A stretch of 47,424 bases of DNA from an uncultured Thiotrichaceae bacterium. GTDB lineage: Bacteria; Pseudomonadota; Gammaproteobacteria; Thiotrichales; Thiotrichaceae. Within the stretch, counting starts at the first letter, position 1. Every line of letters begins with the position of its first letter. Under the pieces are notes generated by a model that did no database searches, was not told the DNA's origin, and saw only the letters and a list, made by a program, of their open reading frames with translations. The stretch lies in the NCBI GenBank assembly GCA_902727985.1, contig CACVAY010000009.1, forward strand, positions 1 through 47,424. Reading direction: 5' to 3'. This document shows positions 1-47,424 of this stretch, piece after piece. The position numbers were made by a program, and so were the translations under genes.

Positions 1-1007
1 ATATGCGCCTTCTCAAAACCTTCAATCGAGTGAATAAAATCTAGCTGCACGTCGAAAGGTAAACTTGTAGAAATACCGTTAGGATAGACTTCATAAGTAT
101 CTAAACCTTCTGGCTCAACAAATATCTGGTGCTTGTCACGTTCGGCAAAACGGACCACTTTATCTTCGATAGATGGGCAGTAGCGCGGCCCTGCTCCCTC
201 TATTGCTCCTGTGAACATCGGGGAACGTGGGATTCCTTCTTGAATGATATCGTGTGTTTTTTGATTTGTGTAAGTGATATGACAAGAGACTTGCCGTGGA
301 TGTTCTTCACGCTTTCCCATGAAAGAGAACACTGGCGTTGGATCATCGCCCGCTTGCTCCTGCAATTTACTGTAATCAATACTGCGGTTATCAATACGGG
401 CTGGTGTTCCCGTTTTTAGACGTTCCACTCGAAACGGCAACTCACGCAAGCGTTGTGCAAGACGGTTCGAAGGAGGATCACCAGCTCGTCCACCTGTATG
501 ATTCTTTTCACCAATGTGGATAATCCCACCTAAAAAGGTTCCAACAGTTAATACCACTGTGGGTGCTTTAAAGGTTACACCTAGTTGTGTCACCACACCT
601 ACCACTTGCTCATTTTCAATCACAAGATCTTCAGCAGACTGCATGAACAATTCTAGATTAGCTTGGTTCTCAACAATTGTCCTTATTGCAGCTTTATACC
701 GTACGCGGTCTGCTTGAGCACGAGTAGCACGAACGGCTGGGCCCTTACTGGCATTAAGGCGTCTAAACTGGATACCACCACAGTCAGCACCATGCGCCAT
801 TGCCCCACCAAGCGCATCAATTTCTTTGACAAGATGCCCCTTCCCTATGCCACCAATGGCAGGGTTGCAACTCATTTGACCGATGGTTTCAATGTTGTGC
901 GTTAGCAGCAGGGTTTGCATACCCATACGCGCAGCAGCAAGTGCGGCCTCGGTTCCTGCATGGCCACCACCAACTACAATAACGTCATATTCTTTGGGAT
1001 ACAGCAT
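1..1007 (-). CDS. mnmG: tRNA uridine-5-carboxymethylaminomethyl modification enzyme MnmG, 5' part only
   Basis: FAD-dependent enzyme that with MnmE installs the cmnm5 group on U34 of certain tRNAs in the cytoplasm. The gene starts at the ATG at 1005-1007 and stays open to the left edge, giving 335 residues of a family usually near 630. Visible are the Rossmann FAD motif GGGHAGTE at residues 13-20, the block [13 protein letters not shown] with Cys47, the [16 protein letters not shown] block and, further on, [11 protein letters not shown] with the second conserved Cys. It lies 21 nt downstream of bioB with no good Shine-Dalgarno, so it is probably co-transcribed. The C-terminal tRNA- and MnmE-binding part is outside the window. 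Identity is near certain. Confidence 0.97.
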
Positions 1008-1028
1008 GGTTAGGTTCGTGTTATTTGA

Positions 1029-2000
1029 TTATGCAATAGCTTCTTGTGCAGTATAGCCTTCTTTCTTAATGCCTAGTCGATTGAACAATTTCATGTCCGT
1101 ATCTTCTTCAGGGTTATCAGTTGTTAGTAAAGTTTCTCCATAAAAAATAGAGTTTGCACCTGCGAAGAAACACATTGCCTGCATCTCTGCATTCATTTCA
1201 GTTCTTCCAGCAGATAATCTAACATAAGACTTAGGCATGATAATACGCGCAACGGCTATAGTTCGGATAAAGTCGAAATTATCAATTTCATCTGTGCCAT
1301 CAAGCGGCGTACCTTTAACCTGTACCAATTCATTGATGGGTACCGACTCTGGGTGCTTCTCAAGATTGGCTAATTGTTGCAGTAGGCGCGCACGGTCACG
1401 AGCTGTCTCACCCATGCCAAGAATACCACCTGAACAAACGTTAATCCCTGCACCACGAACTGATGCCAAAGTATCTAGTCGGTCTTGATAACTGCGCGTG
1501 GTAATCACCTCGCCGTAAAACTCAGGTGAGGTATCAAGATTGTGATTATAGTAGTCCAAACCTGCATCTGCCAAACGTTCGGCTTGTAGTTTAGTCAACA
1601 TACCCAGCGTTACGCATGTTTCCAAGCCAAGATCCTTAACTTCTTTGACCATCGTAATCACTTTATCGAGATTTTTATCCGTGGGATTCCGCCATGCAGC
1701 CCCCATGCAGAACCTTGTTGCACCACTATCTTTAGCGCGATTAGCAGCTACTAGGACTTCATCGAGAGGTAACAACTTCTCTCGTTCTAATCCCGTATCA
1801 TTTCGCGCACTTTGAGAACAATAAGAACAATCCTCAGGACAGGCTCCTGTTTTTATGCTCAGTAACGTACTGACTTGAACCTCATTAGGGTCGAAGCTCT
1901 CGCGATGTATTGTCTGAGCCTTAAAAAGCAGGTCATTGAAGGGTAGATCATACAGTCGTTCAATTTCTTCAACTGTCCAATCAGTGCGTAATTGTGTCAT
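1029..2000 (-). CDS. bioB: biotin synthase BioB
   Basis: Radical-SAM enzyme that inserts sulfur into dethiobiotin, the last step of biotin synthesis. 323 residues, a normal length. The radical-SAM cluster cysteines are C54, C58 and C61 in [16 protein letters not shown]. Cysteines expected to ligand the auxiliary 2Fe-2S cluster occur in FCMGAAW, CVTLGML and [10 protein letters not shown], and the conserved Arg lies in [10 protein letters not shown]. The ATG at 1998-2000 overlaps by 20 nt the 3' end of an upstream membrane-protein gene, so translational coupling is likely. No other bio gene and no BirA-type operator is seen next to it. The pairing with mnmG downstream is unusual. Confidence 0.98.
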
Positions 2001-2391
2001 TATTTATTCCAGTATTTGGTATTTCAACATCTTCCCAATCTTCTTTTCCAGCTTTAACGATATCAATAATCGCTAAAGGTACAACAAGAAGAAAGCAGAA
2101 TCCCCATAATGCCCACCAATAGTCGGTAAAGAAAGTCTTGGGAGCAAAGGTAAGTATCGGTATTAACAAACCTGATAGGCCGTAGTAATAGTATGCACCA
2201 CGTTGCGTGTAATACCCAACTCTAGGGTTTGGATGATGCCGATACAACGCGTAAACAAACATGGATGCGCCAAACCAAAAAATAAAGAGTGGAAAAGGAA
2301 CCGTTACTGACGCAATGGTACCAATATTAAAAACTCTGGCAGCGAAGCGAGACTGTTTAGCTGTAACAATGTTTGCATTTTTGTCCGTCAT
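1981..2391 (-). CDS. small integral membrane protein of unknown function upstream of bioB
   Basis: I do not recognise this 136-residue protein. I place the start at the ATG at 2389-2391 (protein begins MTDKNANIV) because GGAG sits seven nt upstream; a longer frame to 2445 has no supporting signal. The N-terminal 20 residues are polar. Three hydrophobic stretches follow, roughly residues 22-50, 74-92 and 98-122, with aromatic-rich loops ([11 protein letters not shown]), then an acidic tail. This suggests a three-helix inner-membrane protein. The stop codon lies inside bioB (20-nt overlap), so the two are probably made together. Whether it takes part in biotin metabolism is not shown by the sequence. 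Confidence 0.75.
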
Positions 2392-2419
2392 AGAGACTCC
2401 TGACCTATAGCAGTAAAAT

Positions 2420-2448
2420 ATTATACAATTTAAATCAACACACAAAGA
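2420..2448 (-). promoter_or_regulatory. possible promoter for the membrane protein-bioB-mnmG unit
   Basis: A perfect TATAAT -10 lies at 2420-2425 (leftward), about 29 nt before the start codon at 2391. At 17-nt spacing the -35 is poor (TCTTTG, 2443-2448), so this is a weak call. It lies after the alpha-operon terminator and would make the bioB unit independent of the ribosomal genes. Confidence 0.35.
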
Positions 2449-2565
2449 ACCTTTGTTGTCTGAAAATTTACTTAATCAGAGCAATCTATTTAGAGGCACC
2501 CAGTCACTTGAGTTAGAAATTAGTATTGTAAGATATTGTAAGACTATGGAGCATTGATTAAGAAC

Positions 2566-2596
2566 AAAAAAAAAGCTGGCATAAGCCAGCTTTTTT
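2566..2596 (-). terminator. intrinsic terminator after rplQ (end of the alpha operon)
   Basis: GCTGGC at 2575-2580 and GCCAGC at 2585-2590 form a stem extended by A-T pairs around a four-base ATAA loop. On the leftward transcript it is followed by nine U (2566-2574). The T-run at 2591-2596 makes it nearly symmetrical. It lies 19 nt after the rplQ stop and is the clean end of the ribosomal block. Confidence 0.92.
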
Positions 2597-2614
2597 ACAA
2601 GAAGAATAAAAAAC

Positions 2615-2995
2615 TTATGCTTCTTCTGTATCTGCCTGAGGACGATCCACAAGCTCAACATATGCCATAGGGGCATTGTCACCTGCACGGAATCCACATT
2701 TAATAATACGTAAATAGCCACCCGGGCGTGCCTTGTAGCGAGGAGCCAACTCAGTAAATAACTTCGCTACCACTTCATCATCACGTAAACGAGCAAAAGC
2801 TATACGACGGTTGTGTACAGAATCTTCTTTGGCACGAGTAATTAGAGGCTCAGCTACACGACGTAGCTCTTTCGCTTTAGCAACAGTCGTCTTAATACCT
2901 TCGTAGCGAAGTAATGACACTGTTAAACTTTGAAGTGTCGCTTTACGATGACTGCTATTACGACTTAGTTGTCTTCCAATCTTACGATGACGCAT
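2615..2995 (-). CDS. rplQ: 50S ribosomal protein L17
   Basis: Large-subunit protein located near the exit of the peptide tunnel. 126 residues, starting with the family signature [18 protein letters not shown], followed by the conserved LITRAKEDS region and the GGYLRI block. The C-terminal tail after about residue 115 is acidic (ADTEEA), as is common in gammaproteobacteria. It is the last gene of the rpsM-rpsK-rpsD-rpoA-rplQ series, 29 nt after rpoA, and is followed directly by the intrinsic terminator at 2566-2596. Nothing is unusual about length or content. Confidence 0.98.
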
Positions 2996-3024
2996 TTGAG
3001 TATAACCTATTAGTATCTGTTAGC

Positions 3025-4017
3025 TTAGCTTGCTTCTTTATCTTCGAGAGAAGCAGGCGGCCAATTTTCAAGTTTTGTACCTAGAGTAAACCCTCTAGAT
3101 GCAAGAATATCTTTAATCTCTGTTAGAGACTTCTTACCAAGATTCGGGGTCTTAAGAAGCTCTGTCTCAGTCTTTTGAACCAAATCACCAATGTAGTAGA
3201 CTTGTTCAGCTTTCAGGCAGTTAGCAGAACGCACTGTTAGTTCAAGATCATCAACAGGACGTAATAATTCCGGATCGATTTCAGGCTCAGCTTCTACAAC
3301 AACTTCTGGTTCTTCAATAGTAAGATTAAAGAATACAGAAAGCTGATTCTGAAGTATTTGCGCAGACTGAGTAATAGCTTCCTCAGGTTCAACTGAACCA
3401 TCAGTTTCTAGCTCAAGGATAAGTTTATCCATATCAGCACGCTCACCTGAACGAGCAGCATCTACATCATATACAACACGGGTTACTGGGCTGTAACTGG
3501 CATCAATGACGAGTGTACCAACAGGTAGCTCGGGAGCATCAGGACCACGACGCATCGCCACTGGCTTGTAACCACGCCCAGTAGTAACCATCAATGTCAT
3601 ACTAAATTCAGTGTCTGATGTTAGTGTAGCAATCACGTGATCTGGATTAATAATTTCAACATCATGATCCAGTGATATATCACCAGCGGTAATAATACCA
3701 GGACCTTTCTTATTTAAATGAAGAGTTACTTCCTCTTTGGCATTTAAACGAATTGCCATTTCTTTAAGGTTCAATAGAATGTCAATCACATCCTCTTGAA
3801 CACCATCAACAGTTTCGTATTCGTGCTTAACACCATCAATTTGAACTTCTGTTACAGAAGCACCAGGAATTGATGACAATAAGATACGTCTAAATGCATT
3901 ACCAAGTGTATGCCCGAAACCCCTCTCAAGTGGTTCAAGCGTGATCTTGGAACAATTATTTCCAAGCTCTTTGATATCGATCTTATGCGGCTTTAGTAGA
4001 TCAGATGTAGATGACAT
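3025..4017 (-). CDS. rpoA: DNA-directed RNA polymerase subunit alpha
   Basis: Alpha subunit of RNA polymerase; its dimer nucleates core assembly and its C-terminal domain binds UP elements and activators. 330 residues, standard length. The N-terminal domain covers about 1-235 ([16 protein letters not shown] near residue 34; later the GRGYKPVA block). An acidic linker at about 236-250 joins the C-terminal domain with [11 protein letters not shown] and the helix-hairpin-helix [13 protein letters not shown], ending in ENWPPAS. It sits between rpsD and rplQ as in other gammaproteobacteria, with a 45-nt gap to rpsD. Confidence 0.99.
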
Positions 4018-4062
4018 AGGCTTTTCCGTATCTTCTTAATCAGGTAACTGAAACAGGTCAGA

Positions 4063-4683
4063 TTACTTAGAATATAATTCCACAATCAACGACTCGTTGA
4101 TTTCAGCAGGTAAATCACTACGCTCTGGAACAGACTTAAATGTTCCTTCCAGTTTCTTAGTATCGACTTCAACCCACTCAGGAAGACCAAGCTGGTCAGC
4201 AATAGTCATTGCTTCAACAATACGTGTCTGCTTCTTAGATTTCTCGCGGATAGCAACAATGTCACCCACCTGAACCTGGTACGAAGCAATGTTAACTGTT
4301 TGACCATTAACAAGTACGGCCTTATGGCTCACCAGCTGACGACTTTCAGCGCGTGTAGAACCAAAACCCATGCGATAGACTACGTTATCTAAACGAGTCT
4401 CTAGCAATGTAAGAAGGTTTTCGCCTGTAGAACCTTTCTGACGAGCAGCGCGTTTGAAATAGTTACGGAATTGCTTTTCCAAAACACCATATAAACGGCG
4501 AACTTTCTGCTTCTCACGTAGCTGAAGCCCGTAGTCAGATAGACGTGAACGACCTTCGCCGTGAACACCAGGTGGTTTATCAAGTTTACATTTGTTTTCA
4601 ATTGAATTACCGCGACTCTTTAGGAACAAATCTGTCCCTTCACGACGCATTAATTTACAAGTTGGACCTGTATATCTAGCCAT
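4063..4683 (-). CDS. rpsD: 30S ribosomal protein S4
   Basis: Primary 16S rRNA-binding protein for the 5' domain; in enterobacteria it also represses the alpha operon. 206 residues, beginning [19 protein letters not shown]. The S4 RNA-binding domain starts near residue 95 ([15 protein letters not shown]... [12 protein letters not shown]). Only two N-terminal cysteines (C9, C32) are present, so it is the zinc-free form. It is 13 nt after rpsK and 45 nt before rpoA. It is the presumed feedback regulator of this gene set, but I see no confident S4 leader structure here. Confidence 0.99.
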
Positions 4684-4696
4684 TTCTTAATACCTT

Positions 4697-5086
4697 TTAC
4701 ACGCGACGCTTTTTAGGAGGACGACAGCCATTGTGTGGAATTGGAGTTACGTCAACGATGTTGCCAATTGAAAAACCCACATTATGGAAAGAACGTACAG
4801 CTGACTCACGGCCTGGACCAGGCCCTTTTACCATGACGTCTAAATTTTTCATTCCCATATCACGTGCAGCTTCACCTGCGCGTTGTGCTGCAACCTGTGC
4901 AGCAAACGGTGTACTTTTTCTTGATCCACGGAAACCAGACCCACCAGAAGTCGCCCATGTTAGAGCGTTACCTTGGCGATCAGTGATCGTGATGATTGTA
5001 TTGTTGAAAGTTGCATGAACGTGAGCAATACCATCAGATACTGACTTCTTAACTTTCTTACGTGCTTTAGCGGGCTGCTTAGCCAT
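4697..5086 (-). CDS. rpsK: 30S ribosomal protein S11
   Basis: Small-subunit platform protein near the mRNA exit and the E site. 129 residues, with the basic N-terminus, the [15 protein letters not shown] block near residues 22-36, [18 protein letters not shown], and the C-terminal [11 protein letters not shown] that is nearly invariant in bacteria. It lies between rpsM (15 nt upstream) and rpsD (13 nt downstream) in the standard alpha-operon order. Confidence 0.99.
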
Positions 5087-5101
5087 ATCTTAAACCTGTA
5101 C

Positions 5102-5455
5102 TTAACGAATAGGACGACGTGGACCTTTACGAGTCCTAGAGTTATTCTTTGTCTTTTGACCACGTAATGGAAGACCACGACGATGGCGAATACCTCGGTA
5201 ACAACCGAGATCCATGAGACGTTTGATGTTCATGGAGACTTCACGACGAAGATCACCTTCAACAACAAATTTTCCAATTTCTTTACGGATTGCTTCAACT
5301 TCATCTTCAGTAAGATCACGAATCTTTGTCGATGGGGCTACATTAGCTGCTACACAGATGTCAGCTGCTCTTGAACGTCCCACGCCATAGATTGATGTCA
5401 ATCCGATGACTGCGTGTTTGTTAACTGGTATATTGATACCGGCAATACGAGCCAT
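5102..5455 (-). CDS. rpsM: 30S ribosomal protein S13
   Basis: Head protein of the 30S subunit that makes inter-subunit bridges and contacts P-site tRNA. 117 residues: [21 protein letters not shown] at the N-terminus, a helix-two-turns-helix region with YGVGRSRA, then [19 protein letters not shown] and a basic tail. It is the first alpha-operon gene, 74 nt after rpmJ. That gap holds a short hairpin (CGGG ... CCCG) and GGAGAA before the ATG. In E. coli the S4-binding pseudoknot covers this start, but I cannot confirm one here. Confidence 0.99.
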
Positions 5456-5529
5456 TTAATTTCTCCAGAACTCAGAAAGGCGGGCAAAAATACCCGACTT
5501 TGATAAATTAATCAATAAATATTTAAGAA

Positions 5530-5643
5530 TTAACCCTGACGCTGTTTATGGCGTGGGTCTGTACAAATAACTCTAACTACACCATTACGCTTAATAACTC
5601 GGCAGTTACGGCAAATTTTCTTCACTGAAGCACGTACTTTCAT
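5530..5643 (-). CDS. rpmJ: 50S ribosomal protein L36, zinc-binding form
   Basis: A 37-residue protein too short for most ORF lists. Translating leftward from the ATG at 5641-5643 gives [14 protein letters not shown] followed by [19 protein letters not shown] and a TAA at 5530-5532. C11, C14, C27 and H32 form the CCCH zinc ribbon, so this is the zinc-containing paralogue rather than the Zur-induced C-minus form. It binds 23S rRNA late in 50S assembly. It lies 16 nt after secY and ends the spc gene series, as in E. coli. Confidence 0.97.
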
Positions 5644-5659
5644 TTCTATAACCTATAAA

Positions 5660-6988
5660 TTACTTACCAGATTTAGACTTACCTGATTTGAAATTTGCCT
5701 TCTTCATGAGGCCTTCATACTGGTGAGACATCGTGTGTGCTTGTAATTGAGACAAGAAGTCCATTACAACAACAACAATGATCAACAATGAAGTACCACC
5801 AAAGTAGAACGGCACATTCCAACCAAGAATCAAAAACTCTGGTAATAAACAAACAAGTGTAATGTAGATTGCGCCAACTGCTGTCAGCCTCGTCATCACA
5901 CCGTCAATATAGTTTGCAGTTTGTTTTCCTGGACGTATGCCTGGGATAAACGCACCTGACTTCTTCAAGTTATCTGATGTTTCACGAGAATTAAATACCA
6001 AAGCGGTATAGAAAAACGTAAAAAAGATAATAGCTAATGCATAAAACAACACATAAAGCGGCTGACCAGGTTGCAACATATTTACAAACTGAGCCATTAA
6101 ACCTGTTCCATCTCCACTAGCCCACTTACCGAGAGTAGCTGGGAACAATATAATGCTTGAAGCAAAGATCGGAGGAATAACACCAGCCATATTTAGCTTC
6201 AAGGGTAAGAAGCTAGACTGTCCTTTCATCATCTTTCGACCCTGTTGGCGATTAGCATAGTTAATTGTAATTCTACGCTGTGCCCGCTCAACAAATACTA
6301 CGAAGGCTGTTACAGCAATTGCCATAACAAACAGAAGGATAACCAATCCTCCTGAGAGCTCTCCATTCCTAGCTAACTCTAGTGTTCCACCGATTGCAGC
6401 AGGCAGCCCTGCAACAATACCAGCAAATATAATCAAAGAAATACCGTTGCCAATACCTCTTTCAGTTATCTGCTCACCTAACCACATCAAGAACATTGTT
6501 CCTGTTACTAAAGTAACAACAGTAGTTAAAATAAAACTTGGGCCAGGATACAAGGCAATACCTTGATTACCAAATGCTATCGATATCCCTATACTTTGGA
6601 ACAGAGCTAAAGCAACTGTACCGTATCTTGTATATTGGGTAATCTTACGTTTACCTGACTCACCTTCTTTGCTCAACTGTTCAAAAAAAGGTACGACTTT
6701 CGTCATCAACTGAACAATAATCGATGCCGATATATAAGGCATGATGCCTAGAGCGAATATACTTAATCGTTCTAGAGCACCACCAGAGAACATATTAAAA
6801 ACACCAATAATGGTGCCGCTATTCTCATTAAAGAAATTAGACATCGCTTCAGGGTTTACCCCAGGTACCGGTATAAATGTACCAATGCGATAAACAATCA
6901 GAGCTAGTATGACGAATGTGAGTCTCTGCCTAATTTCAGCAAAATTACCCATTGAACCCAACATACCCGCTGCTTTTTGATTTGCCAC
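5660..6988 (-). CDS. secY: preprotein translocase subunit SecY
   Basis: Channel-forming subunit of the Sec translocon in the inner membrane. 442 residues with ten predicted transmembrane helices. The first contains [17 protein letters not shown], and there are the conserved loops [24 protein letters not shown] and [15 protein letters not shown]. The start codon is GTG at 6986-6988 (leftward); the protein N-terminus then matches the family, so this non-ATG start is preferred to a later ATG. It is 21 nt after rplO and followed by rpmJ. Its partner SecE is encoded 25 kb away in the same block; SecG is not in the window. Confidence 0.98.
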
Positions 6989-7009
6989 GACTCTAAGTCT
7001 CTTAGTTTA

Positions 7010-7444
7010 TTATTCTGCTACTGTTCCGCCAGCAGCTTCAATTGCAGCTTTTGCACCAGCAGTAGCTCGTAAGCCCTGCACTGTTACAGCTTTATCAATT
7101 TCGCCGGACAAAATAACTTTTGCACTTTTAATCTTATGAGCAATTATACCAGCAGCTTTAAGCGCTTCGATAGTTACAACACCACCTTCAACATGAGTCA
7201 ATTCATTCAAACGAATCTCAGCAACATACTGCTTCTTACGTGAACGGAAACCAACTTTAGGTAAACGTTTCTGAAGTGGCATCTGACCGCCTTCAAAACC
7301 TGTCTTGTGAAAGCCACCTGAACGTGATTTCTGACCTTTATGGCCACGCCCACAGGTCTTACCATATCCAGAACCGATACCACGACCTACGCGCTTACGA
7401 TCCTTCTGACTTCCATCAGCAGGCTTTAGTGTATTCAATTTCAT
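7010..7444 (-). CDS. rplO: 50S ribosomal protein L15
   Basis: Large-subunit protein that enters late in assembly and contacts 23S rRNA domains II and V. 144 residues from the ATG at 7442-7444 ([12 protein letters not shown]). An in-frame extension of seven residues upstream would overlap rpmD and is rejected. The glycine-rich N-terminal arm ([22 protein letters not shown]) is typical, followed by [15 protein letters not shown]. The start lies 1 nt before the rpmD stop, so the pair is likely translationally coupled. Confidence 0.98.
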
Positions 7445-7445
7445 C

Positions 7446-7631
7446 TTAGACTTCCTCACACTCAACCATGTAAGAGATCTTATTGATCATTCCACGATTT
7501 TCTGGGGTATCAATAACTTCAACAGGGTTATGCATCTTACGGATACCTAAACCCGCAGCACATGCTTTATGACTTTTAAGGCGACCGTTAAGGCTACGAT
7601 ATAAAGTTACTTTTAATTTTTTATCAGACAT
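7446..7631 (-). CDS. rpmD: 50S ribosomal protein L30
   Basis: Small two-layer protein of the large subunit near 23S rRNA domain II. 61 residues, normal length, with [30 protein letters not shown] and the [22 protein letters not shown] region that define the family. The ATG is 2 nt after the rpsE stop and the stop is next to the rplO start. This tight rpsE-rpmD-rplO packing is the usual spc-operon arrangement. Confidence 0.98.
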
Positions 7632-7633
7632 GA

Positions 7634-8143
7634 TTAACCTCTGATGTCGTCTACTGATTTGCCGCGTTTCGCTGCGATCATATCAGGCGATTTCATTTCT
7701 GCTAGTCCGCGAATGGTTGCACGAACAACATTGATTGGGTTACGTGAACCGTTACATTTTGCAAGCACGTTCTTAACACCAACAACTTCGAAAACAGCAC
7801 GCATTGGGCCACCAGCGATAATACCAGTACCTTCTGAAGCAGGCTTCATGAATACATTAGCTGCACCATGACGAGCATTAATATCATACTGCAAGGTACC
7901 GTCAACCAATGCTACGTCCACCATATTCTTACGTGCTTTTTCCATCGCTTTTTGGATGGCAGTCGGAACTTCACGCGCCTTACCATAACCAAAACCGATT
8001 CTACCATTACCATCACCAACTACAGTTAGTGCAGTAAATCCAAAGATACGACCACCTTTCACAACTTTTGCTACACGGTTAACGTGTACCATCTTTTCGA
8101 TGAGGCCGTCATTTCCTGTTTCTTTGTTGTCTGCTTTTGCCAT
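7634..8143 (-). CDS. rpsE: 30S ribosomal protein S5
   Basis: Protein at the mRNA entry tunnel involved in decoding accuracy and helicase activity. 169 residues. The N-terminal double-stranded-RNA-binding-like domain contains [24 protein letters not shown] and [18 protein letters not shown]. The C-terminal domain has [19 protein letters not shown]. The loop residues VKGGR linked elsewhere to spectinomycin sensitivity look wild type. It sits 9 nt after rplR and 2 nt before rpmD. Confidence 0.99.
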
Positions 8144-8152
8144 GATAAACCT

Positions 8153-8506
8153 TTAAAATTGCAGTCCAGATTCACGAGCAGCATCAGCTAGAGCTTTCAC
8201 GCGACCATGATATTTGAAACCAGAGCGATCAAACGCAACTGCTTCCACACCGTTTGCTTTTGCACGTTCAGCAATTGCTTTACCGACAGCCGCAGCTGCT
8301 TCAGCGTTACTCGAACATTTCAAGTCAGCACCAATCTCTTTATCTAGAGTAGAAGCAGTAGCAATAACCTTTTGGTTATCCGCAGAGATTACCTGTGCAT
8401 AGATATGACGTGAAGTTCTATGGATGCATAATCGTGTAGCACCGAGTTCACGCATCTTAGCGCGAGCACGTTTACCTCTACGTATACGAGCGTCTTTTTT
8501 ATTCAT
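8153..8506 (-). CDS. rplR: 50S ribosomal protein L18
   Basis: 5S rRNA-binding protein that helps dock 5S rRNA in the central protuberance. 117 residues: a basic N-terminal arm ([20 protein letters not shown]), then the conserved [11 protein letters not shown] and the C-terminal [22 protein letters not shown]. It is placed between rplF (8 nt upstream) and rpsE (9 nt downstream), as in other spc operons. L5, its 5S partner, is four genes upstream. Confidence 0.99.
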
Positions 8507-8514
8507 CTTAAAAC

Positions 8515-9048
8515 CTACTTCTTCTTAGCTTCTTTGCGGATTATTCTTTCATCTACATAACGAACACCTTTACCTTTGTAAGGTTCTGGTGGTCTATATG
8601 CACGAATCTCAGCAGCAACCTGACCCACTTGTTGCTTATCCGAGCCACGAATAATAATTTCAGTCTGACTTGGAGTTTCAACTGAAATGCCCTCAGGCAT
8701 CTGGTGATCAACTGGGTGAGAGAAACCTAACGTAAGGTTTAAGCTTGTACCCTGTGCTTTCGCACGATAACCAACACCGACTAGCTGTAGCTTCTTTTCG
8801 AAGCCATCACTAACACCAGTCACCATATTAGCTGTCAATGCACGCATTGTACCCGCCATGGCCCAGCCTTCACGATCATCATTTTTAGCTTTAAATGCTA
8901 ACGCATTATCTTGTTCTGTAATTTCAACAAAATCATGTATTACATATTCAAAAGAACCTTTAGACCCTTTTAGGCTTAACGCCTGACCATCTAGCTTACA
9001 CTCAACACCTGAAGGTATAGCTACTGGTTTTCTTGCAACTTTAGACAT
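8515..9048 (-). CDS. rplF: 50S ribosomal protein L6
   Basis: Large-subunit protein near the sarcin-ricin loop and the factor-binding site. 177 residues with two repeated alpha/beta domains. Recognisable blocks are [28 protein letters not shown] in the middle and the C-terminal [20 protein letters not shown], the most conserved part of the family. The last residues are basic (EAKKK). It is 15 nt downstream of rpsH and 8 nt upstream of rplR. Confidence 0.99.
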
Positions 9049-9063
9049 AATTAACTCAGCCGA

Positions 9064-9459
9064 TTATTCAACGGTACAGATAACTTCGCCGCCTTGTCCT
9101 GCGGAGCGAGCTGCACGATCTGACATCAAACCTTGAGAAGTAGAAACAATAGCTACTCCCAAACCATTCAATACTGTAGGTAATTCATTTTTACCTACGT
9201 ATACACGAAGACCGGGACGGCTAACGCGCTTAACTTTGCTTATGACAGCGTTACCTTGATAATAACGAAGCTTAACTGTTGTAACAGGCTTCTTATCATT
9301 AGCTTCAACTGCATAGCTATCTACATAACCTTCAGAAACCAATACATCTAAGATTGCATTTTTGTAGGTAGAAGCAGGGAAAGAGACACTGCTCTTACTA
9401 GCCATCTGACCATTTCTGATACGTGTTAGCATGTCTGCTACTGGATCACTCATACTCAT
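9064..9459 (-). CDS. rpsH: 30S ribosomal protein S8
   Basis: Primary 16S rRNA central-domain binder; in E. coli it represses the spc operon through a site near rplE. 131 residues: [15 protein letters not shown] at the start and the C-terminal block [28 protein letters not shown], which carries the STSxGxMTD-like RNA-binding motif (here STSQGLMSD). It lies between rpsN (10 nt) and rplF (15 nt). The rplX-rplE gap is only 11 nt, so any S8 operator would have to overlap coding sequence. Confidence 0.99.
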
Positions 9460-9469
9460 AATGCAACCC

Positions 9470-9775
9470 CTACCAGCTTGCTTTAGTTAAACCAGGAACA
9501 TCACCTTGCATGGCGTGTTCGCGGAGTTTATTTCTTGACAGACCGAACTTGCGGTATACCGCATGTGGACGACCTGTGATACTACAACGACGTTGTAAGC
9601 GCACCGGGCTAGAGTTGCGAGGTAACTTTTGCAAGCTATCAGTTGCAGCCATAACTTCTTCAAAACTGCTGTTTGGGTTATTGATAATAACCTTTAGCGA
9701 TGCACGCTTTTCAGCATACTTAGCTACTAGCTTTTCACGTTTGCGCTCGCGAGCGATCATTGATTTCTTAGCCAT
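9470..9775 (-). CDS. rpsN: 30S ribosomal protein S14, zinc-free form
   Basis: Head protein of the 30S subunit. 101 residues, the long form without the CxxC...CxxC zinc ribbon; only one Cys is seen, in [10 protein letters not shown]. The N-terminal [20 protein letters not shown] and the C-terminal [21 protein letters not shown]...GVTKASW-like ending (PGLTKASW) define the family. It is in the usual spc position between rplE (15 nt) and rpsH (10 nt). Confidence 0.99.
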
Positions 9776-9790
9776 TGTCTCTTATCCTGT

Positions 9791-10330
9791 CTACTGTTTG
9801 AAAGGAAATTTAAACGCATCTAAAAGCGCTTTACTTTCTTCATCAGTTTTAGCAGTTGTCGTAAAGTTGATATCCATACCACGAATTGCATCAATTTTGT
9901 CGTAATCAATTTCAGGGAAAATGATTTGCTCTGTAATACCCATGCTGTAGTTGCCGTTCCCATCAAATGAACGAGCATTAAGACCACGGAAGTCACGAAC
10001 ACGAGGAATTGAGATATTGATCAAACGATCAAGGAACTCATACATCTTTTCACGACGAAGAGTTACCTTACAGCCAATTGGCCAGCCATCGCGAATCTTA
10101 AAACCAGCGATTGATTTACGTGTATAGGTAACAACAGGCTTCTGGCCAGCAATAAGAGTCATATCTCCTACCGCTTTTTCAACAATCTTCTTGTCGCCAA
10201 CAGCTTCGCCCAATCCCATGTTAAGGGATATCTTGCTAATCTTTGGTACTTCCATTGAACTGCTGTAGTCAAACTTTTCAGTCATCTCTTTAACAACAGT
10301 TTCCTTGTAAAAGTCGTGTAACCTTGCCAT
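9791..10330 (-). CDS. rplE: 50S ribosomal protein L5
   Basis: 5S rRNA- and P-site tRNA-contacting protein of the central protuberance. 179 residues, normal length. Diagnostic blocks are [21 protein letters not shown], the [21 protein letters not shown] region, [10 protein letters not shown] and [17 protein letters not shown] near the C-terminus. The gap to rplX is 11 nt. It is a classical spc-operon gene with no oddity. Confidence 0.99.
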
Positions 10331-10341
10331 TTCTATTAATC

Positions 10342-10656
10342 CTACCCGACTGTAGCGCCGTTTGACTTAAAGATACGAACTTTCATTCCATCTTCATTCA
10401 TTTTAAAACCAATACGATCGCCTTTATCCGTCTCAGGATTGACCATCATTACATTTGAAGCATCGATAGCCATTTCTTTAGAAACGATACCGCCTTCAAT
10501 CCCTGCATTCGGATTAGGCTTCACATGCTTTTTAGCAACGTTAACACCAGAGATGATTAACTTACCGTTTGTGAGAACCTGGCTGATAGAACCGCGACGG
10601 CCTTTATCTTTACCAGCAATGACGACTATCTCATCACCTTTACGTAGTTTGCGCAT
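10342..10656 (-). CDS. rplX: 50S ribosomal protein L24
   Basis: Assembly-initiator protein that binds the 5' end of 23S rRNA and lies at the tunnel exit. 104 residues with an N-terminal KOW motif ([23 protein letters not shown]) and the conserved [14 protein letters not shown]...[16 protein letters not shown] region. It is 12 nt after rplN and starts with ATG at 10654-10656. Length and context are standard. Confidence 0.99.
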
Positions 10657-10668
10657 GATCTTCCTGCC

Positions 10669-11037
10669 TTAAATAACTTCTGGAGCGAGTGAGATGATTT
10701 TCATAAATCGATCTCCACGTAACTCACGAGTAACAGGGCCAAAGATACGAGTACCTACTGGCTCATGTTTACTATTCAGTAATACCGCGGCATTATCATC
10801 AAAACGGATAATTGAACCATCGTTGCGACGAATGCCCTTAGCAGTACGAACAACAACGGCGAAATGGACATCACCTTTCTTGATCTTACCGCGAGGTATA
10901 CTTTCTTTGATACTGACTTTGATTACATCGCCAATATTAGCGTAGCGACGATGGGAGCCACCAAGTACTTTAATACACTGTACTTTTCTGGCGCCACTAT
11001 TGTCAGCCACCTTTAAAACCGATTGCATCTGAATCAT
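10669..11037 (-). CDS. rplN: 50S ribosomal protein L14
   Basis: Large-subunit protein at the subunit interface (bridges B5 and B8). 122 residues beginning [27 protein letters not shown], a nearly invariant family start, and ending with [23 protein letters not shown]. In E. coli this gene opens the spc operon with its own promoter. Here the gap to rpsQ is 30 nt with no convincing promoter, so read-through from the S10 genes is likely. Confidence 0.99.
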
Positions 11038-11067
11038 GCTAGAATCCTGTTACTACTATTATCTGAG

Positions 11068-11343
11068 TCAAGAAGCTGTTTTTTCAACAACTTCTAGAAG
11101 CGTCCAATGTTTCTTTTTAGAGTAAGGACGACATTCTTTGAACATTACTGTATCGCCAACCTTACATTCGTTATTTTCATCGTGTACGTGAAACGTAGTT
11201 GAACGACGAATATATTTCCCATATAGAGCATGTTTAACTTTTCGCTCAATCTTTACGACAACGGTCTTATCCATTTTGTCGCTAGATACAACACCTTGTA
11301 AACTTCTCTCAATTTTGCTTTCGCTGGATGTATTTTCAGTCAT
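11068..11343 (-). CDS. rpsQ: 30S ribosomal protein S17
   Basis: Primary 16S rRNA-binding OB-fold protein. 91 residues from the ATG at 11341-11343 ([10 protein letters not shown]). A longer in-frame reading into rpmC is rejected because it adds a non-conserved basic peptide. The N-terminus carries about six more residues than the E. coli protein. The core [34 protein letters not shown] and the [14 protein letters not shown] end are typical. The start is 4 nt after the rpmC stop. Confidence 0.97.
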
Positions 11344-11347
11344 GCTC

Positions 11348-11542
11348 TTAACTCGCTTTACTTGTCTCAGCAAGGATCGTTTTGATTCTTGCAATGTTAC
11401 GACGTACTCGCTTCATGTCTGATGGACGCTCTAATTGACCAGCCGCTTGTTGCATGCGCAAACCAAACTGTTCTTTCAAGTTTTCATCGAGTTCCTTAGC
11501 TAGCTCATCTGCGTTTTTGCTACGTAGTTCACTTGCTTTCAT
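11348..11542 (-). CDS. rpmC: 50S ribosomal protein L29
   Basis: Small helical protein beside L23 at the tunnel exit, part of the docking site for trigger factor and SRP. 64 residues: [31 protein letters not shown], then the conserved [10 protein letters not shown] motif near the C-terminus. Its ATG shares one base with the rplP stop (TAATG), a strong sign of translational coupling, and it ends 4 nt before rpsQ. Confidence 0.98.
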
Positions 11543-11955
11543 TACATCACCGTCCGAATAACAAAGGTCGTTTTAAGAGGTAGTTTAGCTGAAGCTAATT
11601 CAAATGCTTCTCTTGCTAACTCTTCTGAAACACCTTCCATTTCAAATAACATTCTTCCCGGCTGAATCTGAGCAACCCAGTATTCAACGTTACCCTTACC
11701 TTTACCTTGACGAACTTCCAAAGGCTTAGTTGTAATAGGCTTATCAGGAAAAACTCGAATCCAGATCTTTCCACCACGCTTAATATGGCGAGTCATTGCA
11801 CGACGTGCCGCTTCAATCTGACGAGCAGTTAAGCGACCACGATCTACAGATTTAAGACCGAACTCACCGAAACTTACTTTATTTGCAACTGTTGCTAGGC
11901 CACGATTTCTGCCTTTATGCATTTTGCGAAATTTTGTTTTCTTTGGCTGTAACAT
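11542..11955 (-). CDS. rplP: 50S ribosomal protein L16
   Basis: Protein near the peptidyl-transferase centre and A-site tRNA. 137 residues beginning [19 protein letters not shown], with the conserved block [24 protein letters not shown] and the loop [19 protein letters not shown], including the arginine that YcfD-type oxygenases hydroxylate in E. coli. It is 6 nt after rpsC and overlaps rpmC by one nucleotide. Confidence 0.99.
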
Positions 11956-11961
11956 CTGACC

Positions 11962-12654
11962 TTACCTTTTATTTCCGCGTCCTGAAGACTGCTTACGGTT
12001 TTTGATCTTCTCTTCAAGATCGAAAACTTCACCGTGGTTTACCCAAACCTTGATACCGATGTTTCCATAGGTAGTAGCGGCCGTTGCAGTTGCATAGTCA
12101 ATATCAGCACGAAGCGTATGAAGAGGAACTTGCCCTTCTCTATACCACTCAGCTCGAGCGATCTCCGCACCATTTAAACGTCCAGCGATACGAACTTTGA
12201 TACCCTTGGCACCAAGACGCATAGCGTTCGCAACTGAGCGCTTCATTGCGCGGCGAAACATAATACGTCTTTCTAGTTGAGAAGCAATACTTTCTGCAAC
12301 TAAAAGTGCATTTAGTTCAGGTTTACGAATCTCTTCGATGTTAACCTTTACGTTATTTGGATTAAGCTTCATCATTCGAGCTACTTCTTGACGAAGTCTC
12401 TCGATGTCTTCACCCTTCTTTCCAATAACAATACCTGGACGTGCAGTTAGAATAGTAACAAATGCAGATTTTGCTGGTCGTTCAATTCGAACATCACCAA
12501 CAGAAGCATTTTTTAACTTCCTCATTAAATGTTCGCGAATTTTGATGTCTTCATGCAAAAATTTTGCATACTCAGCACCTTCTGCGTACCACTTAGATCG
12601 CCAGTCGGTAGAAATACCTAAACGAATACCGATAGGATGTACTTTCTGTCCCAT
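11962..12654 (-). CDS. rpsC: 30S ribosomal protein S3
   Basis: mRNA-entry protein of the 30S head with helicase function. 230 residues: [14 protein letters not shown] at the start, a type-2 KH domain (about residues 38-106, with [17 protein letters not shown]), and the C-terminal domain containing [30 protein letters not shown]. The tail after residue 212 is basic. It lies 2 nt after rplV and 6 nt before rplP. Confidence 0.99.
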
Positions 12655-12656
12655 AA

Positions 12657-12998
12657 TTAATCCTTCTCTCCATCACCAACCATCAAAGTGATGTGGCTAG
12701 TACGCTTTAAGATTCTATTTGCACGACCCTTTGCACGAGGCCTGATACGCTTCATGATTGGACCTTCATCAATATAGACCTGAGTAACACTCAACTCATC
12801 GATATCAGCACCTTCATTATGTTCAGCATTAGCAATCGCAGACTCTAAAACCTTAACGACAATTGCTGCTGCCTTTTTAGGGCTAAACTTTAGTATATCC
12901 AGAGCCTGATCAACGGGTAGTCCGCGAACCTGATCAGCTACCAAGCGACATTTCTGTGGTGAAATTCTAGCGAACTTCAATCTTGCTGCTGTTTCCAT
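12657..12998 (-). CDS. rplV: 50S ribosomal protein L22
   Basis: Large-subunit protein whose beta-hairpin lines the peptide exit tunnel next to L4. 113 residues; [39 protein letters not shown] and the hairpin region [24 protein letters not shown] are diagnostic. The hairpin has no deletion of the kind linked to macrolide resistance. It is 11 nt after rpsS and 2 nt before rpsC. Confidence 0.99.
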
Positions 12999-13009
12999 TG
13001 TTTAACCTA

Positions 13010-13285
13010 TTACTTCTTTGTTTTCTTATCAGCTGCGTGACCGCGGAACAAACGTGTAGGTGAAAATTCACCTAGTTTGTGACCAACCATGTTTTCGTTA
13101 ACTAAAACGGGAACATGCTGACGACCGTTATGTACAGCAATGGTAAGACCAACCATTTCAGGAAGAATCATCGAGCGTCTTGACCAAGTCTTGATTGGCT
13201 TACGATCGTTTTTCTCTGCGGCAGTAAGAACTTTTGCCATCAAATGATGATCAACAAAAGGACCTTTTTTAAGCGAACGTGGCAC
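13010..13285 (-). CDS. rpsS: 30S ribosomal protein S19
   Basis: Head protein that with S13 contacts A-site tRNA and forms bridges. 91 residues: [42 protein letters not shown] and the C-terminal [23 protein letters not shown], all strongly conserved. It is 5 nt after rplB. Nothing unusual. Confidence 0.99.
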
Positions 13286-13290
13286 GACGA

Positions 13291-14127
13291 TTACCTCTTA
13301 CTTTTGTTTCTACGACGTACGATCATCTTATCTGTACGCTTGTTTTTGCGAGTCTTAAAGCCTTTCGCAGGAGTACCCCAGGGAGATACTGGATGACGAC
13401 CGCCTGCAGTACGCCCTTCACCACCACCATGCGGGTGATCGACCGGATTCATAGCAACACCACGAACCGTTGGACGAATACCACGGTGACGCGTTGCACC
13501 AGCTTTACCAAGCTTTATTAGCGAATGCTCAGAGTTACTAACTGTACCAATAGACGCACGACATTCAGATAAAACTTTTCTCATTTCACCTGAACGCAAA
13601 CGTAAAGTAACGTACTTTCCCTCACGGGCAACCAGCTGTGCTGACGTACCCGCACTGCGAGCCATTTGAGCACCTTTACCAGGCTTCATCTCAATGCAGT
13701 GAATCACTGTACCAACTGGAATGTTCTTCATCGGAAGCGCATTACCTGTTGCAATTGGAGCATTAACTCCAGAATCAATTGAATCACCTTCAACCAATCC
13801 TTTTGGAGCAATAATATAAGCTCGCTCACCATCCATATACTTTAACAAAGCAATATTGGCAGTGCGATTAGGATCATACTCAATATGCTCAACTACAGCC
13901 TTAATCCCATCTTTGCTATTACGCTTGAAATCAATGATTCTGTAATGCTGCTTATGACCACCACCGCGATGACGGGTAGTAATACGTCCATTGTTGTTTC
14001 GACCACCAGATTTGCTCTTAGGCTCAAGCAACGCTTTATGCGGCTTTCCCTTGTGCAAACCTTTATTGATCACTCTAACCTGATGACGTCTACCAGGAGA
14101 GGTCGGTTTCATCTTAGCGACTGGCAT
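13291..14127 (-). CDS. rplB: 50S ribosomal protein L2
   Basis: Core large-subunit protein needed for subunit joining and peptidyl transfer. 278 residues, a few more than E. coli. Recognisable are the OB-fold region with [15 protein letters not shown], the SH3-like domain, and the C-terminal [14 protein letters not shown] segment with the histidine implicated in the catalytic centre, then [18 protein letters not shown]. It lies between rplW (12 nt) and rpsS (5 nt). Confidence 0.99.
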
Positions 14128-14139
14128 AACTCTATTCCT

Positions 14140-14436
14140 CTACGGATTCTGCTCGACGCCGATACTTTGGCCTTCAGCCAAAGTGACGTATGCTTTTTTC
14201 CAATCACTGCGTTTACCAGAACGTTTGCCAAAGTTTTTAGTTTTACCTTTAACTTTAACCGTTCTTACGTCAGTAACTTGTACTTCAAACAAAGTCTGTA
14301 CAGCGGTTTTAATTTCTTTCTTAGTTGCATCAATAGCAACTTTGAATACTGTTTTATTACCTTCTTCTGACTGCATCACTGTCTTTTCAGTAACGTGCGG
14401 CCCACGAAGAACGTGATAGATTCTTTCTTGATTCAT
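14140..14436 (-). CDS. rplW: 50S ribosomal protein L23
   Basis: Tunnel-exit protein that docks trigger factor and SRP. 98 residues from the ATG at 14434-14436 (MNQERIYHVLRGPHVTEK). A GTG nine nt further upstream is in frame but lies on the Shine-Dalgarno AGGAG, so the ATG is preferred. That ATG overlaps the rplD TGA by four nt (ATGA), indicating coupling. The basic loop KVKGKTKNFGKRSGKRSDWKKAYVTL is typical. Confidence 0.97.
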   Translation of the reverse strand: MNQERIYHVLRGPHVTEKTVMQSEEGNKTVFKVAIDATKKEIKTAVQTLFEVQVTDVRTVKVKGKTKNFGKRSGKRSDWKKAYVTLAEGQSIGVEQNP

Positions 14437-15038
14437 GCTAACCACTCCTGAATCTTTGCAATCGCATCTTCTGTCACAACAACTTTATCGTGTGAAATAA
14501 GATTCACAGGATTAATTCCAGCAACAGTTGTAGCATCACAATGGGGTATATTACGCGAAGACAAAATTACATTCGCATCATCCGCTGCAGTAATTACAAG
14601 AGCATTTGTAGTCCCTGCAACTTCATTAAGCAACGCAATCATTGACTTTGTTTTAGGCTCAGACATTTCAACCTTATCAACAACAACCAATGCATCTTGG
14701 CGAACAAGCTCTGAGAAGATTGAGCGCATTGCAGCGATATGCATCTTCTTGTTCATTTTCTTACTAAAATCACGCGGAGCTGAAGCAAACGTTACGCCAC
14801 CAGAACGCCACAATGGGCTTCTAATGGTTCCAGCACGAGCACGCCCCGTACCTTTTTGGCGCCACGGCTTGATACCACCACCACTGACTGCAGCACGATT
14901 CTTCTGCGCTTTAGTTCCTGAGCGAGAACCGGCCATACTTGAAACGACTGCTTGGTGAACCAAACCTTCGTTGAAATCTTTTTGGAAAACCCCATCCTCA
15001 AGAGAAATAGAGCCACCGTTGACTACTTGAATATCCAT
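14433..15038 (-). CDS. rplD: 50S ribosomal protein L4
   Basis: Tunnel-constriction protein; in E. coli L4 also represses the S10 operon at transcription and translation level. 201 residues. The extended loop GSRSGTKAQKNRAAVSGGGIKPWRQKGTGRARAGTIRSPLWRSGG (about residues 37-82) is conserved, with no macrolide-resistance-type change visible. It is 9 nt after rplC and overlaps rplW by 4 nt. Its possible regulatory target here would be the hairpin region after rpsJ, not the classical leader upstream of rpsJ. Confidence 0.99.
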   Translation of the reverse strand: MDIQVVNGGSISLEDGVFQKDFNEGLVHQAVVSSMAGSRSGTKAQKNRAAVSGGGIKPWRQKGTGRARAGTIRSPLWRSGGVTFASAPRDFSKKMNKKMHIAAMRSIFSELVRQDALVVVDKVEMSEPKTKSMIALLNEVAGTTNALVITAADDANVILSSRNIPHCDATTVAGINPVNLISHDKVVVTEDAIAKIQEWLA

Positions 15039-15047
15039 AGCTACGAC

Positions 15048-15680
15048 CTATCCCTTAACAGCAGGTTTAACTACAACATCACCGCCCTTAGAACCAGGAA
15101 CAGCACCTTTAACTAAAAGAAGATTTCTTTCAGAATCAACCTTAACGACAGTCAAGTTTTGCTGAGTACGTTGAACGTTGCCCATGTGACCTGTCATTTT
15201 TTTACCTTTAAAGACACGACCAGGAGTCTGACACTGACCGATTGAACCAGGCGTTCTATGGTTGATCGAATTGCCATGAGTTTGATCTTTACCAGCAAAG
15301 TGGTGGCGTTTAATAACACCAGCAAAGCCTTTACCCTGAGACACACCAGTTACATCAACCAACTGACCTTCTTCAAATATATCAACTTTAACTTCACCAC
15401 CAACTGCCAACTCACCTAGCTCACTTAAACGAGATTCTTTTACAACTGTACCAGCTTCAACACCAGCCTTTGCAAAATGCCCAGCCATAGGCTTAGACAC
15501 TCTAGACGCTTTCTTTTGACCTGCTGTTACTTGAATAGCAGTGTAACCATCGCTTTCTTCTGTTTTTACTTGTGAAATGCGATTAGCCTGCATTTCTAAA
15601 ACAGTTACTGGCGTAGCAGAGCCATCCTCATTGTAGAGGCGCGTCATACCGACTTTACGACCTACTAACCCGATTGCCAT
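15048..15680 (-). CDS. rplC: 50S ribosomal protein L3
   Basis: Early-assembly protein reaching toward the peptidyl-transferase centre. 210 residues: [20 protein letters not shown], the [52 protein letters not shown] loop with the glutamine methylated by PrmB in E. coli. The Shine-Dalgarno GGAGAAG lies before the ATG. The 122-nt gap to rpsJ, large for this block, contains a promoter candidate and two hairpins described separately. Confidence 0.99.
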
Positions 15681-15703
15681 TATTCTTCTCCAAAATTCAA
15701 AAC

Positions 15704-15724
15704 AGCGTTAATTTTTTTAACGCT
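15704..15724 (-). repeat. 21-nt palindrome upstream of rplC
   Basis: AGCGTTAA (15704-15711) and TTAACGCT (15717-15724) are perfect inverted copies around a TTTTT centre. Read leftward it forms an 8-bp stem closing an AAAAA loop, 23 nt before the rplC start and near its Shine-Dalgarno. Without a U-tract it looks more like a translational or operator element than a terminator. Function not known. Confidence 0.5.
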
Positions 15725-15735
15725 AGCGCCTAGAC

Positions 15736-15767
15736 AAAAGTGGCCCAGTATCTCGACTGGGCCACTT
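15736..15767 (-). terminator. strong hairpin with U-tract between rpsJ and rplC
   Basis: AAGTGGCCCAGT (15738-15749) and ACTGGGCCACTT (15756-15767) are perfect 12-bp inverted repeats with a 6-nt loop. On the leftward transcript the stem runs into UUUU, then G. It has the form of an intrinsic terminator inside the str-S10 series. It could end the rpsL-rpsJ transcript, act as an attenuator, or cap the 5' end of a transcript from the promoter at 15782-15810. Confidence 0.65.
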
Positions 15768-15781
15768 GTAAAGAGCGGCGC

Positions 15782-15810
15782 AATATATCAGAAAACTTTC
15801 TATTAGTTAA
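15782..15810 (-). promoter_or_regulatory. candidate promoter for the rplC (L3) unit, overlapping the end of rpsJ
   Basis: Leftward -35 TTAACT (15805-15810), 17-nt spacer, -10 TATATT (15782-15787), followed at once by the GC-rich discriminator GCGCCGC. The -35 overlaps the last codons of rpsJ. The predicted start near 15774 is only about 7 nt before the hairpin at 15738-15767. The discriminator resembles those of the rRNA-type promoters elsewhere in the window. Confidence 0.55.
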
Positions 15811-16114
15811 GCTTTATTTGCACATCAACACCAGCCGCAAGATCCAGCTTCATCAATGCATCTACTGTACGCTCCGTTGGATCAAGAATATCCATCAAAC
15901 GCTTGTGTGTACGAATCTCATATTGATCACGAGCGTCTTTATTAACGTGCGGTGAAACAAGGATCGTGAAACGTTCTTTACGTGTAGGCAAAGGAATTGG
16001 CCCCTTTACACGAGCGCCTGTTCTTTTTGCTGTTTCAACAATCTCTTTAGCCGAACGATCAATAAGACGATGATCAAATGACTTCAAACGGATACGGATT
16101 CTCTGACCTGACAT
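15803..16114 (-). CDS. rpsJ: 30S ribosomal protein S10
   Basis: Small-subunit head protein; free S10 (NusE) also binds NusB in antitermination. 103 residues: [30 protein letters not shown], then the loop [35 protein letters not shown], both near invariant. It follows tufA by 19 nt, so the long S10 leader known upstream of rpsJ in E. coli is absent, and rpsJ is in effect the end of the str series. A promoter and terminator-like hairpin come directly after it. Confidence 0.99.
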
Positions 16115-16133
16115 AATTAATACTCAGTAATCG

Positions 16134-17318
16134 TTATTCAATAATTTTCGCAACAACACCCGCACCTACGGTACGACCACCTTCACGAATTGCGAAGCGT
16201 AGACCTTCTTCCATCGCGATGGGCGAGATCAAGGTTACGGTTAGTTTTACATTATCACCCGGCATTACCATTTCAACACCATCAGGTAGCTCACATGCTC
16301 CTGTTACGTCAGTTGTTCTGAAGTAGAACTGTGGACGATAGTTGCTGAAGAATGGCGTGTGACGACCACCTTCATCTTTTGATAACACATAGACTTCTGA
16401 TTCGAACGTAGTATGCGGCGTGATCGAACCTGGCTTACATAACACTTGACCACGCTCTACGTCTTCACGCTTGGTGCCACGCAGTAGAATACCTACGTTG
16501 TCACCAGCCTGACCTTCGTCAAGCAACTTACGGAACATCTCAACACCTGTACAGGTTGTTGTCTGTGTGTCCTTAATACCGACGATGGCGATTTCTTCAC
16601 CCACTTTGATGATACCGCGCTCGATACGTCCTGTAACTACCGTTCCACGACCTGAGATAGAGAACACATCCTCTACCGGCATTAGGAAGTCACCTTCTGT
16701 TGCACGCTCTGGCTCTGGTACGTAGTCATCAATAGCGCTAACCAGCTCTACAATCTTTTCTGCATAATCCGCATCACCCTCTAGGGCTTTAAGCGCAGAA
16801 CCCGTTACGATTGGCGTATCATCACCCGGGAATTCGTATTCATCAAGAAGCTCACGTACTTCCATCTCAACAAGCTCAAGCAGCTCTTCGTCATCAACCA
16901 TGTCTGCTTTGTTTAGGAATACCACGATGTATGGAACACCTACCTGACGTGACAATAAGATATGCTCACGCGTTTGTGGCATTGGGCCGTCAGCCGCAGA
17001 GACCACTAAAATAGCACCATCCATTTGTGCAGCACCTGTGATCATGTTCTTCACATAATCCGCATGCCCTGGACAGTCTACGTGTGCGTAGTGACGCGTA
17101 TCTGATTCATACTCAACGTGAGAGGTTGCGATAGTGATACCACGCTCTCTTTCTTCTGGCGCATTATCGATGTCTGCAAAATCTTTTGCTTCTCCACCCA
17201 TCTTCTCTGCCATTACTTTTGTAATCGCCGCTGTCAGGGTTGTCTTACCGTGGTCAACATGACCAATTGTGCCGACGTTTACGTGCGGCTTATTACGTTC
17301 AAATTTTTCTTTAGACAT
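16134..17318 (-). CDS. tufA: elongation factor Tu, str-operon copy
   Basis: GTPase that delivers aminoacyl-tRNA to the ribosomal A site. 394 residues: G1 GHVDHGKT (18-25), switch [19 protein letters not shown], then domains II and III ending [16 protein letters not shown]. It follows fusA by 5 nt. Base-by-base reading shows no difference from the second copy at 32583-33767. The identity covers exactly the reading frame plus two bases before the ATG, then stops abruptly on both sides, which points to recent gene conversion. Confidence 0.99.
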
Positions 17319-17323
17319 CGTAT

Positions 17324-19414
17324 CTACCTTTGCTTCATAACCGCAGCGGCGACAGCTTTTGACGCTTCTGCATACTTTGAAAATTCCATTGAATAAGTTG
17401 CACGACCTTGAGTTGCTGATCGCAGATCAGTCGCATAACCAAACATTTCACTTAACGGCACTGCTGCCTTCACTATTTTTCCAGAAGGCGAATCTTCCAT
17501 ACCTTCCATGATGCCACGACGACGATTAATATCACCCATCACGTCACCCATATAATCTTCTGGTGTCACAACTTCAACACTCATCATCGGTTCAAGCAAA
17601 ACAGGGCTCGCTTGCATCACACCATCACGAACCGCAATGTGGCCTGCAATTTTAAACGCGATCTCACTTGAATCTACGTCATGATATGAACCATCAAACA
17701 AGGTAACTTTCACATCAACAACGGGATACCCGGCAAACACTCCACTCTCAAGCTGCTCTAAAGCACCCTTCTGGACGGCAGGTATAAACTCTTTAGGTAC
17801 TACACCACCAACAATTGCATTTTCAAACTCAATACCAAAACCTTCTTCTTGAGGCTCCAGCCTCAAATGAACATCTCCATACTGACCTCGACCACCACTC
17901 TGTTTAGCATGCTTACCTTGCACCTCAACAGACTCTCGAATCGTTTCACGATATGCAACTTGCGGATTACCGATATTTGCTTCGACATCAAATTCACGCC
18001 TCATGCGATCAACTATGATATCTAAATGCAACTCTCCCATCCCGGAGATTATGGTTTGCCCTGTTTCCTCATCGGTTTTCACTCTAAAAGAAGGATCTTC
18101 CTGAGCTAATTTACCAAGAGCTATCGACATTTTTTCCTGATCTCCAGTCGTTCTAGGCTCAACTGCCACAGAAATAACCGGCTCTGGAAACTCCATTTTT
18201 TCAAGTGTAATTGCATGCTCTTTCACACACAACGTATCACCTGTCGTTACATCTTTAAGCCCGACAGCTGCAGCAATATCCCCAGCTCGAACTTCTTTAA
18301 TTTCCTCTCGCGAATTAGAGTGCATTTGCAGAATGCGACCAACTCTTTCACGCTTACCCTTAATAGGGTTAAACACAGTATCTCCAGAATTCAGAACACC
18401 AGAATAAACTCTAAAAAACGTTAGTGTTCCAACAAATGGATCTGTCGCAATCTTGAATGCAAGTGCTGCAAAAGGCTCATCATCAGAAGACCCTCTAACA
18501 CCAACTGACTCATCACCCAGAAGACCCTCAATCGCTTTAACATCTGTTGGAGACGGCATATACCTAACAACACCATCCAACAAAGCCTGAACACCTTTAT
18601 TTTTAAAGGCACTCCCACAAAACACCGGAACCATCATATTCTTCAGGGTTAACTTACGTATCCCTCGATGAATATCTTCTTCAGATAAATCACCCTCTTC
18701 AAGATAACGCTCTGTAAGATCATCATCTGCTTCTGCCACCGACTCTAGAAGATTCTCTCGCCACACCTGGGCATCTTCAAGGTATTCTCCATCAATCTCT
18801 TCAGCACTATAGGTCAGACCTAGATCACTCTCATCCCAATAAATTGCCTTCATTCGGATAAGATCGATTACGCCTTTGAACTCTTCCTCAGCACCAATAG
18901 ACAACTGAAGCGGCACCGCAGGGGCAGCTAAGCGCTCTTGTATCTGCTCAACCACTCTGAGAAAGTTTGCTCCGGCACGATCCATCTTATTGACAAACGC
19001 CATGCGCGGAACTTCATATTTATTTGCTTGACGCCAAACCGTCTCAGACTGGGGTTCAACACCACCAACGGCGCAAAAAACTGCTACAGCACCGTCAAGC
19101 ACACGCAAAGAACGCTCGACCTCAATCGTAAAGTCAACATGCCCCGGTGTATCAATAATATTAATTCTATGCTGAGGGAATTGTTTATCCATCCCTTCCC
19201 AGAAACAAGTTGTAGCGGCCGAGGTGATCGTAATCCCGCGCTCCTGCTCTTGCTCCATCCAGTCCATGGTCGCAGCGCCATCATGAACTTCGCCTATTTT
19301 ATGAGAAACTCCTGTATAAAACAGAACTCGCTCAGTTGTTGTTGTCTTGCCCGCATCGATGTGCGCCATGATTCCAACATTGCGATATCGCTCAATAGGT
19401 GTAGTACGTGACAT
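17324..19414 (-). CDS. fusA: elongation factor G
   Basis: Translocase GTPase of protein synthesis; also acts with RRF in ribosome recycling. 696 residues, close to the usual 700. The P-loop is AHIDAGKTT at 17-25, switch [11 protein letters not shown] near residues 87-95, and the G4 motif NKMDRAG. Domain II is followed by domains III-V with [15 protein letters not shown] and [15 protein letters not shown]. It lies between rpsG (21 nt) and tufA (5 nt), as in classical str operons. Confidence 0.99.
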
Positions 19415-19435
19415 CGCAACAACTCAACTCTCGCC

Positions 19436-19906
19436 TTACCAGCGGAAGTGAGCGAAAGCCTTGTTAGCATCAGCCATCTTGTGCGTATCTTCACGCTTCT
19501 TAACTGCTGAACCACGCTTCTCTGAAGCTTCCATCAATTCACCTGCCAACTTAAGCGCCATTGATTTCTCACCACGCTTACGAGCAGCATCAACCAACCA
19601 ACGCATTGCCAATGCGTCTTGACGTGACGTACGAACTTCAACAGGAACCTGATACGTTGCACCACCTACACGCCGAGACTTAACCTCCACTGATGGACGA
19701 ACATTCTCAAGTGCACCATTTAGCACTTCCATTTCATCCCCGCCTTTCTTAGCTGAGATTTCCTGCAAAGCACCATAAACAATCTTTTCTGCCGCTGACT
19801 TCTTACCATCTTTCATCAACGAATTGATAAATTTTGCCAACATAACACTTCCGTGCTTGGGATCGGGCAAGATAATACGTTTCGGGACTTCTCTTCTTCT
19901 TGGCAT
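19436..19906 (-). CDS. rpsG: 30S ribosomal protein S7
   Basis: Primary binder of the 16S 3' major domain, near the E-site tRNA and mRNA exit; in E. coli it is also the str-operon translational repressor. 156 residues: [20 protein letters not shown], then [22 protein letters not shown] and the C-terminal NKAFAHFRW. It is 19 nt after rpsL; such a short intercistronic region leaves little room for the extended S7 site known in E. coli, whose rpsL-rpsG gap is longer. Confidence 0.99.
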
Positions 19907-19925
19907 AACTATTCTCGACTAACGA

Positions 19926-20300
19926 TTAACTTTTTGGACGCTTAGTTCCATACTTTGAACGACCTTGTTTACGACCATCAACACCCTGCGTATCCAAACT
20001 GCCGCGAACTGTGTGATAACGAACACCAGGAAGATCTTTTACACGACCACCACGCACAAGTACAACCGAGTGTTCTTGTAGATTGTGACCTTCACCACCA
20101 ATATAACTATTCACTTCAAAACCACTCGTCAAGCGAACACGTGCTACTTTACGCATTGCTGAATTTGGCTTTTTAGGTGTCGTTGTGTATACACGAGTAC
20201 ACACCCCACGACGCTGAGGACAAGCCTTGAGACCTGGTACCGTACTTTTATCTTTTTGCGTTTTACGCGGCTTACGAACCAACTGGTTAATCGTGGCCAT
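19926..20300 (-). CDS. rpsL: 30S ribosomal protein S12
   Basis: Decoding-centre protein. 124 residues from the ATG at 20298-20300 ([13 protein letters not shown]), preceded by GTAGGAGAAAGT. The streptomycin-determining positions are wild type: [10 protein letters not shown] with lysines 43-44, and [13 protein letters not shown] with the Lys-Asp pair, the Asp being the usual RimO target. The frame stays open 22 codons further upstream to an ATG at 20358-20360 and the codon before it, across a terminator-like hairpin in the leader. Family alignment favours the start given here. First gene of the str series. Confidence 0.98.
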
Positions 20301-20321
20301 ACTTTCTCCTACTCGTGGAGT

Positions 20322-20349
20322 TAAAAAATCCAGCCATTTAGAGCTGGAT
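20322..20349 (-). terminator. terminator-like hairpin in the rpsL leader
   Basis: ATCCAGC (leftward from 20349) and GCTGGAT (down to 20328) form a 7-bp stem with an 8-nt loop. It is followed on the transcript by six U, counting the last stem base. It sits between the promoter at 20416-20444 and the rpsL start, whose Shine-Dalgarno comes 13-19 nt later. It therefore lies inside the leader RNA and is a candidate attenuator. It would also stop read-through from rpoC. Confidence 0.75.
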
Positions 20350-20415
20350 GTTAAATACATTATCAATCCTTTTAGGTAATCTTATAGACACCAGTTCGGA
20401 TATTAGAGGCGCGAA

Positions 20416-20444
20416 ATTCTAGTGTTTTGACCATCGACTGTCAA
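20416..20444 (-). promoter_or_regulatory. near-consensus sigma-70 promoter for the str operon (rpsL)
   Basis: Leftward -35 TTGACA (20439-20444, perfect), 17-nt spacer, -10 TAGAAT (20416-20421, five of six), then a GC-rich discriminator (TTCGCGCC). The predicted start near 20409 gives a leader of about 110 nt before rpsL. It is the best promoter in the window, and the discriminator suggests growth-rate or ppGpp control. Confidence 0.88.
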
Positions 20445-20510
20445 GCTACAAATCTAGTTTATTTAAGCTTTATCAGTATTAGTACCGCGATCACGACTTA
20501 AATTCACGCA

Positions 20511-20541
20511 CCGCCTGATTGCAACACACACAATCGGGCGG
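20511..20541 (-). repeat. inverted repeat shortly after rpoC
   Basis: CCGCCTGATT (20511-20520) and AATCGGGCGG (20532-20541) pair with one wobble on the rightward strand and one C-A mismatch on the leftward strand; the loop is 11 nt. It begins 9 nt after the rpoC stop, but no U-tract follows, so it is at best a weak terminator or RNA 3'-end stabiliser. Confidence 0.4.
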
Positions 20542-20549
20542 ATTTCACA

Positions 20550-23500
20550 CTACTTATTACCAGATGAAACCTCTGCATCAGAGGACTCAGATGCAGAATT
20601 ATCAACACTTGCTGTTAATGCTTCAAGCGCAGCTAATTCTTCAGCCATCTTACTTTCACGTTCTTCACGTTGTTTCTGATGATGAACAAGGCCTGTCCCT
20701 GCGGGTATCAAGCGCCCCACGATTACATTCTCCTTAAGACCACTCAAATCATCACTAGCGCCTTTAACAGATGCCTCTGTTAGCACTCGTGTAGTTTCCT
20801 GGAACGATGCCGCTGAGATGAATGAGTCGGTAACCAATGAAGCCTTGGTGATACCCAATAGCAACCTGATGTACTTAATTGGCAATCTGCCTTCTTTCTC
20901 AAGCGCAATGTTTTGCTCAGCAACATCTTTGTAGTCAACTTGCTCGCCTTTAAGAAAGTTACTGTCACCTCCCTCAATGATCTCAACCTTACGAATCATC
21001 TGACGAACAATCACTTCGATATGCTTATCCGCAATACCAACACCCTGAAGACGATATACATCCTGAATTTCTTTTACCAAGTACTCAGCAAGATACTCAG
21101 GACCAAGCAAACGAATGATATCGTGTGGACTTGGCTCACCATCAGCAATCTTTTCACCCTTAACAACATTTTCACCTTCAAAGATGTTCAGGTTTCTCCA
21201 TTTAGGAATAAGCACCTCGTAAGCATCACCCTTCTCTGGCGTGATAATTAAACGAACTTTACCTGTAGTTTCTTTACCGAACGAAACCATACCAGTAATT
21301 TCAGCCAGAATTGCAGGCTCTTTAGGCTTACGCGCCTCAAACAAGTCAGCAACACGAGGAAGACCACCAGTAATATCACGAGTACGTGTTGATTCTTGAG
21401 GCATACGCGCCAGAACATCACCCACGTTTACCATATCGTGATTTTTAAGGTTGATTAGAGCACCTGCATTCAACGGATACTGCACTGGCGTGCTTGTACC
21501 CTCGAAGAATAAAGAATCGCCATTTTCATCCAATAAACGAATCATTGGACGCATATCTTTGCCCTTTGAGCCGCGTGTTTTTGGATCACTGATTTCAACT
21601 GAACTCAAACCCGTAATGTCATCAATTTTGGTATTAATAGTGATACCATCAACAAAATCTACAAACTCAGCCTTACCTGATACCTCAGTAATGATTGGAT
21701 GCGTATGCGGATCCCATGTTGCAACCTCTTTACCTGCATCAACAGCATCGCCATCAGCTGCCAATACAACAGCACCATAAGGAAGTTTGTAACGTTCTTT
21801 CTCACGCCCCTGCTCATCAGAAACACTCAATTCACCAGAACGCGATACCGTCACCAAGTTGCCATGTTTGTTAACAACACTTTTAACATTCGATAGTCGC
21901 AACGTACCTGTTGTCTTAACAACTATATTATTTTCAGCCGCTGAGCTACTTGCAGCACCACCAATATGGAAGGTACGCATTGTAAGCTGTGTTCCGGGTT
22001 CACCGATAGACTGAGCGGCGATAACACCAACTGCCTCACCACGATTCACCTTATGACCACGACCTAAATCACGACCATAACAAGATGAACAAATACCCGT
22101 CTCTGTGCGACAGGTAATAGCAGAACGAACCGTGATTTCATCAACGCTCATGTCTTCAAGTGCTTCGACAATAGCCTCATCCATTAGCGTTCCAGCGGGA
22201 ATCACTACTGTATCTGAATCATCAATCACATCAACCGCAGCTACACGACCAAGTACGCGAGCACCAAGCCCCTGTACCACATCACCACCTTCGATGATTG
22301 GTTTCATGATCAAGCCTTGATCAGTCCCACAATCGTCCTCGGTAACCACCATATCTTGTGCAACATCCACAAGACGACGGGTTAAGTATCCAGAGTTTGC
22401 AGTCTTAAGAGCCGTATCAGCAAGACCTTTACGAGCACCGTGAGTCGAGATAAAGTACTGAAGTACATTCAAGCCTTCACGGAAGTTAGAGGTGATTGGT
22501 GTTTCAATGATTGAACCATCTGGTTTAGCCATCAAACCACGCATACCAGCAAGCTGTCTTATTTGCGCTGCTGAACCACGAGCTCCAGAGTCTGCCATCA
22601 TAAAAATAGAGTTAAAGGAGTCCTGCGTTTCCATTTCTCCTTGAGCATTCTCGACAGTTTCTGTACTTAAGCCATCCATCATCGCCTTAGCAACCTGCTC
22701 ATTAGTTCTTGACCAGATATCAACAACCTTATTATAACGCTCACCCTGTGTAACCAAACCAGAAGCATACTGCGCTTCGATTTCAGTTACATCTTCTCGC
22801 GCAGAATCAATAATACCTTTCTTCGCATCAGGGATTGCCATGTCATTCGAACAGAATGAAACACCTGCACGCGTTGCGTATTTGTACCCCGTATACATCA
22901 ATTGATCAGCAAAAATGACTGTTGCCTTCAAACCAACACGACGATAAGACTCATTGATCAGGTTACCAATGGCTTTCTTCTTTAAGATTGTATTTAGGAT
23001 CTCGAAAGGCAGGCCTTTTGGTAGAATCTTCGAAAGAATCGCTCTACCAACCGTAGTATCCAAGCGACGGATACGCGGCTCAAAACTACCATCTTCATTA
23101 ACTGTGTAGTCCTTGATGCGGACCTGTACTCGCGCATGCAATGACACACAATGCGTATCATAAGCACGAAGCGCCTCATCAGCAGAAGCGAACTTCATAC
23201 CTTCGCCTTGCACATTGATGCTTTCGCGACTCATATAATAGAGACCAAGAACGATATCCTGCGAGGGAACAATGATTGGCTCACCGTTAGCTGGCGCCAG
23301 CACGTTATTCGTTGCCAACATTAATACACGCGCTTCCATCTGAGCTTCGATAGACAGCGGTACATGGACAGCCATCTGGTCACCATCGAAGTCGGCGTTA
23401 AACGCTGAACATACTAATGGGTGCAGCTGAATGGCTTTACCTTCGATCAATACCGGTTCAAATGCCTGAATACCCAGACGGTGCAAAGTCGGCGCACGGT

Positions 23501-24776
23501 TTAGCATGACTGGGTGCTCACGGATAACCTCTTCAAGGATATCCCAAACTTCCGGAATTTCACGCTCTACCAATTTCTTAGCAGCTTTAATTGTTCCGGC
23601 AAGACCACGACGCTGCAATTTACCAAAAATAAATGGCTTGAATAATTCAAGCGCCATTTTCTTAGGTAGACCACACTGATGCAGACGTAGATAAGGACCT
23701 GTTACGATTACAGAACGACCGGAGTAATCAACACGTTTACCCAATAGGTTCTGTCTGAAACGACCTTGCTTACCCTTGATCATGTCAGCAAGTGATTTTA
23801 ATGGGCGCTTGTTAGATCCAGTAATTGCACGACCACGACGACCGTTATCAAGTAACGCATCAACAGCCTCTTGAAGCATACGCTTTTCATTGCGAACAAT
23901 GATATCTGGCGCATTTAACTCAAGAAGACGACGCAAACGGTTGTTACGATTGATCACCCGACGATAAAGATCATTCAAATCTGAGGTCGCGAAACGACCA
24001 CCGTCTAGAGGCACCAGTGGACGTAGATCAGGTGGTAAAATTGGAAGCACCGTAAGGATCATCCACTCAGGCTTATTACCCGAATTCTGGAACGCCTCCA
24101 TCAACTTCATCCGCTTCCCGATACGCTTTAGTTTTGTTTCAGAACGCGTCTCTTTAGCATCCTGCTTTAGTTGCTCAAGCTCTTCATCAATGTTTACACT
24201 TTGAAGCAATTTGAGCACTGCTTCAGCACCCATCCCCGCATCAAATTCATCACCATGCTCTTCGATCGCCTCCAGGTATGCCTCATCACTTAGCAACGAA
24301 CCTTGCTCAAGCTCTGTCATGCCAGGATCAACAACCAAGAAGTCTTCAAAATAAAGTACGCTTTCAATATCGCGAAGCGTCATATCAAGAAATAAACCAA
24401 TACGCGACGGTAATGATTTCAAGAACCAGATATGCGCGACCGGACATGCAAGATCAACATGCCCCATGCGGTCACGACGGACTTTGCTTTGTGTGACTTC
24501 AACACCACATTTTTCACAGATAATACCTCTGTGTTTAAGGCGCTTGTACTTGCCACACAGACACTCATAATCCTTTACCGGACCAAAAATCTTGGCACAG
24601 AAAAGACCATCACGTTCTGGCTTAAACGTACGATAGTTAATGGTTTCCGGCTTCTTAACTTCACCGTGAGACCATGAGCGGATAGTTTCCGGAGAAGCTA
24701 GTCCAATTTTGATGGCTTCAAATTCTTCAGATTCGGTCTGTTGTTTGAATATATTTAATAAGTCTTTCATGCTCAT
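20550..24776 (-). CDS. rpoC: DNA-directed RNA polymerase subunit beta prime
   Basis: Largest RNA polymerase subunit, carrying the catalytic Mg site. 1408 residues, E. coli-like length. The N-terminal zinc ribbon has C72, C74, C87 and C90 (YECLCGK...ICEKCG). The active-site motif [10 protein letters not shown] lies at about 460-469 with aspartates 462, 464 and 466. The second zinc site appears as [20 protein letters not shown], followed by the trigger-loop region with [21 protein letters not shown]. The serine- and acid-rich tail ends at 20550. It starts 61 nt after rpoB. Confidence 0.99.
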
Positions 24777-24837
24777 AAAGGCTACCTACTAATTTTTGTT
24801 TAACGGCAAATACTGGCTATATTTCTCAACGAAACAA

Positions 24838-27800
24838 TTACTCGTTTGTTTCTAACTCAATATTCAGACCTAACGAACGAATTTCTTTCATCAGTACATT
24901 AAAGGACTCAGGCATTCCTGCTTCCATCTGATGATTTCCATCGACAATATTTTTATACATGCGGTTACGACCCGTCACATCATCCGACTTAACGGTTAAC
25001 ATTTCCTGCAAGGTATAAGCAGCACCATATGCCTGCAGCGCCCATACTTCCATCTCACCGAAACGCTGACCACCGAACATAGCTTTACCACCAAGTGGCT
25101 GCTGAGTAACCAAACTATAAGGGCCTGTAGAACGGGCATGCATCTTATCATCAACCAAGTGGTTCAATTTCAGCATGTGCATATAACCAACTGTGACTTT
25201 ACGCTCGAACTGATCACCCGTACGGCCATCGAACAATGTATCTTGACCAGTCTCTGGAAGATCAGCCAAACGTAACATCGCACGAATTTCCTCTTCATCC
25301 GCACCATCAAACACAGGTGTCGCCATGGGCACACCAGGGCGTAAATTCGCAGCCATTTCGACTATTTCTTCATCAGTCATTTCACTGATATCACCCTGTT
25401 TCGGATTACCACCCGTTGAGTAAACTTCAGTTAAGAACTTACGAAGATCGTCTGTCGCCTGCTTAGCATCAATCATACGACCAATCTTTTCACCCAAACC
25501 ACGAGCTGCCCAACCAAGATGCGTCTCTAATACCTGACCAACATTCATTCGAGACGGTACGCCAAGCGGGTTCAATACAATATCGACTGGCTGACCCTGC
25601 GCATTAAATGGCATATCCTCAACTGGGACGATTTTTGAGATAACACCTTTGTTACCGTGACGACCAGCCATCTTGTCACCAGGTTGTAAGCGACGTTTAA
25701 CCGCCACGTAAACCTTGATCATCTTCAGAACACCAGGCGCCAGATCATCACCAGCAGATAGTTTTTCTTTCTGCTTCTGTAAACGATCTTCGTAACGCGC
25801 TTTTTGCTCGTCAAGCAACTTACGCAATTCAGCCAGCTGATCATTCAACTCGTCTTTACGTAGACGGATTTCGAACCATTGAAAATGCTCTAGATCTGCA
25901 AGGTAAGCTTTAGTCACCTTGCTATCTTTAGTTAAACCATTTGGCCCGCCATCAGCAACTTTGTTTGATAACAACTTCGAAGCTCGATCAAATAAGTCAT
26001 CTTCGAAGATGCGCATTTCATCACGCAAGTCGTTTCTGACCCTATGCAGCTCATCATCAAGAATTGATTGAGCACGCGCATCACGCTCGACACCATCACG
26101 CGTAAACACACGCACATCGATAACGGTACCGAACGTACTAGAGGGCATTCTTAGCGACGAATCCTTCACATCAGATGCTTTTTCACCAAAAATTGCGCGA
26201 AGCAATTTTTCTTCCGGGGTAAGCATAGTTTCCCCTTTAGGCGTCACCTTACCAACCAGAATATCGCTCGGTTTAACTTCAGCTCCAACGTGGACGATTC
26301 CGCATTCATCAAGCTTGCCAAGCAAACCTTCAGACACATTAGGGATATCGCCCGTAATCTCTTCAGCACCCAATTTAGTATCACGCGCTAAACATGTTAG
26401 TTCTTCAATATGAATAGTTGTATAACGATCTTCGTCTACAACCCGCTCAGAGATAAGAATCGAATCTTCAAAGTTATAACCATTCCAAGGCATGAATGCG
26501 ACACGCATATTTTGACCTAAAGCCAAATCACCAAGGTTTGTTGATGGCCCATCAGCCAACACATCACCCCGCGCCACTTGATCACCAACTTTAACGATAG
26601 GACGCTGATTAACACAGGTATTCTGATTTGAACGCGTGTATTTCACAAGGTTATAGATATCTACACCACCACCCTGAGCTTCTTCATCATTTACTCGAAT
26701 AACAATTCGAGCAGCGTCAACAGAGTCGATCTTGCCGCCACGCTTGGCAGTTATTGCAGCTCCAGAATCCACAGCAAGGATCCTTTCCATGCCAGTACCA
26801 ACCAATGGCGTTTGCGCCTTTAATGTCGGAACTGCTTGACGTTGCATGTTTGATCCCATCAAAGCACGGTTAGCATCATCGTGCTCAAGGAAAGGTAACA
26901 ATGCAGCCGCTACGGATACAATCTGCTTTGGTGAAACATCCATATACTGAACTTCTGACGAAGCAGTAGAGGTAAATTCGTTCAGATGACGACAGGCAAC
27001 GGTTGCATCAACAAATGCTCCATCATCATTAAGGTCTGCATTTGCCTGAGCAATTTTGTACTGCGCCTCTTCAATAGCAGACAAATAGTCAATTTTATCG
27101 GTTGCCACGCCATCGATAACTTTTCTATATGGTGTCTCTAAGAAACCATAGCTATTTGTTCTAGCAAATGCCGACAGTGAATTGATCAGACCAATGTTCG
27201 GCCCTTCCGGCGTTTCGATAGGACATACACGACCGTAATGAGTTGGATGTACGTCACGCACTTCAAAGCCTGCGCGTTCACGCGTCAAGCCACCTGGACC
27301 TAAGGCAGAGATACGACGCTTATGTGTAACTTCAGATAATGGATTATTTTGATCCATGAACTGAGAAAGCTGACTCGAACCGAAGAATTCTTTAACAGCA
27401 GCCGAAACGGGCTTCGAGTTAATCATATCCTGAGGCATCAAGCCTTCACTTTCAGCAACAGTTAGACGCTCTTTAACCGCACGTTCTACACGAACAAGAC
27501 CAACACGGAATGCGTTTTCCGCCATCTCGCCAACACTTCTAATACGACGATTACCCAAGTGATCTATATCATCGACAATACCATGACCATCGCGAATCCC
27601 CACCAAGGTCTTAACAACCTCAACGATATCATCTTTGTTAAGCGTTCCCTTACCTTCTGGCGTATCGCGCCCTAGACGCAGGTTGAATTTCATTCGACCC
27701 ACTTCGGACAAGTCATAACGTTCATCAGAGAAAAACAAATTGCCGAACAAGTTCTCTGCAGATTCCTTTGTAGGTGGCTCACCAGGACGCATCATACGGT

Positions 27801-28917
27801 AGATTTCGACCTGAGCCTCAAGCTTGCTATTAGTCCCATCAATATTCAAAGTGTTTGAAATATATGGCCCATGATCAAGCTCATTGATATAAAGAATTTC
27901 AAATTTCTTAACATCATTATCGCGCAATACTTCAATGGACTCTTCTGTCAATTCAGCATTGGCCGCGGCGATAATTTCACCTGTTGATTTATCTACAAGA
28001 TCAGCACCTAATCGTTTTCCGACCAAGTATTCAAGCGGAACTTCTAAACTCTTAACCCCAGCCTTTTCCATATTACGCACATGCTTTGCTGTAATACGCC
28101 GTCCTGTCTTAACAACCACCTCGCCATCAACTTCGACATCAAACGACGCTAACTCACCACGTAACTGCTGCGGATCAATTGAAATTTTGATTTTCGTTTT
28201 ACTTAGCGTTACTTGAATTGTATCAAAGAACGTCTCAATAATTTCATGCGTTTCCATACCTATCGCACGTAGCAATACCGTTGCAGGCAATTTACGGCGA
28301 CGATCAATACGAACAAAAACAGAATCTTTCGGATCAAACTCAAAATCCAACCACGAACCACGGTAAGGAATCACACGTGCGTTGTATAATAACTTACCAG
28401 CAGAGTTTGATTTACCCTTATCATGACTAAAGAACACACCAGGAGAACGATGTAACTGAGAAACGATTACTCGCTCTGTACCATTGATAACAAACGAACC
28501 TTTATCCGTCATCAAAGGCAACTCGCCCAAATAGACATCTTGCTCTTTTATATCTTTGACGACTTTTGATGTTGCTGGCGCATCTTTATCATAAATAACA
28601 AGACGCAACTTTACACGCAAAGAAGCAGCGTAGGTTAGACCACGAATCTGACACTCTCGAACATCAAATACTGGCTCATCAATTCGATAGTCAACATAGT
28701 CTAATTCAACATAGTTGTTGTAACTTACGATTGGAAAAACCGACTTAAAAGCGCTATGAAGCCCTTTCTCTTTTCGATTATCTAGAGGGATATTATCTTG
28801 TAGGAAGTCTCGATATGATTCGAGCTGTATTGATAACAAAAAAGGAATTTCCAGAACCTGTGGGCGCTTTCCAAAATCCTTACGAATACGTTTCTTATCG
28901 GTAAAGCTAAGAGCCAT
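24838..28917 (-). CDS. rpoB: DNA-directed RNA polymerase subunit beta
   Basis: Second-largest RNA polymerase subunit. 1359 residues. The rifampicin region reads [31 protein letters not shown] in two conserved pieces with the wild-type Asp, His and Ser, so no common resistance change is present. Further blocks are [44 protein letters not shown], and the C-terminal [25 protein letters not shown]. It is preceded by a 206-nt gap to rplL with an attenuator-like hairpin and followed by rpoC. Confidence 0.99.
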
Positions 28918-29064
28918 CTTTTTTCCTCATTTTATCCGAATGTTATCGTCATCTAGCCAACACTTAAGTTATGCTGATGATGCAAAATTTGCTTTAATAT
29001 GAGATCGCTAACGCAATTTCAGAGTAAAACAAACTACTGATGCTTTAACTACAACCTAAGCGAC

Positions 29065-29092
29065 AAAAGGCCGACGGAATTAACCGTCAGCC
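29065..29092 (-). terminator. attenuator-like terminator between rplL and rpoB
   Basis: On the leftward transcript GGCTGACGG (from 29092) pairs with CCGTCGGCC (to 29069), nine pairs including one G-U, around a 6-nt loop, followed by UUUU. It is 31 nt after the rplL stop. E. coli has a partial terminator at the same place that lowers polymerase relative to L7/L12, and this is its likely counterpart. Confidence 0.75.
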
Positions 29093-29123
29093 AGTTGTCT
29101 AGAAAACTAAACTACAAGCCCAA

Positions 29124-29501
29124 TTACTTAAGCTCGACAGCAGCACCAACTTCTTCAAGTTGTTTTTTAGCTTCCTCAGCCTCATCCTTAGATGCTGCTT
29201 CTTTAACAGTTGCAGGCGCACTCTCAACCATGTCTTTTGCTTCTTTAAGACCAAGACCTGTAAGACCACGAACTGCTTTGATAACTTTAATTTTGTTATC
29301 ACCAACAGACGCAAGTACAACATCAAACTCAGTCTTTTCTTCTGCAGCGGCAGCTTCGCCACCAGCAGCAGGAGCAGCAGCAACTGCAGCAGCAGCGGCT
29401 GAAACACCAAACTTCTCTTCCATATCTGAAATCAACTCAACGATTTCAACTACAGTCATATTGGAAATAGCTTCCAAGATATCTTCTTTCGATACGGCCA
29501 T
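29124..29501 (-). CDS. rplL: 50S ribosomal protein L7/L12
   Basis: Stalk protein that recruits translation GTPases; several dimers bind L10. 125 residues from the ATG at 29499-29501 ([15 protein letters not shown]). An upstream in-frame extension into rplJ is rejected. The order is an N-terminal dimerisation helix pair, an alanine-rich hinge at about residues 35-55, then the globular C-terminal domain with [38 protein letters not shown]. It is 22 nt after rplJ and followed by an attenuator-like hairpin before rpoB. Confidence 0.99.
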
Positions 29502-29523
29502 TATATTTCTCCTAAATTCCGAA

Positions 29524-30054
29524 TCAGGCAGCAGCCTGTTTTTGATCACGTACAGCAGCAACAGTACGCACAAGTTTTCCAGGCACTTCATTAATTGTAC
29601 GAGCAAGCTTATCTAGAGGCGCTCTCAATGTACCGGCTAGGATTGCTAGCGCTTGGTCACGAGTAGGCATCTTAGACAACGTCTCCAACTGAGACACTTC
29701 CATCAGTTCACCGCCCAAGGCGATCATCTTGACTTCTAGCTTGTCGTTTTCTTTAATAAAATCCTTAACCACACGAGCCGCAGCGCCTGGATCTTCCTGA
29801 GAAAATGCCAGAATCATTGGTCCAACTAAACCATCGCTCATACATGAATAATCAGTATCAGCAAGTGCTAGTTTCGCAAGGTTATTTTTAACCACTCTAA
29901 TGTAAACACCATCTGCACGCGCTTTAGCACGCAATGCAGTCATGTCCGTCACAGAGATTCCACTATAATCAGCAGCGATAGCGGAATGTGCTTCTGCAGC
30001 AACAGCAGCGACCTCAGAAACAATTTGCTTTTTAGCTTCTAAAGTTAATGCCAC
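29524..30054 (-). CDS. rplJ: 50S ribosomal protein L10
   Basis: Base of the ribosomal stalk and, in E. coli, autogenous repressor of rplJL through its leader. 176 residues, beginning with a GTG at 30052-30054 preceded by GAGGTAG at proper spacing. The N-terminal domain includes [17 protein letters not shown] and [11 protein letters not shown]. The C-terminal helix that binds L12 dimers ends in the [11 protein letters not shown] tail. The 243-nt gap upstream is a structured leader (see separate entry). Confidence 0.98.
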
Positions 30055-30297
30055 GATTTACTACCTCATGGTTCGGTGGAATTCCACCGTTAATCAAACA
30101 CCTTTCGGTGATAACGAACGACGCCCCGCAACCATTTGACTCGGGAACGTCATCTACGCAGGTTACAAAAAACTCTTGTGATTAAGCCTAAAACTCAACA
30201 CCTACGGTCTTCGACGACATACAGCCATGTATATCTATGCTAGGTAAATTCTACCTAACTCTTCTCATCCTTGAGAAGCACGGACTTACGTCCAGAA
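30055..30297 (-). promoter_or_regulatory. L10-type structured leader upstream of rplJ
   Basis: The 243 nt between rplA and rplJ hold a chain of small hairpins on the leftward transcript: GGACGTAAGTCC, TTCTCAAGGATGAGAA, GGTAGAATTTACC, CACCGAAAGGTG and, just before the Shine-Dalgarno, GGTGGAATTCCACC. The position matches the autoregulatory L10(L12)4 leader family of gammaproteobacteria. The exact kink-turn is not resolved by eye. A TAGAAT occurs in it but has no good -35. Confidence 0.6.
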
Positions 30298-30993
30298 TTA
30301 CGCTTCTAAAGAGCTTTGATCAACTAGCAACCCAGGCCCCATAGTGCTTGATACTGAAACCTTCTTCAGATAAACACCTTTAGCAGATGATGGCTTGGCT
30401 TTTACCAAAGCAGCCACCAAAGAATTTAAATTTTCTTCTAACGCCTTCGCTTCGAAATCAACATTACCTATTGCACAATGTATAATCCCAGCTTTATCAG
30501 TACGATATTGAACCTGACCTGATTTGGCATTTTTTACCGCCGTAACCACATCAGGGGTAACAGTCCCAACTTTTGGGTTAGGCATCAAACCTCTAGGACC
30601 CAAAATTTGACCTAGCTGACCAACGACACGCATAGCATCCGGAGTCGCAATAACAACATCAAAATCTAGCTCACCCTTCTTAACAGTCTCGGCAAGATCA
30701 TCAAAACCAACAATATCAGCACCAGCCGCTACTGCTTTATCAGCATTCTCACCCTGAGCAAAAACAGCAACACGAACAGTCTTACCTGTACCATTTGGCA
30801 ACACGGTAGAACCACGCACCACTTGATCAGATTTACGAGGATCAACACCAAGATTAATGCTTACATCAACACTTTCTACGAACTTTGCCGCCGGTAACTC
30901 TTTCAAAAGAGAAAATGCTTCATTTACAGCATAAACCTGCTCAGCATTTACTTTTTCTTGAATTGCTTTTTGTCTTTTCGTTAGCTTAGTCAT
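30298..30993 (-). CDS. rplA: 50S ribosomal protein L1
   Basis: L1-stalk protein controlling E-site tRNA exit; in many bacteria it represses the rplK-rplA mRNA. 231 residues: [63 protein letters not shown] and a C-terminal [13 protein letters not shown]. Its ATG shares one base with the rplK stop (TAATG). The rpl block continues with the L10 leader. Confidence 0.99.
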
Positions 30994-31424
30994 TACACGC
31001 CCTCCACTTCGATACCCATACTACGAGCACTACCCGCGATGGTTCTTACCGCAGCATCCATATCAGCAGCTGTCAGATCAGGCTCTTTTGTCTTAGCAAT
31101 TTCTTCAAGCTGCTCACGATTCACCTTGCCAACTTTATCCTTATTTGGCACGCCACTACCCTTCTGAATACCAGCAGCCTTCTTAAGTAGAACTGCTGCG
31201 GGAGGTGTTTTTGTAACAAAAGTAAAACTTTTATCGCTATAAACAGTGATCACTACAGGAACAGGCATACCCTGCTCCATGCCCTGCGTTTTAGCATTAA
31301 ATGCCTTACAGAACTCCATGATATTTACACCATGCTGACCCAGTGCTGGACCAACTGGCGGACTTGGATTTGCTTGATTTGCAGGAACCTGCAACTTTAT
31401 GTAAGCGTCAACTTTTTTTGCCAT
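30993..31424 (-). CDS. rplK: 50S ribosomal protein L11
   Basis: GTPase-centre protein required for RelA activation and the thiostrepton site. 143 residues: the proline-rich [25 protein letters not shown] near the N-terminus (linker and drug-binding prolines present), [21 protein letters not shown], and a C-terminal rRNA-binding domain with [14 protein letters not shown]. It overlaps rplA by one base and is 54 nt after nusG. Confidence 0.99.
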
Positions 31425-31478
31425 GATTTATTTCCTTTACGGGTACAAACAGCTTTCGCCTCCCCGACCACTAAACGA
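31425..31478 (-). promoter_or_regulatory. possible L1 operator in the nusG-rplK gap
   Basis: The leftward transcript of this 54-nt gap contains a GGGGAGGCGAAAGCTG hairpin-loop region, then GTACCC and AAAGGAAATAAATC before the rplK ATG. In E. coli the same position carries the L1-binding mimic of 23S rRNA, which also has a GGGGAGCC core. This is a positional and local-sequence match only. Confidence 0.4.
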
Positions 31479-32009
31479 TCAGGTCTTTTCAACCTGAAAG
31501 AAATCCAGTTCAACAGGCGTTGAACGTCCAAATATTTGCACTGCCACAGACAATTTACTCTTATCGTAATTTACATCTTCGACAATTGCATTGAAGTCAT
31601 TAAATGGCCCGTCTACAACACGAACCACCTCACCCACTTCAAACATAATTTTAGGCTTCGGCGCATCTTCACCTGAGACACTTCTCAAGATATTATCCGC
31701 TTCCGCATCAGTTATTGGCGCTGGTCGGTCACTCGTCCCACCGATAAAACCCAATACCCGATTAGTATCCTTAACGAGATGCCATGAATCATCACCCATC
31801 TCCATTTCCACAAGCACATAACCTGGGAAAAACTTTCTTTCGCTCTGGCGCTTCTTTCCGCCACGCATTTCTACCACTTCTTCAGTTGGCACCAAAATAC
31901 TGCCGAACTTTTCCTCCATACCAAACCGTTCAATGCGTTCTAGCAGGGTTCGCTGAACATACTTTTCATACCCAGAGAAAGCTTGTATGACATACCATTG
32001 CTTCGCCAT
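31479..32009 (-). CDS. nusG: transcription termination/antitermination protein NusG
   Basis: RNA polymerase-bound elongation factor linking to Rho, S10 and the ribosome. 176 residues: an NGN domain (about 1-117, starting [20 protein letters not shown], with [10 protein letters not shown]) and a C-terminal KOW domain (about 123-176, [31 protein letters not shown]). The gene is 4 nt after secE. Length and order match E. coli secE-nusG. Confidence 0.99.
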
Positions 32010-32013
32010 CTAA

Positions 32014-32394
32014 CTAAGCTCCTGTACTTAAGAACAGCTTCACTGCCCAACTCAATATTGAATCAATTATCAATAAGAATATCGACAATATCGCTACAAT
32101 AACTACAACTATTGCCGTAGTCTGCATGGTCTCCACCCTTGTCGGCCAGACCATTTTTCGAACTTCTGTACGAGCATTACCGATAAAGTCAACAAGACGC
32201 CTACCAGGAGCTGAAGTATATGCCACTCCAATAGCTACTAGCATCACTGCCAACATACCAAGCACGCGATACAAGACCGATTCTTGTGCGAAATAGTAAA
32301 ATCCACCAATAGCCACAGCCACCAGCGCAAATGCAATTACGAGTTTTATCTTATCCAGTGGAGATGACTGAACGTTTGAATCAGTGACTGCCAT
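32014..32394 (-). CDS. secE: preprotein translocase subunit SecE
   Basis: Stabilising subunit of the SecYEG channel. 126 residues with three hydrophobic segments (about 16-34, 41-59, 92-118), the gammaproteobacterial form rather than the single-helix form of most bacteria. The conserved amphipathic stretch and hinge are present as FIGNARTEVRKMVWPTRVETMQTT (residues about 70-93). It is 27 nt downstream of tRNA-Trp and 4 nt before nusG. Confidence 0.98.
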   Translation of the reverse strand: MAVTDSNVQSSPLDKIKLVIAFALVAVAIGGFYYFAQESVLYRVLGMLAVMLVAIGVAYTSAPGRRLVDFIGNARTEVRKMVWPTRVETMQTTAIVVVIVAILSIFLLIIDSILSWAVKLFLSTGA

Positions 32395-32421
32395 AGATTT
32401 TACTTTTTTTATTTAGAAAAA

Positions 32422-32497
32422 TGGCAGGCCAGGAGGGAGTCGAACCCCCGACCTACGGTTTTGGAAACCGTTGCTCTACCAATTGAGCTACTGGCCT
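32422..32497 (-). tRNA. tRNA-Trp (anticodon CCA)
   Basis: 76 nt including the encoded CCA, starting AGGCCAGTAGCTCAATTGG. The anticodon stem ACGGT/ACCGT closes the loop TTCCAAA with anticodon CCA. The T-arm GGGGGTTCGACTCCC and the acceptor stem pair fully. It sits between tufB and secE, as in E. coli-related gene orders, and would be released from the secE-nusG precursor. Confidence 0.97.
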
Positions 32498-32516
32498 ATC
32501 TTTCTTTTACAAACAA

Positions 32517-32550
32517 CAAAAGAACGAGAGGAACACTACCCCTCGCTCTT
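32517..32550 (-). terminator. terminator-like hairpin between tufB and tRNA-Trp
   Basis: AAGAGCGAGGGG (leftward from 32550) pairs with CCTCTCGTTCTT (to 32520) with two wobble pairs around a 7-nt loop, followed by U-rich sequence (UUUGUUGUUUG). It would end the tRNA-Tyr-to-tufB transcript. It also lies about 6 nt downstream of the predicted start of the promoter at 32563-32590, the same arrangement as after rpsJ. Confidence 0.6.
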
Positions 32551-32562
32551 AAAGGACGCGCG

Positions 32563-32590
32563 ATTATACCAAATAAAAGAAATTATTCAA
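32563..32590 (-). promoter_or_regulatory. candidate promoter for tRNA-Trp-secE-nusG, overlapping the tufB stop
   Basis: Leftward -10 TATAAT (32563-32568, perfect) with -35 TTGAAT (32585-32590) at 16-nt spacing; the -35 covers the last codon of tufB. The discriminator is CGCGCG. In E. coli secE-nusG also has its own promoter downstream of tufB. Confidence 0.55.
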
Positions 32591-33767
32591 TAATTTTCGC
32601 AACAACACCCGCACCTACGGTACGACCACCTTCACGAATTGCGAAGCGTAGACCTTCTTCCATCGCGATGGGCGAGATCAAGGTTACGGTTAGTTTTACA
32701 TTATCACCCGGCATTACCATTTCAACACCATCAGGTAGCTCACATGCTCCTGTTACGTCAGTTGTTCTGAAGTAGAACTGTGGACGATAGTTGCTGAAGA
32801 ATGGCGTGTGACGACCACCTTCATCTTTTGATAACACATAGACTTCTGATTCGAACGTAGTATGCGGCGTGATCGAACCTGGCTTACATAACACTTGACC
32901 ACGCTCTACGTCTTCACGCTTGGTGCCACGCAGTAGAATACCTACGTTGTCACCAGCCTGACCTTCGTCAAGCAACTTACGGAACATCTCAACACCTGTA
33001 CAGGTTGTTGTCTGTGTGTCCTTAATACCGACGATGGCGATTTCTTCACCCACTTTGATGATACCGCGCTCGATACGTCCTGTAACTACCGTTCCACGAC
33101 CTGAGATAGAGAACACATCCTCTACCGGCATTAGGAAGTCACCTTCTGTTGCACGCTCTGGCTCTGGTACGTAGTCATCAATAGCGCTAACCAGCTCTAC
33201 AATCTTTTCTGCATAATCCGCATCACCCTCTAGGGCTTTAAGCGCAGAACCCGTTACGATTGGCGTATCATCACCCGGGAATTCGTATTCATCAAGAAGC
33301 TCACGTACTTCCATCTCAACAAGCTCAAGCAGCTCTTCGTCATCAACCATGTCTGCTTTGTTTAGGAATACCACGATGTATGGAACACCTACCTGACGTG
33401 ACAATAAGATATGCTCACGCGTTTGTGGCATTGGGCCGTCAGCCGCAGAGACCACTAAAATAGCACCATCCATTTGTGCAGCACCTGTGATCATGTTCTT
33501 CACATAATCCGCATGCCCTGGACAGTCTACGTGTGCGTAGTGACGCGTATCTGATTCATACTCAACGTGAGAGGTTGCGATAGTGATACCACGCTCTCTT
33601 TCTTCTGGCGCATTATCGATGTCTGCAAAATCTTTTGCTTCTCCACCCATCTTCTCTGCCATTACTTTTGTAATCGCCGCTGTCAGGGTTGTCTTACCGT
33701 GGTCAACATGACCAATTGTGCCGACGTTTACGTGCGGCTTATTACGTTCAAATTTTTCTTTAGACAT
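32583..33767 (-). CDS. tufB: elongation factor Tu, tRNA-linked copy
   Basis: Second EF-Tu gene, 394 residues, same protein as at 16134-17318. I compared the two line by line and saw no nucleotide difference over 1187 nt; the match ends at the stop codon on one side and two bases before the ATG on the other. It follows tRNA-Thr by 41 nt in the tRNA-Tyr, Gly, Thr, tufB order known from E. coli. The 3' end overlaps a promoter candidate for secE. Its flanks differ completely from those of the other copy, which argues against an assembly duplication. Confidence 0.99.
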
Positions 33768-33808
33768 CGCTCATATTCCGTCAATATTAAACTTACTAAG
33801 TGTATAAA

Positions 33809-33884
33809 TGGTGCCCATAAGCAGATTCGAACTGCTGACCTCACCCTTACCAAGGGTGCGCTCTACCAACTGAGCTATATGGGC
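33809..33884 (-). tRNA. tRNA-Thr (anticodon GGT)
   Basis: 76 nt with encoded CCA, starting GCCCATATAGCTCAGTTGG. The anticodon stem CACCC/GGGTG closes the loop TTGGTAA, anticodon GGT. The T-arm is GCAGTTCGAATCTGC. It is the third tRNA of the tufB operon. Confidence 0.97.
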
Positions 33885-33937
33885 AGATGACCACCTGCGA
33901 GCAGGCAAATCACTTTATAGCACAGCCATGCTCAATT

Positions 33938-34011
33938 TGGAGCGGGTGATGGGAATCGAACCCACATAGTCAGCTTGGAAGGCTGAAGTTCTACCGTTGA
34001 ACTACACCCGC
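33938..34011 (-). tRNA. tRNA-Gly (anticodon TCC)
   Basis: 74 nt with encoded CCA, starting GCGGGTGTAGTTCAACGG. The anticodon stem CAGCC/GGCTG-type pairing closes a loop with anticodon TCC (CAGCCTTCCAAGCTG). The acceptor GCGGGTG pairs with CACCCGC. It is the second tRNA of the tufB operon. Confidence 0.97.
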
Positions 34012-34056
34012 TTAAACTTGCAAACAACCTGCCAAATTTCGGCAGATTGAAAAATA

Positions 34057-34141
<85 letters not shown>

Positions 34142-34157
34142 ATACAAAGAGCGGCGT

Positions 34158-34186
34158 ATTCTGATAGAATCGAAGATGAAAGTCAA
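34158..34186 (-). promoter_or_regulatory. promoter of the tRNA-Tyr-Gly-Thr-tufB operon
   Basis: Leftward -35 TTGACT (34181-34186, five of six), 17-nt spacer, -10 CAGAAT (34158-34163, four of six), then the GC-rich discriminator ACGCCGC. It is placed just before tRNA-Tyr, as expected for a stable-RNA promoter. Confidence 0.75.
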
Positions 34187-34342
34187 CAACACATTTCGCT
34201 ATTTTTTTATTTATTTCAGCAGCCATTTTTCAAGCTCGTTTCACAGTCATTACAATCCTATCAAAGCAAGCCTTTAGACAACCTCTGAACCCGAAACAAA
34301 CACACTTCAATTATCCCAGAGGACACCTTTTATTTAGAATTT

Positions 34343-34371
34343 TTGCACACCACTTCGATTTTCTTTATGAT
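34343..34371 (+). promoter_or_regulatory. possible promoter for ugd
   Basis: -10 TATGAT (34366-34371, five of six) with a poor -35 TTGCAC (34343-34348) at 17-nt spacing. The leader to ugd would be about 100 nt. The hairpin CTTACT-TTTT-AGTAAG overlaps the expected start and could be an operator. A weak -35 may mean activator dependence. Confidence 0.4.
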
Positions 34372-34475
34372 TCTCTTACTTTTTAGTAAGCAAAACTCGC
34401 AATGTTTTTCGCCACACCTCAAAGAAAAACGACTAAATCAATAACGACTCCTAACTAAATAAGAGTGATAAATCC

Positions 34476-35804
34476 ATGAAAGTTACAATTTACGGCTCAG
34501 GCTATGTTGGCCTGGTTACAGGCGCTTGCTTAGCACAAGTTGGCAATGATGTTCTCTGCGTCGATGTCGACCCTGCAAAAATCGACCTCCTCAAAAGTGG
34601 AGGCATCCCTATCTATGAACCAGGCCTTGATCAAATTGTTGCTGACAATATTGCAGCAGGCCGCTTAAACTTCACCCTTTCTGCTGAGGAAGGCGTACAA
34701 CACGGACTGGTTCAATTTATTGCTGTTGGCACTCCTCCAGACGAGGACGGCTCTGCTGATTTAACCTACGTTCTCCAAGTTGCCCGATCAATTGCTGAAA
34801 ACATGAATGACTACCGGGTAATTGTCGACAAATCAACTGTACCTGTCGGCACCGCTGACAAGGTTAAAAGTGCAGTTACGGAAATTATCAGCAAACGCAA
34901 TATTAATGTTAATTTCGACGTTGTCTCTAACCCTGAATTCCTCAAAGAAGGCAATGCCATCGAAGACTTCATGAAACCGGATCGCATCGTTATTGGCACA
35001 GACAATGATCATGCTAAAGAGGTTATGCATGAACTTTACCTTCCTTTTAATCGAAACCACGAGCGTATTATCACCATGGATATTCGCTCCGCCGAATTGA
35101 CTAAATACGCCGCAAACGCCCTACTTGCTACCAAGATTAGCTTCATGAACGAACTCTCTAATCTTTCCGAGATTCTTGGTGCAGATATCGAAAACGTTCG
35201 AATTGGTATTGGTTCAGACCCACGCATTGGTTATCATTTCATCTACCCTGGCTGCGGATATGGTGGATCATGCTTCCCCAAGGACGTACAAGCACTTGAG
35301 CGCACCGCCAAAGAAGTTGGCTATAATGCAGAACTTCTTTCAGCCGTCGAATCAGTGAATTATCGCCAAAAAGACAAGCCTGTTGAAAAAATCAACAAAC
35401 ACTATGATAACAATGTTGATGGAAAAACATTCGCCGTGTGGGGACTAGCATTCAAGCCCAACACTGATGATATGCGAGAAGCATCGAGTCGCGTCATTAT
35501 CAACACACTTAGAGAGCAAGGTGCAAGCATTCAAGCTTACGACCCCGTCGCCTCCGAAGAATGCTCACGCATCTACGCTGACAACATGGATGGATTGACA
35601 CTTTGCTCCTCTGCAAAAGAAGCACTCGAAGGCGCTGATGCATTAATTATTGTTACTGAATGGCAAGAGTTTAGAAGCCCGAACTTTGATGAAATCAAAG
35701 CAAGCTTAAAAGATCCGGTTATTGTCGACGGTCGAAACTTATACGATCCAGAAACCATGAAAGATCTTGGTTTTAGTTATTACGCCATTGGCCGCGGCAT
35801 GTAA
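34476..35804 (+). CDS. ugd: UDP-glucose 6-dehydrogenase
   Basis: Oxidises UDP-glucose to UDP-glucuronate with two NAD, a precursor for exopolysaccharide, capsule or lipid A modification. 442 residues. N-terminal Rossmann motif GSGYVG at 7-12; the catalytic cysteine is Cys266 in [10 protein letters not shown]; the middle dimerisation region has [22 protein letters not shown] and the C-terminal NAD-linked domain has [17 protein letters not shown]. It is a single gene, with no polysaccharide cluster in the window. It points away from the tRNA operon and is followed by an inverted repeat that can end transcription. Confidence 0.97.
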
Positions 35805-35814
35805 AACACAGCAT

Positions 35815-35840
35815 AAGGCAGGACATCATGTCCTGCCTTT
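35815..35840 (+). terminator. inverted repeat ending ugd, embedded in the 3' end of hslR
   Basis: AAGGCAGGACAT (35815-35826) and ATGTCCTGCCTT (35828-35839) are perfect 12-nt inverted copies with a single central base. In RNA the stem would be about 10 bp with a 5-nt loop, followed by only a short T-run. Its right half is coding sequence for the last residues of the convergent hslR. Likely a shared terminator. Confidence 0.6.
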
Positions 35841-36224
35841 GATTCTCCTTAATTCTCTTCGTTGATGTTTATCCGGCTTTCGCCCCCCGCCAATTTCATG
35901 AGATGCATATTTCCTCATCTCAGCATCCAACTTCCTCTTGGCAACACTTTGTTCGGTTTCTTCATATAACAAGACCGCCTCCTTCGCAGGACGGCGCTTA
36001 TCATTTACCCCTAAAACCAAAACATCAAACGACTCAACACCTCGAGTCACTAACACCTTATCTCCAGCCCCCACTTTTCTGGAAGACTTGCACCTCTCTG
36101 CATTGACATGCACTTTCCCACCTGCCACAGCATCGGACGCCAAAGCACGAGTTTTAAAAAAACGTGCAGCCCACAACCATTTATCTAGACGAACACGCTC
36201 TAATTGCCCTCTATCAATGGCCAT
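35826..36224 (-). CDS. hslR: Hsp15-family ribosome-associated S4-domain protein
   Basis: Heat-shock RNA-binding protein that in E. coli binds stalled free 50S subunits carrying nascent chains. 132 residues, normal length. An S4 domain covers about residues 10-70 (VRLDKWLWAARFFKTRALASDAVAGGKVHVN), followed by the family motif KRRPAKEAVLLYEET and a strongly basic tail (RKPDKHQRRELRRIKG). The ATG lies 25 nt inside the 3' end of ycgN, so the genes are coupled. Its own 3' end contains half of the ugd terminator repeat. Confidence 0.95.
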   Translation of the reverse strand: MAIDRGQLERVRLDKWLWAARFFKTRALASDAVAGGKVHVNAERCKSSRKVGAGDKVLVTRGVESFDVLVLGVNDKRRPAKEAVLLYEETEQSVAKRKLDAEMRKYASHEIGGGRKPDKHQRRELRRIKGRT

Positions 36225-36643
36225 TCGACAATATGCTCCTGAATATCTCTAACCTCATTCTCATCTACATACCTTCCTTTTATAGACAAACCCTGACGAT
36301 GAATCTCGTCCTTACTACCACAGACCAAATGATGCCATTCTGGTAAACCTCTCCCTTCCATAATACGCCGATACGCACAACTCAATGGCATCCAGGCGAG
36401 TTGCTCCAAATTATCAGGCGTTAATTTTAGACAATCCGGCACGAGCGTTTCACGCTCCGAATAATTCCCGCAATGACAACTTTTTGCATCCACCAATGAA
36501 CACGCAACATCGGTGTAATACACGTCTCCTGTATCTTCATCTTCTAATTTCAAGAGACAACATTTCCCACAATGGTCACACAGAGACTCCCATTCTTCTC
36601 TAGAGAGGGCACTTAAACGCTTTTCCTCCCACCACTTATTCAT
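36200..36643 (-). CDS. ycgN: YcgN / UPF0260 family cysteine-cluster protein
   Basis: Conserved gammaproteobacterial protein of unknown function. 147 residues from the ATG at 36641-36643 with AAGG seven nt upstream; an in-frame TTG two codons earlier is less likely. The cysteine-rich motif CDHCGKCCLLKLEDEDTG lies near residues 22-39, followed by VACSLVDAKSCHCGNY and VPDCLKL, then MPLSCAYR. These cysteines suggest metal or iron-sulfur binding, but this is inference. It overlaps the upstream hypothetical by 8 nt and the downstream hslR by 25 nt. Confidence 0.93.
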   Translation of the reverse strand: MNKWWEEKRLSALSREEWESLCDHCGKCCLLKLEDEDTGDVYYTDVACSLVDAKSCHCGNYSERETLVPDCLKLTPDNLEQLAWMPLSCAYRRIMEGRGLPEWHHLVCGSKDEIHRQGLSIKGRYVDENEVRDIQEHIVEWPLIEGN

Positions 36644-37313
36644 TATCAACCTTAATCGAAGCTTTCAAACGCTCAAATTCTTTTGAGGCACTGTAGTAGA
36701 AAACCTCTTTACCTTCTTTATCAAACACAACCACCATTGATTTTTCCGGGTAAATCCAATATTCCAACTCTTTCGTAACCACCTTTCTTTCACTCGGCTG
36801 ACCAAAAAACTTCAACAACTGCGCCTCTGAATAATTAGTTTTAGCCAGATAAGCCAACTTCCACACTCTTAGTTTATACGCATCAAGCAGCCCAGTCTTA
36901 GACAGCATGTATTTTCGCTGCCCACTAGGCATGGGCTTACCAGAAGAATCAAAACGCGCATATTTCGATATATCCACCCCTTCAATGTCGACCTCCACTG
37001 CAATCGCAGCGAAAAACACGCCTAATTTCACTTTATCAAAAAATGCCTCAATAATTCGTTCACCTTTTGCATTTTCGAAAGCCGCCATCTTAGGCACTTT
37101 GCGCAACGTAGCAACAACAGAAGCCAAATCACTTTGACCAATTTCAAGCGACAAGACCGATGTTACATTATCGCTAACCACATCAACCTGCCACGGCATA
37201 TCCTTCACCTGCCGCACCGTCCCTGAGTCATCCTTGCTATTATTAATGAAATATCCTGCTGCCAATATAAGCAACAACAAAATCAGCCCCCAAAAAAACC
37301 ATTGTTTTTTCAC
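36636..37313 (-). CDS. hypothetical membrane-anchored protein
   Basis: Not recognised. 225 residues with a single N-terminal hydrophobic segment (about residues 5-24, WFFWGLILLLLILAAGYFI) after MKKQ, then a soluble domain that should face the periplasm. The C-terminal half contains SEAQLLKFFGQPSERKVVTKELEYWIYPEKSMVVVFDKEGKE, which resembles the folded beta-rich repeats of BamE/SmpA-type lipoproteins only in general character. There is no lipobox. It overlaps ycgN by 8 nt and probably leads a three-gene unit with ycgN and hslR. Confidence 0.85.
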   Translation of the reverse strand: MKKQWFFWGLILLLLILAAGYFINNSKDDSGTVRQVKDMPWQVDVVSDNVTSVLSLEIGQSDLASVVATLRKVPKMAAFENAKGERIIEAFFDKVKLGVFFAAIAVEVDIEGVDISKYARFDSSGKPMPSGQRKYMLSKTGLLDAYKLRVWKLAYLAKTNYSEAQLLKFFGQPSERKVVTKELEYWIYPEKSMVVVFDKEGKEVFYYSASKEFERLKASIKVDNE

Positions 37314-37603
37314 GTTACTTCCTTATCAAAACTAAATAAATACACAACCGTTCGTCCGAACCAGGCGTACGCAACCATTACAATTTTCAACACCAAACAG
37401 AGACAGTCGCTAGAATACAGCACCACAGACAAAGTATCGACGAGATAATTGAACGACAAAATACCAGCGATTACTACTTAAAGTGACGCTAATGAAACCT
37501 AGTCATCCGACATCGCAGACAACTTTAACTCTGGTGACGAAGTTAAAGATTATGCTAACCTCGAAGATCGAGATTAATTTTAGATTACTGATAGGAGAAC
37601 TCA
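37314..37603. other. 290-nt divergent gap with an inverted-repeat element
   Basis: Separates the leftward hypothetical-ycgN-hslR unit from the rightward DUF2892 gene. No gene is seen. The only structured feature is the 8+8 inverted repeat at 37523-37548. I find no strong promoter for either direction by eye. Confidence 0.5.
37523..37548. repeat. inverted repeat CTTTAACT-N10-AGTTAAAG, operator-like
   Basis: CTTTAACT (37523-37530) and AGTTAAAG (37541-37548) are perfect inverted copies 10 nt apart, centred about 68 nt upstream of the DUF2892 start. A second short palindrome, CTCGAAGATCGAG, follows at 37561-37573. The spacing is typical of a dimeric regulator site, but no regulator gene is adjacent. 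Confidence 0.45.
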
Positions 37604-37792
37604 ATGAACGTTAACAGAATGGTTATGGCCTTTGCAGGCGTAATGATTTTACTAAGTGTTATTTTATCCATAAAGCACAATCCGAATTGGCTTTGGTTTA
37701 CTGCTTTTGTTGGCTTTAACCTATTCCAATCGTCCTTCACCGGTTTCTGTCCGCTCGCGATGATTTTGAAAAAAATGGGCGTCAAAGAATAG
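37604..37792 (+). CDS. DUF2892-type small inner-membrane protein (YgaP C-terminal-like)
   Basis: 62 residues with two hydrophobic helices (about 6-22 and 28-45) and the characteristic end [24 protein letters not shown], in which GFCPL is the family hallmark. Standalone versions of this domain are common in proteobacteria; in YgaP it is the membrane anchor of a rhodanese. Function of the free form is unknown. The ATG has GGAGA seven nt upstream. It stands alone between two non-coding stretches. Confidence 0.88.
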
Positions 37793-37813
37793 ACATTCAA
37801 CCTAAAGGCAAAG

Positions 37814-37943
37814 CAATTGTTTTGGGGCTTGCGGAATAGAGGATTAAAGAACCATCGCTAAGATTGTAGCTTTTTATTATGGCGCAGTACCTATATTAGT
37901 CATAGCTACAATCTTATACGACGGAAAGCCCCGGAAACAATTG
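37814..37943. repeat. nested inverted repeat, possible MITE remnant or structured RNA
   Basis: Outer arms CAATTGTTT+T+GGGGCTT (37814-37830) and AAGCCCC+GG+AAACAATTG (37926-37943) pair over 16 bp with a small bulge. Inside, AAGATTGTAGCT (37860-37871) and AGCTACAATCTT (37904-37915) are perfect 12-bp inverted copies around a 32-nt loop. An internal bulge of 29 nt on one side and 10 nt on the other separates the stems. No clear target-site duplication flanks it. It encodes no plausible protein. Confidence 0.6.
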
Positions 37944-38067
37944 AAACATTATCGTTTTACTTGAGGTTCCAAACACTCGTGTCTCCACCCACTAAGACTA
38001 CAATGTTTAAAAACAGTTCCCACTAATGTTAAAAAAAAATAAAAAGAACATGACAGATAACAAACAA

Positions 38068-38079
38068 GACTTTAAAGTC
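38068..38079. repeat. 12-bp perfect palindrome upstream of lptM-lysA
   Basis: GACTTTAAAGTC, centred about 40 nt before the lptM start. It could be a regulator site for the lptM-lysA unit. No lysR-type activator gene is nearby. Confidence 0.35.
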
Positions 38080-38113
38080 ACAAATAACGCATAAACAACG
38101 GATCAATCAGGAT

Positions 38114-38248
38114 ATGTGCTGGGCAAACCGACTCTTCTTCATTATGGTACTCATTCTCGCAGTCTTGAGCTTCCTATCGGGCTGCGGCAACAAAGGTAAA
38201 CTCTACCTTCCTGAAAACAACCCCACAGAACAACCCTCTAAAAAATAA
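38114..38248 (+). CDS. lptM: LptM (YifL) family lipoprotein
   Basis: 44-residue lipoprotein, below usual ORF cut-offs. A signal peptide of 23 residues (MCWANRLFFIMVLILAVLSF) ends in the lipobox LSGC, giving mature CGNKGKLYLPENNPTEQPSKK. The GCGxKGxLYLP signature is that of LptM, the small outer-membrane lipoprotein that assists LptD oxidative maturation. The gene sits 9 nt before lysA, a common neighbour. AGGA lies only 1 nt from the ATG, so the start is slightly uncertain; a later ATG at 38144 would leave a very short signal peptide. Confidence 0.85.
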   Translation: MCWANRLFFIMVLILAVLSFLSGCGNKGKLYLPENNPTEQPSKK

Positions 38249-38257
38249 TGAAAACTC

Positions 38258-39505
38258 ATGGATCACTTCTCCTATAAAAATCAGCAATTATTTACTGAAG
38301 AAGTCGCTGTTAGCGACATAGCAAAAAACTTTGGAACACCGTGCTACATTTATTCGCGAGCCACGCTTGAACGTCACTGGCATGCATTTAATGATGCATT
38401 TGGTGAACAAAAACACCTTGTTTGCTATGCCGTTAAAGCAAATTCTAATCTTGCAATCCTCAACCTCTTTGCTCGATTAGGATCTGGCTTTGACATTGTT
38501 TCGCTTGGCGAACTCGAACGCGTTATACGGGCAGGAGGCGATCCAGCCAAGATTGTATTTTCAGGCGTTGGAAAACGTGAAGATGAAATGCAACGCGCAC
38601 TTGAGCTTGATATTCATTGTTTCAACATCGAATCAGCTGATGAAATCGACCGATTAAATGACGTTGCAGGTAAATTAAGTAAGATTGCCCCAATCTCCAT
38701 CCGTGTAAACCCAGACGTTGATGCAGGCACCCATCCTTATATATCAACCGGGCTAAAAGAGAACAAATTCGGCATCGCTATCGAAGATGCAGAGGCTGTC
38801 TATAAAAAGGCTCACGCTTTACCACATCTAAATGTCATTGGCATCGACTGTCATATCGGCTCTCAACTCACCGAACTCTCCCCTTTTCAGGATGCCTTAG
38901 ACCGGATATTGCTGCTCGCAGAAAAATTAAAAACAACAGGCATACATATCAAGCATATTGACCTTGGCGGGGGATTAGGTGTTCGTTATAAAGATGAAAT
39001 ACCCCCTTTACCATCAGATTACACGGCACAGCTATTTACCAACGAAAAAATCAAAGATTACGAAATTATTATCGAGCCTGGCCGCGCCATTGCAGCCAAC
39101 GCAGGCATTTTGGTAACTAAGGTGGAATACCTTAAGCACTCTGAACATAAGAATTTTGCAATTGTAGATGCAGCGATGAATGATTTGATTCGTCCATCAC
39201 TCTACCAAGCTTGGCAGGAAATCATTCCCGTCAGCGAAACGGCCAATGGAGACACATCAACTTATGACATTGTTGGCCCGATCTGTGAAACGGGAGACTT
39301 TCTTGGTAAAGACCGAAAGCTTTCGCTAAAACAAGGCGATCTTCTAGCTATTCGATCATCAGGAGCTTATGGCGCCACCATGTCCTCCAACTACAATACC
39401 CGACCTCGAGCTGCAGAAATCATGGTTGATGGTGACGAAACTCATCAAATCAGAAAAAGGGAAACGATTGACCACCTCTTACAAGGCGAACACATCATTC
39501 CCTAG
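38258..39505 (+). CDS. lysA: diaminopimelate decarboxylase
   Basis: PLP-dependent enzyme converting meso-diaminopimelate to lysine, the last step of the pathway. 415 residues. PLP-lysine Lys60 in CYAVKANSN; HIGSQL and the glycine-rich phosphate loop DLGGGLGV; EPGRAIAANAG; catalytic Cys in GPICETGDFLGKDR; C-terminal SSGAYGATMSSNYNTRPRAAEIMV. It is preceded by lptM (9 nt). The usual downstream partner dapF is absent; a convergent hypothetical follows 20 nt away. Confidence 0.98.
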   Translation: MDHFSYKNQQLFTEEVAVSDIAKNFGTPCYIYSRATLERHWHAFNDAFGEQKHLVCYAVKANSNLAILNLFARLGSGFDIVSLGELERVIRAGGDPAKIVFSGVGKREDEMQRALELDIHCFNIESADEIDRLNDVAGKLSKIAPISIRVNPDVDAGTHPYISTGLKENKFGIAIEDAEAVYKKAHALPHLNVIGIDCHIGSQLTELSPFQDALDRILLLAEKLKTTGIHIKHIDLGGGLGVRYKDEIPPLPSDYTAQLFTNEKIKDYEIIIEPGRAIAANAGILVTKVEYLKHSEHKNFAIVDAAMNDLIRPSLYQAWQEIIPVSETANGDTSTYDIVGPICETGDFLGKDRKLSLKQGDLLAIRSSGAYGATMSSNYNTRPRAAEIMVDGDETHQIRKRETIDHLLQGEHIIP

Positions 39506-39525
39506 ATCATCGCTCGCAATCACAA

Positions 39526-40080
39526 CTATCTTCGCAAACGCTGCCTGATCACCTCCATTAGAATATGGAAGTTCAGGCGACGTGAAGAGCCACCTTTATC
39601 GAAATATACCTGCAAGTCTCGCTCAAAGACGGCAATATTCTTTCTAGCCATTGCCTCTTCAGCCGCCTTCATCACTGATCGATCCTCAACCAAAGCGACC
39701 ATAAACGACTCCATCGCTGGAAGTGTAACGGTAAAGAAACGCCTGAATGGTTTACCGTGATCCTCTGTCTCTTGCGCTAAACGAAATAACTTATCCGACA
39801 TTTCAATCATGACTCGCGTTTCAGCGAACCAAGGCTCTGGCAACTTTTTGCACAGAACTCTAATCCGCGAATACACCTCATCACCTTTTAAATAATAGTC
39901 AGGCTTACCTTTTCGAGAGCGCCTCCAACGCCAGTATTCTTTTTGACTTTCTATCACCCCCTCACCTTGCCTCATGATTGCGCGCAACCATTTAATCAGC
40001 TTCCACGTCAAGTAGGTAAGGAGCGCCAAAACGAAGGTACTAATTAAGGCAAGTAAAGCGTACAGAAACAATCGAATCAT
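39526..40080 (-). CDS. hypothetical membrane-anchored protein
   Basis: Not recognised. 184 residues from the ATG at 40078-40080; an in-frame TTG six codons upstream is possible. One long N-terminal hydrophobic segment (about residues 3-27), then basic helices (WKLIKWLRAIMRQ, WRWRRSRKGKPDYYLKG) and a mostly helical cytoplasm-type domain ending DLQVYFDKGGSSRRLNFHILMEVIRQRLRR. The pattern slightly recalls XpaC-like proteins, but I would not assign it. It is convergent with lysA and divergent from the tRNA-fMet operon. Confidence 0.8.
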   Translation of the reverse strand: MIRLFLYALLALISTFVLALLTYLTWKLIKWLRAIMRQGEGVIESQKEYWRWRRSRKGKPDYYLKGDEVYSRIRVLCKKLPEPWFAETRVMIEMSDKLFRLAQETEDHGKPFRRFFTVTLPAMESFMVALVEDRSVMKAAEEAMARKNIAVFERDLQVYFDKGGSSRRLNFHILMEVIRQRLRR

Positions 40081-40239
40081 GATGAATATTGCAAACAAAG
40101 ACGTTAATAGATAATGGGGACATTTAATTTAAAATGCAATTGATGCCGAAGACTGGCTTTGTACCTGACCTTTCAAGCATCATTCTTACACCATTAATCG
40201 TCACCACACCTTCAAAAAATAAAGATTATAAAATAGTTC

Positions 40240-40268
40240 TTGATCTCCCCTTTATTGTCCCCTATGAT
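40240..40268 (+). promoter_or_regulatory. promoter of the tRNA-fMet-rimP-nusA-infB operon
   Basis: -35 TTGATC (40240-40245, four of six), 17-nt spacer, -10 TATGAT (40263-40268, five of six), then a discriminator ACGCCTC. The start would be about 8 nt before the tRNA. E. coli metY has a promoter at the equivalent site. Confidence 0.75.
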
Positions 40269-40282
40269 ACGCCTCTTTCTGA

Positions 40283-40359
<77 letters not shown>

Positions 40360-40364
40360 CATTC

Positions 40365-40394
40365 AAAAAAAGCCCCGATATCGGGGCTTTTTTT
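40365..40394 (+). terminator. intrinsic terminator between tRNA-fMet and rimP
   Basis: AGCCCCGAT (40371-40379) followed directly by ATCGGGGCT (40380-40388) is a perfect 18-nt palindrome flanked by A and T runs, with seven T after the G-C part. It separates the tRNA from rimP, as in the E. coli metY-rimP region, and must be partly read through for the operon to be expressed. Confidence 0.9.
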
Positions 40395-40440
40395 ATATTT
40401 AGAAAAAAGCATTTTGTAAACGGAAAATAGCAGCCCAAAC

Positions 40441-40899
40441 ATGTCATTAGGAACGTTGGAAAATTTAATTACGACCACTGTTGAAGGCTTAGGCTACGAA
40501 CTATGGGGATATGAATATCGCCCACATAGTGAGAATGGCTTACTGAGGATCTATATCGAATCAACAGAAGGCATTACTGTTGATGACTGCGCATCTGTAA
40601 GCAATCAGATAAGTGCAGTTTTTGATGTGGAAGACCCCATCCCTATGGCCTATATTCTTGAGGTATCTTCTCCTGGTATGGATAGAATGCTATTCAAACC
40701 AGAACAGTACACACCTTATGTGGGTGAAACTGTTAAGATCAAAACACAATATGCACTAGATGGACGACGCAACTATAAAGGCATCATCCAGAATCTAAGC
40801 GAAACAGCAGTAACTCTTGAAATAGACAAGGAGCTGCATGAAGTCCCATTTGATGCCATTGAACATTCAAGGCTTAAAATTGCCGAAAAGCAAGGTTAA
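40441..40899 (+). CDS. rimP: ribosome maturation factor RimP
   Basis: 30S subunit maturation factor. 152 residues, normal length. N-terminal domain with LGYELWGYEYRPHSENGLLRIYIES and VDDCASVSNQISAVFDVEDPIPMAYILEVSSPGMDR, the SSPGxDR block being the family signature; C-terminal SH3-like domain from about residue 92. It is 5 nt before nusA and downstream of the tRNA-fMet terminator. Confidence 0.98.
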   Translation: MSLGTLENLITTTVEGLGYELWGYEYRPHSENGLLRIYIESTEGITVDDCASVSNQISAVFDVEDPIPMAYILEVSSPGMDRMLFKPEQYTPYVGETVKIKTQYALDGRRNYKGIIQNLSETAVTLEIDKELHEVPFDAIEHSRLKIAEKQG

Positions 40900-40904
40900 T
40901 TGCT

Positions 40905-42398
40905 ATGAGTAAAGAAATTTTATACGTTGTCGATGCAGTCTCTAATGAGAAAAATGTTGATGCAGATATCATTTTTGAAGCTGTTGAAATCGCACTCGCA
41001 ACCGCAACAAGAAAAAAACATAATCCGCAAATGGATGTTCGCGTCTCTATTGATCGTGAAACAGGTGAATATGAGACATTTCGTCGCTGGGAAGTTCTAG
41101 ATGACGAGTCTGAAGAGTTCGAATCACCAGAAAAACAAATACTTTACTCTTATGCTAAAAATGATGGCCATGACGTTGAAATCGGTGACTTTGTAGAGGA
41201 GCCCATCGAATCCATTGAATTTGGTCGCATCGCCGCACAGACTGCGAAACAAGTTATCGTGCAAAAAGTTCGCCAAGCAGAACGCGAACGCATTGTTGAA
41301 GGATTCCGCGATCGTGTCGGCCAGCTAATTTTAGGCACAGTAAAACGTGTCGACCATCGTGGCATCGTATTGGACATGGGAGAGAATGCAGAAGCTTTGA
41401 TCCCTCGTGATCAAATGTTACCTAAAGACATGGTTCGCCCTGGTGACCGCATGCGTGGCTACCTAAAAGAGATTTTAGATACCGGTCGCGGCCCACAGAT
41501 GATTGTTAGCCGTACGGATGCCAATCTCTTAATCGAATTGTTGAAGCTGGAAGTTCCTGAGATCGGTCAGGAAATGATTGATATCATGGCCGCTTCACGT
41601 GATCCTGGCTCACGCGCCAAGATTGCAGTACGTGCAAACATTCCTAACCTCGACCCAGTGGGTGCCTGTGTAGGCATGCGTGGTTCACGTATCCAAACTG
41701 TTACCAATGAATTAAACGATGAGCGTGTAGACATTATTCCTTGGGATGATGACATTGCGAACTTTGTTATCAACTCAATGAAGCCAGCAGAAGTGCTTTC
41801 TATCGTTGTTGATGAAGAAAATAAAACCATGCGCATTGGTGTTGATGAAGATCAGCTATCTCAGGCTATCGGCAAAGGCGGGCAGAATGTTCGCTTAGCC
41901 AGTGAACTAACAGGCTGGCAGCTTGATATCATGAGTGAGCAAGAAGCTGATGATGCTAACCTAAAAGAGCAGCAGCTTATCGTTGACAAGTTCATCGAGA
42001 AGCTGGATATCGATGAAGATATTGCAACGATATTAGTGGAAGAGGGCTTTACTAGCCTTGACGAACTTGTTTATGATTTCGACGACGTCTGTGCCATTGA
42101 TGAGTTCAATGAAGAACTTGCAGAAGAACTTCGTTCTCGTGCTCAGAACACCCTACTAACCCAGGCAATCTCTGGCACTAGCGGTTCGCCACAACAAGAC
42201 TTGCTAGAAATGGATAGTATGACCAACCCACTGGCTTACAAACTGGCGGCAAAAGGTATTTACACGATGGAAGATCTCGCAGAACAAGCCACCGATGACT
42301 TACTAGACATCGATGACATGACCGAAGAACGCGCTGGCGAATTAATAATGATCGCCCGCGCACCATGGTTTGCTGAAGAGTCAGCAGAAGATGAATAA
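40905..42398 (+). CDS. nusA: transcription termination/antitermination factor NusA
   Basis: RNA polymerase-associated pausing, termination and antitermination factor; in E. coli it regulates this operon. 497 residues: N-terminal polymerase-binding domain (1-125), S1 domain (about 135-200, LGTVKRVDHRGIVLDMGENAEALIPRDQ), KH1 and KH2 (about 203-345, with GACVGMRGSRIQTV and QAIGKGGQNVRLA), then two acidic helix-hairpin-helix repeats (about 365-490), the C-terminal extension seen in gammaproteobacteria. It lies between rimP (5 nt) and infB (17 nt). Confidence 0.99.
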   Translation: MSKEILYVVDAVSNEKNVDADIIFEAVEIALATATRKKHNPQMDVRVSIDRETGEYETFRRWEVLDDESEEFESPEKQILYSYAKNDGHDVEIGDFVEEPIESIEFGRIAAQTAKQVIVQKVRQAERERIVEGFRDRVGQLILGTVKRVDHRGIVLDMGENAEALIPRDQMLPKDMVRPGDRMRGYLKEILDTGRGPQMIVSRTDANLLIELLKLEVPEIGQEMIDIMAASRDPGSRAKIAVRANIPNLDPVGACVGMRGSRIQTVTNELNDERVDIIPWDDDIANFVINSMKPAEVLSIVVDEENKTMRIGVDEDQLSQAIGKGGQNVRLASELTGWQLDIMSEQEADDANLKEQQLIVDKFIEKLDIDEDIATILVEEGFTSLDELVYDFDDVCAIDEFNEELAEELRSRAQNTLLTQAISGTSGSPQQDLLEMDSMTNPLAYKLAAKGIYTMEDLAEQATDDLLDIDDMTEERAGELIMIARAPWFAEESAEDE

Positions 42399-42415
42399 GG
42401 CAGGAGGCAAACTAG

Positions 42416-45298
42416 ATGTCAGATATAATCGTAAAACAACTGGCCCAGATCGTAGGCACGCCTGTGGATCTGATGCTACAACAACTACAACAAGCAGGCA
42501 TTCCTGCTAGTAGCCCTGATGACAGCATTACCGATGAACAGAAATTAAAACTTCTTGAATTCATCCGTCAAGGCCAACAAAGCCAAGCAGCGGTTAAACC
42601 AACCTTATCAGTAAAACGCCGCTCTGTTTCAGAACGCAAAATTACTGGCGTCCAAGGGAAAAAGAATACCGTTACTGTGGAAGTACGCAGAAAGAAGCGA
42701 GCAGCGCAGCGAGCAGACACTCCTCAGCAAGCTACAGACCATCCAACTACCGCTCCTGCTGACAGCAATCGTTCTCAAGAACTCACCAAAAAGCTAGAGG
42801 CTGAAAGTAATGCCCTACGCCAAGTTAAAGAACAAAATGATCTTGCTGCCAAAGAAAAGCTTATCGCTGCTGAAAAAGCAGAAGAAACTCCTGTTAATGA
42901 GACAACTGAAGAAATAGTAGAAACTGTAGAAATAGCAGAAACTGTAGAAACTGTTGCTGTAACACCCCCTATTCCAACAGAAAATATGCAAAAAACCGAA
43001 GAAACACCTGCTGCTAAAGCTGAAGAAAGTAAACCCAAACCTTCTACTGAGAAGCCAAAAACCCCTGCTGCTGCGGCAACACCGGAAGCGACTAAGCCAC
43101 CAACAGCCGTTAAAGCTAAAACACCGGCTGCTCCAGCTGAGCCACCTAAAAGAAGAGTGGGTGATATCAACTTCTTTGAAGAAGCAAGAAAACGTAAGGC
43201 GGAAGCAAGTGCGGCAGCTAAGCAAGAAGCGGCTACATTACTTAAAAAGCGACCTTCACGCAAACCTAAGCCCAAGGTAGCAACACCTGCTGCCACGTCT
43301 ACACCGACAAAAGCCGCAACACCAACAACTGCCAATGCGAATAAACCCGCTGATGCAGCAGCAAAGAATAAGAAGAAGAAACCATTCCAGGGCCGTGATG
43401 GCGGATCAAAATTACATATGGCTGGCGGCGACTCAAGACGTCGCAAGAAGAAAGGTGGCCGCAGACAGCAACATGTCAATATTGAGCGTTCCACTAAACA
43501 TGGCTTTGAAAAACCCGTAGCTCCTGTCAGTAAAGAAATTGAAATCCCTGACACTATCGTACTTTCAGACTTAGCAATGAAACTTAGCGTTCAGTCTACT
43601 GAAATTATCAAGAGACTTATGTCTCTTGGCGTGATGGCAACCATTAACCAGTCACTAGACCAAGATACCGCCATACTCGTTACAGAAGAACTTGGCCATA
43701 AAGGCATCCCAATGGCTGCCATCGAAGAAGATGATGCGGCCCTTGCTGACACAGTTCTTGATATTCATGCAGGTGACTTTGAAGAGTTTTCTCGCCCTCC
43801 AGTTGTTACTATCATGGGGCATGTTGACCATGGTAAAACATCATTACTTGATTATATTCGTTCAAGCCGAGTAACAGCTGGCGAAGCGGGTGGAATTACA
43901 CAGCACATTGGTGCGTATCACGTTGAAACTGAGAACGGCATCGTATCATTCCTTGATACCCCTGGACACGCTGCATTCTCCTCAATGCGAGCTCGTGGCG
44001 CACAAGCAACGGATATCGTAATTGTTGTTGTTGCTGCCGATGACAGCGTAATGCCACAAACACGTGAAGCGATTAAACATACACGTGCTGCGGGCGTACC
44101 ATTGATTGTCGCTATCAACAAAATGGATAAAGAAAATGCAGACCCAGAGCGCGTTAAAAGTGATTTAAGTGCTCTTGAAGTTATCCCGGAAGAATGGGGG
44201 GGCGACGATGTATTTGTTGAGGTATCAGCGATTACAGGTCAAGGCGTTGACAACCTACTAGAATCTATCTTGCTGGTTTCGGAAATACAGGAACTAAAAG
44301 CTCGTCAAGAAGGACCAGCTACCGGTACTGTTGTTGAAGCAAGTATCGAAAAAGGCCGTGGTGCAGTAGCAACCGTTCTGGTTCAAGAAGGTACATTGAA
44401 GCAAGGTGATATGGTACTTTGTGGTCAACAATATGGGCGTGTTAGAGCGATGTTGGATGAGTTAGGCAAGCCGACCAAGGTAGCAGGCCCTTCTATCCCT
44501 GTTTCAATTCTTGGCTTATCAGGCGTCCCATCTGCTGGTGATGACATGATCGTACTCCCTAACGAACGAAAAGCGCGTGAAGTCGCTGAAATCAGACGTC
44601 ACAGAGAGCGTGAAACACGCCTTTCTGCACAGCAAGCAGCTAAACTTGAAGCATTGTTCTCTCATATGGAGAACGGTGAAGTTAGCAAAGTTAACTTACT
44701 GGTTAAAGCCGATGTACAAGGTAGTGTAGAAGCATTAACAGAGTCTCTTAATAAGCTATCCACTGACGAAGTTAAGGTGAACATCGTTCTAGCAGGCGTC
44801 GGTGGTATCAACGAAGGCGATGTTAACCTTGCTCAAGCTGCAAATGCGGTAATGATTGCTTTCAATGTTCGTGCTGATGCTGCTGCAAAGCGCATTGCTT
44901 CAGAATCTGGCGTTGATATTCGTTATTACAGCATCATCTATGAAACAATTGATGATGTAAAAGCTGCAATGAACGGTCTATTGAAACCTGAATTACGCGA
45001 AGAGTTCTTAGGTATCGCTGAGGTTAAAGACGTATTCCGATCTACCGCGATGGGGCCTGTTGCAGGTTGTTTGATCGTTGATGGCGTGGTTAAGCGCGGC
45101 TTACCAATACGCGTCTTACGTAACAACGTTGTAGTATACGAAGGTGAGCTAGAATCACTGCGTCGCCATAAAGATGATGTTAACGAGGTTCGCACAGGTA
45201 CAGAATGTGGTATTGCGGTTAAGAACTATAACGACGTTCAGCCTGGTGATCAGATTGAGTGCTTCCAAAGAACTGAAATCGCTCGTACAATTGACTGA
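42416..45298 (+). CDS. infB: translation initiation factor IF-2
   Basis: GTPase that places fMet-tRNA on the 30S subunit and promotes subunit joining. 960 residues, longer than the E. coli 890. An IF2_N-type domain at about 1-55, then a long low-complexity linker (about 65-375) rich in Ala, Lys, Pro, Thr and Glu, a second IF2_N domain (about 380-435), and the G domain with GHVDHGKT at 468-475, DTPGHAAF and NKMDKENAD, followed by domains II-IV. A strong GGAGG precedes the ATG. Much of the length excess is in the linker. Confidence 0.99.
42910..42957 (+). repeat. short in-frame tandem repeat in infB
   Basis: Imperfect repeats of GAAACTGTA / GAAATAGCA-type 9-nt units encode an alternating acidic/valine peptide ([15 protein letters not shown]). 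It lies in the non-conserved linker of IF-2 and is a likely site of length variation between strains. Confidence 0.6.
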
Positions 45299-45303
45299 TA
45301 ACC

Positions 45304-45666
45304 ATGCCCATTGATTACGCCAGAACCGACCGAATTTCAGAACAAATCAAACGTGTTCTGGCTCAACTCATCCGCGATAAAGTCAAAGATCCTCGCATTG
45401 GTATGATCTCGATACTTGATGTCGAGGTCACCAAAGACTTGAAAATGGCCAAGGTCTATTTTGACACCTTCCAAACAGACAAGGTCGACGATTCTACGAT
45501 TGGACTAAATCGCGCCGCTGGCTTCCTTCGCCGCGAATTAGCTAAAGAATTAAGCCTGCGCTCTACGCCTAGCCTACAATTTCTTTATGATGACACTGAG
45601 ATCAAAGCTAATGACCTTAGTGCATTAATTGACAAAGCCGTTGCTAGCGATAAAGACCCTTCTTAA
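45304..45666 (+). CDS. rbfA: 30S ribosome-binding factor RbfA
   Basis: Late 30S assembly and cold-adaptation factor with a KH-type fold. 120 residues: RTDRISEQIKRVLAQLIRDKVKDPRIGMISILDVEVTKDLKMAKVYF, then GFLRRELAKELSLRSTPSLQFLYDDT, the family signature. It begins 5 nt after the infB stop. The next gene, truB, is 92 nt away. Confidence 0.98.
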   Translation: MPIDYARTDRISEQIKRVLAQLIRDKVKDPRIGMISILDVEVTKDLKMAKVYFDTFQTDKVDDSTIGLNRAAGFLRRELAKELSLRSTPSLQFLYDDTEIKANDLSALIDKAVASDKDPS

Positions 45667-45758
45667 AAGAACATATCCCTATTTTCATACTTGCCTAGTT
45701 ACTAGGTTTACGTTAATGTTTTTCCTCAGAAACTCAACGCACATACGAACTAGCTCAG

Positions 45759-46673
45759 ATGGCAAGAAAGAGAAAAGGTTTACCCATCAATGGTATTTTG
45801 CTGCTCGATAAGCCTATCGGAATAAGCTCAAACAAAGCCCTTCAAAAAATAAAATATCTCTATAAAGCGCAAAAGGCTGGTCACACTGGCAGTCTTGACC
45901 CACTTGCAACAGGGATGCTCCCTATTTGCCTAGGCGAAGCGACCAAGACCTCACACTTCCTTTTAAACTCAGACAAAAGTTACCAAACAACCATTCAATT
46001 CGGTATAACCACCACCACTGGAGACACCGAGGGTGAAGTCATCGAAACAAGACCTGTTCCCACTATTGATGACGCGACGATTCAGAATTTATTAACGAAA
46101 TTCACGGGGCAACTAGAACAAGTACCTCCCATGTATTCCGCTCTAAAACACCAAGGACAACCGCTTTACAAACTTGCAAGACAAGGTAAAGAAATTGAAA
46201 GAAAAGCTCGAAACATCACTATTTTCAGTAATTCTCTTCTAGAAAAAAACCAAAATTCAATAACGGTTGCAGTAGATTGCAGCAAAGGCACTTACATTCG
46301 CAGCCTAGCGATGGACATGGGGGAGGCGTTGGGCTGTGGCGCACATATAACGATGCTTAGACGGGTTCACGTCTCACCGTTTAACTACGGTAAAATGTTT
46401 ACGCTTGATGACGCTATTGAAGCCGAAACCAAGGGCACCTTACGGGACATGCTACTCCCTGTTGATGCTGGAATCATCCATTTCTCAAAAATTATGCTTG
46501 ACGAAGTCAATGTTGAGAAGCTCATGTTTGGTCAAACTATTCTAGCGGCACACCATCTCAATACAGGCGCAATGGTGAGAATATACAATAACAACAATGA
46601 CTTTCTTGGTATTGGTGAGATAGATACCTCAGCTCACATCAAACCCAAACGCCTTATTCAGCAACCAGAGTAA
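45759..46673 (+). CDS. truB: tRNA pseudouridine-55 synthase
   Basis: Makes pseudouridine 55 in the T-loop of tRNAs. 304 residues: GILLLDKPIGISSNKALQ at the start, the catalytic Asp47 in GHTGSLDPLATGMLP, YSALKHQGQPLYKLARQG, and CSKGTYIRSLAMDMGEALGC, then a C-terminal PUA-like domain from about 245. The ATG at 45759 has no strong Shine-Dalgarno, and the 92-nt gap to rbfA contains a short CCTAG-TTA-CTAGG hairpin. Its 3' end overlaps the convergent phosphoesterase by 20 nt. rpsO, often next in this operon, is absent. Confidence 0.97.
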   Translation: MARKRKGLPINGILLLDKPIGISSNKALQKIKYLYKAQKAGHTGSLDPLATGMLPICLGEATKTSHFLLNSDKSYQTTIQFGITTTTGDTEGEVIETRPVPTIDDATIQNLLTKFTGQLEQVPPMYSALKHQGQPLYKLARQGKEIERKARNITIFSNSLLEKNQNSITVAVDCSKGTYIRSLAMDMGEALGCGAHITMLRRVHVSPFNYGKMFTLDDAIEAETKGTLRDMLLPVDAGIIHFSKIMLDEVNVEKLMFGQTILAAHHLNTGAMVRIYNNNNDFLGIGEIDTSAHIKPKRLIQQPE

Positions 46674-47424
46674 TATGCGTCACCTCAGGCGCACAATTCT
46701 TACGCAAAGGAACACCAGTTGTCCCAATACCGCGACTTGTGTAGACCCAACTCTGATTCACACGATATAAACCCTGAACATACTTTCTTCCTAAGTAAGG
46801 ACGTACAATGGGTTTATTGGAAGATGATTGTATTTGCCCTCCATGAGTATGACCAGAAAGCTGCAGACTGATACGTGTATCGTGTGCATACCAATCAATC
46901 ATATCCGGTTCATGCGCCATCAACACAACAGGCGCTCCTTTATGATGTACAGAAAGTGTTTTTTTTATATCTGGATTGCCCAACCAACCATCATCAATAC
47001 CCGCGAGATGCAGCACGGATTTGCCAAAACCAAGATCTACCCCTTGATTCTTGAAAACCGGAATACCCAAGCGCTCAAAAGTATCCGTTATGAGTTCTGC
47101 ATTGGTTTTATATTCATGATTACCCAACACAGAAAACACACCTTGTTTTGCCTCTAAATCGGCCAATACAGGCGCTAACTCAAAAATATCCTCTGCATCA
47201 TGCCAAACATAGTCCCCTGTTAAAACCGTGATATCAGGTGCTAAGGAATTAGCCAACTGCACAGCCCTAACAACATGTTCCAACTGCGTAAACGGATGTA
47301 AATGAATATCCGTTAACTGAACAATTGTCACGCCTTGCAGAGATTCCGCGAGATTTTTGATAGGAATCTCTACCCTTTCAACAACAAGCCAGCGCATTTC
47401 ATTTTTACGCACCGCATGCTTATC
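46654..47424 (-). CDS. metallophosphoesterase (YaeI/YkuE-like), start beyond the window
   Basis: Calcineurin-like phosphoesterase with the full set of metal motifs: LTDIHLHP (D and H ligands), LTGDYVW, LGNHEY, MAHEPD and SGHTHGGQ. The C-terminus GRKYVQGLYRVNQSWVYTSRGIGTTGVPLRKNCAPEVTHI is typical of the YkuE/YaeI group of membrane-linked phosphodiesterases, which usually start with a transmembrane or Tat segment. A GTG at 47410-47412 could be a start, but the frame stays open to the right edge, so I treat it as 5'-truncated. It overlaps the convergent truB end by 20 nt. Confidence 0.93.
   Translation of the reverse strand, partial: DKHAVRKNEMRWLVVERVEIPIKNLAESLQGVTIVQLTDIHLHPFTQLEHVVRAVQLANSLAPDITVLTGDYVWHDAEDIFELAPVLADLEAKQGVFSVLGNHEYKTNAELITDTFERLGIPVFKNQGVDLGFGKSVLHLAGIDDGWLGNPDIKKTLSVHHKGAPVVLMAHEPDMIDWYAHDTRISLQLSGHTHGGQIQSSSNKPIVRPYLGRKYVQGLYRVNQSWVYTSRGIGTTGVPLRKNCAPEVTHITLVAE

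Follow-up and report, generated by a model that had tools for sequence, protein, structure and literature searches.

Small RNAs (sRNAs) that depend on the sigma factor sigmaE are the closest described systems to the locus presented here. In the portion of the report available to us (PMC1804206), MicA and RybB appear as intergenic genes with a conserved sigmaE-type promoter. VrrA, in the available part of its own report (PMC2628432), is an RNA of about 140 nt that carries a putative Rho-independent terminator, and both the RNA and its sigmaE site are conserved among related species. FoxJ of Fusobacterium nucleatum is described in the corresponding excerpt (PMC11005410) as sigmaE-controlled and about 156 nt long, and its recognition relied on promoter boxes shared with rpoE and on conserved synteny.

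The element studied here lies in the gap between a DUF2892 gene and lptM-lysA, within a window that we define as the whole analysed stretch of 47,424 nucleotides from an uncultured Thiotrichaceae bacterium. Like MicA, RybB and VrrA, as far as the available parts of those reports describe them, it is a predicted intergenic sRNA gene preceded by conserved promoter-like boxes of the sigmaE type; unlike them, it has other neighbour genes, no Rfam match and a terminator loop of at least 32 nt, and its dependence on sigmaE and any omp targets are putative. With FoxJ, on the same partial view of the source, it shares the size class and a recognition based on promoter boxes and synteny, but phylum and locus are different, and the cytosine stretch that is FoxJ's likely seed is not seen in the element. 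A similar size class and a long nested hairpin also recall 6S RNA (RF00013), but the locus fails to match RF00013. The window's genome has its 6S match elsewhere (G000:C7), and 6S RNA was rejected as a candidate.

We consider it probable that the hairpin forms the 3' end of a minus-strand sRNA gene of about 140–150 nt, with an RpoE-type start and intrinsic termination. The best reading is that Thiotrichaceae hold a new family of sRNA whose transcription is probably driven by an ECF sigma factor of the sigmaE type; the kind, a sigma-controlled sRNA, is already known, and the family appears to be new. The features on which the following paragraphs rely are these:

37604–37792, plus strand: YgaP-like_TM gene (PF11127, equivalent to DUF2892), convergent with the predicted sRNA
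37814–37830, minus strand: outer arm, 3' side, from folding and repeat search; no counterpart seen in relatives
37838–37851, minus strand: T-rich tail TTCTTTAATCCTCT behind the hairpin, 5 of 8 bases T in the window
37840–37990, minus strand: putative sRNA of about 140–150 nt, its 5' end placed from the -10-like box and its 3' end from the T-rich tail
37852–37924, minus strand: terminator-like hairpin, identical with the inner repeat (arms 37904–37924 and 37852–37871)
37877–37884, minus strand: invariant loop sequence CGCCATAA, identical in four of four species
37926–37943, minus strand: outer arm, 5' side, from folding and repeat search; no counterpart seen in relatives
37973–37978, minus strand: invariant GAGTGT of the 5' domain, from column identity across four species
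37993–37997, minus strand: -10-like box TCTTA, 16 bases after GAACTG (TCAGA in the other three species; TGTAGTC invariant)
38014–38019, minus strand: -35-like box GAACTG; GAACTGTT invariant in four of four species
38114–38248, plus strand: lptM, scoring above the PF13627 cut-off and oriented divergently to the predicted sRNA, its start at 38114 set by eye

A nested inverted repeat at 37814–37943 with a 32-nt loop had been reported in a preliminary description, and it is present as placed. By repeat search, the inner arms (37859–37871 and 37904–37916) are separated by 32 nt and are 100% complementary over 13 bp, one more than the 12 bp given originally. The inner stem grows to 37852–37871 and 37904–37924 in folding once a bulge of one base is allowed along with minus-strand G.U pairs, while the pairing of the outer arms is interrupted by a small asymmetric bulge; the repeat search recovers these outer arms as 14 nt at 86%. 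None of 200 dinucleotide shuffles folds as well as the repeat region on either strand (z -3.88 for plus, -4.81 for minus). Two places in the window carry perfect 13-bp arms no more than 150 nt from each other, the inverted repeat itself and 40365–40394, against a mean of 0.15 places in 100 shuffles of the whole window, 12 of which contained any. Because no shuffle folds as well and the arm places stand far above the shuffle mean, the inverted repeat is real and exceeds chance. The second place, 40365–40394, sits right behind a tRNA (40283–40356) and looks like an ordinary terminator.

A blastn search for further copies, suggested in the preliminary description, returned a single copy of the 130-bp element in its own 3.5-Mb genome and no match in 56 other genomes, nor was there one in a plasmid collection. 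The element looked orphan because blastn is too weak for homologues as divergent as these. Four further genus genomes keep the order of DUF2892 gene, gap and lysA (with lptM ahead of lysA by eye), and the same gap of G003, G004 and G005 holds a homologous block, with 78–85% identity among these three and 48–54% between them and the window. A plus-strand covariance model (R1), built from these three sequences only with the window held out, finds the window at 37854–38020 (31.2 bits, E 4.7e-7), and up to E 0.1 its matches fall in 4 of 63 family genomes, namely the window's own and the three from which it was built. The minus-strand model from the same three sequences (R2), with the window again held out, finds it at 38020–37848 with 44.1 bits and E 1.3e-11; the 44 against 31 bits is not a pure comparison, since R2 spans a few positions other than those of R1.

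Across the whole genome of the window (G000), this position is the sole match of R2 at E up to 1 (E 9.2e-10), and a search of 46 loci yields the two known relatives and one chance match (E 6.4). The unit is detected by R2 in four of the six genus genomes; at E below 0.04 there is no match among 57 family genomes outside the genus, and 12 further matches with E from 0.044 to 0.36 look like chance. R2 does not detect the unit in G001, which is complete, and G002, which is 69% complete. Behind the DUF2892 gene of G001 lies a shorter gap of unrelated sequence without the promoter motif. This shorter gap likewise folds as long nested hairpins.

Conservation of the pairing was assessed in a covariance-model-based alignment of the four species (A8), which leans to structure by construction and replaced a MAFFT alignment that had misplaced the window's arms; a fifth row of an earlier alignment (A7), the reverse reading of the palindrome in G004, was left out by a stricter threshold. 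In A8, 97.4% of the 114 cells keep their pairing and both partners have changed in 16 of 30 pairs; neither value is reached by any of 500 shuffles, and controls in which partners were slid by 1–3 columns give 33–44% paired cells (44.2% at most) with no more than four double-changed pairs. In the window the inner hairpin retains every one of its 17 modelled pairs, although 13 of these have changed on both sides across the four species, and the window's inner arms form an exact inverted repeat independent of this structure-fitted alignment. The signal is weaker in the three relatives alone, where five pairs are double-changed and 44 of 500 shuffles reach as many. The window is gapped in three of the nine pairs of the 5' stem and in three of the four of the small inner helix; with a third of its pairs thus gapped, the 5' stem is the less sure part of the structure. 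The outer arms have no counterpart that we could see in the homologues of G003, G004 and G005. Read along the minus strand, the T-rich tail comes before the 3' outer arm, which would therefore enter the RNA only upon read-through; the outer arms may be a back-up structure, or may serve the convergent DUF2892 gene.

The strand assignment changed in the course of the analysis: a first reading as a plus-strand RNA, the one modelled by R1, was abandoned because the pattern of A.C and G.U pairs favours the minus strand. The non-Watson-Crick pairs of the relatives are mostly A.C on the plus strand, which is to say G.U on the minus strand, where two A.C cells are left, both in the outermost pair of the weak inner helix. 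Over the four species, the minus strand counts 9 G.U against 2 A.C cells (binomial 0.033), and RNAalifold on the three relatives gives -42.6 for minus against -36.0 for plus. The raw folding energy of the transcript is lower on the minus strand in all four species; its z-score is better on minus in just two of the four and better on plus in two. The eight bases beyond the hairpin hold 7, 6, 8 and 5 T on the minus strand (5 in the window) and 1, 2, 3 and 0 on the plus strand. The original remark that the element has no U-tract is correct only on the plus strand and at the outer arms: read in the minus direction, the inner hairpin runs into TTCTTTAA, with T at five of eight positions. Similarly, the idea of a structured RNA, raised at the same time, is supported as regards structure and needs amending as regards its frame: the RNA would lie on the minus strand rather than the one considered, and extend some 80 bases further, up to the promoter-like site at 37993–38020.

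At five of eight, the window's tail is weak, and the loop of the terminator-like hairpin (32 nt or more) is longer than usual. A terminator scan of 37550–38260 reports no terminator-like site at the hairpin; this loop is longer than the scan allows. Over the same range, a sigma-70 scan gives three promoter-like sites (shuffles 1.6, sd 1.2); one of the three, a weak site on the plus strand at 38050–38078, could serve lptM. In G003, an extra stretch between the element and lptM carries by eye a TTGACA...TACACT-like promoter, which suggests a separate promoter for lptM-lysA in that genome.

Upstream of the structured part, all four species carry GAACTGTT, then a spacer, then TGTAGTC, with 15 of 16 box columns identical against none of nine in the spacer (Fisher 5e-6); of the 60 columns upstream of these promoter-like boxes, three are identical. 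Both GAACTG-N16-TCTTA of the window and GAACTG-N16-TCAGA of the other three species agree with the AlgU consensus GAACTT-N16/17-TCtgA as given in the accessible part of PMC10651043, whose predicted-promoter lists, in that same part, contain GAACTG...TCgaA and GAACTA...TCttA. RpoE (TIGR02939) is encoded above the NCBI cut-off in all six genus genomes, and in each of them GAACTT-N15-TC stands ahead of rpoE (three flagged by pattern, three found by eye), so that the spacer of the unit exceeds the rpoE spacer of the same genomes by one base. This longer spacer, and TCTTA in place of TCAGA in the window, count against the reading. The RpoE family model makes 5 to 10 matches per genus genome, one in each over the cut-off, and with several such matches another ECF sigma factor is possible. 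Given the one-base difference in spacing and these other ECF-like proteins, RpoE is the presumptive sigma factor of the unit.

The pattern GAACTK-N16-TCWRA is not enriched in the six genomes (58 matches against 77 in a reversed control; 8 against 18 in G000), and it does not pick up the site in the window itself, with its TCTTA. Among 30 retrieved matches, 7 lie outside frames of at least 100 codons, and one of these 7 is the predicted RNA's own promoter in G004. With few matches outside long frames and no enrichment, the sigmaE pattern alone proves little. By eye, the stretch between the GAACTT promoter and the start of rpoE is longer in G004 than in G003 and G005 and contains sequence resembling an inverted repeat, possibly an insertion.

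Other readings of the locus have to be set against this evidence. A structured element on the plus strand, either a leader of lptM-lysA or a long 3' UTR on the DUF2892 transcript, that would stabilise or regulate the mRNA it belongs to, is unlikely. The element does start 22 bases past the DUF2892 stop codon and upstream of lptM, on the strand of both, and the plus strand folds well too (z -3.88), with the better transcript z-score in two of four species; but departures from pairing are mostly A.C there, the plus side lacks a T-rich tail (0–3 of 8), invariant boxes around an unconserved spacer make promoter sense on the minus strand only, and no lptM leader matched in Rfam. We regard it as quite improbable that the hairpin is a terminator alone, placed between convergent or adjacent genes and ending no sRNA of its own. 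The long stem and the T-rich tail of the minus strand would fit such a function, but conservation reaches about 100 bases past the hairpin to the invariant promoter-like boxes, and there is no minus-strand gene between lptM and the hairpin to be terminated.

It is very unlikely that the transcript is a short mRNA encoding a small peptide, such as a leader peptide, from the GTG within GAGTGT. This GTG is kept in all four species with purine-rich bases by eye a few positions upstream, yet the frames of 28, 21, 9 and 20 codons differ threefold in length and enter the conserved stem, and conservation tracks pairing rather than codons. Least credible, and rejected here, is the small mobile element (MITE) put forward in the preliminary description, or any other mobile relic. 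Terminal inverted repeats with CAATTG at each end, and outer arms unseen in the relatives, recall such elements; however, CAATTG is self-complementary, so its presence at both ends is no proof of a target duplication. The element is moreover single-copy in its genome and has orthologous homologues in three genus genomes, in which the same site is therefore not empty, and the G001 gap is shorter and unrelated.

The sRNA reading is based on homology and synteny in four genomes, compensatory pairing, promoter-like boxes with constant spacing, an encoded RpoE and, on the minus side, a T-rich tail. From these we infer transcription of the sRNA, RpoE as the sigma factor behind it, and a mode of action resembling that of MicA, RybB and VrrA. 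The unit would run on the minus strand from 38020 to about 37840, pointing away from lptM-lysA and towards the DUF2892 gene. Transcription would be initiated a few bases past the TC..A box at 37993–37997 by an ECF sigma factor, in all likelihood the cell's own RpoE (sigmaE); the 5' domain of the RNA would fold first and the long hairpin next, after which RNA polymerase would halt in the T-rich tail by intrinsic termination. By analogy with MicA, RybB and VrrA, the RNA may base-pair with envelope-protein mRNAs under stress and, as the further analogy with FoxJ suggests for an RpoE-driven sRNA, would damp the synthesis of envelope proteins, the invariant loop CGCCAUAA and GAGUGU being candidate pairing sites.

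A more specific proposal, which we hold to be doubtful, is that the RNA is an arm of the RpoE envelope-stress response in Thiotrichaceae and that its pairing site is the loop of its own terminator, the stem drifting while CGCCAUAA stays fixed and the RNA shutting off mRNAs that begin with AUGGCG. This loop pairs in principle with UUAUGGCG, its complement, in which an alanine codon comes right after the start codon. A target scan of six genomes for AGGA-N4-10-TTATGGCG, which contains the loop complement, gave 15 matches against 23 in the reversed control. The only orthologous pair among them belongs to a gene in G004 and G005 that we take to be sqr-like; the start of this gene fits the motif in those two genomes, whereas G003 has TTATGGCA there and G000, the window's own genome, has another sequence and no match. 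Ahead of this gene, G003, G004 and G005 share ttaccataaaacaggagagttattATGGC without a change, but G000, G001 and G002 do not.

At gathering score, Rfam returns five tRNAs for the whole window and nothing at the element, in line with the initial impression that no known riboswitch is matched here. At a relaxed threshold, the locus and its three homologues give two matches (E 0.69 and 3.5), both outside the element; they are of snoRNA type and were rejected as chance. Among the literature found on RNAs in Thiotrichaceae (Beggiatoa/Thioploca, Thiothrix) and around lptM, no such RNA appears in the portions available, and PMC8195603 and PMC4679880 are, by title and opening of the abstract, about other matters.

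Once the other strand was considered, comparison resolved what had seemed an isolated hairpin in a gap into a predicted gene with promoter, body and terminator. The unit would represent a family that Rfam lacks, from a group in which the literature found, as far as its available parts go, describes no such RNA. If it is driven by RpoE, the design that couples an envelope-stress sigma factor to a small RNA would reach another branch of the Gammaproteobacteria.
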